Program-made: the position numbers and the translations under genes
Source of the DNA: Arenimonas terrae
GTDB lineage: Bacteria > Pseudomonadota > Gammaproteobacteria > Xanthomonadales > Xanthomonadaceae
NCBI RefSeq assembly: GCF_006265115.1
Contig: NZ_SMDR01000001.1
Span: 744,001-808,000, forward strand
DNA: 64,000 bases
Reading direction: 5' to 3'
The notes under the pieces: generated by a model
What the model was told of the DNA's origin: nothing
Databases searched by the model: none
What the model saw: the letters and a program-made list of their open reading frames with translations, nothing else
Shown here: positions 1-64,000 of the stretch, one piece after another
How the letters are laid out: each line of letters opens with the position of its first letter
How positions within the stretch are numbered: the first letter of the stretch is position 1

Positions 1-200
1 CGCAGGGTCTCGACCAGCCCGAGCTCGCGCAGCCGCGCCATGCCCGGGCCGGCGGCGCCCACGCCAGGCAGGATCACGCGGTCGGCGGCGATGATTTCGG
101 CCGGGTCGGCGCTCAGCCGCGACTCGACGCCGAGCCGCTGCAGCGCATACCGCACCGAGCCGATGTTCGCGCCGCCGGAGTCGACCAGCACCAGGTTCAC
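1..200 (-). CDS. hisH: Imidazole glycerol phosphate synthase, glutaminase subunit HisH (5' part only)
   Basis: The window edge cuts this gene, leaving about the first 66 codons. The start is a GTG (bases 200-198) that overlaps the hisB stop in a GTGA arrangement. The protein begins [16 protein letters not shown], the usual opening of a class I glutamine amidotransferase, and continues with [13 protein letters not shown], the conserved oxyanion strand of HisH. HisH releases ammonia from glutamine for HisF, which closes the imidazole ring and produces AICAR. The catalytic Cys-His-Glu triad lies outside the window. Position directly after hisB fits the standard hisGDCBHAFI order, so hisA, hisF and hisI probably lie further left. 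Confidence 0.93.
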
Positions 201-1285
201 AGCGCCCCCTTGGTGCTGGGCAGCTCGCGCCCCTGCCGGCGAACAGCCTGGCGCAGCGCGCGGGCCACCGCCTTGAAGCAGGCCTCGACCATGTGGTGGC
301 TGTTCTCGCCGCGCACCTGCAGGTGCAGGTTCAGGCCGGCGGTTTCGCACAGCGAGCGGAAGAAATGCGGCACCAGTTCGGTCGCCAGGCCGCCGACCTC
401 GGTGCGCGGGAAGCTGCCTTCGAACACGAAATAGGGGCGGCCGGAAAAATCCACGGCGGCGGCGGCCAGGGTCTCGTCCATCGGCAGGGTGATCGCGCCG
501 GTGCCGGCGGAATCGCCGTAGCGGCCGATGCCGCGCTTGTCGCCCAGCGCCTGCTTGAGCGCCTGGCCGAGCGCGAGCGCGCTGTCCTCGACCGTGTGGT
601 GCTCGTCGATGTGCAGGTCGCCGGCGCAGCTGAGCTGCAGGGCGAAACCGCCGTGTTTGCCCAGCTGCTCGAGCATGTGGTCGAAGAAGCCCAGGCCGGT
701 GGCAATGTCGGGATCGGCAACGCGGTCGAGGTCGACCTGCACGCGAACCCGCGTCTCCTTCGTGGTCCGTTCGACGCGGGCTTGGCGCGGGGCATCCGCC
801 AGTTCGTGGGCGATGCCTTCCCAGGTGTCCGGGCCCGGCGCCAGCTTGAAACCGCGGCAGCCCAGGTTGGCCGCCAGCTGCAGATCGGTGTCGCGGTCGC
901 CGACCACGGCGGAGTTGGCCAGGTCAATGCCGCGGTCGCGCAGGTAGGGCAGCAGCAGGCCGAGGCCCGGTTTGCGGGTCGGCTTGCCCTCGTGTTCGAA
1001 ACTCTCGTCGATGAGCTGTTCGCGGAAGACGATGCCCTGCGATTCGAGCACCTGCAGCATCAGCGCGTGCGGGCCCTCGAAGCTCTCGCGCGGGAAGCTG
1101 GGCGTGCCCAGGCCGTCCTGGTTGCTCACCAGCACGAACTGGAAGCCGGCGTCGCGCAGCTTGAGCATGGCCGGGATCACGCCGCGCACGAAGCGCAGCT
1201 TGGCGTAGCTGTCGATCTGGAAATCGGCCGGCTCTTCGATGATCGTGCCGTCGCGGTCGACGAACAGGATGCGCTGCCCGCTCAT
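197..1285 (-). CDS. hisB: Bifunctional histidinol-phosphatase / imidazoleglycerol-phosphate dehydratase
   Basis: A 362-residue fusion protein that carries out two steps of histidine synthesis in the cytoplasm. Residues about 1-165 are a HAD phosphatase with the nucleophile motif FVDRDGTI near the N terminus and a late [10 protein letters not shown] acidic motif. Residues about 170-362 are the IGP dehydratase, with the metal-binding HxxxHH clusters DEHHTVED and ENSHHMVEA. The fused form is typical of Gammaproteobacteria; the length matches the usual 355 residues or so. The ATG overlaps the hisC stop (ATGA) and the stop overlaps the hisH start, so translation is probably coupled along the operon. 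Confidence 0.97.
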
Positions 1286-2376
1286 GCCGCCGCCCTCCCC
1301 GCCTGCAGCGCCGCCAGCAGCGCGTCGTTCTCGCCGGGGCTGCCGATGCTCAGGCGCAAGGCGTCGCCGAGCTGCGGCGAGGCGCGCATGTCGCGCACCA
1401 CCACCCCCGCGGCGAGCAGCCGGGCGAAGGCCGCGCCGGCATCCTCGAACCGCGCCAGCAGGTAGTTGCCCTGCGAGGGATAAACCCGCAGCACGCCCGG
1501 GCAGGACGGCAGCTCATGGCGCAGGCGCTCGCGCTCGGCGCGCACGGTCAGCACGCGGCCGCGGGTCTGCGCCAGCGCCGCGTCGGACAAACCAGCCAGG
1601 GCCAGCTGCACGCTCGGCGAAGGCAGCGGATACGGCGCCTGGCAGTTGCGCAGCAGCTCCACCAGCTCTGGCGCGGCCAGCAGGCAGCCGATGCGCGCCG
1701 CCGCCAGGGCATGCGCCTTGGACAGGGTGCGCAGCACTGCCAGGTTCGGCTGCTCGTCGATCCAGCCAGCCACCGAGGGCTGGTCGCTGTATTCGCCGTA
1801 GGCCTCGTCCACCACCAGCAGGCAGCGGCCGGCGAGACGGCGCGCCAGCGCCAGCAGGTCCGCCGGCGCGATCGCCTGGCCGGTGGGGTTGGCCGGCGAG
1901 CACAGGAACACCAGCTTCGCGCCCGAGGACACCGCCGCGTCGGCCACCGCCTGCAGGTCGAGGGAAAAACCGCCGGCGCCGTCGCGCAGCGGCAGCTCGA
2001 CCAGGCGTGCGCCCTGCAGGCGCGCGCTGACCGCATACATGCCGAACACCGGCGGAGCGACCAGCACCGCGTCTTCGCCGGGGCGGCACAGGGCGCGCAC
2101 CAGCAGGTCGATCGCCTCGTCGCTGCCGCGGCCGATCAGCACCTGGGCCGCACGCACGCCGTAGAGGCCGGCCAGCCGTTCGCGCAGCGCCGCCGGCTGC
2201 GGGTCGGGATAGCGGTTGGCGCCGACCGTCGAATCGGCCGGATTGCGCCAGGCGCTTTCGTTGGCGTTGAGCCAAATCGAACCCGAAACCCCCGCACGGC
2301 GCGCCGAGCTGTACCCCGCGAAGCCGCGCAGATCATCGCGCACCAGATCCATCACGCCACCGGAGATCGCGCTCAT
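1282..2376 (-). CDS. hisC: Histidinol-phosphate aminotransferase
   Basis: A 364-residue class I/II PLP-dependent aminotransferase that converts imidazole acetol phosphate and glutamate to histidinol phosphate. The fold markers are present in order: [11 protein letters not shown] near the N terminus, the [11 protein letters not shown] region, [20 protein letters not shown], and the Schiff-base lysine in [10 protein letters not shown]. The chosen ATG overlaps the hisD stop as ATGA. A second ATG eight codons later ([11 protein letters not shown]) is also a reasonable start, because conservation is expected to begin about there. Its place between hisD and hisB supports HisC rather than another aminotransferase. 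Confidence 0.95.
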
Positions 2377-3671
2377 GCCTGCGCCTCCAGACGCCGCAGC
2401 ACGGCCTGCGCATGTGCCTCCAGCCCTTCGGCCCGCGCGATCTCCACGGCGCAGGGGCCGATCGCCGCCAGTCCCTCGCGGCTGACTTCCTGCACGCTGA
2501 TCGAGGTCTGGAAGCTGGCCACGCTGACGCCGCTCCAGGCGCGCGCGGCGCCATTGGTCGGCAGCACGTGGTTGGTGCCGGAGCAGTAGTCGCCCAGCGA
2601 CTCGGGCGCGTAGTCGCCTAGGAAGACCGAGCCGGCGGAGGCGACCCGGTCCAGCCAGGTGCGCGGTTGCCGCAGCGCCAGGATCAGGTGCTCGGGCGCA
2701 TAGGCATTGCTGATGGCGAAGGCCTCGCCGATGTCGCTCACGCGCATCAGGCGCGCGTGCTCCAGCGCGCGCTGCGCGATCGCCTCGCGCGGCAGCTCGG
2801 CCAGCTGGCGCGCGACCTCGGCCTCGACCGCATCGATCAGCGCCGCGGAGTCGGTGACCAGGATCACCTGCGAATCGGGGCCGTGTTCGGCCTGCGACAG
2901 CAGGTCGGCGGCGACGTGCGCGGGCGGCGCGCCGGCATCGGCGATCACCAGCACTTCGGACGGACCGGCCGGCATGTCGATGGCCGGCCCGCCCGCGAGC
3001 ATCGCCGCCAGCTGCTTGGCGGCCGTGACATAGCGGTTGCCGGGACCGAACAGCTTGTCGCAGCGCGGCAGCGTCGGCGTGCCGAAGGCCATCGCGGCGA
3101 TCGCCTGGGCGCCGCCGAGCTTGAACACGCGGGTGATGCCGCACAGGGCGGCCGCCACCAGCACCGCCGGATCGGCCGTGCCGTCGGCGCGCGGCGGCGT
3201 GCACAGCACCACGTCCGCGCAGCCGGCGAGCTCGGCCGGCACGCCCAGCATCAGGGCGGTCGAAGGCAGCGGCGCGGTGCCGGCCGGCACGTACAGGCCC
3301 ACGCGCGGGATCGGCCGCAGCAGTCGGCCGCAGCGCACGCCGGGTGCGGTGTCGACCTCGAACTCGGCGGCCATGCCGGCACGGTGCCAGGTCACCAGGC
3401 GGCTGCGGGCTTCGGCCAGGGCGACGCGCAGCTTCGCCGGCAGCTGCGCCCGCGCCGCTTCAAACTCTTCGGGCGTCACGGCGAAGTCGGCGATCTCGAC
3501 GCCATCGAAGCGCCGGGTCAGCGCCCGCAGCGCGGTGTCGCCGTCGGCACGTACCTGTTCGAAGACGCGGCGCACCGCGGCCTCGACCTCGGCCTGGTCG
3601 CCGCCGCCCGGCCGCGCCAGGCAGTCCGCCCGGGCCGCCGCGTCCAGTGAACTCCAGTCGATGCGCTTCAT
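2373..3671 (-). CDS. hisD: Histidinol dehydrogenase
   Basis: A 432-residue zinc- and NAD-dependent enzyme that oxidises L-histidinol to L-histidine in two steps. Conserved family blocks are visible: [27 protein letters not shown], the nucleotide loop [21 protein letters not shown]-like [12 protein letters not shown], and [20 protein letters not shown] containing the catalytic and zinc-ligand histidines. The reading frame stays open a further 31 codons upstream, but the ATG giving [10 protein letters not shown] overlaps the hisG stop (ATGA), matches the family N terminus, and is preferred. Length agrees with the typical 430 residues. Confidence 0.97.
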
Positions 3672-4567
3672 GCCAGCATCTGCTCCACCGGCAGCACCAG
3701 CAGGCCCGAGGCGCCGGCGCGTTTCATGTCTTCCAGCCGCTGCCAGGTCATGGCGCTGCGGCACAGGGCCTGCAGGGCGACCTGGTTGTCCTGGCCTTCG
3801 ATCGCCATCACCGTCGGCGGTTCGGCGTCGGGCAGCAGCTGCAGCAGGCCGGGCACCGCGTCGCGGCGCGCCTGGAACAGCACCAGCTTGCTGGCGCGCA
3901 CGCTCAGCACGCCGTCGAGCCGGCGCAGCAGCATCGCGGCGAGATCGGCGCGGGCATCGCCGAAGGGCGTGGACGGCGCCACCAGCACGGCCTGGCTTTC
4001 GAACACGGTCGCGGTTTCCTTCAGCTGGTTCGCCAGCAGCGTGGCGCCGGTCGAGACGAGGTCGCAGATCGCCTCGGCCTTGCCCAGCCGCGGCGCGATC
4101 TCGACCGAACCCGACAGCACCACCGGCTTCGCCGCCACGCCCTGGCCGCGCAGCCAGCGCGCCAGCAGCTGCGGATAGCTGGTGGCGATGCGCAGGCCTT
4201 CCAGCCGCGCCGGGCCCGGCCAGTCCCAGTCGTTGGGCACCGCCACCGACAGGCGGCAGCGGCCGAAACCGAGCTCGCGGATGGCGCGGAAGGCTTCCCC
4301 GCGGCCGTCCTCCAGGCGTTCGAGAGCCTGCTCTTCCAGCACGTTCTGCCCGACCACGCCGAGGTCGCAGGTGCCTTCGGCGATCAGGCCGGGAATGTCG
4401 TCGTCGCGGACCAGCAGCAGGTCGATGGGCAGGGATTCGCCATAACAGAACAGCCGGTCGCGGCTTTCGCGGAAGCTCAGCCCGGCCCGCGCGAGCAGGT
4501 CCCGCGCCGGGTCCGACAGGCGTCCGGATTTCTGGATGGCAATGCGCAAACGGTCGTGCGTCCTCAT
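3668..4567 (-). CDS. hisG: ATP phosphoribosyltransferase, long form
   Basis: First and committed enzyme of histidine synthesis, joining ATP and PRPP. At 299 residues this is the long, feedback-regulated form: a catalytic part with [14 protein letters not shown] and the [12 protein letters not shown]-like [12 protein letters not shown] motif, followed by a C-terminal regulatory domain (about 225-299) with [14 protein letters not shown]. The long form does not need HisZ, and no hisZ is seen here. The start is preceded by GGAGAGCG, a good ribosome binding site. A TrpR-like gene ends 30 bp upstream, so the two are probably cotranscribed. Confidence 0.97.
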
Positions 4568-4597
4568 GACGCTCTCCGGGTCAAAAAAGGTATGGGG

Positions 4598-4942
4598 TCA
4601 GTGCGAAGCGTCGTGGGCGATGACGCCCAGGCGCTCGGCGGCGATGCGGTAGCCGCCCGCGCCCAGGTCCAGGCAACGGGCGACACGGCCAATGGTGGTG
4701 ACGCTGACGCCGGTACGGTCGTGGATCTCGCGGTAAGGCACGTCGGCCACCAGCAGGGGCACGACCCGCCAACGGTCGGACATGGCCTCGAGTTCGGCCG
4801 GGGTGCACAGGTCTTCCAGGAAGGCCCGGGCCTCGCCCGGCGAGCGCAGGCTCAGCAGAGCCTGGATCAGGCCTTCCAGGGCGGGAGGGGCGTCGGCGGT
4901 GGCGGGGTCGCGTCGTTTCACGGCGCTAATGTAATAGCGCAT
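4598..4942 (-). CDS. TrpR/YerC-YecD family regulator at the head of the his operon
   Basis: A 114-residue protein of the TrpR-related YerC/YecD family. The core PPALEGLIQALLSL, LCTPAELEAMSDRWRVV and GVSVTTIGRVARCLDLG contains the helix-turn-helix (residues about 70-95). It sits directly before hisG on the same strand and is likely to regulate the histidine genes; that role is inferred from position and family. The start is uncertain. ATG at 4942 gives MRYYISAV, and an in-frame GTG seven codons later gives VKRRDP. Neither has a clear Shine-Dalgarno sequence. The early codons overlap an 18-bp palindrome, see the separate entry. Confidence 0.8.
   Translation of the reverse strand: MRYYISAVKRRDPATADAPPALEGLIQALLSLRSPGEARAFLEDLCTPAELEAMSDRWRVVPLLVADVPYREIHDRTGVSVTTIGRVARCLDLGAGGYRIAAERLGVIAHDASH
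4923..4940. promoter_or_regulatory. Palindrome at the start of the his regulator, possible operator
   Basis: The 18 bases read GCGCTA-ATGTAA-TAGCGC, a perfect 6-bp inverted repeat with a 6-bp centre. It covers the first codons of the TrpR-like gene, or lies just before them if the downstream GTG is the real start. The site is AT-richer than its surroundings and has the CTA/TAG half-site flavour of TrpR operators. An AT-rich TATTAAT on the minus strand just upstream could be a -10 box, which would place the palindrome near the transcription start. Autoregulation is an inference. Confidence 0.4.
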
Positions 4943-5026
4943 TAATACAAAAGCAAGCCCGGATGGCCGTGAACATGGCCTTCGACCGTAGCCGCGATAG
5001 AGTGTGCGCCGGGAAGGGGGAGTCCT

Positions 5027-6859
5027 TTGTCCGTCCATCGTTGCCTAGCCGCTCTGCTGGCCCTGCTGCTGGTCTTCTCCGGTTCCGAGGCCGGGGCGGC
5101 GCCCGGCCCTGCCGTGCTCGACGGCGGCCGCGAATCGCTGGCGCTGGCGCCATACCTGAGCATGAAGAACGACCCGGACGGCCGCGCCGACGCCGCGGCG
5201 ATGTTCTCGCAAGCCGACCAGGGCAACTTCCAGCCGCTGCCCGGCGGCAGCACGGCCTTCGGTTTCACCCAGGGCGCGACCTGGTTCCACGGCCGCCTCT
5301 TCAATCAGAACAACGCCGAACAGCGCTGGCTTCTGGTGCTGCACTACCCGCTGCTCGACAACGTCGACCTTTACCTGCGCTACCCCGACGGCCGCACCGA
5401 ACACATGGCCTCGGGCGACACCCTGCCCTTCAGCGCGCGCAGCATCCGCTACCGTCATCCGAACTTCTGGGTGCAGCTGCCGCAGCGCACCGAAGTCGAA
5501 CTGCTGGTGCGGGTCGCCAGCCGCAGCTCGCTGCAGGTGCCTCTGGCCATCTACACGCCCAAGGCCTTCGCCGAGCTCGAGCGCGACTCGCAGTTCGGCA
5601 TCGGCGTGTTCTACGGCATCCTGGTGGCGCTGCTGAGCTACAACCTGGTGCTGTGGCTTTCGCTCAAGGACGCCAGCCACTTCTGGTACATGTGCCACGT
5701 CACCGGCTTCGGCCTGGTGATGTTCTGCCTCAACGGCCTGGCCTTCGAGTACCTGTGGCCGAACTCACCGTGGTGGGCCAACCAGGCCATCCCACTGTCG
5801 ATGGCGATCTCGCAGATCGCCATGCACCAGTTCTGCCGCGTCTTCCTGGAGCTGGAGGAACGCCAGCCCCGGGCCGACCGGGTCTCGCTGGGCATCATCG
5901 TCTTCTTCGTGCTGATGGGCCTGGCCTCGTTCTTCGTCGAGTACCGCACCGTGGTGCGGCCGATGACCCTGGCCGTCTTCCCCGGCGCGCTGTACATCGT
6001 CTACCTGGCGATCAACGCCATCCGCACGGGTTATGCGCCCGCCAAGGTGTTCCTGGCCGCCTGGGGTTTCCTGCTGCTGGGCACGGCGCTGTACGCCTCG
6101 GTCTCGTTCGGCCTGCTGCCGAAGAACTTCTTCACCGAATACGGCATCCAGATCGGTTCGGCGATGGAGATGATCCTGCTGTCCTTCGCCCTCGCCTACC
6201 GCTACGCCAAACTGCGCGGGGAGAACGAACGCCTGGTCCGCGAGCACAACGAACAGCTCGAACGCCACGTCGCACGCCGCACCTCGGAGCTGAGCACCGC
6301 GCTGGAGCAGCTGGCCGAGGCCAACCAGCGCCTGCGCGAGTCCAACCGCCGCGATGCCCTGACCGGCCTGTTCAACCGCAAGCACTTCCGCGAGGTCTTC
6401 GAGCACCAGCTGCACCATGCCAGCGAGCACCGGCAGTCGCTGGGCGTGCTGCTGATCGACCTGGACCACTTCAAGGACGTCAACGACACCCACGGCCACC
6501 TGGCCGGCGACGAATGCCTGCGCTGGCTGGGCCGCTGCCTGCACGACAACCTGGTCGAACACGGCGCGCTGCTGGCGCGCTTCGGCGGCGAAGAGTTCGT
6601 GGTGGTGCTGCCGGACATGGACGGCGACCGCCTGATGCAGATCGCCGAGATGACGCGCCTGCGCGTCTGCGGCGAGCCGGTGCGCTACGCCGGCAACAAC
6701 ATCCCGCTCAGCGCCAGCATCGGCGCCTACCTGCTGCGGCCGGGCGCCGGCATCACCGTGGACGAGGCGCTGCACCGCGCCGACGACGCCCTGTACGCGG
6801 CCAAGAACCGCGGCCGCAACTGCGTGCAGGCCGCGGACGGCGTCACGTCCGCGCCCTGA
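5027..6859 (+). CDS. Membrane diguanylate cyclase with 7TMR-DISM sensor
   Basis: A 610-residue protein. The start is TTG at 5027, chosen because the purine-rich GGGAAGGGGGAG precedes it and it opens a good signal peptide (hydrophobic residues 7-19, cleavage near AGAA). Residues about 35-180 look like the periplasmic 7TMR-DISM type 2 domain, about 185-395 hold seven or so membrane helices, a short coiled coil follows (LEQLAEANQRLRES), and the GGDEF domain ends the protein. The active-site motif is GGEEF at residues 520-524, so cyclase activity is expected. No RxxD inhibitory site precedes it. The ligand sensed is unknown. It is divergent from the his operon. Confidence 0.88.
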   Translation: MSVHRCLAALLALLLVFSGSEAGAAPGPAVLDGGRESLALAPYLSMKNDPDGRADAAAMFSQADQGNFQPLPGGSTAFGFTQGATWFHGRLFNQNNAEQRWLLVLHYPLLDNVDLYLRYPDGRTEHMASGDTLPFSARSIRYRHPNFWVQLPQRTEVELLVRVASRSSLQVPLAIYTPKAFAELERDSQFGIGVFYGILVALLSYNLVLWLSLKDASHFWYMCHVTGFGLVMFCLNGLAFEYLWPNSPWWANQAIPLSMAISQIAMHQFCRVFLELEERQPRADRVSLGIIVFFVLMGLASFFVEYRTVVRPMTLAVFPGALYIVYLAINAIRTGYAPAKVFLAAWGFLLLGTALYASVSFGLLPKNFFTEYGIQIGSAMEMILLSFALAYRYAKLRGENERLVREHNEQLERHVARRTSELSTALEQLAEANQRLRESNRRDALTGLFNRKHFREVFEHQLHHASEHRQSLGVLLIDLDHFKDVNDTHGHLAGDECLRWLGRCLHDNLVEHGALLARFGGEEFVVVLPDMDGDRLMQIAEMTRLRVCGEPVRYAGNNIPLSASIGAYLLRPGAGITVDEALHRADDALYAAKNRGRNCVQAADGVTSAP

Positions 6860-6862
6860 ACC

Positions 6863-8758
6863 TCAGCGGGCGGCCTTCGCGGCCGAAAGCAGCCGCCCTT
6901 CGCGCACCAGCCGCACCGCGGTGGCGACATCGCCGTCCATCGCGCGGTCGCGGCCCATGAAGGGAATGGCTTCGCGCAGCGCCGACCACGCGGCCAGCAC
7001 GGCGCGGCCGGGCTGGAATTCGCCCGACTCGGCCAGCTCCCGACGCAGTGACTCGACTTCGGCCAGGAAACCGGCGCGGTCGGCGTGGCCGGGCTGGGGC
7101 GCGCCCTGCACCTTGGCCGCGAGCGCCTCGGCGTCGCCGCCGCGGGCCAGGGCGCGCGCGGCGTTGATCATGTCGCGGCGGTAGTCGAGCGCCTGTGCGG
7201 CGGTGTAGAGCTCCAGCGCCAGCACGTGGCCGAGGTCCTCGGTCATGTCCAGCACGTGGCGGCCCTCGTTGGCGCCCATCGAGACGTGGTCTTCGGCGTT
7301 GGCGCTGGTCGGGATCGAATACACGCTGGCCGGATGGGCACGCGTGGCCAGGTCGTTCACCAGGGCGGCGGCGGTGTACTGCACGATCATGAAGCCGCTT
7401 TCGGTGCCGTCCTCGTTGCCGATCAGGAAGGGCGGCAGGCCGTCATTGGTCGCCGGATCCACCAGCTTGTTGAGGCGGCGCTCTGAGATCGAGGCCAGCA
7501 CCGGTATGGACGCCTTCAGATAGCTCAGCACCAGGGCCAGCGGCATGCCGTGGAAATGGCCTGCGGAAACTACCTGGTCCTCGACCTCTTTCGCGCCTTC
7601 CAACCCCGGAAACAGCAGCGGGTTGTCGGTGACGGCGTTGAGCTCGACGTCGATGACACGTTTGGCCTGCTCCAGCGCATCACGCACGGCGCCGTGCACC
7701 TGCGGGATGCAGCGCAGCGAATAGCTGTCCTGCGGCTGGTGCTTCTTGCCGCCACGGAAGGGCCGGAAGCGCTGGTAGAACTTCTCGCGGCCGTGGCGCT
7801 GGGAAAACGGCACCCAGTCCCAGCCGATGTCGAAGCCCAGGGCCTGCTGTTCCGGCGCGGCCCAGCTTTCGGGCTGCCACTGCCGGAAACGCGGCACCAG
7901 GTGGTAGGCGATGTCCGACAGCGTCGTGCCCTCGAGCAGCGCGCGCAGGTGGTCGGCCACGTGCACCTGGCCCGGGTGCGGGCGCAGGGCGTGCACGTAG
8001 GGCGCGAAGGCGCCGAGGCGGCCTGCGAAGGCGTCGATCGTCATCGCGGCGGCGAGGTCGGCGGTGTCGCACAGCTCGTCCAGGCGCTCGATCGCCAGCA
8101 CGGCGGTCGCCAGCATCTGCGCGGTGCCGTTGTTCAGGCACAGGCCCTCCTTGTGCGACAGCTTCACCGGCGCCAGGCCGGCGCGCCGGAGCGCGTCGCC
8201 GCCGGGCAGGCGCTCGCCGTCGTAGAAGGCTTCGCCGCCGCCCAGCAGCACGATGGCCAGGTGCGACAGCGGTGCGAGGTCGCCGCTGGCGCCGACCGAG
8301 CCCTTCTGCGGCACCACCGGCACCACGCCGGCATTGAGCATCGCCGCCAGCGCTTCCAGCACCGAGGGGCGGATGCCCGAATGGCCCATCATCAGGGTGT
8401 TGATGCGGATCGCCAGCATCGCGCGCACGACCGGCGGCGCGAACGGCTCGCCGACGCACACCGCGTGCGTGACGATCAGGTTGTGCTGCAGCTCCTCGAG
8501 CACGCTGTCGGCCGACTTCGAGGCGCCGGGAAGGCCCTCGCGCAGCCGGTGCGCGCCCAGCAGCTTGTCGGCGTTGCTGCCGAAACCGGTGGAGACGCCG
8601 TAGATGGGTTCCTGCCGGCGCACCTGTTCGGCCAGGAAGTCGGCGGCGCGCTGCACGGCCTGCATCTGCTTCGGGTCGAGGCTGACCGGCGCGCCGTGCG
8701 CGATCTCGGCCACCTGGGCCCGGTTGAGGCTGCGGCCATCGAGGGTGATCGGCTTCAT
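6863..8758 (-). CDS. hutH: Histidine ammonia-lyase family enzyme with an internal insertion
   Basis: A 631-residue MIO enzyme, against about 510 for usual HutH. All catalytic residues of the family can be placed: Tyr53 (YGVSTGFG), the MIO triad A157-S158-G159, Asn210, the QDSYSLRC block (Gln343, Tyr346, Arg349), TDNPLLF and AEDHVSMG. The substrate-selectivity pair is Thr97-His98, close to the Ser-His of histidine lyases and unlike the His-Leu or Phe-Leu of tyrosine and phenylalanine lyases, so histidine to urocanate is the best guess. Residues about 281-340, rich in Trp, Arg and Phe, are an insertion of 50-55 residues before the QDSYSLRC block; the C terminus is also extended. The gene starts one base after the hisS stop. 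No hutU, hutI or hutG is nearby. Confidence 0.82.
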   Translation of the reverse strand: MKPITLDGRSLNRAQVAEIAHGAPVSLDPKQMQAVQRAADFLAEQVRRQEPIYGVSTGFGSNADKLLGAHRLREGLPGASKSADSVLEELQHNLIVTHAVCVGEPFAPPVVRAMLAIRINTLMMGHSGIRPSVLEALAAMLNAGVVPVVPQKGSVGASGDLAPLSHLAIVLLGGGEAFYDGERLPGGDALRRAGLAPVKLSHKEGLCLNNGTAQMLATAVLAIERLDELCDTADLAAAMTIDAFAGRLGAFAPYVHALRPHPGQVHVADHLRALLEGTTLSDIAYHLVPRFRQWQPESWAAPEQQALGFDIGWDWVPFSQRHGREKFYQRFRPFRGGKKHQPQDSYSLRCIPQVHGAVRDALEQAKRVIDVELNAVTDNPLLFPGLEGAKEVEDQVVSAGHFHGMPLALVLSYLKASIPVLASISERRLNKLVDPATNDGLPPFLIGNEDGTESGFMIVQYTAAALVNDLATRAHPASVYSIPTSANAEDHVSMGANEGRHVLDMTEDLGHVLALELYTAAQALDYRRDMINAARALARGGDAEALAAKVQGAPQPGHADRAGFLAEVESLRRELAESGEFQPGRAVLAAWSALREAIPFMGRDRAMDGDVATAVRLVREGRLLSAAKAAR

Positions 8759-8759
8759 G

Positions 8760-10133
8760 TCAGTGCGTTCCCATCGCGCGCTGCTGTTCGAGTTCCACCT
8801 TCAGGGCGGCAGCCAGCTCGTCGCGGCCGACCTCGAACTGTTCCTGCGATTTCATGTCCTTGACCTTGACCACGCCGCGCGTAGCCTCGTCGTCGCCGTA
8901 CAGCAGCACGAAGCGGATGCCGGCGCGGTCGGCGTACTGGAACTGCTTGGCCAGTTTCTTCGCCTCCAGCTGCACCTCGGCGTTGATGCCGGCGGCGCGC
9001 AGGCGCCGGGCGATGTCCAGCGAATCGGCCAGGCGCGCCTCGTCCATCAGGCCGACCATCGCGTCCACCGAACTTTCGGCGGTGGAGATGATGCCGGCCT
9101 CGCGCAGCTGCCAGAACAGGCGGGTGGCGCCGATCGAGATGCCGACACCCGGCAGCTTCGACTTGGTGTAGCTGCTGGCCAGGTTCTCGTAGCGGCCGCC
9201 CGAGCAGACCGAACCGATCTGCGGGTGGTCATTGAGCGTGGTTTCGTAGACGGTGCCGGTGTAGTAGTCCAGGCCGCGGGCGATGGAGAAGTTAAGCGCG
9301 TAGTGGGATTCCGGCACGCCGTGGGCCTTGAGCAGCTCGAGCACTTCGCGCAGTTCGCCGGCGCCCTCGGCCAGGGTCGCATTGGGCGTGCCCAGCGCGG
9401 CGAGCTTCGCCAGCGCGTCGGCATGTGAGGTCGACCGCGCCTGCACGAAGGCCATGATGCGGTCGGCCACGTCTTCGGCCAGGCCGAAGCCCTCGCCCAC
9501 CAGGGTCGCACGCACCGCGTCGGCGCCGCGCTTGTCGATCTTGTCGATCTCGCGCAGCACCAGCGCCTGGCGCTCGCCCTCGCCGATGCCCAGGCCCTCG
9601 AAGAAGCCGCGCAGCAGCTTGCGGTTGTTGAGCTGGATGGTGAAGGGGCCGACGCCCAGCTCGGTGAACACCGCGTGGATCACCGCCGGCATCTCGGCGT
9701 CGTGGCGCACGCTGAGCGTGTCCTTGCCGATCACGTCGATGTCGCACTGGTAGAACTCGCGGAAGCGGCCGCGCTGGGCGCGTTCGCCGCGATACACGCG
9801 CTGGATCTGGTAGCGCCGGAAAGGGAACGCGAGGTCGTGCTCGTGTTCGGCGACATAGCGCGCCAGCGGCACGGTCAGGTCGAAGCGCAGCGCCAGCTCG
9901 GGCTGCCCGCCTTGTTCGAGCGCACCCGTGGACTGCACGAAATAGACCTGACGTTCGGTTTCGCCGCCGGTCTTGGTCAGCAGCACCTCGGACAGCTCGA
10001 ACACCGGCGTTTCCACCGGCAGGAAGCCGAAGCGCTCGTAGTTGCGGCGGATCACGTCCAGCATGCGCTGGAAGGCGATCTGGTCACGGGGCAGCAGCTC
10101 CATGACACCGGGCGGGGTGCGGGGCTTGATCAA
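8760..10133 (-). CDS. hisS: Histidine--tRNA ligase
   Basis: A 457-residue class II aminoacyl-tRNA synthetase that charges tRNA-His. Motif 2 ([20 protein letters not shown]), the histidine A loop ([17 protein letters not shown]) and motif 3 ([11 protein letters not shown]) are all present, and a C-terminal anticodon-binding domain follows (about 340-457). The start is TTG at 10133, supported by GGAG nine bases upstream and by conservation of the [14 protein letters not shown] opening; an ATG ten codons in is less likely. Translation of hutH probably follows on the same message. Confidence 0.95.
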
Positions 10134-10217
10134 GGCGGGTCACTCCAGTTCGATGGCGCATTCTAGCGGCAGCGGCCCGCGGCGGAGCCGCACGGGGCGG
10201 TCGTTTGAACGCCGGGC

Positions 10218-10246
10218 TTGCCGAGGCCGGTCTTCCTGCCTAGAAT
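10218..10246 (+). promoter_or_regulatory. Promoter of tRNA-Pro
   Basis: TTGCCG at 10218-10223 and TAGAAT at 10241-10246 are separated by exactly 17 bases and sit 18 bases before the tRNA, as expected for a sigma-70 promoter of a stable RNA gene. Confidence 0.75.
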
Positions 10247-10263
10247 ACGCGGCTCGAATCCCT

Positions 10264-10340
10264 CGGGGTGTAGCTCAGCCTGGTAGAGCGCTACGTTCGG
10301 GACGTAGAAGTCGCAGGTTCAAATCCTGTCTCCCCGACCA
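10264..10340 (+). tRNA. tRNA-Pro(CGG)
   Basis: A 77-base cloverleaf with encoded CCA. The anticodon stem CTACG/CGTAG encloses the loop TTCGGGA, giving anticodon CGG (proline). The acceptor stem CGGGGTG/CTCCCCG pairs apart from one U-U opposition at 6-67. The D arm GCTCAGCCTGGTAGAGC and T arm GCAGG-TTCAAAT-CCTGT are regular. It has its own promoter and a terminator directly after it, so it is a single-gene unit. Confidence 0.96.
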
Positions 10341-10352
10341 ATGTTTGAAACG

Positions 10353-10385
10353 GAAAGGCCGGCGCTCGCGCCGGCCTTTCTTTTT
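10353..10385 (+). terminator. Rho-independent terminator of tRNA-Pro
   Basis: A 12-bp perfect stem (GAAAGGCCGGCG / CGCCGGCCTTTC) with a CTCG tetraloop is followed by TTTTT. It lies 12 bases after the tRNA CCA. Confidence 0.9.
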
Positions 10386-10401
10386 GCCCGGAGCCCCGCC
10401 C

Positions 10402-11310
10402 TCACAGCATCCAGACCGCTTCGAGCCGCACGTAGCGGTAGTGGTAGCCGTCGCCGCCGCTGGCGCTGTCGGCCGGGGCGTCGGAGTAGCCGGCGGTGGC
10501 GCGCAGGTAGTAGCCGCGGTCCTTCGGGGTCTGGACATCGAACTCCAGCAGGCGCGCCGGCTGGCTTCCCGCCCCCGTGAAGTCCTGGCGGCCCAGGCCC
10601 GCAGTGGCACGCCACTGGTAGCCCCCGACGAAGCGCCTCATCGAGACCACCCCCAGGGCCTGGCGGTAGCGGCCGGGGGCGAAATAGTCGAGTTCGCGCG
10701 GGTCGCTGTCGTTGAACTGGCGCAGGCGCAGCTGCAGGCTCAGGCCCTGCTCCGGCAGCACCGCGTAGACCAGGCTGGCGCGCAGGTGCCGGCGCAGGTT
10801 GTCGCCGCCGAAATCCTGCAGTCCGGCCAGGCCGGTGGCGCTCCAGCGTTCGCCCATCGGCACGTCCATGGCCGCGCCCGCGAAGGTGTGCACCAGGCCC
10901 CGGGCCGTCCCCAGGCGGGTCTCGAGCACATCGCGCTCCAGGAAGAACTCCTTGCGCCAAGCGTCCGTGCTGAAAATGCTGGCGCTGCCCAGCAGGTCGT
11001 CGCCATCGGTGCCGGCCTCGCCCTGCCAGCGCCAGGCGCCGGTGCCGCCGGCCGCGCGCACGAACAGGCGCTCGTCCGCATCGCGCCAGCCCTCGCCCGA
11101 GAACCGGGCGCGTTCGGCCTTGAAGCCCCACCAGTGCTCGATGTCCTCCCGCCGCACGTCCCAGCCCAGGGAGGCGCGCTGGCTGCGGTTTCCGTCGGAG
11201 TCCGAGGACAGGAACATTTCGGGGCGCACCGCCGGCCCCGGGTCCGCCGCCACCGGAAGCGCGAGGGCGGCCATCAGTGCCGCGGCCAGGCCGCGCAGGG
11301 CCGGGCTCAT
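10402..11310 (-). CDS. Exported protein of unknown function, probable outer-membrane beta-barrel
   Basis: A 302-residue protein with a signal peptide (MSPALRGLAAALMAALAL, cleavage near VAADP). The mature part is a series of short alternating polar/hydrophobic segments rich in Arg, Trp, Tyr and Gly, such as GAWRWQGEAG and GGYQWRATAGLG, and it ends in the aromatic-Met-Leu tail VWML. This pattern suggests a membrane beta-barrel, but I recognise no named family. Its ATG overlaps the stop of the glycosyltransferase gene (ATGA). The two products may therefore work together, with this one acting in export or anchoring of the polymer. That role is an inference. Confidence 0.6.
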   Translation of the reverse strand: MSPALRGLAAALMAALALPVAADPGPAVRPEMFLSSDSDGNRSQRASLGWDVRREDIEHWWGFKAERARFSGEGWRDADERLFVRAAGGTGAWRWQGEAGTDGDDLLGSASIFSTDAWRKEFFLERDVLETRLGTARGLVHTFAGAAMDVPMGERWSATGLAGLQDFGGDNLRRHLRASLVYAVLPEQGLSLQLRLRQFNDSDPRELDYFAPGRYRQALGVVSMRRFVGGYQWRATAGLGRQDFTGAGSQPARLLEFDVQTPKDRGYYLRATAGYSDAPADSASGGDGYHYRYVRLEAVWML

Positions 11311-12722
11311 TTCGTCCCCCAGGTCTTGCGCAGGCGCAGCAGTTCGGCGGCATAGCCCATCACGCAGACCGGCTGCAGGATCATGGTGTAGCCCAGGGTG
11401 TAGAACAGGAAACCGCCGATGTTGCGGCGCACCCGCATGTCCTGGCTTTTGAACATGCGCTGCTGCACCCGGAAGATGATCGCGTTCCAGATCATCGCCA
11501 GCGGCAGCACCAGCAGGGTCATGACGCCGACGATCCAATAGTGGCCGAACAGCGCGGCGATGACGCCGGGGATGAAGACGAGGGTGTAGACCAGATCCAT
11601 CGGCAGAAACAGCAGGTTCCACCAGATGAACAGGGTGCTCATGCGCGGCTTCACCAGCAGGCGGCCGTGGCGGGCGAAAGCCTCCATCAGTCCGCGCGAC
11701 CAGCGCTGGCGCTGGCGGGCGAACTGGCCCAGGCGGTCGGGCACCTTGGTGAACAGGCAGGCTTCCTCGCAGTAGCCGATGCGTGCGCCGGTCTCGAGCA
11801 GTGCCCACGACACCACGATGTCCTCGCCGACGCACTCCGGCCAGCCGCCGACCTCTTCCAGCGCTTCGCGGGTGTAGAGCGAAAACGCACCCTGGGCCAC
11901 CAGGGTGCCGTGGTACATGCTCTGCATGCGCTTCACGGCGGCGATGCCGTGGAAGTAGTCCCATTCCTGGGCGCGGGTCAGCCAGTTCAGGCGCGAATTG
12001 CGCACCAGCACCGCACCGGCCACGGCCACCGTGTTGGGCGGGTCCGACAGGAAACGTTCGACCAGCTTGCGCACCGCGTCCGCGCGCAGGAACGAGTCGC
12101 CGTCGACGGTGATCACCAGGCGCTGCGTGGTCTGCGCCAGGCCGTGGTTGAGGGCCTTGGACTTGCCGCCGTTCTTCGGCATCGCCAGCACGCGGATGCG
12201 CAGGCTCGGGCTGGCGAGGCGGCCGGCTTCGCGCCGGGCGATGGCCAGGGTGTCATCGGTCGAGCCGTCGTCGATCACCACCACTTCCAGCACGCCCGGG
12301 TAGTCCTGGCGCGACAGGCTGAGCAGGGTGTCGGCGATGTTGTCCTGTTCGTTGTAGCAGGCCACCAGCACGCAGGTGGCCGGATAACGCAGTACGGGCC
12401 GGCGCGCCGGGCGGCGGTCGCCGAGGATGGAGCCGATCAGGAACGCGTTCATGAAGCCGGGCACGTAGGCGATGAAAGCGATCGACAGCAGGGCCAGGGG
12501 GAAGCCGAACGCCGCCGACAGTTCGCGCAGCCAGGGCAGCGACAGCCAGACGCTGAGGCCCATCCAGAGCGCGGCGATGCCCAGGATCAGGAAGAACTTC
12601 GCGAGCACCGGCACATAGATGCGCGACCGGGCCGGAGCCCCGACATGCGCCGGTTCGCCCAGCAGGTAGGCGTCGGGACTGTCGGGGTCGGACGACGGGC
12701 CGGGGATTTGCAGGTCGAGCAT
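11307..12722 (-). CDS. Membrane glycosyltransferase, family 2 (PgaC/HAS-like)
   Basis: A 471-residue processive-type GT2. Two N-terminal membrane helices (about 38-95) precede the catalytic domain: VACYNEQDNIADT, DDGSTDDT, the DxD-like TVDGDSFL, GEDIVVSW and the QxxRW signature QRQRWSRG. Three or four C-terminal helices complete it. This architecture polymerises or transfers sugars at the inner membrane, as in PgaC or hyaluronan-synthase-like enzymes. The start ATG has AAGGAG about ten bases upstream; the frame is open much further but without coding character. It is translationally coupled to an exported beta-barrel-like protein. Donor sugar and product cannot be told. Confidence 0.85.
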   Translation of the reverse strand: MLDLQIPGPSSDPDSPDAYLLGEPAHVGAPARSRIYVPVLAKFFLILGIAALWMGLSVWLSLPWLRELSAAFGFPLALLSIAFIAYVPGFMNAFLIGSILGDRRPARRPVLRYPATCVLVACYNEQDNIADTLLSLSRQDYPGVLEVVVIDDGSTDDTLAIARREAGRLASPSLRIRVLAMPKNGGKSKALNHGLAQTTQRLVITVDGDSFLRADAVRKLVERFLSDPPNTVAVAGAVLVRNSRLNWLTRAQEWDYFHGIAAVKRMQSMYHGTLVAQGAFSLYTREALEEVGGWPECVGEDIVVSWALLETGARIGYCEEACLFTKVPDRLGQFARQRQRWSRGLMEAFARHGRLLVKPRMSTLFIWWNLLFLPMDLVYTLVFIPGVIAALFGHYWIVGVMTLLVLPLAMIWNAIIFRVQQRMFKSQDMRVRRNIGGFLFYTLGYTMILQPVCVMGYAAELLRLRKTWGTK

Positions 12723-12952
12723 GGCGGGGGCGGGCTCCTTGAGGTCCCGCAGGACAGAGCAAGAAACGTGCCACCGAATGAGAACTGGGTCACAGTCCAG
12801 CCGGACGGCGTTTTCCCGCCTGCCGGCGCCCCGGCGCCGGGCATCGCTACCGTCGTCCTGTGTCACTAACTGCCGCAGGCAGGCTGAAATCAGGTCGCTG
12901 ACCGCCCCTTCACATTGGCTACACTCGCCCGACATGGACCGTGGGGGTGGGG

Positions 12953-15694
12953 ATGAGCTGGATCCTGGGCTTGCTGGGCGCCGTGCTGGGGGCCGTAATG
13001 GCCGCTGCCAGCGAGGAGTTTTTCGGGTTCGTCGCCGGCGCCCTGCTGGGCGCGCTGCTGGGCATGGCGATCGGCCAGCGTGGCCGGGTCCGCGCGCTGG
13101 AGCAGCGCCTGGCCCGGGTCGAGGCGCTTTCGCGTCGCGGCACCGCGCCCGCAGCGGCGACTGCCGAGGCCGCCGCCGGGCCGCCGCCTGCCGCGGCCGA
13201 GCCCCCGCCGGCCGCCGCGACGTCGGCGGCGCCCCCGCTGCCCACCGACCCCGTGCCGCCGCCGGTCGCCACCGAAACGCCCGCGCGCCCGGCCGCCGGC
13301 CCGCCCCCCATTCCCGTCGCCCCGGTCCGCACTGCCGCGATGGCCGCGCCGGCCCCGTCCCAGGCGGCCGCGGCGCCCGTCGACGACACACCCCGTGGGC
13401 CGGACGTGCTCGAACAGGTGATCGCCACCGTGCGTGGCTGGCTGTTCGAGGGCAACGTGCCGGTGAAGATCGGCCTGCTGGTGCTGATGTTCGGTGTCGC
13501 CGCCGCGCTCAAGTACGCCGCCGACGCCGGCTGGCTGACGATGCCGATCGAGTTCCGCCTGGCCGGCATCGCCGCCGGCGCCATCGCCGGCCTGGTCTGG
13601 GGTCTGCGCACCGCACGCGAACGTCCGGCCTTCGGCCTGAGCGTCCAGGGCGGTGCGATCGGCATCCTGCTGCTGACCGTGTTCGCGACCTACCGCTACT
13701 ACCACCTGATCGAAGCGATGCCAGCCTTCGTGATGGTGATCATCCTGGTCGCGGGCGCCAGCGTGCTGGCGGTGCGCCAGAACGCGCCGGCGCTGGCGGT
13801 GCTGGGCTTCATCGGCGGCTACCTGGCCCCGGTGCTGATCTCCACGGGCAGCGGCAACCACGTCGCGCTCTTCAGCTACTACGCGGTGCTCAACGCGGCG
13901 GTGTTCGCCATCGCCTGGAAGCGGCCATGGCGGGCGCTGAACCTGGTGGGCTTCGTCTTCACCTTCGCGATCGGCGGGCTGTGGGGCGCGAAGTACTACA
14001 AGCCGGAGTTCTTCAACACGGTCGAACCCTTCCTGGTGCTGTTCTTCCTGTTCTACGTCGCCATCCCGGTGCTGTACGCGCTGGCGGGGCGCGAGAAGAA
14101 CGGCAAGGTCGACGGCACCCTGCTGTTCGGCACGCCGCTGCTGGCCTTCCCGATGCAGGCCGGCCTGCTGGCCGACCGCGAAGACACGCTGCCGCTGGCG
14201 CTCAGCGCGGTCGTGGTCGCGGCGATCTACGCCGGGCTGGCGCTGTGGGCGCGCAGCAATCAACGCCTGCGCGTGCTGGCGCAGAGCAGCGCGGCGATGG
14301 GCGTGGTGTTCGTGACCCTGGCCGTGCCGCTGGCGCTGTCGGCGCGCTGGACCTCGGCGGCCTGGGCGCTGCAGGGCCTGGGCATGGTCTGGCTGGGCCT
14401 GCGCCAGGAGCGCCGCCTGACCCGCTGGACCGGCCTGCTGCTGCTCGGCCTGGCCGGCGTCGCCTGGGTGGTCAGCCTGTTCGACAACGACCCGAGCCTG
14501 CAGGAACGTTTCCTGCTCAACGGCCAGGCGATGAACCTCGGCCTGCTGGCGATCGCCACCTTCGGCGCGTCCTGGCTCTACGACCGCGCCGGCAAGAGCC
14601 GCGTGCTGGCGATCCTGCTTTTCCTGGGCGGACTGTTCTGGTGGATCCTGCTGGGCATCCACGAGATCGCGGTCAACCTGGAGCCGGATTCGGACGCGAC
14701 CGCCTACGGCATCTTCGCCGCGCTGACCGCCGTGCTGGCCGCGCTGCTGCGTCGCCCGATGGCCTGGCCGCGCGTGGGCTGGCTGGTGACCCTGGGTGCG
14801 CTGGCGTCCCTGCCGCTGGCCCTGTTGGCCCTGGAGCCGTCGAACACGACCTGGTTCGACCTGGCGCTGCTGGCCTGGTGGGGAATCATGGCGGCGCTGC
14901 TGCTGTCGCTGCGCGCCCTGCTCGAACCGCGCTCGCACGGCCTGATGTTCGGCCACCTGGCCGTGTTCATCACGCTGTCGGCGGCGCTGGGCCTGAGCCT
15001 GGCGCGGGTGCTCGAACAGCGCTTCGGCATGGCCGACGGCTGGCTGCTGCCGGCCAGCCTGGCGCCGCTGGCCCTGCTCGCGGGCCTGGCTTGGCGCCGG
15101 CCGCAGTGGGCCGGCTGGCCGGTGGCGGACGCGTTCGACGGCTGGCGCAACGCCTGGCTGGCGATCGCTGGCGCCGGCCTGGGACTGGGCTGGCTGATCG
15201 GGCAGTTCATGCCCGGCGGCAGCGCGCCCCTGCCTTGGCTGCCGCTGCTCAATCCGCTGGAGCTGAGCCTGCTGCTGGGCCTGCTGGTCATGGCGCTGGG
15301 TCTGCGCGAACGCGGCCCGGGCCCGGCCGGCTGGCCGCTGTGGGCCAGCGCCGCGCTGCTCACGCTGACGATGTCGGTGCTGCGCGCCTGCCATCACCTG
15401 GCCGACCTGCCCTGGACCGAATCGATCCTGTCCTCGCGCCTGGCCCAGGCCAGCCTGACGATCGCCTGGTGCGTCGCCGGCGTGGTCGCCTGGATCCTCG
15501 GTTCGCGCCGGCATGACCGCCCGCTGTGGTGGATCGGCGCCGCGCTGCTGGGCGTGGTCTGCCTGAAGCTGCTGTTCGTGGACCGACAGTTCATCGGCAA
15601 CATCACCGGCGTCGTGTCCTTCATCGCGGTCGGCCTTCTGTTCGTGATCGTCGGCCGTATCGCCCCCACCCCGCCCCGTTCGGAGTCGACCTGA
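12953..15694 (+). CDS. DUF2339 multi-pass membrane protein
   Basis: A 913-residue membrane protein. An N-terminal glycine-rich helix pair (LLGAVLGAVMAA, GALLGALLGM) is followed by a short coiled coil (RALEQRLARVEAL), a long Ala/Pro-rich linker (about 60-150), and then roughly two dozen hydrophobic helices. The block VKIGLLVLMFGVAAALKYAAD is characteristic of DUF2339 proteins. Function of the family is not established. ATG at 12953 is chosen because GGGGGTGGGG precedes it; an in-frame GTG lies four codons earlier. TACACT at 12920-12925 could be its -10 box. The stop overlaps the next gene by one base, and DUF2339-DUF3999 is a recurring pair. Confidence 0.85.
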   Translation: MSWILGLLGAVLGAVMAAASEEFFGFVAGALLGALLGMAIGQRGRVRALEQRLARVEALSRRGTAPAAATAEAAAGPPPAAAEPPPAAATSAAPPLPTDPVPPPVATETPARPAAGPPPIPVAPVRTAAMAAPAPSQAAAAPVDDTPRGPDVLEQVIATVRGWLFEGNVPVKIGLLVLMFGVAAALKYAADAGWLTMPIEFRLAGIAAGAIAGLVWGLRTARERPAFGLSVQGGAIGILLLTVFATYRYYHLIEAMPAFVMVIILVAGASVLAVRQNAPALAVLGFIGGYLAPVLISTGSGNHVALFSYYAVLNAAVFAIAWKRPWRALNLVGFVFTFAIGGLWGAKYYKPEFFNTVEPFLVLFFLFYVAIPVLYALAGREKNGKVDGTLLFGTPLLAFPMQAGLLADREDTLPLALSAVVVAAIYAGLALWARSNQRLRVLAQSSAAMGVVFVTLAVPLALSARWTSAAWALQGLGMVWLGLRQERRLTRWTGLLLLGLAGVAWVVSLFDNDPSLQERFLLNGQAMNLGLLAIATFGASWLYDRAGKSRVLAILLFLGGLFWWILLGIHEIAVNLEPDSDATAYGIFAALTAVLAALLRRPMAWPRVGWLVTLGALASLPLALLALEPSNTTWFDLALLAWWGIMAALLLSLRALLEPRSHGLMFGHLAVFITLSAALGLSLARVLEQRFGMADGWLLPASLAPLALLAGLAWRRPQWAGWPVADAFDGWRNAWLAIAGAGLGLGWLIGQFMPGGSAPLPWLPLLNPLELSLLLGLLVMALGLRERGPGPAGWPLWASAALLTLTMSVLRACHHLADLPWTESILSSRLAQASLTIAWCVAGVVAWILGSRRHDRPLWWIGAALLGVVCLKLLFVDRQFIGNITGVVSFIAVGLLFVIVGRIAPTPPRSEST

Positions 15695-17040
15695 TGCGCA
15701 AGCTTTCCCTCCTGCTGCTGGCCCTCGCCGGCAGCGTCCAGGCCCAGACGCCCGACGAGTTCGCGTGGCAGTGGCCGATCGCGCTCGAGGGCGACCAGGG
15801 TGCCTACCGGCTCGAACTGGACGAGTCGGTGTATGCGCACATCACCCGCAGCGACCTGCGCGACCTGGCGGCCTTCAACGCCGACGGCCAGCCGGTGCCG
15901 TTCGCGCCGCTGGCCCATGTCGAGACCCAGACCCAGCAGCGCAGCGAACTGCGCTGGCTGCGCCTGCCGGTGGCAGCGGCGTCCTCGGGCGATTCGCTGT
16001 CGCTGCGCCTGGAGCGCGACGCCGACGGCCGCGTGCGCGACCTGCAGCTCGACAGCGGCAGCACCGCGCCGGCCTCGCCCAGCGCCGACCTGCTGATCGA
16101 CCTGGGCGAAAAGGACCCGCCGTCGGTGTCCTCGCTGCGCCTGGGCCTGGACGACCAGGCGGCGCTGCCGGTGAACCTGCGCGTGGACGTGCTTGCCAGC
16201 GACGACCTCGCCCAGTGGCAGGTGCTGGGCAGCGACCTGGCGATCGTCGCGATCAACGACAACGGCCTGCGCATCGAGCGCCTGCGCCTGGACTTCGACG
16301 CCTCGCACCAGCGCTACCTGCGGCTGCGCGTGGTCGGCGACAGCACCTGGCCGGCGATCGCGCGCATCGAGCACGAGCGGCGCGAGACCGGCCGCGACCT
16401 GCCGGAGCTGCGCGAGGTGGCGATCGAGGGCCAGCCGGTGGACGGCAAACCCGGCGTGTTCGACTACCGCAGCGCCGGTCCGTTCCCGGCCGAGCGCCTG
16501 GACCTGCGCCTGCCCGCGGCCAACACCGTGGCCTCGGTGCGCTTCGAGGCGCGCGACGACGACGACGCGCCCTGGTATCCGGTCACCGGTTTCACCGCCT
16601 TCCGCCTCGGCGGCGGCAGCGATGAGGTGCGGCACCTGCCGGCCGATATCGGCCTGCAGCGGCAGCGGCAGTGGCGGGTGGTGACCGAACCGGCGCTGGC
16701 GCAGGCGCCGACCCTGGTGCTGTCGTACCGGCCGGACCGCTTCGTGCTGCTCACCCAGGGCGCGGCGCCCTACCGCCTGATGGCCGGCAGCACTCGCGCC
16801 AGCCGTCCGGACTATCCAGTGCAGGCGGCGCTGGCGGCGGCGGGCGCGTCCAAACCCTCCGGCTGGCAGCCGCCGCGCGCGACGCTGGGCGAAGGTTCGG
16901 TCGCGGCCGGCGAGGCAGCGCTGAGCCCGCTGCGCGGTCCGCAGTACCGGCGCTGGCTGCTGTGGGCGGTGCTGGCCGTCGGTGCCGGCCTCGTGCTGAT
17001 CGTGTCGCTGCGCGTGTTGCGTACGCCGCCGGCGGCCTGA
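15694..17040 (+). CDS. DUF3999 periplasmic protein with C-terminal membrane anchor
   Basis: A 448-residue protein with a clear signal peptide (MRKLSLLLLALAGSVQAQ), a long periplasmic beta-rich region and a single C-terminal transmembrane helix (about 425-442, LWAVLAVGAGLVLIV) followed by a short basic tail. The arrangement and the position directly after DUF2339 fit the DUF3999 family, whose function is unknown. ATG at 15694 forms TGATG with the DUF2339 stop. The frame extends upstream inside DUF2339 but only as an overlapping shadow. The two proteins probably form one envelope complex, which is inferred from pairing and topology. Confidence 0.82.
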   Translation: MRKLSLLLLALAGSVQAQTPDEFAWQWPIALEGDQGAYRLELDESVYAHITRSDLRDLAAFNADGQPVPFAPLAHVETQTQQRSELRWLRLPVAAASSGDSLSLRLERDADGRVRDLQLDSGSTAPASPSADLLIDLGEKDPPSVSSLRLGLDDQAALPVNLRVDVLASDDLAQWQVLGSDLAIVAINDNGLRIERLRLDFDASHQRYLRLRVVGDSTWPAIARIEHERRETGRDLPELREVAIEGQPVDGKPGVFDYRSAGPFPAERLDLRLPAANTVASVRFEARDDDDAPWYPVTGFTAFRLGGGSDEVRHLPADIGLQRQRQWRVVTEPALAQAPTLVLSYRPDRFVLLTQGAAPYRLMAGSTRASRPDYPVQAALAAAGASKPSGWQPPRATLGEGSVAAGEAALSPLRGPQYRRWLLWAVLAVGAGLVLIVSLRVLRTPPAA

Positions 17041-17050
17041 CGCCGCTTCA

Positions 17051-17077
17051 GCGCACGCCGCGCTGCGCGGCGTGCGC
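17051..17077. terminator. Hairpin between convergent genes
   Basis: A perfect 12-bp inverted repeat (GCGCACGCCGCG / CGCGGCGTGCGC) with a CTG loop lies in the 42-bp gap between the convergent DUF3999 and argH stops. There is no strong U tract on either strand, so termination would be weak or factor-assisted. Confidence 0.5.
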
Positions 17078-17082
17078 AGGTT

Positions 17083-18375
17083 TCAGCCTCTCGCCGCGTC
17101 CAGACGCCTGCGCAGCAGGTCCAGGCCCAGCGCGGCGTCGCCGCCGGGCGAGACCCGCGCCGCGAGGCTGGCGGCCGGATCGGCGCCCGCTGCCGGCAAC
17201 GGGTCACTGGCGGCCAGTTTGTAGGCCTCGCGGAACGGCAGGCCCGAGCGCGCCAGCTCGATCGCGCGGTCGGTGGAATACATGCCGTCGTCGAAGGCAG
17301 CCGCCAGTTTCTCCGGCCGCCACTGCAGCCCGCGCAGCAGCGCCGGCAGCAGGGCCAGCGCGCCCAGGCCCTTGCCGAAGGCGTGGAAGAGCGAGCCCTT
17401 CGAATACTGCAGGTCGCGGTGGTAGCCCGAAGGCAGCGACAGCAGCTGCTCGAGCTCGACCCGCGCCGCCGACACGCAGGCATAGGTGCCGCGCATCAGC
17501 TCCACCAGGTCCGGGTTGCGCTTGTTCGGCATGATCGAGGAGCCGGTGGTGTACTGCGCCGGCAACTGCACGAAGCCGAATTCGGACGTGGTGAACAGGC
17601 TCAGGTCCCAGGCCAGGCGGCGCAGGTCCAGCAGGGCGGCGCCGAGCGCGTCGATGGCGCCGATCTCGAACTTGCCGCGCGAGAGCTGGGCGTAGATCGG
17701 GCTGACCTGCAGGCGCGCGAAGCCGAGTTCGGCGGTGGTGAAGTCGCGGTCCAGCGGCAGGTTGACGCCGTAACCGGCGGCGGTGCCGAGCGGATTGGCG
17801 TCCACCCAGTCGCCGGCCTGGGCGGCGCGCACGGCGTTGTCGATGAAAGCTTCGGCGAAACCGGCCCACCACATCGCGGTGGACGACACCACCGCGCGCT
17901 GCAGGTGGGTGTAGCCGGGCATCGGCAGGCGCTCGGATTCGGCGCGGGCAAGACAGGCCCCGGCGGTTTCCAGGCAGAGCGCGCGCAGCTCGCCCAGGCG
18001 CTGCTTCAGCCACAGGCGGGTGGCGACCAGGATCTGGTCGTTGCGGCTGCGGCCGGTGTGGATCTTGCGGCCGGTGTCGCCCAGGCGTTCGACCAGGCGC
18101 GATTCGATCGCGGAATGGCAGTCCTCGAAGCGGTCGTCCAGCACGAAGGCGCCGCTGGCGACGTCGGCCGCCAGCGCGTCGAGCTCGCGGCAGAGGCCGT
18201 CACATTCCTCCGCCGTCAGCAGGCCGATGCGCGCCAAGCCGCGGGCATGGGCGCGGCTGGCGACGATGTCGTGGGCGATGAACTCGCGGTCCAGCACCAC
18301 GTCGTCGCCGGCCAGGAAGGCCTGGATGCGCGCGTCCACCTCGACGCCGGGTTTCTGCCACAGCAGGTCGCTCAT
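17083..18375 (-). CDS. argH: Argininosuccinate lyase
   Basis: A 430-residue member of the fumarase/aspartase superfamily that splits argininosuccinate into arginine and fumarate, the last arginine step. It carries the signature [12 protein letters not shown], the HTGRSRNDQ substrate loop and the GYTHLQRA motif containing the catalytic His. Slightly shorter than the E. coli enzyme (457). It is the last gene of the arg operon here; its ATG overlaps the argC stop. Confidence 0.97.
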
Positions 18376-19322
18376 GCGGGGATTCCCATCGTTTCCGGCA
18401 GGCCGAAGGCCAGGTTGAGGTTCTGCAGGGCCTGGGTCGCGGCGCCCTTGAGCAGGTTGTCGAGCGTGGACACGACCACCAGGCGCCGGCCGTCGGCCGC
18501 CAGCGTGAAGCCGCCCACCTCGGCGTGGTGCCTGCCGGCGATGCGGCTGACCCAGGGCGTGTCGCCGGTCACTTCCACCAGCGGCTCGGCGCCGTAGGCC
18601 GCGTAGTAGCGGCCGCGCACCTCGTCGAGGTCGAACGGCCGGGACAGGTGCAGGTTAGCCGTGAGCGTGATGCCGCGGAAATGCGCCGCCACGTGCGGCA
18701 TGAACTCGACGGGCAGGCCCAACCGGCGCGTCACTTCGCGTTCGTGCACGTGGCCGGTGAGCGAGTACGGCATCAGGTTGTCGCGCAGCTTGTCGGGATC
18801 GTTCTTGTCGGACGGACTGGTGCCGGCGCCCGAATAGCCCGACACGCCGAAACACTGCACCGGCCCGGCCAGGACATCGTGCATCGGCGCGATGGCGACC
18901 TGCATGGCGGTGGCGTAGCAGCCGGGATTGCTGATGCGGCGTTTGCCCGCAGCGTCCGCGCGGGTCAGCTCGGGCAGGCCGTAATGCCAGCCGTCATCGA
19001 AGCGGTAATCCGCCGACAGGTCGACGACGACCGTTGCCGGCGCCCGCGCGTCCACCTGGGCGACGAAGGGCGCCGCCATGGCGTTGGGCAGGGCCAGCAC
19101 CAGGGCGTCGGCGCCCTGCCCTGCGGCCGCTTCGGCGTCGAGGTTGGTGTAGCGCAGGTCGCCGGCATAGGACGGCTCGTGGTCGGCCAGGCGCTGGCCG
19201 TCGCGCTCGCGGGACGACACGAAGGCCAGTTCGAAACGCGGGTGCGCCGCGACCAGCCGGATCAGTTCGGCGCCGACATGGCCGCGCGCACCGACCAGCC
19301 CCAGGGAAATCTTCGCGGTCAC
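18372..19322 (-). CDS. argC: N-acetyl-gamma-glutamyl-phosphate reductase
   Basis: A 316-residue NADPH-dependent reductase making N-acetylglutamate semialdehyde. The Rossmann motif [16 protein letters not shown] opens the protein, the catalytic Cys lies in [10 protein letters not shown], and HxPE-type substrate residues follow in the GHVHEREV region. The start is GTG at 19322, overlapping the stop of the upstream acetyltransferase gene as GTGA; the frame is open 18 codons further but these overlap the neighbour. Length is within the range of the short ArgC class. Confidence 0.95.
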
Positions 19323-19924
19323 GCCGAGGCTCCGTGGTCGAGTTTGTAGTCGAGGTGGCGGCGCACCGTCGGCCATTCGTTGTCGAGGATGGAATACACC
19401 ACCGTGTCGCGCAGATGCCCGTCGGGCATGCGCATCTGCCGGCGCAGGATGCCGTCGAAGTGCGCGCCCAGCCGTTCAATGGCGGCACGCGAGCGATGGT
19501 TGAAGGCGTGGGTGCGGAACTCCACCACGGTGCAGCCCATCGCGTCGAAGGCGTGGCCGAGCAGCAGGCGCTTGGCCTCGGTGTTGAGCGCGCTGCGCTG
19601 GACCCGCGCCGAATACCAGGTGTAGCCGATCTCCAGGCCGGGGATCACCGGGTCCATGCGGAAGTAGCGCGTGCAGCCCACCGGCTCGCCGGCGGCATTG
19701 CGCACCAGGAAGGGCATGGCGGTCCCCGCTTCGCGGTCGGCGAGGGCCTTCGCGACATAGGGACGCACCGTCTCCGGCCCCGGCACCGAGGTGTACCAGA
19801 GATTCCAGAGCTCGCCGTCGGACGCCGCCAGCAGCAGGTCTTCGACATGCTCCTTCTGCAGCGGCTCCAGGCTGACGTGCACGCCCTGGAGCATGGGCGG
19901 GATGGACCAGTGCAGGTTGTTCAT
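19319..19924 (-). CDS. GNAT family N-acetyltransferase in the arg operon
   Basis: A 201-residue RimJ/RimL-like acetyltransferase (GNAT fold). Typical parts are the opening [16 protein letters not shown], the central [10 protein letters not shown] and [21 protein letters not shown] strands that hold acetyl-CoA, and a C-terminal [14 protein letters not shown]. It lies between the acetylglutamate synthase-kinase and argC with a 4-bp gap and a 4-bp overlap, so it is cotranscribed. Its substrate is unknown. Acetylglutamate synthesis is already covered by the fused gene upstream, so this is more likely a protein or small-molecule acetyltransferase. Confidence 0.8.
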
Positions 19925-19928
19925 TCGC

Positions 19929-21228
<1,300 letters not shown>

Positions 21229-21236
<8 letters not shown>

Positions 21237-21345
21237 GGTGAGCGTCGGCGTGGCAGGTGTGTCCCGGAAGTGCCCTCCGGGAAAATTCCAGTTGGCCCGC
21301 GGCGAGCGCGGGGGCGGTTTGGGCGATCAGGCTGAGGTCGTTCAC
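21229..21345 (-). CDS. Possible 38-codon ORF between the deacetylase gene and argB
   Basis: The 105-bp gap between the deacetylase and argB holds an ORF that starts with GTG overlapping the deacetylase stop (GTGA) and ends 7 bases inside argB. The first 20 codons ([20 protein letters not shown]) have the strong G/C third-position bias of real genes here; the last third does not and contains odd codons such as TTT, CTT and GGA. It could be a tiny coupled peptide, the remnant of a longer protein, or merely a translational bridge. No function is claimed. Confidence 0.3.
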
Positions 21346-22439
21346 GTAGCCTCCAGGAGTCGGCGGTAGGTGGCGGAAACGGTGGCGAGCTGGTCCAGCG
21401 AAACCCATTCGTCGGCGGTGTGGGCCTGGGCGATGTCGCCGGGGCCGAACACCAGTGCGGTCAGTCCGGCCTGCGAGAACAGCGAGGCCTCGGTCCAGAA
21501 ATCCACGGCGTTGCCGATCGGCATGCCCAGATCGTCGGCAAGGTCGCGCGCCGTGAGCCGACGCTCCTCGGCCCGCGCCACGTCGCCCGAGGGCAGCGAC
21601 GGGCCGCTGAAGGTTTCCTCGTACGACGCCAGCAGGCCCGCCGGCGCGAAACTCCGGAAGATCTCGTGCAGCGTCTCCAGCGACTGCGAGGGCAGCGGCC
21701 GGAAGCCGAAACGCAGTTCGGCGCTCGGCGCGATCATGTTGGCCTTGATGCCGCCCTCGACCCGGCCGATGTTGAAACGCAGCCCGGTCAGGCCGCCGAA
21801 ACGCAGGTGGTCCTGGGCCTCGACGAAGTCCATGGCTCGGCCGCCCCAGCGCACGGCGGCATGCAGGGCGCTGGTGTCGCGCGCCTGCTGGCCCGAGGCG
21901 TGGCCGGCCTCGCCGCGGAAACGCATCAGCACCGAGCTGATGCCGCGGTGCGCCAGCACCGCCTGGCCCATGGTCGGTTCGGCGACGATGGCCTCCTCGA
22001 AGCCGTGGTCCGAGGCCAGGAAGGCCGCGATGCAGCGCGCGTCGTTGGCTTCCTCGTCGGTGGTGAACAGGAAGGCGACGTCCCCCTTGCTGACCTTGGC
22101 CGCCGCGACCAGCGCCGCGGCGGCGCCCTTGATGTCGCAGGCGCCCAGCGCGATGGCCTTGTCGGCCGTGACCCGCAGCCGGTGCGGATCGGCGCTCCAG
22201 GCCGGCGACGACGGCACCGTGTCGAGATGCACGTTGAAGACGCGTTTCGGTTCACCCCGCACCGCCAGCATCGACACCGCACCGGCGCCGTGGTCGGTCA
22301 CCGTGATTCGGAAATCCGGCAGCTGCGCGCGCAGGTAGTCGAAGATGCCGCCCGTGCCGATGTCGCGCGGCGGGTTGCGGGTGTCGAAGGACACCAGCGC
22401 TTCCAGGTGTTTCAGGACTTCGGGCAGCAGATCGCTCAT
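21342..22439 (-). CDS. argE: N-acetylcitrulline deacetylase (ArgE-type, M20 family)
   Basis: A 365-residue M20 metallopeptidase-family deacylase. Metal-ligand blocks are visible: NVHLDTVP (His, Asp), GACDIKGAAAAL, TTDEEANDARC (catalytic and ligand Glu), and a late His in GPGDIAQAHTADEWV. In an operon with an acetylornithine carbamoyltransferase the substrate should be N-acetyl-L-citrulline, giving citrulline for ArgG, as described for Xanthomonas; this is inferred from the neighbourhood, since sequence alone would say acetylornithine deacetylase-like. It starts two bases past the argG stop (one-base gap) and overlaps the small ORF downstream. Confidence 0.9.
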   Translation of the reverse strand: MSDLLPEVLKHLEALVSFDTRNPPRDIGTGGIFDYLRAQLPDFRITVTDHGAGAVSMLAVRGEPKRVFNVHLDTVPSSPAWSADPHRLRVTADKAIALGACDIKGAAAALVAAAKVSKGDVAFLFTTDEEANDARCIAAFLASDHGFEEAIVAEPTMGQAVLAHRGISSVLMRFRGEAGHASGQQARDTSALHAAVRWGGRAMDFVEAQDHLRFGGLTGLRFNIGRVEGGIKANMIAPSAELRFGFRPLPSQSLETLHEIFRSFAPAGLLASYEETFSGPSLPSGDVARAEERRLTARDLADDLGMPIGNAVDFWTEASLFSQAGLTALVFGPGDIAQAHTADEWVSLDQLATVSATYRRLLEAT

Positions 22440-22440
22440 G

Positions 22441-23643
22441 TCAGGCCTTCCGGTTCACTTCGGCCCAGAGCGTGCTGCTCATGCCGTACAGGCGGATGAA
22501 ACCCTCGGCTTCGGGCACGCCCCAGTCAGCCGACTGGGCATAAGTCGCGCCCTTGGCGTTGAGGATGTGCGGCGAGCGCACCGCCACGGCGCCGACGCTG
22601 CCGCCCTGGGTCTCGATCACCACCTCGCCGTTGACGGTGGCCTGGCTGGAGGCCAGGAAGGCTTCGAGGTCGGTCTTGAGCGGATCGTTGTAGAAGCCCT
22701 CGTAGACCAGTTCGACCCACTTGCGCGCCACCTCGGGCTTGAAGCGGTTCTGGTGCTTGGTCAGCACGGCCTCTTCCAGCGCGCGGTGCGCCGTGAGCAG
22801 CGCGGCGAGGCCCGGGGCTTCGAAGATGATGCGGCCCTTGAGGCCGATCGTCGTATCGCCGGTGTACAGGCCGCGACCGACACCGTACTTCGAGAACAGG
22901 CCATTGAGCCTGGCCAACAGTGCGGCACCTGGCATGGCAACGCCGTCCAGCGCCACCGCCTCGCCCTGCCGGAAGGTGATCGTCGCGCGCAGCGGCGCGA
23001 CCGGCCATTCGGCGCGCGGCGCGCACCAGCCGCGGGCGCCTTCGCCCGGCGCTTCCCAGCGGTCGATCTCGCCGCCGGACATGGTCAGGCCAAGCAGGTT
23101 CTCGTTGATGGTGTAGGCCTTCTGCTTGGCGCGCACGCCGAAGCCGCGCTCCTCCAGGTAGGTCTGCTCGTAGGCGCGGGTCTGGTTGTGTTCCTTCTGG
23201 ATCTCGCGGATGGGCGCGACGATCTGGTAGTCGCCCGCTGCCTTCACCGCCAGGTCGAAACGCACCTGGTCGTTGCCCATGCCGGTGCAGCCGTGCGCGA
23301 TCGCGTTCGTGCCGATCTCGGCCGCACGCTTCAGGGCCGCGTCCACGATCAGGTACCGGTCCGACACCAGCAGCGGGTACTGGCCCTGGTAACCCTCGCC
23401 CGCCATCACGAAGGGTTTGACGAAGCCGTCCCAGATGGCCGGGCCACCGTCAACGGTGACGTGGCTGGCGGCGCCGAGTTCGGCGGCGCGCTGCTCGATG
23501 TAGGCGCGCTCCTCGGCATCCACGCCGCCGGTATCGGCGAACACGGTGTGCACGGCCCAGCCGCGCTCCTGCAGCCAGGGAATGCAGAAGCTGGTGTCGA
23601 GGCCGCCGGAGAAGGCGAGGACGATGTCTTTCTTGTCGGTCAT
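22441..23643 (-). CDS. argG: Argininosuccinate synthase
   Basis: A 400-residue enzyme that joins citrulline and aspartate using ATP. The PP-loop ATP motif AFSGGLDTS is at residues 10-18, followed by conserved blocks [15 protein letters not shown] and [11 protein letters not shown], and [10 protein letters not shown] near the C terminus. The gene lies 19 bp after the carbamoyltransferase stop and one base before the deacetylase start, in the order expected for the acetylcitrulline route. Confidence 0.96.
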
Positions 23644-23662
23644 GAGCGGGGAGGTCCTGGGA

Positions 23663-24667
23663 TCATTGGTTCGCGAGCGCGGCCATCACCGCTTTCTGCA
23701 CATGCAGGCGGTTTTCGGCTTCCTCGATGGCGATGCAGTAGGGCGCGTCCATCACGCCGTCGGTGGCCTTGACGTTGCGGCGCAGCGGCAGGCAGTGGCT
23801 GAAGACGCCGCTGTTGGTCAGGGCCATCTTGGCCTCGTCGACGATGAAGTGCTTGTGCGCGTCCCGGATGGGCTTTTCCTGGTCCCAGCGGCCGAAGTAC
23901 GGGATCGCACCCCAGCTCTTGGCGTAGACGACGTCGGCGCCGGTGTAGGCCTCGGCGATGTCGTGGCTCATGCGGAAGCTGCCGCCGGACTCGGCGACGT
24001 TGTCGCGGGCCCAGCCCAGGTAGCGCTCGTCCAGCGCGTATTCCGGCGTCGGGCACAGCAGGGTCACGTCCATACCCATGCGCGTGGCAATCGTGAGCGC
24101 CGAGTTCGCCACCGCGGTGTTGAGCGGCTTGGGGTGGTAGGTCCAGGTCAGCACGAACTTCCTGCCGCGCAGGTCGGTGGTCTTGAAGTGCTCCTGCAGC
24201 GCCAGCGCGTGCGCCAGCTCCTGGCAGGGATGGGTGATGGTCTCGAGGTTGATGACGGGCACCGTCGAGTACTTCGCGAAGGACTTGAGCACCCGGTCCT
24301 CGCGGTCCACCGACCAGTCCTGGAACTTCGGGAAAGCCCGGACCGCCACCAGATCCACGTAACGCGACAGCACCCGGGCGACCTCGGCGATGTGCTCCTC
24401 GGCCTCGCCGTCCATCACCGATCCGACGTTGAACTCGATCGGCCACGCGTCCTTGCCGGGCTGCAGCACCACGGCATGGCCGCCCAGCTGGAACGCACCC
24501 AGCTCGAAACTGGTGCGGGTCCGCAGCGAGGGATTGAAGAACACCAGGGCGATGGACTTGCCCTTGAGCTGGTCGCCGGCCTTGCTGCCCTTGAAGGCGG
24601 CGGCCTGGGCCAGGACGGCGTCGAGCTCGGCGCGGGTCCAGTCCTGGGTGTTGAGGAAGTGCTTCAT
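23663..24667 (-). CDS. argF': N-acetylornithine carbamoyltransferase
   Basis: A 334-residue transcarbamylase that makes N-acetylcitrulline from N-acetylornithine and carbamoyl phosphate. The carbamoyl-phosphate loop [13 protein letters not shown], the [10 protein letters not shown] motif and [10 protein letters not shown] are present. A Glu at residue 90, in [10 protein letters not shown], corresponds to the specificity Glu (residue 92) of the Xanthomonas acetylornithine enzyme, and the long [19 protein letters not shown] loop is also that of AOTCase rather than OTCase. Length is close to the 339 residues of the Xanthomonas protein. ATG at 24667 is used; the open frame further upstream runs through the leader terminator and is not coding. 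Confidence 0.95.
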
Positions 24668-24691
24668 TCGTCGGCCCTTTGAAAAATCCAC

Positions 24692-24725
24692 AAAACAAAA
24701 AAGCCCAGCGCGAGGCTGGGCTTTT
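24692..24725 (-). terminator. Leader terminator / attenuator of the arg operon
   Basis: On the minus strand an 11-bp stem AAAAGCCCAGC / GCTGGGCTTTT with loop CTCGC is followed by TTGTTTTG, a normal intrinsic terminator. It ends about 25 bases before the first arg gene, and there is no other gene for it to terminate except the 34-codon leader ORF. Its 5' arm together with the preceding CCGG (24715-24729) can instead pair with 24748-24761 (GCTGGGT, AAA, CCGG), which would prevent the terminator from forming. Confidence 0.85.
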
Positions 24726-24752
24726 CCGGTGTACAAGCGATGACGTCCCGGT

Positions 24753-24857
24753 TTACCCAGCTGGCGTGTGGGGTTCCGGTCGGCGCGCGCGCGAGGTCAT
24801 ACCCGCCGCCATATAGGCGGAGGTGAGGACGTCGGCGCTGGCGCAGGTCAGGTTCAT
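24753..24857 (-). CDS. Predicted arginine leader peptide
   Basis: A 34-codon ORF (ATG 24857, TAA at 24755-24753) in the leader of the arginine operon. Residues 21-28 read TSRARRPE, so three of four consecutive positions (23, 25, 26; codons CGC, CGC, CGA) are arginine. The codons immediately after them contain CCGGAACCC, the first of three competing pairing elements, and the last codons and stop contain the second. A ribosome stalled at the Arg codons would cover element 1 and leave element 2 free to block the terminator. There is no Shine-Dalgarno; the predicted transcription start is only a base or two before the ATG. Internal ATGs at residues 16 and 20 are other possible starts. Confidence 0.72.
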   Translation of the reverse strand: MNLTCASADVLTSAYMAAGMTSRARRPEPHTPAG

Positions 24858-24866
24858 TCGGGGGGC

Positions 24867-24895
24867 AGTATGCCGGCCGGGGCGGCCGGCCGCAA
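24867..24895 (-). promoter_or_regulatory. Promoter of the arg operon
   Basis: On the minus strand TTGCGG (24895-24890) and CATACT (24872-24867) are spaced by exactly 17 bases. The spacer and -10 edge contain the inverted repeat CGGCCGG-CCGCC-CCGGCCG, which might bind a regulator or may only reflect base composition. The promoter begins directly after the stop codon of the upstream glycine-zipper gene. Predicted initiation near 24858-24860 puts the leader ATG almost at the 5' end of the RNA. Confidence 0.7.
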
Positions 24896-24896
24896 C

Positions 24897-25463
24897 TCAG
24901 CGCGAGCCCACGCCGCCGTCATCGGGCGTCACCGAGACCCGGATCCGCAGGCGGTTGCCGGGATCGTAGGGCAGGCGCGACATGTACTTCTCGCCCTTGT
25001 ACATGTATTCGACGTCGTAGCCGACCACCTGGCGCTCCTCGCGTTCGACCTCGACCAGGGTGCAGCCCCGGGCCTCGGCCTCGGCCCGCCGCTGGGCGAT
25101 GTTGTGGCCCACCATGCCGCCGGCGACCGCGCCGGCGACCGTGGCGGCCTTGCGGCCGTCGCCCTTGCCGACCTGGTTGCCCAGGGCGGCACCGACGATG
25201 GCGCCGATGACGGTGCCGCCGGTGGTCTTGCCCGACTGCCGGTATTCAGTGTCGCTGCAGCGCTCTTCCGGGACCCGGGTGCGCACCGTCTCGAAGACCT
25301 CGTCTGCCCGCAGGACCTGGGCGTAGCCGTAGCTGACGTTTTCGGGGACCGGGGCGTCGTAGTAGCCGGGGTCCTGTTCGTATGGATCCTGGCCGTACTG
25401 GGCGAGCGCCGGACCGGCGGCGACCAGCAGGAGCAGCGGCAGGATGCGGTTGGCAGCAGTCAT
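24897..25463 (-). CDS. Glycine-zipper 2TM domain envelope protein
   Basis: A 188-residue exported protein with signal peptide (MTAANRILPLLLLVAAGPALA). The mature N terminus is Tyr/Asp/Pro-rich. The centre (about 95-140) is a glycine zipper: GGTVIGAIVGAALGNQVG and ATVAGAVAGGMVGHNIA, as in 17-kDa surface antigen/SlyB-type proteins. A polar C-terminal domain follows (VEREERQVVGYDVEY). The ATG has GGAGA before it. No lipobox is visible, so it is predicted periplasmic or membrane-inserted through the zipper. Specific role unknown. Confidence 0.82.
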   Translation of the reverse strand: MTAANRILPLLLLVAAGPALAQYGQDPYEQDPGYYDAPVPENVSYGYAQVLRADEVFETVRTRVPEERCSDTEYRQSGKTTGGTVIGAIVGAALGNQVGKGDGRKAATVAGAVAGGMVGHNIAQRRAEAEARGCTLVEVEREERQVVGYDVEYMYKGEKYMSRLPYDPGNRLRIRVSVTPDDGGVGSR

Positions 25464-25590
25464 GGTGGATCTCCGTCGAGGGCGGGCAGCGGCGCCTGGA
25501 CCTCCCCGGTCCGACCCGGACCCGGGCCACGCGCTCAACTGACGCGGCGATTCAAACACCCAACGGCTGAACCCGAGCCTAAGATTTTCG

Positions 25591-25619
25591 TTAAGCGCGG
25601 CGGACGGGCTTGCTAGACT
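25591..25619 (+). promoter_or_regulatory. Putative promoter of cysS
   Basis: TTAAGC (25591-25596) and TAGACT (25614-25619) are 17 bases apart and end 24 bases before the chosen cysS ATG. The -35 is weak. The surrounding 30 bases are AT-richer than the average of the window. Confidence 0.5.
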
Positions 25620-25643
25620 TCGGCTTTCCCCGTGATCCACGCC

Positions 25644-27014
25644 ATGGACCTGCGCCTCTACAACAACCTGCACCGGCAGCTCGAAACCTTCGAGCCCCGC
25701 GACCCGAACCGGGTCACGATGTACGTCTGCGGACCCACCGTCTACAACTACGTGCACATCGGCAACGTCCGCCCACCGGTGGTGTTCGGCGTGCTGGCCA
25801 ACCTGCTGCGCCGGCGCTATCCGAAGCTGGTCTACGCCCGCAACATCACCGATGTGGACGACAAGATCAATGCCGCCGCCCGCGAACGCGGCGTGCCGAT
25901 CGGCGAGATCACCGGCAAATACACCCAGGCCTATTTCGACGACCTCGCCCGCCTGGGCGTAGCCCCGGCCGACGTCACGCCGCACGCCACCGCACACATC
26001 GGCCACATCATCGCGATGATCGAGCGCCTCGTCGACAGCGGCCACGCCTACGTCGCCGAGGGCCATGCGCTGTTCTCGGTGGCCAGCTTCCCGGACTACG
26101 GCAAGCTCTCGCGCCGCGATCCCGAGGAAATGCTGGCCGGCGCCCGCGTCGAAGTGGCCCCCTACAAACGCGACCCCGGCGACTTCGTGCTGTGGAAGCC
26201 CTCCACGCCCGACCTGCCCGGCTGGCCGTCGCCCTGGGGCATCGGCCGCCCTGGCTGGCACATCGAATGCTCGGCCATGGCCGAGGCCCACCTGGGCGAC
26301 ACCATCGACATCCACGGCGGCGGCGTCGACCTGCAGTTCCCGCACCACGAGAACGAGATCGCCCAGAGCACCTGCGCCCACGGCGGCGAGGTGTTCGCGC
26401 GCTACTGGCTGCACAACGGCATGCTGACCTTCGACGGCGCCAAGATGAGCAAGTCGGTGGGCAACGTTTCGCTGGTGCACGACCTGCTCGACCAGCACCC
26501 GCCCGAAGCCCTGCGTTACGCCCTGCTTTCGGCCCACTACCGGCAGCCGCTGGACTGGTCGGACAACCTGATCGAGCAGAGCGTGCGCACGCTCGACCGC
26601 CTGTACGGCACGCTGCGCGACCTGGCCGATGTGCCGGTGATCGCGCCGATCGTGCCGGTGGCGGTCGAGGCGGCGCTGTGCGACGACCTCAACACCCCGG
26701 CCGCGCTCGCCGAACTGGCGCGCATCGCCGGCGAAGCCCGCAAGGCCGACGGTCCGCTGGCCCGCGCCAACCTCAAGGCCGAACTGCTGGGTGGCGGTGA
26801 ACTGCTGGGCCTGCTGCAACAGGAACCCGCCGCCTGGTTCAGCCGCGGCAGCGCCGAGGGCGACGACGCCCGCATCCAGGCCCTGGTGGACGAACGCAAT
26901 GCCGCCAAGCAGGCCCGAGACTTCACCCGCGCCGACGCCATCCGCAGGCAGCTGGCCGACGAGGGCGTGCTGCTGGAAGACACGGCCCAGGGTGTGCGCT
27001 GGAGGCGCGGCTGA
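25644..27014 (+). CDS. cysS: Cysteine--tRNA ligase
   Basis: A 456-residue class I synthetase. The HIGH motif appears as HIGN in [13 protein letters not shown], the first zinc ligand is the Cys of that block, further ligands lie in [10 protein letters not shown] and HHENE, and KMSKS is exact (AKMSKSVGN). The DALR-type C-terminal region with [13 protein letters not shown] is intact. ATG at 25644 (MDLRLYNNL) is chosen over an in-frame GTG four codons upstream because family proteins open with xLRLYNT. The stop shares one base with the sufE start, so sufE is cotranscribed. Confidence 0.96.
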
Positions 27015-27451
27015 TGCGCCCGACCGAAGCCAGCGCCGCCGCGGCGCAGGCTGCCATCGCCGAGGAGTTCGGATTCTTCGGCGACTGGTCCGAGCGCTAC
27101 CAGTACCTGATCGACCTGGGGCGCAAGCTGCCGCCTTTCCCCGAAGCGGACAAGACCGAGGCCAACCGCCTGCACGGCTGCCAGTCGATGGTCTGGATCA
27201 CCGCCTCGGGCGACGCCTCGGACCTGGAGTTCCACGCCATCAGCGATTCGAGCATCGTCTCGGGCCTGATCTACCTGGCGCTGCGCGTCTATTCGGGCCG
27301 CAGCGCCGCCGAGATCCTGGCCACGACGCCCGACTACATCGCCGGCATCGGCCTGGCCAAACACCTTTCCCCGACCCGCAGCAATGGCCTGGCCTCGCTG
27401 CTGCAGTTCATCCAGGACACCGCCCGCCGGCATCAGCCGCCCCAGGAGTGA
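27014..27451 (+). CDS. sufE: Sulfur acceptor protein SufE
   Basis: A 145-residue SufE/CsdE-family protein that accepts sulfur from a cysteine desulfurase for Fe-S cluster assembly. The acceptor Cys is in LHGCQSMVW and the conserved YLIDLGRKLPP and SGLIYLALRVYSGR segments are present. It is separate from any suf operon but linked to cysS by a TGATG overlap, so two enzymes with cysteine-related roles share one message. Confidence 0.93.
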   Translation: MRPTEASAAAAQAAIAEEFGFFGDWSERYQYLIDLGRKLPPFPEADKTEANRLHGCQSMVWITASGDASDLEFHAISDSSIVSGLIYLALRVYSGRSAAEILATTPDYIAGIGLAKHLSPTRSNGLASLLQFIQDTARRHQPPQE

Positions 27452-27456
27452 TCTCA

Positions 27457-29208
27457 ATGCACCATCGCCGCCGCCTGTCCGTGCTCTGCCTCGCCGTCGT
27501 CCTGGCCCTGCCCGCCGCCGCGGCCGAACGCCCGGACCTGGCGCCCGCGCTGAGCGAGATGCCGGCGGACGCGCAGCGCCTGGCTCCCGTGGTGCAGCGC
27601 TTCCGGACCGACCTGGCCAGCCTGGGCCGCGTCTACGACATCACCGCCGGCCCGCGCCGCGAGGCGGCCTTCCGCGGCCTGTACACCGACTGGCAGAAGC
27701 GCCTGGCGGAAATCGATCCGGCCGGCCTCGCCCTGGAAGACCGCATCGACCACGCCCTGCTCACGCGCGATCTGGCCTACCGGCTCGGGCAGCTGGACTT
27801 CGAGCGCAACCGCTACCGCGACGCGGCGCCGCTGCTGCCCGGCGTGGAGGCCCTGATCGCGCTGGCCGAAGCGCGCCGCGAGCTGCAGTATCCGGACGCG
27901 CACGCCAGCGCCGAGACGCTCGAGCGCAGCCGCCGCGCGCTTTCCGACCTGCAGCGACGGCTGGAGAAGGATCCCAAGGCCCTGGGCAGCACGCCCATCG
28001 TCGCCCACCGCGCCGCCCGTCTGCTCGAGGGCGTGCGCGCCGACCTCAAGCAGTGGTACGGCTTTCACGCCGGCTACGACCCGCAGTTCAGCTGGTGGAA
28101 CAAGCAGCCCTACGAGGCGCTGGACCAGCAGATGGACGCCTACGGCAAGCTGCTGCGCGACAAGCTGGCCGGCGCCAACGACCCGGAGACCATCATCGGC
28201 GACCCGATCGGCCGCGAGGCCCTGGTCGCCGGCCTGCGCCACGAGCTGATCCCCTACTCGCCCGAGCAGCTGATGGACCTGGCCGAACGCGAACTGGCCT
28301 GGTGCCAGCGCGAGCTCGAGAAAGCGGCGGCGGAGATGGGCGTCAGCGACTGGAAGCAGGCGCTCGAAACCGTCAAGACGCGCCACCCCGCGCCGGGCGA
28401 GCAGCCCAAGCTGGTGGTCGAGCTGGCCGACGAAGCGATCGATTACCTGATCGCGAACGACCTGGTGTCGGTGCCCGAGCTGGCCAAGCGCGACTGGCGC
28501 ATGACCATGCTGACGCCGGAATACCAGCTGCAGGCACCGTTTTTCCTCGGCGGCCAGGACGTCTGGGTGGCCTACCCCACCGACACCATGCCGCACGACA
28601 AGAAGCTGATGGCCCTGCGCGGCAACAACCGCCACTTCTCGCGCGCGGTCGTGCACCACGAGCTGATCCCCGGCCACCACCTGCAGTACTTCTACAACAC
28701 CCGCTACCAGACCCAGCGCGAACTGTTCGACACGCCGTTCTGGAGCGAAGGCTGGGCGCTGTACTGGGAGTTCCGCCTCTGGGAGCGCGGCTTCGCCAAG
28801 ACGCCCGAGGACCGGATCGGCATGCTGTTCTGGCGCAGCCACCGCGCCGCCCGCATCCTGTTCTCGCTGGGCTTCCACCTCGAGAAGATGACGCCCGATC
28901 AGGCCGTGGACCTGCTGGTGGAACGTGTCGGCCATGAGCGCGAGAACGCGCGCGCCGAAGTGCGCCGCAGCTTCGCCGGCGACTACGGCCCGCTGTACCA
29001 GATCGCCTACATGATCGGCGGCCTGCAGTTCCATGCGCTGCACCGGGAGATCGTCGGCGCCGGAAAGATGAGCGAACGCGAGTTCCACGACGCCATCCTC
29101 AAGGGCGGCCCGATGCCGGTGGCCGTGGTGCGCGCCCGCCTGCGCGGCGAGCTGCCGCCGGGCGAGCTCAAGGCCGACTGGCCCTTCTACGACTTCGGCG
29201 GGCGCTGA
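27457..29208 (+). CDS. DUF885 family putative exported metallopeptidase
   Basis: A 583-residue protein with signal peptide (MHHRRRLSVLCLAVVLALPAAAA). The region near residue 405 reads VVHHELIPGHHLQYF, a zinc-binding arrangement (HExxxxHH) found in DUF885 proteins, followed by WSEGWALYWEF with a third likely ligand Glu. DUF885 proteins are thought to be metallo-carboxypeptidase-like enzymes; the substrate is unknown. The ATG has AGGAG ten bases before it and begins 5 bases after the sufE stop. An open frame extends upstream through sufE but is a shadow. Confidence 0.85.
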   Translation: MHHRRRLSVLCLAVVLALPAAAAERPDLAPALSEMPADAQRLAPVVQRFRTDLASLGRVYDITAGPRREAAFRGLYTDWQKRLAEIDPAGLALEDRIDHALLTRDLAYRLGQLDFERNRYRDAAPLLPGVEALIALAEARRELQYPDAHASAETLERSRRALSDLQRRLEKDPKALGSTPIVAHRAARLLEGVRADLKQWYGFHAGYDPQFSWWNKQPYEALDQQMDAYGKLLRDKLAGANDPETIIGDPIGREALVAGLRHELIPYSPEQLMDLAERELAWCQRELEKAAAEMGVSDWKQALETVKTRHPAPGEQPKLVVELADEAIDYLIANDLVSVPELAKRDWRMTMLTPEYQLQAPFFLGGQDVWVAYPTDTMPHDKKLMALRGNNRHFSRAVVHHELIPGHHLQYFYNTRYQTQRELFDTPFWSEGWALYWEFRLWERGFAKTPEDRIGMLFWRSHRAARILFSLGFHLEKMTPDQAVDLLVERVGHERENARAEVRRSFAGDYGPLYQIAYMIGGLQFHALHREIVGAGKMSEREFHDAILKGGPMPVAVVRARLRGELPPGELKADWPFYDFGGR

Positions 29209-29216
29209 TACCGGCC

Positions 29217-29984
29217 ATGGTCCTGCGCACGATCACCGTCGCCCGCTACGTCACGCCGCTGCGCGAGGGCGGGTCCCTGCCGGCCCTGGTCGAGGCGGAC
29301 GACGACGGTCTGTACGTGCTGAAGTTCCGCGGCGCCGGCCAGGGCCCGAAGGCGCTGGTCGCCGAGATCATCGCCGGCGGCATCGCCCGCGCGCTGGGCC
29401 TGGACGTGCCGGAGATCGTGCTGGCCGAACTCGACCCGGAGCTGGCCCGGACCGAGCCCGACCCGGAGATACAGGAGCTGATCCGCGCCAGCGGCGGCAC
29501 CAACGTCGCGCTCGACTTCCTGCCGGGCTCGGCGAATTTCGACCCGGTGGCCGATCCGGTGGACCCGGCGCTCGCTTCGCGCGTCGTCTGGCACGACGCC
29601 TTCACCAGCAATGTCGACCGCAGCGCCCGCAACACCAACCTGCTGGCCTGGCACCGGAAACTCTGGCTGATCGACCACGGCGCGGCGCTGTACTTCCATC
29701 ACGGTTGGGACGGCGGCCCCGCTGCGGCGGACAAGGCCTTCCCGATGATCCGCGACCACGTGCTGCTGCCTTTCGCCAGCGGCCTGGCGGACGCCGACGC
29801 GGCGCTGGCCCCGCGGCTGGACGCCGGCACGATCGCCGGCATCGTCGCCGGCGTGCCCGATGCGCTGCTGCTGGACGCGGCGATCGGCGACCCGGATACC
29901 CAGCGCCGCGCCTACGTCGACTACTTCTGCCGACGCCTGGTGCACCGACGCTTCGTCCAGGAGGCCATCGATGCACGCGGCTGA
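29217..29984 (+). CDS. HipA-like kinase domain protein
   Basis: A 255-residue protein resembling the short HipA-like kinase family. A lysine-containing strand (GLYVLKFRGAGQG) can play the ATP-anchoring role, HDAFTSNVDRSARNTN holds a DxxxxN-type catalytic loop, and LIDHGAALYF provides the metal-binding Asp. It starts 8 bases after the DUF885 gene and overlaps the DUF3037 gene by 14 bases. HipA-like/DUF3037 pairs recur in bacteria; whether they form a toxin-antitoxin or another signalling unit is not known to me. There is no HipB-like DNA-binding partner here. Confidence 0.75.
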   Translation: MVLRTITVARYVTPLREGGSLPALVEADDDGLYVLKFRGAGQGPKALVAEIIAGGIARALGLDVPEIVLAELDPELARTEPDPEIQELIRASGGTNVALDFLPGSANFDPVADPVDPALASRVVWHDAFTSNVDRSARNTNLLAWHRKLWLIDHGAALYFHHGWDGGPAAADKAFPMIRDHVLLPFASGLADADAALAPRLDAGTIAGIVAGVPDALLLDAAIGDPDTQRRAYVDYFCRRLVHRRFVQEAIDARG

Positions 29985-30354
29985 CACCTACGACTACGCC
30001 GTCATCCGCGTGGTGCCGCGGATCGAGCGCGAGGAGTTCATCAATGCCGGCGTGATCCTGTCCTGCCAGAAGCTCGGCTTCCTCGGCGCACGCATCGCGC
30101 TGGATGAGGCCCGGCTGCTGGCGCTGGCCCCGGGCGTGGACCTGGAGCTGGTGCGCCGCCACCTCGCGGCGATCCCGGCGATCTGCGCCGGCCATGCCGA
30201 GGCCGGCCCGATCGGCGCCCTGCATCCGCGCGGACGTTTCCACTGGCTCACCGCGCGCCGCAGTTCGATCATCCAGACCTCGCCGGTGCACACGGGACGC
30301 TGCGGCGATCCCGAGGCCACGCTCGACCGCCTGCTCGCGAAGCTGGTGGGCTGA
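29971..30354 (+). CDS. DUF3037 protein
   Basis: A 127-residue small soluble protein. The opening YDYAVIRVVPRIEREEFINAGVIL is characteristic of DUF3037, and HWLTARRSSIIQTSPVHTG follows. The ATG at 29971 is preceded by AGGAGG, one of the best ribosome sites in the window, and lies inside the end of the HipA-like gene, which indicates coupled translation and equal or higher expression. Function is unknown; it may be the dedicated partner of the kinase-like protein. Confidence 0.82.
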   Translation: MHAADTYDYAVIRVVPRIEREEFINAGVILSCQKLGFLGARIALDEARLLALAPGVDLELVRRHLAAIPAICAGHAEAGPIGALHPRGRFHWLTARRSSIIQTSPVHTGRCGDPEATLDRLLAKLVG

Positions 30355-30361
30355 GAAAACA

Positions 30362-30385
30362 GAAGCCCCGCCGGAGCGGGGCTTC
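30362..30385. terminator. Bidirectional terminator
   Basis: A 10-bp perfect stem GAAGCCCCGC / GCGGGGCTTC with loop CGGA lies between the convergent DUF3037 and DksA-like genes. On the minus strand it is followed by TGTTTTCTC, on the plus strand by ATTCTGG, so it should work best for the minus-strand gene. Confidence 0.75.
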
Positions 30386-30408
30386 ATTCTGGTGCGGAGC
30401 GGTGGGAC

Positions 30409-31296
30409 TTATTCGCCCATCTGCTTCTGGCGGTGTTCCCAGCGTTCCTGCGCGTCGATGGTGCGCTCGGCGGTCAGGCGCGCCTCCAGGCGCTCCAGGC
30501 CGATCTCCTCGCCGGTGTCCACGCAGTAGCCGTAGCTGCCGTCCTCGATGCGCTTGAGCGTGCTGTCGATCTTGCTGATCAGCTTGCGGTAGCGGTCGCG
30601 GGTGCGCAGCTCGAGCGAATTCTCGGATTCGCGGCTGGCACGTTCGGCTTCGTCGCCGACGTCGCGCACTTCTTCCTTGAGGTTCTCGATGGTCTGCTTG
30701 GACTCCTCGACCAGGTCGTCCTTCCACTGCAGCAGGCGCTGGCGGAAGTACTCGAGCTGCATCGGGCCCATGTACTCTTCCTTCGCGCTGGGCTTGTAGC
30801 CCTCGGGAAGGGTGACGCGCTCGCGCGACGGCGCGGGCTTCATGCGCTCGGGGCGCGGCGCGGCGGGCTTCACGTAACCGGCGCGCACGCCGGGCTCGCG
30901 CCGGACCGGCGCGGGCTTGGCGACGGGGGCCGGAGCGGCCTTGGCGACCGGCGCAGGCGCGGCCTTGGCCTTGGCGACCGGGGCAGCAACCGGCTTCACC
31001 GGCGCCTTGGCGACCGGCTTGGGTGCGGGCTTGGGCGCCGCCTTGGCAACGGGCTTGGCAGCAGGTTTGGCAGCGGCCTTCTTGGCGACGGGCTTGGCGA
31101 CCTTTTTCACCGGCTTCGCGGCCGGCTTGGCCTTGGCCGCGGGTTTGGCGACCTTCTTGACCGGTTTGGCGGCCTTCTTGGCGGGCTTGGTGGCCGGCTT
31201 GGCCTTGGCAGCCGGCTTCTTCGCCGGCTTGCTGGCCTTGACGGGCTTCTTGGCGGCCGGTTTGGCGGCCTTCTTTGCGGGTTTCTTAGCGGCCAC
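30409..31296 (-). CDS. dksA: DksA-like protein with long Lys/Ala/Pro-rich N-terminal tail
   Basis: A 295-residue protein. The first 125 or so residues are a histone-H1-like low-complexity tail of AKPAAKPVKK-type repeats, then a linker, and residues about 175-295 are a DksA domain with the coiled coil and the conserved NSLELRTRDRYRKLISKID. The tip motif is D215-x-x-E218-x-A220, where E. coli DksA has D71-x-x-D74-x-A76. Only the first of the four zinc cysteines is kept (Cys258; the others are Thr, Thr and Ala), so it should not bind zinc as C4-DksA does. GTG start with AGGAA upstream. Role: probable RNA polymerase secondary-channel factor for stringent control. Confidence 0.85.
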   Translation of the reverse strand: MAAKKPAKKAAKPAAKKPVKASKPAKKPAAKAKPATKPAKKAAKPVKKVAKPAAKAKPAAKPVKKVAKPVAKKAAAKPAAKPVAKAAPKPAPKPVAKAPVKPVAAPVAKAKAAPAPVAKAAPAPVAKPAPVRREPGVRAGYVKPAAPRPERMKPAPSRERVTLPEGYKPSAKEEYMGPMQLEYFRQRLLQWKDDLVEESKQTIENLKEEVRDVGDEAERASRESENSLELRTRDRYRKLISKIDSTLKRIEDGSYGYCVDTGEEIGLERLEARLTAERTIDAQERWEHRQKQMGE

Positions 31297-31337
31297 TAGG
31301 GCAATTCCTCTCTTTCCTTGAGGCTCGAAGGCGGCGT

Positions 31338-31366
31338 GTTATAGCCTAGTCCTTCACCAGCGGCAA
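31338..31366 (-). promoter_or_regulatory. Promoter of the DksA-like gene
   Basis: On the minus strand TTGCCG (31366-31361) and TATAAC (31343-31338) are 17 bases apart. Initiation near 31331 gives a leader of about 35 bases with a GAGAGGAA ribosome site. Confidence 0.75.
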
Positions 31367-31397
31367 CCTTAGTCCTCACGCCAGTCCGGCGCAATCA

Positions 31398-31634
31398 GTG
31401 AAAAAACCCGCCATCCTGTTGCTGCGCGGCTACAAACTGCTCATCAGCCCCATGCTCGGCCAACGCTGCCGCTTCCACCCCAGCTGTTCGGTCTACACCA
31501 TGGAGGCGATCGAGCGCTTCGGCGTGGTCCGCGGCAGCTGGCTCGGCGCCAAACGCATCGGCCGCTGCCATCCCTTCCATCCCGGCGGCCTGGATCCGGT
31601 CCCCGACACCTGGCCCGACAAGAGGACGCCATGA
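31398..31634 (+). CDS. yidD: Membrane protein insertion efficiency factor YidD
   Basis: A 78-residue protein with the YidD signature [30 protein letters not shown] and the Cys-containing [14 protein letters not shown]. YidD is a small amphipathic inner-membrane-associated protein that helps YidC-dependent insertion. The start is GTG at 31398. It is usually found between rnpA and yidC; here it leads an operon with pyrC, whose ATG overlaps its stop. Confidence 0.93.
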
Positions 31635-32965
31635 CTTCCCTGCTCATCAAGAACGCCCGCATCGTCAACGAAGGCCGCGAATTCGAGGGCGACCTGCGCG
31701 TGCGCGGCGACCGCATCGAGCAGATCGGCAGCGGGCTGTCCGCGCGCGACGGCGAAACCGTACGCGACGCCGGCGGCCGCTGGCTGCTGCCCGGCGTGGT
31801 CGACGCCCAGGTGCACTTCCGCGAACCAGGCCTGGAGCACAAGGGCGACCTCGCCACCGAACCGGCCGCGGCCGTCGCCGGCGGCGTCACCAGTTATCTG
31901 GAGATGCCCAACACCAAGCCGCCGACGCTGGACAACGACGCGCTCGAGGACAAGTACCGCCGCGCGGCTGGGCGTTCGCGCGCGAACTTCGGCTTCTACT
32001 TCGGCGCCTCCAACGACAACCTGGAGAACGTCAAGCGCATCAACCCGGCCACCACTCCGGGCCTGAAGATCTTCATGGGCGCCTCCACCGGCAACATGCT
32101 GGTGGACGACCCCGCCATCCTCGACGCCATGTTCCGCGAGTGCCGCGTGCCGATCATCACGCACTGCGAGGACACACCGATGATCGACGCCGAGATGGCC
32201 AAGGCGCGCGCGAAGTACGGCGACGACATCCCGGTGGACCTGCACGGCGTCATCCGCTCGCGCGAGGCCTGCATCAAGTCGACCCGGCTGGCGATCGAGC
32301 TGGCGAAAAGGCACGGCACCGCGCTGCACGTGCTGCACATCAGCACCGCCGAGGAGCTGATGCTGTTCGAGCCGGGCCCGGTCGACGGCAAGCAGATCAC
32401 CGCCGAGACCTGCGTGCACTTCCTGCATTTCGCCCGCCCGGACTACGCCACCCGCGGCAACTTCATCAAGTGCAACCCGGCGATCAAGGAAACCAGCGAC
32501 CGCGCCGCGATCATCCGGGCCGTGGCCGAGGACCGCGTCGACGTGCTCGCCACCGACCACGCGCCGCACACCCTGGCGGAGAAAGAGCAGCCCTACCTCA
32601 CCGCGCCTTCGGGCCTGCCGCTGGTGCAGGATTTCCTCAGCTGCGCGCTGCAGAAGGTGCACGACGGCCACTTCAGCCTGCCGCACCTGGTGAAGAAGGT
32701 CGCGCATGCGCCGGCGATCCGTTTCGGCATCACCGAACGCGGCTTCCTGCGCGAGGGTTACTTCGCCGACTTCGTGCTGGTGGACCCGGACGCGCCCTTC
32801 ACCGTGCGCCGCGAGGACGTGCTGTCGAAGTGCGGCTGGTCGCCGTTCGAGGGCGAAACCTTCCGCTCGCGCGTCGCGGCGACCTACGTCAACGGCCAGC
32901 TGGCCTGGGATGGCCGCCAGCTGGTTGGTGCGCCGCAGGGCCGCCGCCTGGCGTTCGCGCGATGA
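31631..32965 (+). CDS. pyrC: Dihydroorotase
   Basis: A 444-residue amidohydrolase for pyrimidine synthesis, closing carbamoyl aspartate to dihydroorotate. The metal motif is [10 protein letters not shown], the bridging carbamylated Lys is in GLKIFMGAS, further His ligands are in ITHCED and LHVLHIST, and the catalytic Asp is in ATDHAPH. This corresponds to the class I type (about 440 residues), different from the short E. coli PyrC (348). It overlaps yidD (ATGA) and the M23 peptidase gene (ATGA). Confidence 0.93.
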
Positions 32966-34173
32966 GCTGGGCGCTGGGCGCGCTGCTGTTCGCGGCGACC
33001 GTCGCCGGCGCGCCGGCCGCCGCGCCTCCTCCGGCTGCTTCGATGGCGCAGGACCCCGCCGCCCGCGTCGTTTTTCCGGCCAGCGTCTCCCAGGGCGCGA
33101 TGGTGATCGGCAAGGTGCCGCCCGGCAGCCGCGTGCGGCACGGCGGCCGCGAGCTGCGCGTGACCGCCTACGGCAGCGTCGTGTTCGGCGTCGGCCGGGA
33201 CGCCACGGCCCCGCTGCAGGTCGAGGTCGAACGTCCGGACGGCGGCCGCGAGCGCATCGCCATCGGGGTCACGCCGCGCGACTGGCCGGTCGAGGAAGTC
33301 CGCGGCGTGCCGCCGCGCACTGTCGATCCGCCGCCCGAGGTTGCCGCCCGCATCGCCCGCGAGGCCGCCCAGGTCGGCGCCGCGCGCGCGCTCGACGACG
33401 CCCGCGCCGACTTCGCCCAGGCCTTCATCTGGCCGGTGGCGGGCCGGCTCAGCGGCCGCTTCGGCAACCAGCGCATCTACAACGGCAAGCCCGGCAGCCC
33501 GCACTCGGGCATGGACATCGCCGCCCCCGCCGGCACGCCGGTGAAGGCGCCCGCCGCGGGCGTGGTCACGCTGGCCGCGGCGGATTTCTACATCACCGGC
33601 GGTACCCTGATCATCGACCACGGCCACGGCATCAGCTCGAACTTCCTGCACCTCTCGCGCATCGACGTGAAGGTCGGCGACCGGATCGCGCAGGGCCAGG
33701 TGGTCGCCGCGGTCGGCGCGACCGGCCGCGCCACCGGCCCGCACCTGCACTGGGGCATGAACTGGTTCGACGTGCGCATCGATCCGCTGCTGGTGCTCGA
33801 GCGCGCGAAGCTGGCGGCGCGCAGTGCCGCGGTTGCGCTCGACGGACCGCACGTGGTGCTGCAGGGCGCGGGCAATGAAAGCCCCCGCCCGGCGCGGCTG
33901 GCCGATTTCGCCGCCACGCTGCGCCGCTGCCTGGAAAACCGCGGACTGACCCTGGCCACGACCCTGATCAACGAACCCGTCATCGTGCTGCGCGAAGGCG
34001 GCGAGGAACTGGAGCTGGTGATGCCCGCCGAGATCGGCGCCTACGTCTTCTGGCCCGGCCGCAAGCCCGGCGAGGCGATGGGTTATCCGCTCATCGACGG
34101 CAGGCCGCAGGCGATGGCCCGCGAGCTGGCCCAGCGCTACTTCGAAGGACCGCCCTGCCCGGTCTCCGGCTGA
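32962..34173 (+). CDS. M23 family metallopeptidase (LytM-type) with extra C-terminal domain
   Basis: A 403-residue exported protein. A signal peptide or short anchor opens it ([21 protein letters not shown]). A beta-rich N-terminal domain follows, then the M23 domain (about 155-275): SGRFGNQR, HSGMDIAAPAGTPV with the zinc His and Asp, and GPHLHWGMNWF with the HxH. All ligands are intact, so endopeptidase activity on peptidoglycan cross-links is expected. Residues about 290-403 form an additional region (SPRPARLADFAATLRRCLENRG) not needed for the peptidase and not recognised. ATG overlaps the pyrC stop. Confidence 0.88.
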   Translation: MSWALGALLFAATVAGAPAAAPPPAASMAQDPAARVVFPASVSQGAMVIGKVPPGSRVRHGGRELRVTAYGSVVFGVGRDATAPLQVEVERPDGGRERIAIGVTPRDWPVEEVRGVPPRTVDPPPEVAARIAREAAQVGAARALDDARADFAQAFIWPVAGRLSGRFGNQRIYNGKPGSPHSGMDIAAPAGTPVKAPAAGVVTLAAADFYITGGTLIIDHGHGISSNFLHLSRIDVKVGDRIAQGQVVAAVGATGRATGPHLHWGMNWFDVRIDPLLVLERAKLAARSAAVALDGPHVVLQGAGNESPRPARLADFAATLRRCLENRGLTLATTLINEPVIVLREGGEELELVMPAEIGAYVFWPGRKPGEAMGYPLIDGRPQAMARELAQRYFEGPPCPVSG

Positions 34174-34188
34174 TCCGGTGGCGCAAAT

Positions 34189-34216
34189 GCAAACCCCGGG
34201 CAGGCCCGGGGTTTGC
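34189..34216. terminator. Bidirectional terminator
   Basis: A 12-bp perfect stem GCAAACCCCGGG / CCCGGGGTTTGC with loop CAGG between the convergent M23 and folE2 genes. The A/T-rich base of the stem supplies a short U stretch in both directions. Confidence 0.75.
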
Positions 34217-34236
34217 TTCCAGCGTCCGAAGGTGAC

Positions 34237-35211
34237 TCAGCGCGCCGCGAGGCCATCCGGCAGCGCGGTGTAACCCCCGGGCACGCCCTTGGTCGCGACC
34301 GCGACCGCATCGTGCGGATGCAGGCTTTCCTGGTGGGTGGCGCGCAGCCAGAAGTCGCTGATGCGCCCGTCCTGTTCCAGCGCGTCCTGCATGCGGCGGG
34401 CGGCGTCCTCGCAGAACATCAGGTTCTGGCCGTTGAGCAGGGCGAAGGCCTGCTCGTCCACGCGCTTGACCGCGGTCTGCACCGGCGTCTTCAGCGCGCC
34501 CTCGATGCGATCGATGATCTCGACGATCGGGAAGTTCTGGAACGACGGCACCAGGCGCAGCTTCACCTCGGCGATGCTGCGCTGGCTGTGCGGCGTGGCG
34601 CGGATGCCCTGCTCGGTGCCCAGCCAGGCCAGCACGGCCTCGCGGTCGAGCGGCTGGCCAGAGGCGAAGTCGCTTTCGAACTGCTCCTGGATCAGCTGGC
34701 GCGCCAGCGCCGCCGAACAGGGACAGGTGCTCGAATACGCCGCCTCGAGGCCGAGCTCGAGCGCGAAGTGGCCGCGGTCCATCACGCCGGTGATGGTCAC
34801 CGGATAGCTCTTCCAGCCGCTGTTGTCGCTGGCCAGGGCCGCACGGCGCACCAGATGCTCGAAGCGCAGGCTGATCATCGCCCGGTCGGAGAGTTCGGCG
34901 TGCGATTCCAGGAAGTCCCTGAGCAGGCGGCGGACCGAGGCCGGCGTCACCGGCTCGTTCGACAGCGCCTTGTCCACGTGCAGGTACAGGCGCGACATGT
35001 GGATGCCGCGCACGTCGCCGCGCTTGAGGTTGACGAAGGCGTTGACGCGGGCGCCGCTGCTGACCGTGCGGCCATCTTCGGCCTGCAGCATCAGCGGCAT
35101 CTCGATCTCGCCCATGCCGACCCAGTCGAGCACGCCGGCCAGGGCCGGGCGGGCTTCGGCCGCGATGTCGGGCATCACGCGGGCGGTGTTCTCAAGATTG
35201 CTGGGGGCCAC
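34237..35211 (-). CDS. folE2: GTP cyclohydrolase FolE2
   Basis: A 324-residue type IB GTP cyclohydrolase (COG1469), making dihydroneopterin triphosphate for folate and, in some bacteria, queuosine. The family opening VMPDIAAEARPALAGVLDWVGM and the catalytic Cys block YSSTCPCSAALARQL are present, with TPHSQRSIAEVKL downstream. FolE2 works with metals other than zinc and is often used under zinc limitation. GTG at 35211 is chosen because AGGAG lies seven bases before it; a GTG eight codons upstream (35235) has no such site. Confidence 0.9.
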   Translation of the reverse strand: MAPSNLENTARVMPDIAAEARPALAGVLDWVGMGEIEMPLMLQAEDGRTVSSGARVNAFVNLKRGDVRGIHMSRLYLHVDKALSNEPVTPASVRRLLRDFLESHAELSDRAMISLRFEHLVRRAALASDNSGWKSYPVTITGVMDRGHFALELGLEAAYSSTCPCSAALARQLIQEQFESDFASGQPLDREAVLAWLGTEQGIRATPHSQRSIAEVKLRLVPSFQNFPIVEIIDRIEGALKTPVQTAVKRVDEQAFALLNGQNLMFCEDAARRMQDALEQDGRISDFWLRATHQESLHPHDAVAVATKGVPGGYTALPDGLAAR

Positions 35212-35312
35212 GGCGGCGCTCCTGTTCAAGGTCACGGCAAGCTAGATGAGGGCGGGTGCAGGCTACGTCAAGTTCAGGGCACGGGGCGCCGATGCGTCCG
35301 CAACGATGCGTC

Positions 35313-36074
35313 TCAGCGGTTCCGGGCGACGCGCCAGGCGCGCCACACCGTCAGCGGCGCCGCGGGCGGGGCGAAGCCCTTGCCAGACGCCAGGCGGTCC
35401 AGGCGGATGCGGTCGAAGCGCGTGCGCAGACGCCGGAACAGCGGACCGTCCGGCGCAGGCAGCGCGGCCGCGAGCTCGCGCGCCCAGTCGCGCAGCAGGG
35501 CCTCGCCCTGCCCTGCCGCGACCTGCGCCGCGGTCAGGCCATGGCGGGCCAGCAGGTTCAGCGGCAGCCGCGCCTGGTCTTCACCGGCCAGCCCCGCGGG
35601 CAGTCGCTGCAGAAGAAGGTGCGCGGCCAGGGCCTGCGTCGCCCCGGGCGCCGGCGTGCCGCCGAAGACGCCGGCCTCGACCTGGGCCAGTGCCGACGCG
35701 AAGCCGCGCACCTGGTCCAGGGCCTGGACGGCATCGCCCGGGCGCGCGTCGAACTGCGCCTGCTCCATCAGCGCACGCGCCAGCGCGGCCCAGGGCAGCG
35801 CGGGCAGCGCCAGTTCGGCGCTGATCGGGTGGCGTCCCCGCCCCTGCGAAAGGTTCAGCAGTTCTTCCGCCCACCACTGGCTCTTGACCGCGGTGACCCG
35901 GGCGTCGCTCAGCTCGAAGGCGGCTTCGCGCAGCTCGTGCACCAGCGCGCCCCAGGCGCGGAAGCGCGAACGCTGCTCCGGCGCGCAGAACACCTCGGCC
36001 AGGGCCATCTCCGGCTCGCGCCGGTGCCACTTGGCGACGAAGTGTTCGATCGCGTCGGCGGGCAGCGTGCTCAT
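35313..36074 (-). CDS. Squalene/phytoene synthase-fold protein, probably non-catalytic
   Basis: A 253-residue protein of the all-alpha squalene/phytoene synthase family. The recognisable block is ARVTAVKSQWWAEELLNLSQGRGRHPISAELA. True synthases have an Asp-rich DxxxD in the preceding helix and again near residue 170; neither is visible here. The sequence is closer in character to NDUFAF6-like members, which lack the catalytic aspartates. It overlaps the phosphatase gene (ATGA) in the ubiG cluster. A role in quinone, respiratory-complex or isoprenoid biology is possible but unproven. Confidence 0.65.
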   Translation of the reverse strand: MSTLPADAIEHFVAKWHRREPEMALAEVFCAPEQRSRFRAWGALVHELREAAFELSDARVTAVKSQWWAEELLNLSQGRGRHPISAELALPALPWAALARALMEQAQFDARPGDAVQALDQVRGFASALAQVEAGVFGGTPAPGATQALAAHLLLQRLPAGLAGEDQARLPLNLLARHGLTAAQVAAGQGEALLRDWARELAAALPAPDGPLFRRLRTRFDRIRLDRLASGKGFAPPAAPLTVWRAWRVARNR

Positions 36075-36739
36075 GCCGGCAGCAGGCCCGGTTCGGCCAG
36101 CAGGTCGCGCGGTTCGGCGCAGGCGTGGTCGGCGTTCCAGGCCATCGGATCGTCGCCCTCCTCGCGGTAACCCCACAGCGCCGCCACCGAGACCATGCCG
36201 GCGGCACGCGCGGCGACGATGTCGCGCTCGTCGTCGCCGACGTAGATGGCTTCGTCCGGCGCGATGCCCAGGCGCTGGCACGCCAGCAGGATCGGCGCCG
36301 GATCGGGCTTGCGCTGCGGCAGCGTGTCGCCGCCGACCAGCACCGCGCAGCGCGAGGTCCAGCCAAAACCTTCCACCACGCCGACGGCGAGACCTTCGGG
36401 CTTGTTGGTGACGATCCCCCAGCGCAGGCCGCGCGCTTCGATCGCCGCCAGCAGCTCGGCGACGCCGGCGAAGGCCACACTGTCCACCGCCAGCGCCTGG
36501 CCGTAGTGCGCGAGGAACGGCGCCAGCAGCGATTCGCGCTCGGCGTCCGAAAGGTCCGGCAGCGCCACCGACAGCATGGCGCGGCCGCCCTTGGACACCA
36601 CCTGGCGCAGCCGCGACAGCGGCACCGGCGGGCGGCCCAGGCCGGCCAGCACGCGGTTCACGGCATTGCAGAGGTCCGGGGCGCTGTCGACCAGGGTGCC
36701 ATCGAGGTCGAACAACACCGCCCGCAGTGGCTGGGACAT
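36071..36739 (-). CDS. mupP: HAD phosphatase, MupP/Gph type
   Basis: A 222-residue HAD hydrolase with FDLDGTLVDSAPDL (nucleophile Asp11 and acid/base Asp13), a motif 2 Thr in GIVTNKPEG, and YVGDDERDIVAARAAG as motif 4. Sequence alone would be called phosphoglycolate phosphatase. In Pseudomonas aeruginosa the same gene order, MTA deaminase-ubiG-phosphatase (PA3170-PA3172), contains MupP, the N-acetylmuramate-6-phosphate phosphatase of cell wall recycling. On that synteny MupP is a strong alternative. The start forms TGATG with the ubiG stop. Confidence 0.8.
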   Translation of the reverse strand: MSQPLRAVLFDLDGTLVDSAPDLCNAVNRVLAGLGRPPVPLSRLRQVVSKGGRAMLSVALPDLSDAERESLLAPFLAHYGQALAVDSVAFAGVAELLAAIEARGLRWGIVTNKPEGLAVGVVEGFGWTSRCAVLVGGDTLPQRKPDPAPILLACQRLGIAPDEAIYVGDDERDIVAARAAGMVSVAALWGYREEGDDPMAWNADHACAEPRDLLAEPGLLPA

Positions 36740-37446
36740 CAGGACTTCACCGCACAGGCCAGGTAGTTGATCGCCGTCGGCCCGCCGACCCAGGCCTTGC
36801 GGCGGATCGGGTCGTAGGCCAGGCCGCTGACGTCCTCGGCCTGCAGGCCGGCGGCGCGCAGCCAGCCGGCGAGTTCGGAGGGTTTGATGAACTGTTTGTA
36901 ATCGTGCGTGCCCTTGGGCAGCAGGCGCGCCACGTATTCGGCGCCGACGATCGCCACCGCGAAGGCCGCGGGCGTGCGGTTGAGCGTGGACAGGAACAGC
37001 CGCCCGCCGGGCTTGAGCAGGGTCGCGCAGGCACGCACCACCGCGGACGGATCGGGCACGTGCTCCAGCATCTCCATGCAGGTGATGGCGTCGAAACTCG
37101 CGGGCGCCTCGGCGGCCAGCGCTTCCACGGACTGCAGGCGATACTCAACCTTCAGGCCGGATTCGAGCAGGTGCAGCTTCGCGACGTCGATGAGTTCCGG
37201 GGCGAGGTCGAGCGCGGTGACGGCCGCACCTTCGCGGGCCAGGGCTTCGCTCAGCAGCCCGGCGCCGCAGCCGACGTCGAGCACGCGGGCGCCGGCCAGC
37301 GCGACGCGGTCGCGTACGTAGCCCAGGCGCGCCGGGTTGAGTTCGTGCAGCGGGCGCTGCGGGCCCTGCGGGTCCCACCAGCGGTTGGCGAGCGCGCCGA
37401 ACTTGTCGAGTTCGGCCTGGCTGGCATTGGCGGCGGGCGCGCTCAT
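36739..37446 (-). CDS. ubiG: Ubiquinone biosynthesis O-methyltransferase
   Basis: A 235-residue class I SAM methyltransferase that performs both O-methylations of ubiquinone synthesis. It has the UbiG opening [21 protein letters not shown], the SAM motif [26 protein letters not shown], and the later [15 protein letters not shown] that is specific for the family. ATG at 37446 overlaps the stop of the amidohydrolase gene (ATGA); the longer open frame upstream is a shadow. Confidence 0.95.
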
Positions 37447-38789
37447 GCGCCGGTCCGGATGCCGAGGATGCGCTGGCGCCACTGGCGCGCCTTGGCGCGG
37501 ATGGCGCCGGCATCGAGGTCGGTGAGCGCACCGTCGGCGAGCTTGCGCACGCCCGCGACCCAGACGTCGGTCACCTGGTGGCGGCCGGTGGCGTAGACCA
37601 GCTGCGAGATCGCATGGAACATCGGCTGGGTCTCCAGCGCATCGAGGTCGACCAGGGCCAGGTCGGCCTGCTTGCCCGGTTCGATCGAGCCGACCAGTTC
37701 GCCCAGCCCCATCGCCCGCGCGCTGCCGAGCGTGGCCATGCGCAGCGCGCTGGCGGCGTCGAGCGCCGACGCATCGCCGGACACGCCCTTGGCCAGCAGG
37801 GCCGCGGTGCGCATCTCGCCGAACATGTCCAGGTCGTTGTTGCTGGCGCAGCCGTCGGTGCCCAGCGCCAGATTCACGCCGGCCTGGTGCAGTTTGTGCA
37901 CCGGGCAGAAGCCCGAGGCCAGCTTGAGGTTGGATTCCGGGCAGTGCGCCACCGAGACGCCGCGTTCGGCGCAGAGCGCGATCTCGGCGTCGGTCAGCTG
38001 GGTCATGTGCACCGCGATCAGGCGGTCGCTGACCAGACCGAGGCGGTCGAGCCGGGCGATCTGGCGCATGCCGTTCTGGCGCTGGGAATCCTCGACTTCC
38101 TGCGCGGTCTCGTGCACGTGGCAATGCACCAGCAGGTCGAGCTGGTCGGTGAGCATGCGGATGCGCTCGAAGCTGGCGTCGCTGACCGTATAGGGCGCAT
38201 GCGGCGCGAAGCAGGTGCGCACCAGCGGGTCGCGGCGCCAGTTGTCGTGGACTTCGAGCGCCTTGTCGAAATATTCGTCCTGCGACTTGGCCCAGGCGGT
38301 CGGGAACTCGATCACCGGCAGGCCGACCAGGGCGCGGAAGCCCAGGCGCGAATAGGTCGCGGCCTGCACGTCCGGGAAGAAGTAGTTTTCGTTGCAGGCG
38401 GTGGTGCCCCCGCGCAGCATCTCCGCCACCGCCAGCTCGATGCCGTCGGCGACGAAATCCGGGCCGATCACCTGGCCCTCGATCGGCCAGATGTGCTGCT
38501 GCAGCCATGTCATCAGCGGCAGGTCGTCGGCGACCCCGCGCAGCAGGGTCATCGGGTTGTGGCAGTGGGCGTTGACCAGGCCGGGGATCAGCACCGAACC
38601 CGGGCGGCTGAGCACCTGCGTCGCGGCGAAGCGCAAGCGGGCCTCGGCCCGCGGCAGCACCGCCAGGATCAGGCCGTCGCGGATGGCGACGGCGTGGTCC
38701 TCCAGCACAACCGCGTGCGGCTCGACCGGCACGACCCAGCCGGCTTCGATCAGCAGGTCGCAGGCTTGCGGCGCAGCGGCGGTCGTCAT
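37443..38789 (-). CDS. mtaD: TRZ/ATZ family hydrolase, probable MTA/SAH deaminase
   Basis: A 448-residue amidohydrolase of the MtaD/TrzN group. Metal and catalytic motifs are in order: [44 protein letters not shown] and [14 protein letters not shown]. The best guess is deamination of 5'-methylthioadenosine and/or S-adenosylhomocysteine, because this gene precedes ubiG in the same order as PA3170 in Pseudomonas, an MTA deaminase. Removing SAH next to a SAM methyltransferase would make sense. The efp stop lies 4 bases upstream of its start. Confidence 0.82.
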
Positions 38790-38793
38790 GCGG

Positions 38794-39360
38794 TCACTTC
38801 ACCCGCGAGACGTATTCGCCGGAGCGGGTGTCGACCTTGATGATCTCGTCCTGGTTCACGAACAGCGGCACGCGCACCACGGCGCCGGTCTCGAGCTTGG
38901 CCGGCTTGCCGCCGCCGCCCGAGGTGTCGCCGCGCACGCCCGGGTCGGTCTCGACGATCTTGAGCTCGACGAAGTTCGGCGCCTGCACCGCGATCGGGGT
39001 GCCGTTCCACAGCGTGACCACGCAGGCTTCCTCGCCCTTGAGCCAGTTCTTGGTCTCGCCGATGCCGGTGGCGTCGGCCTGGACCTGCTCGAAGGTCTCC
39101 TGCTGCATGAAGTGCCAGTACTCGCCGTCGGCGTAGAGGAACTGCATGTCCGTGTCGATGACGTCGGCGGCTTCGAGGCTGTCGGTGGCCTTCATCGTCA
39201 GCTCGACCACGCGGCCGGTCTTGATGAAGCGGTACTTCACGCGGGTGAAGGCCTGGCCCTTGCCCGGCTTGACGTACTCGGTGTCGGTGATCACGCACGG
39301 CTCGCCGTTGACGATGATCTTCATGCCGTTCTTGACGTCGTTCATGCCATAGCTGGCCAT
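38794..39360 (-). CDS. efp: Translation elongation factor P
   Basis: A 188-residue EF-P, which helps ribosomes through polyproline stretches. Three beta-barrel domains are of normal length, and Lys34 lies in the conserved PGKGQAF loop, the site of beta-lysylation by EpmA and EpmB. The enzyme EpmB is encoded divergently 104 bp away. The high proline content of several proteins here (DUF2339 linker, DUF4190 N terminus) are plausible clients. Confidence 0.97.
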
Positions 39361-39464
39361 GTGGAGCTCCTGGGTGAAGTGCCGGGCCGCCGGGTCTGCG
39401 TGGGCGGCTGGACGGCTACAATGGTGACCGTGCCGGGACCCGCCGGGTCCCGTTGAAGCCCGAC

Positions 39465-40487
39465 ATGATAACCGCCAAGCCCCTGTCTTCGCAGCAGAAT
39501 GCCGCCAACGGCCCGGTCCGCTGGCAGTCGCTGTGGCGCGACGCCATCCGCGACCCGCGCGAACTGCTGGACCTGCTGGGCCTGCCGGAACTGGCGGCGC
39601 GGGTTTCCGACGCAGCCGCCGCGCAGTTTCCGCTGCGGGTGCCGCGCGGGTTCGTGGCCCGCATGCGCCCCGGCGACCCGGCCGATCCGCTGCTGCGCCA
39701 GGTGCTGCCGCTGGACGACGAGGACCGGGTGGTCCCGGGCTTCGGGCTGGACGCGGTCGGCGACCGCGAGGCCCGCGGCGGCACCGGGGTGATCCACAAG
39801 TACGAAGGCCGCGCCCTGCTGGTCGCGACCGGCAGCTGCGCGGTGCACTGCCGCTACTGTTTCCGCCGGCATTTCCCCTATGGTGAGGAAACCGCCGCGG
39901 CCAACCAATGGCGCGAAGCCCTGGACTACCTGGCGGCCGACCCGACGGTCGCCGAAGTGCTGCTGTCGGGCGGCGACCCCCTGTCCCTGGCCACGCCCAA
40001 ACTTGCCGAGTTCACCCAGGCCCTGGCGGCCCTGCCCCACGTCCGGCGCCTGCGCCTGCACACCCGCCTGCCGGTGGTCCTGCCCGAGCGGGTGGACGCC
40101 GAACTGCTGGACTGGCTGGCCGCCCTGCCCCAGCAGGTGGTGGTCGTGGTCCATGCCAACCACGCCCAAGAGATCGACGCCCCGGTGGCCGCGGCCCTGG
40201 CGGCGCTGCGCGGGACCGGCGCCACCCTGCTCAACCAGGCCGTGCTGCTGCGCGGGGTCAACGACGACGCGGCTACGCTGGCGGCGCTGTCCGAGCGCCT
40301 GTTCGAGGCCGGGGTCCTTCCGTATTACCTGCACCAGTTGGACCGGGTCGCCGGCACCGCCCATTTCGAGGTCCCTGAGAACCGGGCCCGGACCCTGCAC
40401 GCCGAGCTGGCGGCCTGCCTGCCCGGCTACCTGGTCCCGCGCCTGGTCCGGGAAGTGGCCGGAGCGCCCGCCAAACTGCCCCTGTAG
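39465..40487 (+). CDS. epmB: EF-P lysyl-lysine 2,3-aminomutase EpmB
   Basis: A 340-residue radical-SAM enzyme that supplies (R)-beta-lysine for modification of EF-P. The cluster motif [15 protein letters not shown] (CxxxCxxC) is intact, [10 protein letters not shown] and [16 protein letters not shown] match the KamA/YjeK family, and the PLP Lys is expected near [12 protein letters not shown] at 39465 is used; a TTG four codons earlier is in frame. TACAAT at 39417-39422 may be its -10 box. Divergent from efp, so substrate protein and modifying enzyme can share control. EpmA is not in the window. Confidence 0.93.
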
Positions 40488-40565
40488 TGATGTTGACTGA
40501 CCGACATTCTGGTATTGTCTCAATCCCCCCGTGCAAGCCCTTGATACGTAAAGGAGTACCTCTGG

Positions 40566-42641
40566 ATGGCACAGCAGGACGCCGTGATCCGCTTGCTCCT
40601 GGTGGAAGATCGCCTCGAGGACGCTGAACAACTCATCAGCCATCTGCGCAATGGCGGCATGGCCGTGCGCCCTCAGCGCCCGGAGTCCGAGGACGAGCTC
40701 GTGCAGCTGCTCGCCAGCCAGAGCATCGACCTGGTGCTGGCGGCTTTCGAAGCGAAATACCTGCCGCTGGCCACCGTCGTCGAGCGCGTGAACGCCACCG
40801 GCAAGGACATTCCGGTCCTGGCCTCCACCAACGTCCTGGACGAGAAGACCGCGCTGGCCGCCCTGGCCGCCGGCACCCGCGACGTCGCCCTGCGCAACCA
40901 CGCCGGCCACGTCCAGGCGGTGGTGCGCAGCGAATTCGCCGCCCTCCAGGCGCGCCGCGGCCTGCGCCACCTGGAAGCCTCGCTGCGCGAGACCGAGCGC
41001 CGCTGCGACGCCCTGATCGCCTCCTCGCGCGACCCGATCGCCTACGTGCACGAAGGCATGCACATCCGCGCCAACGACGCCTACCTGGAGATGTTCGGCT
41101 TCGAGGGTTTCGACGAGATCGAGGGCCTGTCCGTGCTCGACCTGATCGCGCCCCAGCACGCCGACACCTTCAAGCAGGTGCTCAAGAAATTGACCAAGGG
41201 CGAGGCCCCGCCCAAGCAACTCGAGCTGCAGGCGCAGCGCGCCGACGGCAGCACCTTCGACGCGGTGATGGAATTCACGCCAGCCACCTACGAGGGCGAA
41301 GCCTGTCTGCAGATCGTGTTCCGCCAGCAGACGGTGGACGCCGAGATGGTCAAGGAGCTGGACACCCTGCGCCAGCGCGACACCCTCACCGGCCTGTTCA
41401 ACCGCCAGCACTTCATGACCGAACTCGAAGCCGCGGTGGCGCGCGCCGCCGACGGCAAGGGCCAGCAGGCTTTCCTGCTGGTCGAACCGGACCACTACGA
41501 GAACCTGCTGGGCGAGATCGGCCTGGCGCATGCCGACGACCTGATCAAGGGCATCGCCGAACGCCTGCAGTCGGCCCTGGACGAGAACACCCTCGCCGCC
41601 CGCCTCAGCGACCACAGCTTCGTGGTGCTGTGCCTGGCGCACGACCACAACCACAGCCAGGCGCAGGCCGAGCGCATCCGCGAAGCCTTCCACGGCCACA
41701 TCCTGGAGGTCGGCGACCGCTCGCTGAACCTGGGCGTGAGCATCGGCGGCGTGCAGATCGGCGAGAAGGTCGCCAGCGTGTCGCAGGTGATGGGCAAGTC
41801 CAGCCAGTGCCTGGCGTCCGCCGTCGGCATGGGCGGCAACCGCATCGAAATCTTCGACCCGGCGGCGCGCGACCGCGCCGAGGAAGAGCGCATCCAGGCC
41901 TGGGTCGAGCGCATCCGCGAGGCGCTCACCGGCGACCAGTTCGTGCTGCACTACCAGCCGATCATCAGCCTCACCGGCGCCGAGGAAGAAAACTACGACG
42001 TCTACCTGCGAATGAAGGGCCCGGGCGGCGAGATCATCCCGCCGATGACCTACCTGGCCATCGCCGAAGAGCACGGGCTGCTCGACGACATCGACCGCTG
42101 GGTCATCCAGCACGCGATCCAGGTGATCGCCGAGCGCATGAAGGCGGGCAAGCACACCAACCTGTTCGTCAAGGTCACGCCGGCCTCGCTGACCGAGGGC
42201 GGCCTGGATGCGTTCATCGGCGAGCAGCTCGCGGCCCACGACGTGCCGGGCGACCGGCTGGTCCTGCAGATCCCGGAATCGAAGGTGTTCACCCACCTCA
42301 AGGCCGTTCAGTCGTTCCAGAAGGCGGTGTCGGCCGTGGGCTGCCGGGTCGCGCTGGAGCAGTTCGGCTCCGGCCTGAACTCGTTCCAGATGCTCAGCCA
42401 CTTCGACCCGGCCATCCTGAAGATCGACCGCGGCTTCATCACCGAGCTGGGGAAGAACGCCGAGGTGCAGAAGCAGGTGCGCGAGATGGTCAACAAGGCG
42501 CACGAGGCCGGCAAGCTGACGGTGGCCGAATTCGTCTCCGACGCCACCACCATGAGCGTGCTGTTCGGTATGGGCATGGACTTCGTCGAGGGCAACTTCC
42601 TCGCCGCCGCGGGCCCGCAGATGAACTACGACTTCGGGTAG
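40566..42641 (+). CDS. fimX: FimX-like c-di-GMP receptor (REC-PAS-degenerate GGDEF-degenerate EAL)
   Basis: A 691-residue protein, the same length as Pseudomonas FimX. Domains in order: receiver-like (about 1-125, lacking a clear phospho-acceptor set), PAS (about 140-260), GGDEF-like (about 275-420) and EAL-like (about 430-691). The GGDEF motif is replaced by SDHSF (348-352), and the EAL motif is replaced by DVY (478-480), so neither synthesis nor hydrolysis of c-di-GMP is likely. FimX proteins bind c-di-GMP through the EAL domain and control type IV pilus assembly through PilZ and PilB. TTGACT followed by TATTGT lies upstream but with a poor 14-base spacing. Confidence 0.88.
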   Translation: MAQQDAVIRLLLVEDRLEDAEQLISHLRNGGMAVRPQRPESEDELVQLLASQSIDLVLAAFEAKYLPLATVVERVNATGKDIPVLASTNVLDEKTALAALAAGTRDVALRNHAGHVQAVVRSEFAALQARRGLRHLEASLRETERRCDALIASSRDPIAYVHEGMHIRANDAYLEMFGFEGFDEIEGLSVLDLIAPQHADTFKQVLKKLTKGEAPPKQLELQAQRADGSTFDAVMEFTPATYEGEACLQIVFRQQTVDAEMVKELDTLRQRDTLTGLFNRQHFMTELEAAVARAADGKGQQAFLLVEPDHYENLLGEIGLAHADDLIKGIAERLQSALDENTLAARLSDHSFVVLCLAHDHNHSQAQAERIREAFHGHILEVGDRSLNLGVSIGGVQIGEKVASVSQVMGKSSQCLASAVGMGGNRIEIFDPAARDRAEEERIQAWVERIREALTGDQFVLHYQPIISLTGAEEENYDVYLRMKGPGGEIIPPMTYLAIAEEHGLLDDIDRWVIQHAIQVIAERMKAGKHTNLFVKVTPASLTEGGLDAFIGEQLAAHDVPGDRLVLQIPESKVFTHLKAVQSFQKAVSAVGCRVALEQFGSGLNSFQMLSHFDPAILKIDRGFITELGKNAEVQKQVREMVNKAHEAGKLTVAEFVSDATTMSVLFGMGMDFVEGNFLAAAGPQMNYDFG

Positions 42642-42733
42642 GTTTCGAGGCCTTGGCCTCGAAACCCCCACGATTCGCTGCGCGAATCGCGGGCCCCGTA
42701 CCAGTTACATCCAAACTCCGCGCCGTTGGCGCG
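42641..42733. repeat. Three successive inverted repeats after fimX
   Basis: The 152-bp gap between fimX and htpX contains three perfect or near-perfect hairpins: 42641-42666 (GGTTTCGAGG, loop CCTTGG, CCTCGAAACC), 42671-42689 (CGATTCGC, loop TGC, GCGAATCG) and 42719-42733 (CGCGCC, GTT, GGCGCG). None has a U tract. They may protect or end the fimX message, or be a REP-like element. The rest of the gap shows no ORF or other signal. Confidence 0.6.
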
Positions 42734-42793
42734 CCCCCTTACCAAGAGGGCTCCCCAAGCCGAAACAGTGCGACAAGGCCCTGGGCCGGAGCC

Positions 42794-43693
42794 TCAGCCG
42801 CGGACGGTCGCGGCCTGGGCCGGCGCGTCGCGCAGGGCCTGGATGCGCTCGGCCAGCGGCGGATGGCTCATGAACAGCCGCTTGAGTCCGCCGCCGACGC
42901 TGCCCGAGATGCCGAAGGCGCGCACCTGGCTGGGCAGCGTGCTCTGGCCATAGGTGCTGGCCAGGCGCTGCAGCGCCGCGATCATCTTTTCGCGGCCGGC
43001 CAGGCTGGCGCCGCCGGCATCGGCGCGGAACTCGCGCCAGCGGCTGAACCACATGGCGATGATCGAGGCGAACAGGCCGAAGACGATGTCGAGTACGAAC
43101 ACGATGGCGTAATAAGCCAGGCCGCCGCCCTCGCGGTTGCCGCTGATCGCCGAGTCGATGATGCGGCCGACGACGCGGGCCAGGAAGATCACGAAAGTGT
43201 TGAGCACGCCCTGGATCAGCGCCATGGTCACCATGTCGCCGTTGGCGACATGGCTGACCTCATGGGCCAGCACTGCCTCGGCTTCGTCGCGGTTCATCGC
43301 CCGCAGCAGGCCGGTGGAGACCGCGACCAGCGAGTTGTTGCGGCTCGGGCCGGTCGCGAAGGCATTGATCTCGGGGGCGTCGTAGATGCCCACTTCCGGC
43401 ATCTTGATGCCCGCCGCCTCGGCCTGGCGCCGCACGGTGTTGTACAACCAGGTCTCGTGCTCGTTGCGCGGCTGATCGATCACGTGCATGCCGGTGGTGC
43501 GCTTGGCGACCCACTTGGAGATGGCGAGCGAAAACAGCGAGCCGCCGAAGCCGAACACGGCGGCGAACACCAGCAGTACGCCGTTGTTGCCCAGGGTGAC
43601 GCCGAAGACGTTCTGCAGCACGCTCAGGACGATGCCGAGCAGCACCATCACGGCGAGATTGGTGGCGAGGAACAGGGCGATGCGCTTGAACAT
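42794..43693 (-). CDS. htpX: Protease HtpX
   Basis: A 299-residue M48 membrane metalloprotease that degrades damaged inner-membrane proteins. The zinc motif [11 protein letters not shown] and the third-ligand region [15 protein letters not shown] are intact, with two N-terminal helices (about 5-55) and two more near residues 150-215. Start [12 protein letters not shown] is the family N terminus; upstream codons in the open frame are noncoding. It is divergent from gluQ. Confidence 0.95.
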
Positions 43694-43779
43694 GGGGGCG
43701 AGTCCGTGGAATGTGGCAAGGGCGCGCTGTCGCGCGCTGGGGGTTAAATGTACGCTGCGCTTGTGAAATTCAAGTCGCC

Positions 43780-44673
43780 ATGAGCCCAGCCCCGCGCCAC
43801 CGCGGACGTTTCGCGCCCTCGCCCACCGGCCCGCTGCACTTCGGCTCGCTGGTCGCGGCCCTGGGCAGCTGGATGATCGCGCGCCGCGCCGGCGGCGACT
43901 GGCTGGTGCGCATCGAAGACCTGGACCCGCCGCGGGAAGTTCCCGGCGCGGCTGAACGCCAGCTTCAGGTCCTGCACGCTTTCGGCATGGCACCGGACGG
44001 GCCGGTGCTCCACCAGAGCACGCGCGGCGCTCGCTACGAGCAGGCCCTGCGCCGGCTGCTCGAGTCCGGCGACGCTTTCGAATGCCGCTGCAGCCGCAGC
44101 GAACTCGAGGCCGTGGGCGGCATCCACCGGCACTGCATCGGCCGCGACAACACCCGGCCGGCGGCGGTCCGGCTGCGGCTGCCCGATGGCGGGCTGGGAT
44201 TCGATGACGCTCTGCAGGGCCGTTTCGTGCAGGACCTGGGTCGGGAGGTCGGCGATGTCGTGCTCCGCCGCGCCGACGGTTTCTGGGCCTACCAGTTGGC
44301 GGTCGTGGTGGACGACGCCGACCAGGGCATCACCTGCGTCGTGCGTGGCGCCGACCTGCTCGACTCGACGCCCCGGCAGATCTACCTGCAGCAGCGACTG
44401 GGCCTGCCGACACCGGACTACATGCACCTGCCGCTGGTGCTGGACGCGACCGGGCAGAAGCTCGGCAAATCGCTGCAGGCGCTGCCGGTGGACGCGAACG
44501 ATCCCTGGCCGGCGCTCGCGGCCGCCTGGGGTTTCCTCGGCCAGGAGCGCGGCGCACTGGCCCGCCGCGGGACGACGGCGGAAGCGCTGCAGCACGCCCT
44601 GCAGCATTTCGACCCGCAGCGCCTGCCGCGCACGCGGGGGCATGCCGTTAGCGCGATTGTCGAGGGCGGGTGA
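43780..44673 (+). CDS. gluQ: Glutamyl-Q tRNA(Asp) synthetase
   Basis: A 297-residue truncated glutamyl-tRNA synthetase that attaches glutamate to queuosine in tRNA-Asp. HIGH-type motif: [17 protein letters not shown]; zinc site [10 protein letters not shown] with HCIGRD; KMSKS-type motif KLGKSLQA. It lacks the anticodon-binding domain, as expected for GluQ-RS. ATG at 43780 gives the family start; the open frame upstream is not conserved. In E. coli gluQ follows dksA; here the DksA-like gene is 12 kb away. Confidence 0.93.
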
Positions 44674-44778
44674 AAGCCAACCGGCAGGCGACCCCGGTCG
44701 CTTGCGCGCGCCCCCGGCCTGGAGGATGCTTCGGGGCCCAACCGTCGCCGCCGCGACGCGAACTTCCCGGTGCCCTTC

Positions 44779-45279
44779 ATGTCGCAAGTCCGCATCATCA
44801 AGAAGTATCCGAACCGCCGGCTCTACGACACCGAGATCTCCAGTTACATCACCCTCGAAGACGTTCGCCAGCTGATCGTCGACCGCGAAGAGTTCACCGT
44901 GCGCGACGCCAAGACCGGCAACGACCTCACGCGCTCGGTACTGATGCAGATCATCGCCGAACACGAGGAACACGGGCAGCCGATCTTCACCACCGAGCTG
45001 CTGACCCAGGTCATCCGTTTCCGCGGCGACTCGCTGCAGGGGATCATGGGCAACTTCCTCGAACGCAGCCTGCAGTTCTTCCTCGACCAGCAGCAGCAGT
45101 TCCGCGGCACCGTCGGCAGCCTGGTCGGCCAGGCGCCGTGGGCCCTGCTCAACCAACTGGCCGAACGCAACATGGACCTGTGGAAGTCCTTCCAGCAGGG
45201 GCTCGGCGGCACCTCGGCCGCGCCACCCGCCAAGGGCAAGGCCGCCGGCAAGTCCAGCCCGCGCGCGCGTCCGCGCTGA
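44779..45279 (+). CDS. phaR: Polyhydroxyalkanoate synthesis regulator PhaR
   Basis: A 166-residue regulator that binds DNA and PHA granules. The N-terminal DNA-binding block RIIKKYPNRRLYDTEISSYITL is highly characteristic, followed by a PHB accumulation regulatory segment (TTELLTQVIRFRGDSLQGIMGNFLERSL) and a Gln-rich and basic tail. ATG at 44779 is preferred to the GTG three codons earlier. It lies 10 bp before phaB, so both are one unit. Confidence 0.92.
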   Translation: MSQVRIIKKYPNRRLYDTEISSYITLEDVRQLIVDREEFTVRDAKTGNDLTRSVLMQIIAEHEEHGQPIFTTELLTQVIRFRGDSLQGIMGNFLERSLQFFLDQQQQFRGTVGSLVGQAPWALLNQLAERNMDLWKSFQQGLGGTSAAPPAKGKAAGKSSPRARPR

Positions 45280-45289
45280 GCCGGCGCCG

Positions 45290-46030
45290 ATGACGTCCCG
45301 CATCGCGCTGGTCACCGGCGGCACCGGCGGCATCGGCCGCGAAACCTGCCGGCAGCTGGCCCAGGCCGGCCTGCGCGTGGTCGCGGGCGACCTGCCGGTC
45401 GACGCCGCGCGGCGCGAGGAGTTCCGCGCCGCCATGGCCGGTTTCGACGTGGACTTCCAGCCGATGGACGTCACCGACCCCGCGTCCTGCGCCGCCGCCA
45501 TCGCCGCCATCGAGGCCAGCCACGGCCCGGTCGATGTACTGGTGAACGGCGCCGGCATCACCCGCGACGCCACCCTGCGCAAGATGAGCCGCGAACAGTG
45601 GGACGCCGTGCTTTCGGTCAACCTCGACAGCGTGTTCACCCTGTGCAAGCTGGTGGTGGACGGCATGTGCGAGCGCGGCTACGGCCGCATCGTCAACATC
45701 AGCTCGGTCAACGGCCAGACCGGCCAGTTCGGCCAGACCAACTACGCCGCGGCCAAGGCCGGCATGCACGGTTTCACCATGGCCCTGGCGCGCGAAGTGG
45801 CGCGCAAGGGCGTCACGGTGAACTCGATCAGCCCCGGCTACATCCGCACCGCGATGACCGAGGCCATGCCCGACGAGGTCAAGCAGCAGGTGCTGGCCAT
45901 GGTGCCGGCGGGCCGCATCGGCGAGGCGGCGGACATCGCCCGCGCCGTCGTGTTCCTGTGCGACGAGCGCGCGGATTACCTCACCGGCGTCAACCTGCCG
46001 GTCAACGGCGGGCTGTTCATCAGCTTCTGA
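45290..46030 (+). CDS. phaB: Acetoacetyl-CoA reductase
   Basis: A 246-residue NADPH-dependent short-chain dehydrogenase that reduces acetoacetyl-CoA to (R)-3-hydroxybutyryl-CoA. The cofactor loop GGTGGIG, the catalytic triad in NISSVNGQTGQFGQTNYAAAKAG (Ser, Tyr, Lys) and NSISPGYIRTAMTEAM are those of PhaB rather than FabG. Neighbouring PhaR supports the assignment. No PHA synthase or phaA is in the window. Confidence 0.9.
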   Translation: MTSRIALVTGGTGGIGRETCRQLAQAGLRVVAGDLPVDAARREEFRAAMAGFDVDFQPMDVTDPASCAAAIAAIEASHGPVDVLVNGAGITRDATLRKMSREQWDAVLSVNLDSVFTLCKLVVDGMCERGYGRIVNISSVNGQTGQFGQTNYAAAKAGMHGFTMALAREVARKGVTVNSISPGYIRTAMTEAMPDEVKQQVLAMVPAGRIGEAADIARAVVFLCDERADYLTGVNLPVNGGLFISF

Positions 46031-46033
46031 GGT

Positions 46034-47947
46034 TCAGAGCTCGCGCACCACGCGGAAACCCAGGCGCGCATGCGTGGTGTCGCCCGGCGAGGGCTGCCGG
46101 TAGGCCGAACGCGCGCGGTCGAGCGTGGACGCCCAGGACGCACCGCGGATCACCCGCTCCTCGCAGCCGGGATTGACCCAGGCCGTGCCATCGCCCGGCG
46201 CGCGCCGGTAGCTGTCGTGCCAGCAGTCCTGCACCCACTCCGACACGTTGCCGACCAGGTCGAAGGTGCCGTAGGCCTCGGCCGGGAAACTGCGCACCGG
46301 CGCCGGGCCCCAGTGGCCGTCGCTGTAGCCGGCGATCGCGTTGGACCAGCGGCGCTTGAGCTGGGACACATCGCCGTCGCCGGTCAGGTTGCCGACCACG
46401 CGCGCCGGCCGGCCGTCGCCCCAGGGATAGGCCTCGGCGCGACCGCCGCGCAGCGCGTATTCGAACTCGGCCTCGCTGGGCAGGCGGTAGCGCTGGCCGG
46501 TCTGCGCCGACAGCCAGGCGACGTAGGCCTCGGCGTCCTCGAAGGCGACGTGGATCACCGGCAGCTCGGCGGCGGCCGGACGGCCGGCGTGGTCGCGGCG
46601 CCAGTCCACGCCGGTGCGTTCGTTCATCGCGCCGCCGCGCTCGTCGTACACGGTGGAGCGGCCTCGGCGGGTGGCGAGGCTGCGGTAATTGGTGGCGGCG
46701 ACGAAGCGCCCGAATTCCCCGACCGTGGTCTCGGCGCGCGCGATCGCAAAACCGCGGGCGAAGGCCACCTCGTGCTGCGGCCCTTCGTTGTCGCTGCGCC
46801 CGGCTTCCTCCTCGGGCGAGCCCATGCGGAAAGCGCCATGCGCCAGCACCACCATCTCGGGACCCTCGCCGCCCGAGGCCAGCGGTTCGCTGAACACCTG
46901 GCCGGGACGGAAGCGGCCGTAGTGGCGCGCCAGCTCGATGCGTTCGCTCAGCGCGTCGAGGCCGCGCGCCTGCACCGAGACCCGCTCGGCTTCGGCCAGG
47001 CGTCGCGCCGCGAGCTCCAGGTCCAGCGCATCGACGGCGGCGTCGCCCTGCGCCAGCAGCTGCTCGGTGCGCGCCTGCCGCAGCTCGACGATGCGCGCGG
47101 CCATGTCCTGGGCCGCCCGCGAATCGGGCAGAACGCGCAGCGCTTCGGCCTGCAGGCGTTCGGACTCGGCGTATTCACCGGATTGCGCCGCGGCCAGGGC
47201 GCGGTTGAGCCGGTCGGCCTGCAGCCGCTCGAGGCCGTCGCGCGCGGGCACGAAGTCGGGGTAAGCCTTCAGCGCCTCGCGATAGGCGGAGACCGCTCCC
47301 TGCCCTTCGGGTTTGAAGATGCGGCCGGCGCGCGCGCGGATGTCGCCCTTGCGCACCAGCGCCTGGGCGCGCTGCGCCGCCTGCACGGCTTCGCGGTAGG
47401 AGGCCAGCGCCGGATGCTGCGGACGGGCGCGCGTCAGCACGCGCTCGAAGTGCTGGCCGTCGGCGACGCGGCCCTGCGCCAGCGCGTCGCGGCCGCGGGC
47501 GATCAGTTCGACCGCGATCGCTTCGACGCCGGCATTGGCTTCGGCGTGGTCGGGGTCGGTGGCGAGGATGGCGAGATAGCGCTCGAGCGCGCCGGGTTCG
47601 TCGGCGGCAACGTCGTCGGGACTGGTCGCGGCATCGGGCGGAGCATCGGACGGCGGTGCGGCGCTGGCCAGCAGGCGCCCGGCCTCCTGCGCGGCGACAG
47701 CGGCGCGCAGGGCGGCGCGCAGGCCGTCCTTCGGCACCGGCTCGATCACCGGCTGCCAGTCGGGGCTTTCGGTGGCCTGGTCGGCTTCGGCTTCCTCGAC
47801 CGCGATCGCGGCCTCGAGTTCGGCCGGGTCCACGGTCTGCGCGGCCGGCGCCGTTTCCGGTTCGGGCGGCGGCGGAGCCCCGCAGGCCGAGACCAGGACA
47901 CCGGCCAGCAGCAGGCCTGGCAACCGATTTCGCAGGGGCTGGGTCAT
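46034..47947 (-). CDS. Lipoprotein with C-terminal sulfatase-modifying-factor (SUMF1-like) domain
   Basis: A 637-residue lipoprotein: signal and lipobox LLLAGVLVSAC (Cys22). Residues about 60-370 are helical, Ala/Arg-rich and TPR-like (RYLAILATDPDHAEANAGVEA and similar). The C-terminal 250 residues are a formylglycine-generating-enzyme fold: FRMGSPEEEAG, ETTVGEFGRFV, YRLPSEAEFEYALRGG, GNVSEWVQDCWHD and GASWASTLDRARSA, LGFRVVREL. The paired active-site cysteines of real FGE are not evident, so a binding or structural role is more likely. It is convergent with phaB. Function unknown. Confidence 0.82.
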   Translation of the reverse strand: MTQPLRNRLPGLLLAGVLVSACGAPPPPEPETAPAAQTVDPAELEAAIAVEEAEADQATESPDWQPVIEPVPKDGLRAALRAAVAAQEAGRLLASAAPPSDAPPDAATSPDDVAADEPGALERYLAILATDPDHAEANAGVEAIAVELIARGRDALAQGRVADGQHFERVLTRARPQHPALASYREAVQAAQRAQALVRKGDIRARAGRIFKPEGQGAVSAYREALKAYPDFVPARDGLERLQADRLNRALAAAQSGEYAESERLQAEALRVLPDSRAAQDMAARIVELRQARTEQLLAQGDAAVDALDLELAARRLAEAERVSVQARGLDALSERIELARHYGRFRPGQVFSEPLASGGEGPEMVVLAHGAFRMGSPEEEAGRSDNEGPQHEVAFARGFAIARAETTVGEFGRFVAATNYRSLATRRGRSTVYDERGGAMNERTGVDWRRDHAGRPAAAELPVIHVAFEDAEAYVAWLSAQTGQRYRLPSEAEFEYALRGGRAEAYPWGDGRPARVVGNLTGDGDVSQLKRRWSNAIAGYSDGHWGPAPVRSFPAEAYGTFDLVGNVSEWVQDCWHDSYRRAPGDGTAWVNPGCEERVIRGASWASTLDRARSAYRQPSPGDTTHARLGFRVVREL

Positions 47948-48038
47948 ACCGTGATGGGTCGCGCCCGTGGCGTCGGATCGACCTGGGCGCCCCGAACTTA
48001 GGCTAAGGTGCCGGCTCCTGGCAACCGCGACGCCCCTC

Positions 48039-49127
48039 TTGAGCACCTGGATCGATTCCCCGCAGACCCTGACCGAACGCCTGGCCCGCTGGGCCGGCCA
48101 GCCCCTGGTGGCCCTGGACACCGAGTTCATCCGCGAACGCACCTTCTATCCGCAGCTGGCCCTGGTCCAGCTGGCGGTGCCCGGGGAGATCCTGCTGGTG
48201 GACCCCCTGGTGCCCGGCATGGCCGAAGCGCTGCGCCCGCTGCTGCTGGACCTCACGGTGACCAAGATCATGCACAGCGCCAGCGAAGACCTGCAGGCGC
48301 TGCAGCGCGGCTGCGGGGCCCTGCCGGCGCCGCTGTTCGACACCCAGGTCGCCGCCGCGCTGGCTGGCCTGGGCGCGGGCCTGGGATACCAGAAGCTGGT
48401 GGAACAGGTTACCGGCGTCCAGCTGGCCAAGGGCGAAACCCGCTCGGACTGGCTGCGCCGCCCGCTCAGCGAGTCCCAGCACGACTACGCCGCCGACGAT
48501 GTGCGCCACCTGCACGCCGTGCACGAGCTGCTCGATGCGAAGCTGAGCGAACTCGGCCGCCACGCCTGGCGCCAGGCCGACGCCGAGCGCGCCCTGCGCA
48601 ATGCCGCCAACGACGCCGACGACCCCTGGCCGCACCTGGGCGTGCGCAGCGCGCAGTCGCTCGACGGCGACGGCCAGGCGCGCCTGTGCCGACTGCTGCG
48701 CTGGCGCGACGTCGAAGCCCGGCGCAGCGACAAGCCCAAGAGCTGGATCATCGACAACGAACTGGCCGTCGGCCTGGCGCGCCGTCCGCCGCGCGACTTC
48801 GCCGAGTTCAACGCCATCCTCGACCGTCACCCGAAGGCGCCGCGCAAGGCCCGCGCTGAACTGTGGGACCGCCTGAACGCGCCGCTCAGCGCCGAAGAGC
48901 GCGAGCTGCCCCTGCTCAAGCCCGAGTCCTACGACAAGCAGACGCTCAAGGCGATGCAGGAGGCCGTGATCGCGGTGGCCCAGGCCCACGGCCTGCCCGA
49001 AGGCCTGCTCTGCGCCCGCCGGCACCTGGAGTCGCTGCTCGAGGGCCGCGGCTGGTCCGAGGCGCTGGCCGGCTGGCGCCGCGAGCTGCTGGAACCCGTG
49101 CTGGCCCCGCTGATTCCGGCCAATTGA
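48039..49127 (+). CDS. rnd: Ribonuclease D
   Basis: A 362-residue 3'-5' exonuclease acting on tRNA precursors. DEDDy residues are in ALDTEFIRE, MHSASEDLQAL and DYAADDVRHL, and one or two HRDC domains follow (about 205-285 and 290-362). The frame is open from 47967, but family proteins begin near xxWIDSPQxLxERL, so the TTG at 48039 (MSTWIDSPQTL) is chosen; no clear ribosome site precedes it and the start is uncertain. TAGGCT at 47999-48004 may be the -10. Confidence 0.9.
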   Translation: MSTWIDSPQTLTERLARWAGQPLVALDTEFIRERTFYPQLALVQLAVPGEILLVDPLVPGMAEALRPLLLDLTVTKIMHSASEDLQALQRGCGALPAPLFDTQVAAALAGLGAGLGYQKLVEQVTGVQLAKGETRSDWLRRPLSESQHDYAADDVRHLHAVHELLDAKLSELGRHAWRQADAERALRNAANDADDPWPHLGVRSAQSLDGDGQARLCRLLRWRDVEARRSDKPKSWIIDNELAVGLARRPPRDFAEFNAILDRHPKAPRKARAELWDRLNAPLSAEERELPLLKPESYDKQTLKAMQEAVIAVAQAHGLPEGLLCARRHLESLLEGRGWSEALAGWRRELLEPVLAPLIPAN

Positions 49128-49137
49128 ACCGGACGGC

Positions 49138-49166
49138 TAGCCAGAGCCCTCCGGCCTCTCTATAAT
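49138..49166 (+). promoter_or_regulatory. Promoter of tRNA-Ala
   Basis: A consensus TATAAT (49161-49166) lies 17 bases after TAGCCA (49138-49143) and 15 bases before the tRNA. Confidence 0.75.
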
Positions 49167-49181
49167 TCCCGCACCTTCCGT

Positions 49182-49257
<76 letters not shown>

Positions 49258-49266
49258 CGAAATCCA

Positions 49267-49300
49267 GAAAGGCCGGACCCCGCGTCCGGCCTTTCTTTTT
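49267..49300 (+). terminator. Rho-independent terminator of tRNA-Ala
   Basis: A 12-bp stem GAAAGGCCGGAC / GTCCGGCCTTTC with loop CCCGC followed by TTTTT. It resembles the tRNA-Pro terminator closely, starting ten bases after the tRNA, and separates the tRNA from the thr promoter. Confidence 0.9.
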
Positions 49301-49307
49301 GGGCCGC

Positions 49308-49337
49308 TTGACAGCCGCACCGGCGCGCCAGCAGAGT
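49308..49337 (+). promoter_or_regulatory. Promoter of the thr operon
   Basis: A perfect TTGACA (49308-49313) with a weak CAGAGT (49332-49337) after 18 bases. The expected start point, about seven bases on, coincides with the ATG of the threonine leader at 49344. Confidence 0.6.
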
Positions 49338-49343
49338 CGGGCC

Positions 49344-49421
49344 ATGTCCCGGCCACTCACCACCACGACCATTACCACCTCCACTACCCTCGCGGTGGTG
49401 CGGTCGGTCCTGCCTGGATAA
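49344..49421 (+). CDS. thrL: Threonine operon leader peptide
   Basis: A 25-codon ORF whose residues 6-15 are [10 protein letters not shown]: eight Thr and one Ile in ten, the composition expected for control by threonyl- and isoleucyl-tRNA (E. coli ThrL has a similar run). It is followed by thrABC. No ribosome site precedes it; the predicted RNA 5' end is at or next to the ATG, so it may be translated leaderless. The ATG also lies in a longer open frame that begins within tRNA-Ala, which is not meaningful. Confidence 0.88.
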
Positions 49422-49510
49422 GTCTTTCCACTCACGGCCCCGCACCTCGACAGAGGGCGGGACTGCGGCAACACCCCTCTCCTGACGACGAGCGCGGCCT
49501 CCACCGGAGG
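49382..49510 (+). promoter_or_regulatory. Attenuator-like leader structures of thrABC
   Basis: Competing pairings are visible. Element 1 (49382-49388, CACTACC) pairs with element 2 (49394-49400, GGTGGTG). Element 2 (49397-49403, GGTGCGG) pairs with element 3 (49440-49446, CCGCACC). Element 3 also forms the hairpin 49439-49461 with GAGGGCGGG. No U tract follows, so this is not an ordinary intrinsic terminator. The thrA Shine-Dalgarno GGAGG (49506-49510) is paired with CCTCC (49498-49502) in a tight hairpin. Regulation could therefore act on translation or through Rho. Pairings were found by eye. Confidence 0.6.
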
Positions 49511-49514
49511 TTGC

Positions 49515-52016
49515 ATGAACGCGTCCCTGTCCGAAGCCAGACCCTCGCCCGCCGCCGCCCTGCGCACCCGCGCGCACAAGTTCGGCGGCAGCTCCCTGGC
49601 CGACGCCGGCCGCATCCGCCATGTCGCCGACCTGCTGCTGGCCGCGGACGAGCCCGGCCAGGTCGCCGTGGTATCGGCGATGCAGGGCGTCACCAATGCG
49701 CTGATCGCCCTGGCCGGATCGGCGGCCGGCGGACGCGACTGGCGCCCCGACTGGCAGGCGCTGCGCCAGCGCCACGCCGACGCCGCCCGCGAGCTGGTCG
49801 GCGACCGCGAACGGGGCGACGCGTTGCAGGCCTGGCTGCAGGCCCAGTTCGACCAGCTCGCCAGCCTGCTGCAGGCGGTGGCCGTGCTCGGCACGCCGGG
49901 CCAGGCCGCACACGAACGCATCCAGGGCCTGGGCGAAGTCTGGTCGGCGCGGCTGCTGTGCTCGCACCTGCGCGAACGCGGAGCCGAGCACGCCCTGCTC
50001 GACGCGCGCGACGTGCTGGTGGTGCGTCCCGGCGAACTGGGCGTGGCGGTCGACTGGCCGCGTTCGGCCGCGAACCTGGCGCGCTGGCGCGAAACCCATC
50101 CGCAGGCGCGGGTGGTCGCCACCGGCTTCATCGCCAGCGGCGAGGACGGCCTGCCGACCGTGCTGGGCCGCAATGGCAGCGACTACTCGGGCGCGATCTT
50201 CGCCGCGCTGTTCGACGCCGACGAGCTGCACATCTGGACCGACGTGGACGGCGTGCTCTCGGCCGATCCGCGCCTGGTGCCCGAGGCGGTGCCGCTGCCG
50301 GCGCTGAGCTACCGCGAGGCCTGCGAGCTGGCCTACTTCGGCGCCAAGGTCATCCACCCGCAGACGATGACGCCGGCGATCGCGCGCGGCCTGCCGATCC
50401 TGATCCGCAACAGCTTCCGGCCGGAGCATCCGGGCACCCGCATCGACGCCGCGGGCGGCGCCGGTGGACCGGTGAAGGGGCTGACGCTCAACGCCGGCCT
50501 GGCCCTGGTGAGCCTGGAGGGCGCCGGCCTGATCGGCGTGCCCGGCACCGCCGAGCGGGTGTTCGCGGCACTGCACGCGGCGCGCATCTCGGTGGTGATG
50601 ATCTCGCAGGGCTCGTCGGAACATTCGATCTGCTGCGTGGTGCGCGATTACGAAGCGGCCGCCGCCGGCACCGCGCTGGCGCGGGCCTTCGAGCGCGAGA
50701 TCGCCGCGGGCCAGGTGCAGGGTGTGCAGCAGGTCGCGGGCATCAGCGTGCTGGCCGCGGTGGGCGACGGCATGGCCGGAAAACCCGGCGTCGCGGCCCG
50801 GCTGTTCGGCGCGCTGGCGCGGGCGCGGGTGAACGTGCGCGCCATCGCCCAGGGCGCGTCCGAGCGCAACATCTCGGTCGCGGTCGCCGCGGAGGACGCG
50901 ACCCGCGCGCTGCGCGCCGCACACGCCGCGTTCTGGCTGTCGGCGCAGACCGTGGCGCTGGCGGTGATCGGCCCGGGCAAGGTCGGCGCGGCCCTGCTCG
51001 ACCAGCTGCAGGCGGCAAAACCGCGCCTGCAGCGCGAGGCCGGCCTCGACCTGCGCCTGCGCGCGCTGGCCGACAGCCGCCGGCTGTGGCTGGGCGAACA
51101 CGGCGCCGACGGCGATTGGCGCGCGCAGCTCGAGGGCGCCGCCCCCGGCGACCTCGACGCGTTGGCCGCCCACCTGCTGGGCGCGCACCTGCCGCATGCG
51201 GTGATCGTCGACTGCAGCGCCAGCGATGCGGTCGCCGACCGCTACGCCGGCTGGCTGGCCGCCGGCATCCACGTGATCACGCCCAACAAGCACGGCGTCG
51301 CCGGGCCGCTGCCGCGCCGGCAGGCGATCGACGCGGCCTGCCTGGCCGGCGACGCGCGGCTGCGCTACGAAGCCACGGTCGGCGCCGGGCTTCCGGTCAT
51401 CCAGACCCTGCGCGACCTGCTCGACACCGGCGACGAACTGATCGCAGTGGAAGGCATCCTGTCGGGCACCCTCGCCTGGCTGTTCAACCGCTACGACGGC
51501 CGCCAGCCGTTCTCGGCCCTGGTGCGCGAGGCGCACGCGCTGGGCTACACCGAACCGGACCCGCGCGACGACCTGTCGGGCACCGACGTCGCGCGCAAGC
51601 TGGTGATCCTGGCGCGCGAGGCCGGCCGGGCGCTGTCGCTGGACCAGGTGCAGGTCGAAAGCCTGGTGCCGGCGGCGATGCGCCACGGCAGCCGCGAGCA
51701 GTTCATGGCCGGGCTGGACGGCCTGGACGGGCCGATGCAGGCTCGCTTCGAGCAGGCGCGGGCGCGCGGCGAGGTGCTTCGCTACGTCGCGCGTCTCGGG
51801 CAGGATGGCCAGGCCCGCGTCGCCCTGGTCGCGCTGCCCGCCGACCACGCCTTCGCCCACCTCAGGCTGACGGACAACATCGTGCAGTTCACCACCTGGC
51901 GTTACCGCGACAATCCGCTGATCGTGCAGGGCCCCGGCGCCGGGCCCGAAGTCACCGCCGCCGGCGTGTTCTCCGACCTGCTGCGGCTGGCGGCCGCGCT
52001 GGGGGCGCGGCTGTGA
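49515..52016 (+). CDS. thrA: Bifunctional aspartokinase I / homoserine dehydrogenase I
   Basis: An 833-residue fusion for the first and third steps from aspartate to homoserine. The kinase domain (about 18-300) has [11 protein letters not shown] and [16 protein letters not shown]; two ACT regulatory domains follow (about 310-460; [15 protein letters not shown] and [15 protein letters not shown]); the dehydrogenase (about 470-833) has the NAD loop [12 protein letters not shown] and the catalytic block [16 protein letters not shown] and [14 protein letters not shown]. Threonine inhibition is typical. The ATG has GGAGG four bases upstream. Its stop overlaps thrB. Confidence 0.97.
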
Positions 52017-52939
52017 GCCGCGACATCGCCCGTGCGTTCGCGCCTGCGTCGGTCGGCAATGTCGGCGTGGGTTTCGACATCCTCGGCCACAGCCTGGCCG
52101 GCCTCGGCGACCGCGCGACGGTGCGGCGCATCGCCGCGCCCGAGGTGCGCATCACCGCGCTGCGCGGCGTGGTCACCGACCTGCCGCTGGCCGCAGAAAA
52201 GAACACCGCCGGCGCGGCGCTGATCGCGCTGCGCGAAGGTCTGGGCCTGGACTTCGGCTTCGCGCTCGAACTCGACAAGGGCATCGCGCTGGGTTCCGGC
52301 CTGGGCGGGTCGGCAGCCTCGTGCGTGGCCGCGCTGGTCGCCGCCAACGCCCTGCTCGACGCGCCCCTGGCGCCGGCAGCGCTCTATCCGTTCGCGCTCA
52401 CAGGCGAGGCGGTGGCCAGCGGCGGCCGCCATGGTGACAACGTCGGGCCCATGCTGATCGGCGGGCTGGCGCTGACCACGGCCGAACGCCTGGTCGCGGT
52501 GCCGGTGCCGGCGGACTGGACCTGCGTGGTGGTGCATCCGCATTTCGTGCTCGAGACCCGCGAGGCGCGCGCCGCGCTGGCCGGAAGCTACGCCCTGCAC
52601 GAGTTCGTCGCGCAGAGTGCCTCGCTGGCCCAGCTGCTGCTGGGCTGCGAACGCGGCGACGCCGGCCTGGTGCGCGACGGCCTGCGCGACACCCTGGTCG
52701 AGCCGCGGCGCGCTCGCCTGATTCCCGGCTTCGACGCGGTGAAGCAGGCGGCGCTCGACGCCGGTGCGCTCGGCGCCAGCATTTCCGGCGCCGGGCCCAG
52801 CGTGTTCGCCTGGTTCGAACACCGCGACGCCGCCGAGGCCGCCGGCCGCGCGATGGCCGCCGCCTTCGCCGGCGCCGGCCTGGGCAGCGATGTGCTCGTG
52901 TCCGCGGTGGCCGGCCCCGCCGCGCAGGTGATCGCATGA
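52013..52939 (+). CDS. thrB: Homoserine kinase
   Basis: A 308-residue GHMP kinase that phosphorylates homoserine. The opening [18 protein letters not shown], the ATP loop [15 protein letters not shown] and the C-terminal [15 protein letters not shown] are the three GHMP motifs. The GTG start at 52013 overlaps the thrA stop (GTGA). The open frame continues upstream across thrA but only as an alternative frame. Confidence 0.97.
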
Positions 52940-54228
52940 AGATGATCAGCACCCGCGGCATGGCGCCGGCGGTGGGCGCGAGCGAGGCGATGGCCGCCGG
53001 CCTGGCGCCCGACGGCGGCCTGTACATGCCCGCCACCCTGCCGCGCCTGGCACCCGACGATTTCGCCGGCCTGGCGCGGCTGCCGCAGATCGCGGAGCGC
53101 CTGCTGCGGCCCTTCTTCGCTGGCGATCCGCTGGAAACGCGGCTGCCGGCGATCTGCCGGGAGGCCTTCGCGGTCGAGCCGGCGCTGCGTCCGCTGGGCG
53201 CGCCGGGCGACTACTTGCTCGAGCTTTTCCACGGACCTACCGCAGCCTTCAAGGATTACGGCGCCGGTTTCCTGGCCGCCTGCCTCGCCGCCCTGCCCGC
53301 CCGCGAGCGGCCGCTGACGATCGTGGTGGCGACCTCCGGCGACACCGGCGCGGCGGTGGCCGCGGCCTTCCACGAGCGCCCCGGCTTCCGGGTGCTGATC
53401 CTGTATCCCGACGGCCGCGTATCGCCGCGCCAGGCGCACCAGCTCGGTTGTTTCGGCGGCAACGTGCGCGCGCTGCGCGTGGCCGGCAACTTCGACGACT
53501 GCCAGCGGCTGGCGAAATCCATGCTCTCCGATACGGCGCTGCGCGCCGAGGCACCGCTGAGTTCGGCCAACAGCATCAGCCTGGGCCGGCTGCTGCCGCA
53601 GATGGCCTATTACGCCCAGGCCAGCCTGGCGCACTGGCGCGCGAACCGGCGGCCGCTGGGTTTCGTCGTGCCCACCGGCAACCTGGGCAATGCCCTGGCC
53701 TGCGTGCTGGTGCGGCACCTGGGCCTGCCGGTCGGCGGCATCGTGCTGGCGGGCAATGCCAACCAGGTGCTGGCGGAGTTCTTCGCCGGCGGCGAGTTCC
53801 GGCCGCGGCCGAGCATCCCGACCCTGGCCAATGCCATGGACGTGGGTGCGCCGAACAACTTCGAGCGGCTGGACTGGCTGTACCCGGACGAAACCGAACT
53901 GCGCCGGGCGCTGCGCGCCGAATCGGTGGACGACCTGGCGATCGCCGCGACGATCCGCGCGGTCCGGTCCGGCACCGGCGAGATCCTGTGCCCGCACACG
54001 GCGACGGCGGCGCAGGTGCTGCAGCGCCTGCGCGCCCGGGGCGAGCCCGGCGACTGGTGCGTGGTCGCGACCGCCCATCCGGCCAAGTTCCCGGACGTGG
54101 TCGAGCCCCTGGTCGGCGCCCCGGTGCCGCTGCCGCCGGCCCTGGCACAGATGCTCGCGCGACCCAGCGAGGCCGAGCCGGCGGCCCCCGACGAGGAGGC
54201 CATGAGGGCCCTGATCCGGGCCTGGTAG
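52936..54228 (+). CDS. thrC: Threonine synthase
   Basis: A 430-residue PLP enzyme that forms threonine from phosphohomoserine. The PLP Lys lies in [14 protein letters not shown], the phosphate loop in [14 protein letters not shown] and the glycine-rich [12 protein letters not shown]. This is the long, gammaproteobacterial/fungal type. ATG overlaps the thrB stop. tRNA-Arg starts 40 bases after the stop with no terminator seen between. Confidence 0.97.
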
Positions 54229-54268
54229 GGACCGGCGCCGGGGGTTTCTGCGATAATCCGCCGGCCTT

Positions 54269-54345
54269 GGCCCCGTAGCTCAGCTGGATAGAGCGTCCCC
54301 CTCCTAAGGGGAAGGTCGTACGTTCGAATCGTATCGGGGCCGCCA
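54269..54345 (+). tRNA. tRNA-Arg(CCT)
   Basis: A 77-base cloverleaf with CCA. Acceptor GGCCCCG/CGGGGCC pairs fully, the anticodon stem TCCCC/GGGGA holds the loop CTCCTAA, so the anticodon is CCT, reading AGG. GATAAT at 54252-54257 is a possible -10 box. No terminator hairpin with U tract follows before the next gene 43 bases away. Confidence 0.96.
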
Positions 54346-54388
54346 TTTCCGGCCGCCATCTTGGCCGCCTGTTCTTCTGGAGCCCGCA

Positions 54389-55921
54389 ATGACCCATGCA
54401 GTCCTCACCGCCCTCGGCCTGACCGGCCAGGAATCCGGCACCTACCTCGGCCACGGCGAGTGGTCCAAGACCCGCGACGCCGGCGTCATCGAACCGGTCA
54501 ATCCGAGCAACGGCGACGTGCTGGGCAAGGTCTACGCCTCCTCGCAGGCCGACTACGACCTGATCCTCGAGCGCGCCCAGGCCGCCTTCAGGGTCTGGCG
54601 CACCACGCCGGCGCCCAAGCGCGGCGAAGCCATCCGCCTGTGCGCCGACGCGCTGCGCAGGCACAAGGACGCCCTGGGTTCGCTGGTCGCGCTGGAGATG
54701 GGCAAGTCCAAGCCCGAAGGCGACGGCGAAGTGCAGGAGATGATCGACATCGGCGAGTTCGCCGTCGGCCTCTCGCGCCAGCTCTACGGCCTGACCATGC
54801 ACTCCGAGCGCCCGGGCCACCGCATGTACGAGCAGTACCAGCCGCTGGGCATCGTCGGCATCATCTCGGCGTTCAACTTCCCGGTCGCGGTCTGGGCCTG
54901 GAACTCGTTCCTGGCCGGCGTCTGCGGCGACATCTGCATCTGGAAGCCCTCGCCCAAGACCCCGCTCTCGGCGATCGCGTCGATGAAGATCTGCAATGAA
55001 GCCCTGCAGGCCGGCGGTTTCCCGGACATCTTCTTCCTGTTCAACGACGCCGGCACCGAGCTGGCCTCGAGCTTCGTGGACGACAAGCGCATCCCGCTGA
55101 TCAGCTTCACCGGCTCGACCAAGGTCGGGCGTTTGGTCGGCGAGCGCGTCGCGCGCCGCATGGGCCGTTCGCTGCTGGAACTCGGCGGCAACAACGCGAT
55201 CATTGTTGATCCGTCTGCCGACCTGAAGCTGGCGATTCCGGCGATCGCGTTCGGCGCCGTCGGCACCGCCGGCCAGCGCTGCACCACCACCCGCCGCTGC
55301 TTCATCCACGAATCGATCTACGACGACGTGCTGGCCAAGCTGGTCGCGGCCTACAAGCAGGTCGAGAAGAAGATCGGCGACCCGACCGACCCGGCCAACC
55401 TGATGGGCCCGCTCAACAGCAGCGACGGCGTCGACGCCTACCTGGACGCGATCGCCAAGGCCAAGGCCTCCGGCGGCACCGTCGTCACCGGCGGCGCGCG
55501 CATCGACCGGCCGGGCAACTTCGTGCTGCCGGCGATCGTCACCGGCCTGAAGAACAGCGATCAAATCGTCCAGCACGAAACCTTCGCGCCGATCCTGTAC
55601 GTGATGAAGTACAAGACCCTCGACGAGGCGATCGAAATGCAGAACGACGTGCCGCAGGGCCTGTCGTCGGCGATCTTCACCACCAACCTCAAGGCGGCCG
55701 AGGCCTTCCTGGCCGCTTCGGGTTCGGACTGCGGCATCGCCAACGTCAACATCGGCACCTCCGGCGCCGAGATCGGCGGCGCCTTCGGCGGCGAGAAGGA
55801 AACCGGCGGTGGCCGCGAGTCGGGCTCCGACGCCTGGAAGGTCTACATGCGCCGCCAGACCAACACCATCAACTACTCCGACGCGCTGCCGCTGGCCCAG
55901 GGCATCAAGTTCGACCTCTGA
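54389..55921 (+). CDS. amaB: ALDH7-family dehydrogenase, probable alpha-aminoadipic semialdehyde dehydrogenase
   Basis: A 510-residue NAD(P)-dependent aldehyde dehydrogenase. Catalytic Cys in [12 protein letters not shown], general base Glu in [10 protein letters not shown], cofactor motif [13 protein letters not shown], and the C-terminal [21 protein letters not shown]. These blocks are those of the antiquitin/ALDH7 family, whose bacterial members oxidise alpha-aminoadipic semialdehyde (piperideine-6-carboxylate) in lysine breakdown. The rest of a lysine pathway is not in the window, so the substrate is inferred from family only. Confidence 0.85.
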
Positions 55922-55930
55922 GGAAACACC

Positions 55931-56308
55931 ATGGACCCGCAGAACCTGCCGCCGCCCGCTCCCGTTTCCGAACCGGCCCCGGCCCCGGCCCCCGCGCCGC
56001 CGGCCGCGCCCGCCAACCCGGGCCGCCCGACCAGCAACCTGGCGATCTTCAGCCTGGTCTCGGGCCTGCTCGGCTGGACCCTGCTGCCCTGGCTGGGCAG
56101 CCTGGCCGCGGTGGTGCTGGGCCACATGGCCCGCGCCGAGATCCGCCGCAGCAACGGCGGCCTCGACGGTGACGGCCTCGCCATCGCCGGTCTGGTGCTG
56201 GGCTGGGCGATGATCGTGATCAGCCTGCTGACCATCCTCGCGGTGGTGCTGTTCTTCGGCGGGCTGGCGGTGTTGCTGGGCTTCCTCGGCGTCAGCGGCA
56301 ACCTCTGA
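55931..56308 (+). CDS. DUF4190 small membrane protein
   Basis: A 125-residue protein with a Pro/Ala-rich cytoplasmic or periplasmic head (residues 1-32) and two or three hydrophobic helices (about 35-62 and 80-120), separated by the polar [20 protein letters not shown]. This AEI(R)xS-x-G-x-x-GxGLAIAG loop is typical of DUF4190. Nine bases follow the dehydrogenase stop, and 11 precede pyrD. Function unknown. Confidence 0.78.
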
Positions 56309-56319
56309 GCCGGGGACCC

Positions 56320-57357
56320 ATGTATTCACTCGCCCGTCCGTTCCTCTTCCACCTGGATGCCGAAAAAGCCCATGGACTGGGCCTGAAGGCGCTGGAAGCG
56401 GCCTACCGCAGCGGGCTCAACCCGCTGCTGGCGGGCCGGCCCAAGCCGCTGCTCACCAAGGTGCTGGGCCTGGAATTCCCGAACCCGGTCGGCTGCGCCG
56501 CCGGCCTGGACAAGAACGGCGAGCACGTGGATGCACTGCTGGCCCTGGGCTTCGGCTTCGTCGAGGTCGGTACCACCACGCCGCGCCCGCAGGAAGGCAA
56601 TCCCAAGCCGCGCATGTTCCGGCTGCCCGAGCACAATGCGGTCATCAACCGCCTGGGCTTCAACAACCAGGGCGTGGACGCGCTGGTGCGCAATGTCGCC
56701 AGGGCCCGGCGCAGGCACGGCCTGCTCGGCATCAACATCGGCAAGAACAAGGACACGCCGAACGAAAACGCGGCGGACGACTATCTCTACTGCCTGGAGC
56801 GGGTTTATCCGCTGGCCGACTACATCACGGTCAACATCTCCTCGCCCAACACCGCCGGCCTGCGTGAACTGCAGGAGGAACAGGCGCTGCGCCAGCTGGT
56901 GAGCATCCTGCGCGAGGCGCAGGAAAAGCTCGGCGCGCAGCACGGCAAGCGGGTGCCGATGCTGGTGAAGGTCGCGCCCGACCTCTCCGACGACGACATC
57001 GACGCCTGCGCGCGTGTGCTTGGCGACCTGAAGGTCGACGGCGTCATCGCCACCAACACCACCACCGACCGCCTGACGATCGAGAACCACCGCCTCGCCC
57101 GCGAAGTCGGCGGCCTGTCGGGTGCGCCGCTGTACGGCAAGTCCACGGCGGTGCTTCGGCGCATGCGGGCGCGCCTGGACCCCGCGATTCCGATGGTCGG
57201 CGTAGGTGGCATCTCCAGCGGCGCCGACGCCGCCGGCAAGATCACCGCCGGCGCCCGCCTGGTGCAGTTCTACACCGGCATGGTCTACCGCGGCCCGGAC
57301 CTGATCGACGAATGCGTGGGCGCGATCCGCCGCCTGCGCGAGGGTGTGCCGACGTGA
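56320..57357 (+). CDS. pyrD: Dihydroorotate dehydrogenase (quinone), class 2
   Basis: A 345-residue membrane-associated flavoenzyme that passes electrons from dihydroorotate to ubiquinone. The N-terminal helices for membrane contact (residues 1-35), [25 protein letters not shown], the catalytic Ser block [11 protein letters not shown] and the FMN-phosphate loops [11 protein letters not shown] are present. It opens an overlapping series pyrD-murB-EamA. Confidence 0.97.
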
Positions 57358-58400
57358 GTGGCTACCAGCTGGCGGAGAACGTTTCCCTCGCCGGCCGCAA
57401 CACCTTCCGGGTCGCCGCCCGGGCCGCGATGATGGCCGACGTGTCGCGGGCCGACGCGCTGGCCGAACTGTTCGAATTCGCCATGCTGCGCGAGGGCCCG
57501 GTGCTGGTGCTGGGCGAAGGCAGCAACCTGCTCTTCGCCGGCGATTTCCCCGGCGTGGCGATCTGCCTGACCATGGCCGGCGTGCGCATCGTCCAGGACG
57601 ACGGCGACACCGCCCTGGTGCGGGCCGACGCCGGCATGAACTGGAACGACCTGGTCGGCTGGACCCTGGCGCGCGGGCTCTGCGGCCTGGAGAACATGGC
57701 CCTGATCCCGGGCACGGTAGGCGCGGCGCCGATCCAGAACATCGGCGCCTACGGCGTGGAGGTCGGCGAATTCATCGAGACGGTCGAGGCCTTTCAGCGC
57801 GACACCGGCCAGATCAAGCGCATCGCCGCGGCCGACTGCGCGTTCGCCTACCGCGACAGCGTGTTCAAGCGCGAGTCCGAACGCTGGGTGGTGACGGCGA
57901 TCGAGCTGCGCCTGCCGCGCCGGCGCGAGCTCAGGCTCGACTATGCCGGCGTCAAGGAAGAGCTGGCGGCGATGGGCGTGGACACGCCGCGCGCCGTGCA
58001 CGTGGCCGAAGCGATCAGCCGAATCCGCACCCGCAAGCTGCCCAACCCGGCGGTGCTCGGCAACGCCGGCAGCTTCTTCAAGAACCCGCTGGTGGCTGCC
58101 GCCACCGCCGACGCGCTCAAGGCCGCGCACCCGGCGCTGCCGGTGTTCCCTGCAGGCGAGGGCCAGCGCAAGCTCTCGGCCGGCTGGCTGATCGAAGCGG
58201 CGGGCTGGAAGGGTTTCCGCGAAGGTGATGCCGGCGTCGCGCCGCAGCATGCCCTGGTGCTGGTCAACCACGGCCAGGCCACGGGCGCGCAGCTGCTGGA
58301 CCTGGCCCGGCGCATCGCCGCCTCCGTGCAGGAACGTTTCGGCGTGGCGCTGGAACCGGAGCCGCGCATCATCGGCGCGCGCTTCGACGGCGGCGCTTGA
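57354..58400 (+). CDS. murB: UDP-N-acetylenolpyruvoylglucosamine reductase
   Basis: A 348-residue flavoenzyme of peptidoglycan precursor synthesis. FAD-binding [30 protein letters not shown], the type I Tyr loop AYRDSVFK and the proton-donor Ser in [10 protein letters not shown] are all present, so it is the E. coli-like type I enzyme. Start GTG at 57354 overlaps the pyrD stop (GTGA); an in-frame ORF 14 codons longer overlaps pyrD and is rejected. Confidence 0.96.
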
Positions 58401-59329
58401 ACGCCGCCACCACCGCCGAAAGACGCGCCGCCACCGTCCGCCGCGCGGTGGGCCTGATGACCGCCAGCACCGTGCTGTTCGGCTGCATGGCGGTCTGCAT
58501 CCGGCTGGCCTCGGAGCAGCTGCACGCCTTCGAGATCGCCTTCTTCCGCAACTTCTTCGGCTTCGTCTTCATCCTGCCGATGCTGTTCCGGCACGGGCCG
58601 GGCATCCTGCGCACCAACAAGCTGCCGCTGTACCTGATGCGCTGCCTGATCGGCATCGTGTCCATGCTGGCCGGGTTCTGGGCGATCGTGCACTTGCCGC
58701 TGGCGCAGGCGATCGCGCTGTCGTATTCGACACCGCTGTTCGTCACCATCGGCGCCGTGCTGGTGCTGGGCGAGATCGTCCGGGCGCGGCGCTGGAGCGC
58801 GGTGCTGGTCGGCTTCCTCGGGGTGCTGGTGATCGTGCGACCCGGCAGCGACGCCTTCACCGCCGGCAGCCTGGTGGCGGTGCTGGCCGCGGTGGCCAGC
58901 GCCAGCGTCGCGATCAGCATCAAGTTCCTCTCGCGCACCGAACACCCCGATGCGATCGTGCTGTACACGACCATGCTGTGGGTGCCGATGTCCCTGGTGC
59001 CGGCGCTGTTCTTCTGGGAAACGCCGGTCGGCATCACCTGGCTGTGGATCGTGCTGGCCGGTTTCCTGGGCACCACCGCCCACATGTGCTGGACGCGCGC
59101 GCTGAAGCTGGGCGACGCCTCGATGCTGACGCCGATCAGCTTCCTGCAGATCCTGGTGGTGGCGGTGTTCGGCTGGTTCCTGTTCGACGAGGCGCTGGAC
59201 CGCTGGACCGTGCTCGGCGCCGCGATCGTCTTCGGCTCCAACGTCTACATCGCGCGGCGCGAGTCGCAGCTCGCGCGCCAGGCCGTCACCGATCCCGAAA
59301 TCAGCCCCGAAACGCCGTCGCCGCGCTGA
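58397..59329 (+). CDS. EamA/DMT-family transporter
   Basis: A 310-residue inner-membrane protein with about ten hydrophobic helices in two EamA repeats (about 18-145 and 155-290). Typical segments are FFRNFFGFVFILP, ALSYSTPLFVTIGAVLVLGE and DASMLTPISFLQILVVAVFGWFLFDE. The substrate is unknown. The chosen start is TTG at 58397, which overlaps the murB stop (TTGA) in the pattern used by its neighbours; an ATG 20 codons on (MTASTVLFG) is an alternative. Confidence 0.85.
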   Translation: MNAATTAERRAATVRRAVGLMTASTVLFGCMAVCIRLASEQLHAFEIAFFRNFFGFVFILPMLFRHGPGILRTNKLPLYLMRCLIGIVSMLAGFWAIVHLPLAQAIALSYSTPLFVTIGAVLVLGEIVRARRWSAVLVGFLGVLVIVRPGSDAFTAGSLVAVLAAVASASVAISIKFLSRTEHPDAIVLYTTMLWVPMSLVPALFFWETPVGITWLWIVLAGFLGTTAHMCWTRALKLGDASMLTPISFLQILVVAVFGWFLFDEALDRWTVLGAAIVFGSNVYIARRESQLARQAVTDPEISPETPSPR

Positions 59330-59341
59330 CCGCGCGGCGGA

Positions 59342-62092
59342 TCAGCCCGGCTCGCCCAGGCGCTTGCGCTCCTCGGCCAGCACGTCGAAGGCCCCCTGCT
59401 CTTCCGGCGTGCGCTTGTCCTCGGGGATGGCCAGCAGCCACTGCACGTCGCTCGCCTCGATCTTCGCGGCCTCGTCCGCCTGCCCGTCGCGCCGCAGCGC
59501 GACCGCCAGCGCCCAGCCGACGCGTGCATTGGGCGGCTCGTCGGCTTCGCGCTCGCGCTCGGAGTCCGCGCGCAGCGCGCGCAGCTGGGTGATCGCATCG
59601 GCATGACGGCCGAGGCGGATCCAGGTCAGCGACTGGATCATGTTGGCCGTATGCACCTGCGGATGTTTTTCCCCTAGCAGTTCGATCGCCAGCGGTCGCG
59701 CGCGCTCCAGCTGCGCCTGCACCTCGTCCGCGCCGCGGCCGGCCCGATGCAGCGTGGCGGCATGGTTGACCTCGAGGAACACGGTGTCGGGATGGCGCGG
59801 TCCGAGGATGCGGCGGCGCGCCTCCAGCAGCTCGGCCTCCATGGCCAGGGATTCGTCGAACCGGTGCCGGTGCGCCAGCAGCGAGGCCAGGTTCAACTTC
59901 GAGCGCAGCGTGGTGGTGGCATCTGGGCCGAGCAGGCGCTGGCGCGCCTCCAGCACCGATCGCATCAGCGCTTCGGCCTCGTCGTACTGGCGAAGGTCCA
60001 GCAGCATGTTCGCCAGGTTGCCGCGCTCGGCGAGCGTGGCCGGATGCTCCGCCCCGAGCTTGCGTGCGCTGATCTCCGCGCGCTGGCGCTGCAGGACCAC
60101 CGCCTCCTCCGGGTCGCCGTCCATCGCGCGCATCACCGCCAGGCGCCCCATCGTGTTGAGCGTGGTCTCGTCCTCGGGGCCCAGCGCCGCCAGCCGCTGC
60201 TTGTAAAGCGCCTCGAAGATCGCCCGGGCCTCCTCGATGTCGCCCATGCGGCCCATGCTCAGGCCCAGGTCGTCCTGAAGCACCAGCAGCTTCGGATCAT
60301 CGGCGGCCCGGCGCGCTTTCTCGCGGTCGTAAAGCGCCTGCTGCATGGCGCGGGCCCTCGGCCGGTCGCCGAGAGTGAACACCAGGCCGGCCTGCTGCCG
60401 CTCGGCGTCGAGCCTGACGTCATCGTGGCCCGCCCCGCCGCCGGCGTGCATCAGCGTCTTTTCGACCAGGGCCAGGGCATCCTGCGGCTTGCCGGCCTGC
60501 GCCATCGCCTCGCTCTGCAGATTGCGCGCGGCCAGGGTGTCCGGATCGGCGTCGCCGCGGGTGTTGGCCAAGTAATCGGCGACCTGCGCGAACAGCGGCT
60601 CGGCCTCGGCCGGCAGGCCCAGCGCCATCTGCACCTGGGCGACCGACTGGCGCAGGTTCGCGGCGAGCGCGGGCTGGTCGGCGAAATCGCGGTCTATGGC
60701 GCGCTGGGCGCCGGCCAGGATGTCCCGGTTGACCAGGCCACGGGCGAGGTCGGGCGGGCTGGCGCTGGCCAGCGCCTGCTCGAGCAGGGGCAGCTTGTCC
60801 GGCGCCGACTTCTCCAGCTGCGCACGCAGGCCGTTCGACAGGCCCACGCCCATGGCCTCGATGTCGATGCCCTCGAGCATGGACTGCTGGAAGGCCGCCA
60901 CGCGCTCGAGCTCGGCGCTGCGGGTTTCGGCGATCTCGCGCTGCAGGTTGGCCTGGCGCAGGCCGTACAGCGACAGGCCCAGGCCGGCCAGCACGGCCAG
61001 CGCCACCGCGACGCCGGCGGCGAAACCCACCCGGTGGCGGCGCAGGTACTTGCCCAGCGAGTAGCGGCGGCTGCGCGGCACGGCGTCCAGCGGGCGGTCG
61101 TCGAGGAAACGGCGCAGGTCTTCGGCCAATGCGGCGGCGGAGTCGTAGCGCTGGGCACGGTCGCGGCGCATGGCCTTGAGCACGACCCAGTCCAGCTCGC
61201 TGCGCAGCAGCCGGCGCAGGCGCGGCCGGCTGAGGCCGAGCTGGTTGGCGCGGGCGTCGACATTGCCCGGCGCCAGGGTCTCGATCTGCTCCGAGGGCGG
61301 GCGCAGCGTGGTGCTGGCGGTGTGGGCGGCGCGATCGGTGTCGACGCCGACGCCCGGCCGGCGGCCGGCCAGCAGTTCGTAGAGCAGCACGCCCAGCGAA
61401 TAGACGTCGCTGCGCGTGTCCACTTCGGCGCCGGGCTCCAGGCCGGCCTGCTCCGGACTCATGTAGTCGGGCGTGCCGGCACGTTCGAGTTCGCCCAGGT
61501 GTTCGCCTGCCGCCAGCGAGCGGCTGGCCGCGGTGGCGATGCCGAAGTCGATGATCTTGGGCAGCGGCCGGCCGTCCACTTCCGCCACCAGGATGTTGCC
61601 GGGCTTGAGGTCGCGGTGGATCACGCCCTTCTGGTGCGCGTGCTGCACGCCCTCGCAGACCCGGATGAACAGCTCGAGCCGCTCGCGCAGCGGCAGCCGC
61701 CGGCTTTCGCAGAAGCTGGTGAGCGCGCTGCCCTCGATGAACTCCATCACGAAGAAGGGATAACCCTCGGGCGTCGCGCCGGCATCGAAGACCTGGGCGA
61801 TGGCCGGATGTTTCATCTGCGCCAGCAGCTGGCGCTCGACCTCGAAATAGGCCAGGTGGCGGGCGTCGAGGCGGCGCACGTTGAGCAGCTTCAGGGCGAC
61901 GGTGCGGTGCACCGGCTCGAGCTGTTCGGCCCGGTAGACTTCGCCCATGCCGCCGCGGCCGAGCAGGCTGTCGACGCGGTAGCGGCCCAGCCGGGCGCCG
62001 GGCGGAAGGCTGCCCTCGCTGGCGGCGGGCAGGCCGGATCGGGTCGGCAGGCCCTCGGTCGGCGCCAGGTCTTCGTGTTCGTGTGCGGTCAT
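59342..62092 (-). CDS. Transmembrane Ser/Thr protein kinase with C-terminal TPR-like repeats
   Basis: A 916-residue Hanks-type kinase. Kinase domain about 37-330 with the glycine loop LGRGGMGEVY, Lys68 (VALKLL), HRDLKPGN (Asp161), DFG (Asp182) and GTPDYMSPEQ; all catalytic residues are intact. One membrane helix follows at about 355-377. The remaining 530 residues are helical repeats of the TPR type (LAERGNLANMLLDLRQYDEAEAL, LNLASLLAHRHRFDESLAM), probably periplasmic. It is divergent from an FHA-GGDEF gene. Substrates and signal unknown. Confidence 0.9.
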   Translation of the reverse strand: MTAHEHEDLAPTEGLPTRSGLPAASEGSLPPGARLGRYRVDSLLGRGGMGEVYRAEQLEPVHRTVALKLLNVRRLDARHLAYFEVERQLLAQMKHPAIAQVFDAGATPEGYPFFVMEFIEGSALTSFCESRRLPLRERLELFIRVCEGVQHAHQKGVIHRDLKPGNILVAEVDGRPLPKIIDFGIATAASRSLAAGEHLGELERAGTPDYMSPEQAGLEPGAEVDTRSDVYSLGVLLYELLAGRRPGVGVDTDRAAHTASTTLRPPSEQIETLAPGNVDARANQLGLSRPRLRRLLRSELDWVVLKAMRRDRAQRYDSAAALAEDLRRFLDDRPLDAVPRSRRYSLGKYLRRHRVGFAAGVAVALAVLAGLGLSLYGLRQANLQREIAETRSAELERVAAFQQSMLEGIDIEAMGVGLSNGLRAQLEKSAPDKLPLLEQALASASPPDLARGLVNRDILAGAQRAIDRDFADQPALAANLRQSVAQVQMALGLPAEAEPLFAQVADYLANTRGDADPDTLAARNLQSEAMAQAGKPQDALALVEKTLMHAGGGAGHDDVRLDAERQQAGLVFTLGDRPRARAMQQALYDREKARRAADDPKLLVLQDDLGLSMGRMGDIEEARAIFEALYKQRLAALGPEDETTLNTMGRLAVMRAMDGDPEEAVVLQRQRAEISARKLGAEHPATLAERGNLANMLLDLRQYDEAEALMRSVLEARQRLLGPDATTTLRSKLNLASLLAHRHRFDESLAMEAELLEARRRILGPRHPDTVFLEVNHAATLHRAGRGADEVQAQLERARPLAIELLGEKHPQVHTANMIQSLTWIRLGRHADAITQLRALRADSEREREADEPPNARVGWALAVALRRDGQADEAAKIEASDVQWLLAIPEDKRTPEEQGAFDVLAEERKRLGEPG

Positions 62093-62290
62093 GGCATTTC
62101 CCGGGTTCCCGCCGGCATTAACGGCGACGGCGGGTGGCAGCGGCCGCGGCCGGCAGGCCAGGCATGAGCGTAGCCGGCCCGCTCAGTCAAGATGATGGCC
62201 CGCCCCTGCCGGGCCGTCGACGTCCGCCCGGCGTCGCGCCCCGTCCCGGGGCTTGGGCTACACTCGTCCGGCGACTTCCGCCCCCAGCAG

Positions 62291-63187
62291 ATGAGCACGA
62301 GCGACGCCGATCCGATCACCACCCAGCTGACCCTGCTAAGCGGCGGACCCCGCCGCAGCGGGCCGCGTTCGGCATGCGTGGTGGTCATCCACGGCGAAGG
62401 CCTGGGCAAGCGCGCCGACATCGAGGAAGCGCCGGTGACCGTCGGCCGCTCGCAGGAAGCCGACCTGCACATCCCGCACAAGTCGGTGTCGCGCCAGCAC
62501 TGCGAGATCCGCCGCGAGGGCGACGCCTACCGGCTGCGCGACCTGGGCGCGACCAACCGCACCCGCGTCAACGACCTGCCGGTCACCGAAACCCTGCTCG
62601 CCGACGGCGACCACATCACCCTGGGCGAGACCATCCTCAAGTTCATCAGCCACGCCAGCGTCGAGGCGCGCTACCACGAGGAGGTCTACCAGCTCGCCAC
62701 CCACGACGCGCTGACCGAGATCTACAACCGCCGGCACTTCGTCGAGCTGGTGGACAAGGAGATCGCGCGGGCGCTGCGCCACGGCCGGCCGCTGGTGATG
62801 TGCATCATCGACGTGGACCTGTTCAAGCCGGTGAACGACCAGTTCGGCCACATCGCCGGCGACGGCGTGCTGCGGCAGATGGCCGGCCTGGTGCGCGCCT
62901 TCGTACGCGGCGAGGACATCGCCGCGCGCATCGGCGGCGAGGAGTTCGCGGTGCTGCTGCCCGAATCCGACCTCGAGGCGGCGCACGCCTTCGCCGAACG
63001 ACTGCGCGAGGCGGTTGCCGCGACGCCCTTCGAGCTGGGCGGCGAATCGCGTCACCTGACCATCAGCATCGGCATCGCCGGCCTGGCCGATAACCGGCGC
63101 GAACGCAGCGCCCTGATGCAGGCCGCCGACGCCGCGCTCTACCGGGCCAAGGACGAAGGCCGCAACCGCGTCTGCGTCGAACCCTAG
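62291..63187 (+). CDS. FHA-domain diguanylate cyclase
   Basis: A 298-residue soluble protein. An FHA domain (about 28-115: VTVGRSQEADLHIPHKSVSRQH, LGATNRTRVND) should bind phosphothreonine peptides. The GGDEF domain (about 135-295) has GGEEF at 215-219 and an inhibitory I-site RGED at 206-209 with the normal five-residue spacing, so product-inhibited c-di-GMP synthesis is expected. ATG at 62291 is chosen; the frame is open upstream without homology. TACACT at 62259-62264 is a possible -10. The divergent kinase suggests a phosphorylation partner. Confidence 0.9.
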   Translation: MSTSDADPITTQLTLLSGGPRRSGPRSACVVVIHGEGLGKRADIEEAPVTVGRSQEADLHIPHKSVSRQHCEIRREGDAYRLRDLGATNRTRVNDLPVTETLLADGDHITLGETILKFISHASVEARYHEEVYQLATHDALTEIYNRRHFVELVDKEIARALRHGRPLVMCIIDVDLFKPVNDQFGHIAGDGVLRQMAGLVRAFVRGEDIAARIGGEEFAVLLPESDLEAAHAFAERLREAVAATPFELGGESRHLTISIGIAGLADNRRERSALMQAADAALYRAKDEGRNRVCVEP

Positions 63188-63903
63188 TCCGCGCGCGGCG
63201 GGTCCATGGCCGCGGCCGGGTCGCGGTGGCTGGGCCGAACGATCAGGTAGACCGCGCAGACCCAGGCCACGGCCGCCGTCCAGCCGGCCAGGATGTCCGA
63301 CGGGAAATGCACGCCCAGGTAAATCCGCGACGCGCCGACCCAGGCCACGAAGGCCACGCCCGCCAGCAGCACCCGCCAGCGCCAGGCGCCGTGCCAGCAC
63401 AGCAGCACCAGGGCCGCGGCCAGCGTGGCCGAACCCATCGCGTGGCCGCTGGGGAAGCTGAAGGTGTGTTCGGGCGCGATCGACAGCCACAGGTCGGGCC
63501 GCTCGCGCTGGAACACCGCCTTGGCCAGCAGGTTCAGAAGGGCCGACCCGCCGGTGGCGATGGCGAAGAAGATCGCGCGCCGCACATGGCCGAAGGCGAG
63601 CAGGCCGGCGAACACGATCACGTCGAGCGGAATCACGCCCCAGGCGTAACCGAGCTCGCTGGCCAGCACCATTGCCCGGTCCAGCGCCGGCGAGGCCCAC
63701 TGCTGCGCGAGGCGCAGCAGCGGTTCGTCGAAGCCGAAGGCCTCCGCCTCGCGCACCTCTTCGGCCAGCTCGGCGAACAGCGCCAGCGGCAGCGCGATGC
63801 CGGCGAAGGCGAGCAGCAGCCGGCGCCAGCGCCGGGCCAGGAACTCCCGGACCGCCTCGAGCAGGCGCGGTCCGTGCGCCAGCAGGCGCGCGACGTGGCT
63901 CAG
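63184..63903 (-). CDS. PAP2-family phosphatase
   Basis: A membrane phosphatase with the three PAP2 motifs: KAVFQRERP (KxxxxxxRP), FPSGHAMGS (PSGH) and [16 protein letters not shown] (SRxxxxxHxxxD). Five or six helices. Undecaprenyl pyrophosphate or phosphatidylglycerophosphate are possible substrates. The nearest ordinary start is GTG at 63756 (190 residues), but the frame runs 49 codons further with a convincing N-terminal helix ([18 protein letters not shown]) and no ATG, GTG or TTG. The only start at the upstream boundary is CTG at 63903, overlapping the previous stop as CTGA; a CTG start giving 239 residues is proposed. Confidence 0.8.
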
Positions 63904-64000
63904 GGTTCCGCCCGGGCGTAGCGGCGGGCGACGTAGTCGTCGATCACGCCGACGAATTCGTCGGCGATGTTCTCGCCGCGCAGGGTCATCGCTTTTTCGC
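63900..64000 (-). CDS. C-terminal end of a gene, possibly ispG
   Basis: The last 32 codons of an ORF that enters from the right edge. They end in [19 protein letters not shown] and ARRYARAEP. The pattern TLxGxxIAxxFxxIVxDYVxxRY resembles the C terminus of proteobacterial IspG (hydroxymethylbutenyl diphosphate synthase, MEP pathway), but too little is visible to be sure. Confidence 0.35.

Follow-up and report, generated by a model that had tools for sequence, protein, structure and literature searches.

The arginine biosynthetic operon of Arenimonas terrae that starts at argF' is, with a probability that we put at about 85%, controlled by an arginine-specific ribosome-mediated transcription attenuator. 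The window, a stretch of 64,000 nucleotides of contig NZ_SMDR01000001.1, carries this operon on its minus strand, and all coordinates given here count from the first letter of the window. The leader in front of the operon encodes a short peptide with the motif SRARR, which probably lets these bacteria sense arginine through the speed of the ribosome. The sequence comparisons behind this reading cover the ORF, its arginine codons and their spacing, the position of its stop codon, covariation in two mutually exclusive hairpins, the recurrence of arginine-rich leaders and the absence of the regulator ArgR.

The operon consists of argF' (N-acetylornithine carbamoyltransferase, the first gene; 23663–24667, NCBIfam NF003384, 610.8 bits against a cut-off of 288), argG (argininosuccinate synthase; 22441–23643, NF003385 above cut-off), an acetylornithine deacetylase gene (21342–22439, NF006439 above cut-off), argB (acetylglutamate kinase of 435 amino acids; 19929–21236, NF003386 above cut-off), argC (18372–19376, with the start codon as mechanically listed; TIGR01850 above cut-off) and argH (17083–18375; TIGR00838 with 275.9 bits, 3.6 under the cut-off of 279.5), all on the minus strand. 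A GNAT-like ORF (19319–19924, minus strand), which matches a GNAT-containing model only below its cut-off, lies within the operon between argB and argC. The operon thus encodes arginine biosynthesis, and the codons of the leader specify its end product. Among the matches listed, the nearest argF' proteins are those of L249 (94.9% identity), L205 (Arenimonas sp., 94.0%) and L219 (Arenimonas oryziterrae, 88.3%).

A direct reading of the minus strand from 24900 to 24660 places every feature of the preliminary description where it had been located, from the promoter-like boxes to the T-rich tract. The -35-like box TTGCGG (24890–24895) and the -10-like box CATACT (24867–24872) are separated by a spacer of 17 nt. 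From the -10-like box, transcription is predicted to start at about 24860, 2–3 nt 5' of the leader ATG, making the leader nearly leaderless. The leader peptide ORF, MNLTCASADVLTSAYMAAGMTSRARRPEPHTPAG followed by a stop codon, comprises 34 codons (24753–24857; ATG at 24857, TAA at 24755–24753). Its conserved core, AAGMTSRARRP (24777–24809), contains three arginine control codons, namely residue 23 (CGC, 24789–24791), residue 25 (CGC, 24783–24785) and residue 26 (CGA, 24780–24782). Element 1, CCGGAACCC (CCGG AA CCC; 24771–24779), follows directly and is a possible protector. Element 2, GCTGGGTAAACCGG (24748–24761), has the core GCTGGGT at 24761–24755 and overlaps the stop codon. Element 3, CCGGAAAAGCCCAGC (24715–24729), with the core GCCCAGC at 24721–24715, is common to the antiterminator and the terminator. 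The terminator hairpin GAAAAGCCCAGC/GCTGGGCTTTTT spans 24698–24726, with element 4 as the 3' arm of the intrinsic terminator (24698–24709), and is accompanied by the T-rich tract at 24692–24702. As a whole, the leader folds more stably than most of its shuffled versions, 2 of 200 shuffles reaching the same energy or better (z -2.5).

In the 135 aligned relatives, positions -38 and -37 relative to the leader start are enriched in T (0.67 and 0.85 bits), and the -10 position is diffuse, with no hexamer scoring at least 5. No clear Shine-Dalgarno signal for the leader ORF was found in the aligned relatives, and the ORF seems to begin at the 5' end of the RNA. The gene directly upstream (24897–25400, minus strand) matches PRK11280, a hypothetical protein, with 88.2 bits against a cut-off of 99, and its stop codon, whose last base is 24897, is separated by 1 nt from the -35-like box of the leader.

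The leader ORF recurs in every upstream region compared within the window's own family and its sister family. argF' was found in 363 of the 397 genomes of the order (E 1e-60), and 136 upstream regions were taken from the 150 best argF' loci listed, the 14 omitted belonging to genera g3 and g8. This set comprises the family of the window (f1, the window included) and its sister family f12, which was matched to Rhodanobacter, Frateuria and Dokdonella records and most of whose genomes rank below the 150 listed. The motif SRARR occurs in a short ORF upstream of argF' in all 136, so that all three arginine codons are kept, and in 5/5 further f1 genomes, giving 141/141 with the genome of the window counted. 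Conservation of these codons in relatives had been proposed as a check on the attenuator, and it is complete. A terminator hairpin with a T-rich tail was likewise located in 136/136. Element 2, in the form of the motif [GA][CT][CT]GGG, is present in 128/136, starting 30–33 nt after the start of the serine codon of SRARR. The stop codon adjoins or overlaps element 2 in these 128, where covering by a ribosome corresponds to an assumed footprint: 108 have element 2 at +33 and the stop at +39, 18 have element 2 at +32 or +33 and the stop at +30, and 2 have element 2 at +30 and the stop at +36. Within the genome of the window, the search for a second leader copy returned a single exact match to the motif; with up to 3 mismatches it returned 55 matches, compared with 44 for the reversed pattern. 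Beyond the order, 3 of 274 genomes of the class had argF' (E 1e-90), all 3 of them of the window's family.

The two alternative hairpins expected of an attenuator, antiterminator 2:3 and terminator 3:4, are well supported by comparison. When G-U pairs count, 127 of the 136 leaders have a stretch complementary to the core of element 3 at 6/6 positions in their element 2 region, compared with a mean of 5.5 when the region is base-shuffled. In a MAFFT alignment of 67 sequences selected for diversity, the cells of 2:3 are paired in 95.7% (best slid control 53.1%), with a covariation of 0.173 that 1 of 500 shuffles reached, and those of 3:4 in 98.9% (best slid control 63.6%), with a covariation of 0.229 that none of 500 reached. 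The claim that the two pairings are mutually exclusive, and that 2:3 in particular should be conserved among relatives, therefore stands, since both are kept with covariation. For both helices, two of the five measures (pairs changed on both sides, further pair types) do not exceed the shuffles; double changes are limited to two pairs per helix, and the change in f12 is mostly that of one clade. The key base of elements 2, 3 and 4 reads T-A-T in 92 leaders, C-G-C in 28, T-G-C in 7 and C-A-T in 1, the motif being absent from the remaining 8.

Predicted folds, in which the ribosome footprints are assumed, show how the two hairpins may alternate. With a ribosome on the third arginine codon and before synthesis of arm 4, 2:3 is predicted in 127 of the 128 leaders with the motif, G106 being the sole genome without it. 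The unfiltered count of 135/136 for this stalled state includes the 8 leaders without the motif, in which element 3 pairs inside the free stretch. With a ribosome at the stop codon, 3:4 is predicted in 136/136. Once arm 4 exists, the fold of lowest energy contains the terminator in 125/136 even in the stalled state, and the mechanism would therefore depend on the order of synthesis, that is, on timing.

Element 1 is less well defined. The preliminary description had element 1 compete with element 3 for element 2; element 1 is indeed present at the position given for it, but conservation of the 1:2 pairing is not clear, as its cells are paired in 66.1% versus 64.8% when slid by one column. Both this percentage and the covariation lie above all 500 letter shuffles. 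Local 1:2 pairing is found in 127/128 leaders, yet also in about 99/128 in shuffles. In free RNA before arm 4 is made, element 2 is predicted to pair with element 3 in 70/128 and with upstream sequence in 55/128, so that untranslated RNA might read through.

This last property, together with the GC-richness of the leader, would also suit a switch with no amino-acid specificity, in which 2:3 forms in free RNA, any slowing of translation or absence of ribosomes is sensed and the arginine codons merely reflect GC-rich RNA. The remaining families of the order make such a switch very improbable. They provide 57 loci, 5 of them from family f11 (G011 and four others); G076, for which upstream sequence was lacking, and G055, whose gene is cut at the contig start, were left out. 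In f2 and f3, SRARR is retained in 9/10 loci, the listed ORF of G041 being without it. In the other families the peptides differ and the arginine clusters stay, in the form of RRRRR (f4), RRRR (f6), RRARRTRR and IRRRRRR (f7), VVVRRRRP (f8), LRRRRM (f9) and VVRRRPRPR (f10). At least 4 arginines per 8 codons of an ATG ORF occur in 29 of 45 regions outside f1 and f12, compared with a shuffle expectation of 2.0 and with 5 in antisense. When the ORF-and-terminator rule defined in the next paragraph is applied to each residue in 42 regions of f4–f10, clusters of at least 4 number 28 for arginine and 3 for the next residue, valine, which argues against a sensor indifferent to the amino acid.

We defined an outer leader as an ATG ORF with at least 3 arginines per 8 codons and a terminator 15–65 nt after its stop. 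This rule is passed by 43 of the 52 loci outside f11, the shuffle expectation being about 0.03; two of the 43, G041 and G072, have doubtful ORFs. By family, the counts are 3/3 in f2, 7/7 in f3, 3/3 in f4, 0/1 in f5, 2/2 in f6, 11/13 in f7, 7/7 in f8, 9/15 in f9 and 1/1 in f10, the failures thus being 6 loci of f9, 2 of f7 and the single locus of f5. Close to the end of the ORF, 16 of the 38 f2–f10 leaders have a significant complement of element 3, where 1.9 are expected; the other 22 have no significant element 2 by this simple complement test. In two f8 leaders the sequence of elements 2 and 3 differs (GCCAGG/CCTGG) but still pairs. Judged by these sequences, the arginine-rich leader recurs in most of the sampled families of the order, where ArgR is missing. 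The two f7 loci that fail, G056 and G070 (L302, L306), carry a CCCAGCC/GGCTGGG terminator before argF' and have no arginine-rich ATG ORF by the rule.

The choice of arginine codons points in the same direction. In f1 and f12, codons 1 and 2 are solely CGT or CGC (codon 1: CGT 77, CGC 59; codon 2: CGC 102, CGT 34), and codon 3 is CGA in 134/136, with CGC and CGG once each. CGG accordingly makes up 1 of 408 arginine control codons, as compared with 87 of the 955 arginine codons in the argF' genes of the 56 f1 genomes with enough sequence to serve as codon control, in which CGA occurs 3 times. In the 38 leaders of f2–f10, 46 of 161 arginine codons are CGA and 1 is CGG; the argF' genes of these families have 51 and 169 of 834. 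Enrichment of CGA and avoidance of CGG in both inner and outer leaders again speak against a sensor without amino-acid specificity. CGU, CGC and CGA are the codons read by the inosine-bearing tRNA-Arg, and the almost exclusive use of these three means that one tRNA species seems to be watched. The near-fixed CGA and the avoidance of CGG suggest that a single tRNA-Arg species is monitored.

The core peptide of f1 and f12 is, as the substitution pattern indicates, also under selection at the amino-acid level. Among 77 distinct sequences, codons -5 to +5, counted from the serine of SRARR, have an in-frame pN/pS of 0.118; the other two frames give 1.5 and 3.4, the five-codon flank before the core 0.74 and the flank of five codons behind it 0.99. 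No leader departs from Met -2, Ser 0 or Ala +2 (136/136), and Thr -1 is found in 135/136, although none of these residues reports arginine. As the core is selected in f1 and its closest relatives, stalling may be reinforced or tuned by the nascent chain. Carried further, this would amount to an arginine-tuned arrest peptide, in which the nascent chain ending in A[AS]GMTSRARR acts in the exit tunnel on the same RNA switch, with the stall dependent both on the sequence of the peptide and on arginine or Arg-tRNA. The low pN/pS of the core relative to both flanks, its fixed residues and the presence of only three arginine codons, where families lacking the motif have runs such as RRRR, would fit this reading. 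Against it, the families lacking the motif retain arginine clusters and terminator, so that the peptide is unnecessary for the basic design; the leader peptide has no match in NCBIfam and none in Pfam up to E 1, and its likeness to the arrest motifs, reportedly of the type RAPP and RAGP, is loose. We regard an arrest peptide as a serious possibility, though we lean against it. Equally tentative is the evolutionary version, namely that in f1, f12 and near kin the attenuator has turned into an arginine-tuned arrest peptide, A[AS]GMTSRARR with a slow CGA replacing the arginine runs. If so, a codon counter would have become a peptide-assisted sensor, with CGA read by the inosine tRNA-Arg.

Similarity among leader peptides is also seen elsewhere in the order. 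The f8 leader peptides (L289, L312, L314, L318, L319, L321, L328) are alike, with VVVRRRRPxxxMELFG in 4, VVxRRxRRxxxMPGC in 2 and VVVRRRPVNRHRIFG in 1. This resemblance means that a constraint on the peptide may have arisen more than once.

For the arginine-specific attenuator, which we prefer, we postulate the following sequence of events. Transcription would start 2–3 nt 5' of the leader AUG, and a ribosome would trail the polymerase through the leader. When the Arg-tRNA reading CGU, CGC and CGA is scarce, the ribosome would stall within SRARR, leaving element 2, which begins some 20 nt beyond the third arginine codon, free to pair with element 3 once this is made. Formation of 2:3 would preclude the terminator, and the operon would be read. 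When arginine is plentiful, the ribosome would reach the stop codon and cover element 2, so that 3:4 could pair and transcription would end at about 168 nt (hand count). Of this scheme, the arginine response, ribosome stalling and the act of termination are inferred.

Control by ArgR or by a T-box, with an ordinary intergenic terminator in front of argF', would be the conventional expectation, as ArgR is described as the usual arginine regulator in gammaproteobacteria in the part of the literature cited (PMC5343134) and arginine T-boxes are on record (PMC1262725, as excerpted). The chance of this is negligible. ArgR (PF01316) had no match in the genome of the window at E 0.001, the search that had been suggested to accompany the claim, and the same profile was positive in 9 of 14 control genomes. 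Across the order, 388 of 397 genomes are without a match at this threshold; the 9 matches are 8 genomes of f11 and one sub-cutoff match in f12, and we rejected ArgR control on these searches. A T-box covariance model match was sought in the leader and the window and was absent.

A leader and terminator within 260 nt before argF' are absent in 5/5 f11 loci, and G364, the f12 genome with the sub-cutoff ArgR match, has a leader. Among the loci examined, leader and ArgR thus appear largely to exclude each other. The f9 loci G009, G084, G089, G094 and G029 and the f5 locus G005 (stretches L288, L329, L330, L333, L335 and L280) have neither an arginine leader nor a terminator within 260 nt, and the f9 and f5 loci without leader have no ArgR match either. 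The arginine locus of f11 differs from that of the rest of the order. In 5/5 f11 genomes compared (L290, L324–L327), argR and the best argF' match (40–43% identity) share a contig and are about 1.2 kb apart.

The leader is homologous to a published RNA. It matches positions 1–124 of Rfam RF02242 (Xoo5) with 43.1 bits (E 8e-8 in a scan of 361 bases), below the gathering score of 50. At E<=0.1, 258 of 397 genomes of the order match RF02242, 84 of them above cut-off, compared with 0/14 control genomes; homology is therefore clear in spite of the score of the window's leader, and the matches sit just upstream of argF' in the relatives compared. At gathering score, the sole Rfam matches of the window were three tRNAs. 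Other families, rnk_pseudo and SorX among them, matched weakly, far under their gathering scores, and were rejected as terminator look-alikes. Xoo5 of Xanthomonas oryzae was found by cDNA cloning, 5' RACE and Northern blots, with a RACE-based size of 124 nt and growth-phase-dependent Northern bands of about 130 and 100 nt, according to the sections cited (PMC3039613). The words argF, arginine and leader have no occurrence in the main text of that paper (PMC3039613). It is catalogued as 'Xanthomonadaceae sRNA', and the Rfam model, unlike the leader described here, stops before element 3 and the terminator. Hand translation of the Rfam consensus yields an ORF ending GMTSRARRPESHIFAG. The model, too, is 124 nt long, so that its position 1, two bases upstream of the AUG, should be the 5' end, and the same start is predicted from the -10 box of the window. 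The cloned 3' end, as far as the published account gives it, falls short of the terminator: it lies about 20 nt past the end of the leader ORF, ahead of element 3. The terminated RNA predicted here, about 160 nt by hand count, is longer than both the clone and the Northern bands. Our guess is that the short 3' end results from trimming back to a hairpin. The RF02242 entry could be recast as a leader that regulates in cis and contains a coding ORF.

Taken at its annotation, Xoo5 would be a trans-acting sRNA or encode a trans-acting leader peptide, its position before argF' being incidental or secondary. The leader peptide peTrpL reportedly acts in trans and would be a precedent, and the core peptide is conserved. 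The sRNA annotation and the two growth-phase-dependent Northern bands, as far as the cited sections go (PMC3039613), are compatible with such a role. The genomic position of the motif is hard to reconcile with it: in a scan of named genomes with a loose pattern, 112 of the 120 matches listed have an argF'-like start within about 520 nt, and of the other 8, 3 precede argF' by inspection, 4 are cut by the stretch end and 1 is an apparent chance match. As the switch moreover covaries in cis, we consider action in trans improbable.

An arginine-specific attenuator would fill a gap among the amino acids with a classical attenuator in Proteobacteria and explain arginine control without ArgR in an order that includes Xanthomonas, Stenotrophomonas and Lysobacter. 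It would also re-file a published sRNA as an operon leader; should the arrest-peptide reading hold, Xoo5 would be the product of that system. The leader comes in two forms, an arginine run in the outer families and a fixed peptide with few arginine codons in the inner ones, and with these the passage from codon sensing to what may be peptide sensing can be tested directly.

The classical ribosome-mediated attenuators of Proteobacteria include the his, thr, trp, leu, ilv and phe leaders. With these, the leader of the window shares a short ORF with cognate codons, a stop codon placed at element 2, a 2:3 and a 3:4 hairpin that exclude each other, an intrinsic terminator and a biosynthetic operon downstream. 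It is unlike them in addressing arginine, in its nearly leaderless ORF, in having only three control codons in the window's family, in a core peptide conserved as protein, and in an element 1 that is a candidate protector. A paper from 2005 places histidine, threonine and phenylalanine under attenuators and arginine under T-boxes in other species, in the portion cited (PMC1262725). Two published leaders respond to arginine through arginine codons. The Salmonella speF leader orf34 senses arginine with Arg codons 12–13, Rho and RNase G, and resembles the leader described here in its arginine-coding ORF and conserved peptide domain; it differs in its output, ornithine decarboxylase, and in acting through Rho termination and RNase G decay instead of an intrinsic terminator, according to the sections cited (PMC6386406). 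The leader peptide of the window had no Pfam match up to E 1 to the orf34 family DUF2618 (PF10940). In the Staphylococcus aureus rbf leader rbfL, the ribosome likewise pauses at arginine codons under arginine limitation, but translation initiation of a biofilm regulator is blocked and the codons are AGA/AGG, read by tRNA-Arg(UCU), according to the part of the report cited (PMC13009471). The earlier statement that no leader peptide had been described for arginine is, with orf34 and rbfL in print, too broad in general and is limited to an intrinsic-terminator attenuator of an arginine biosynthetic operon: for such a system it held among the open-access papers searched. By its sequence, the leader would thus work in the mode of a classical attenuator with a candidate protector, and its arginine-specific form appears to be a new variant of that design.
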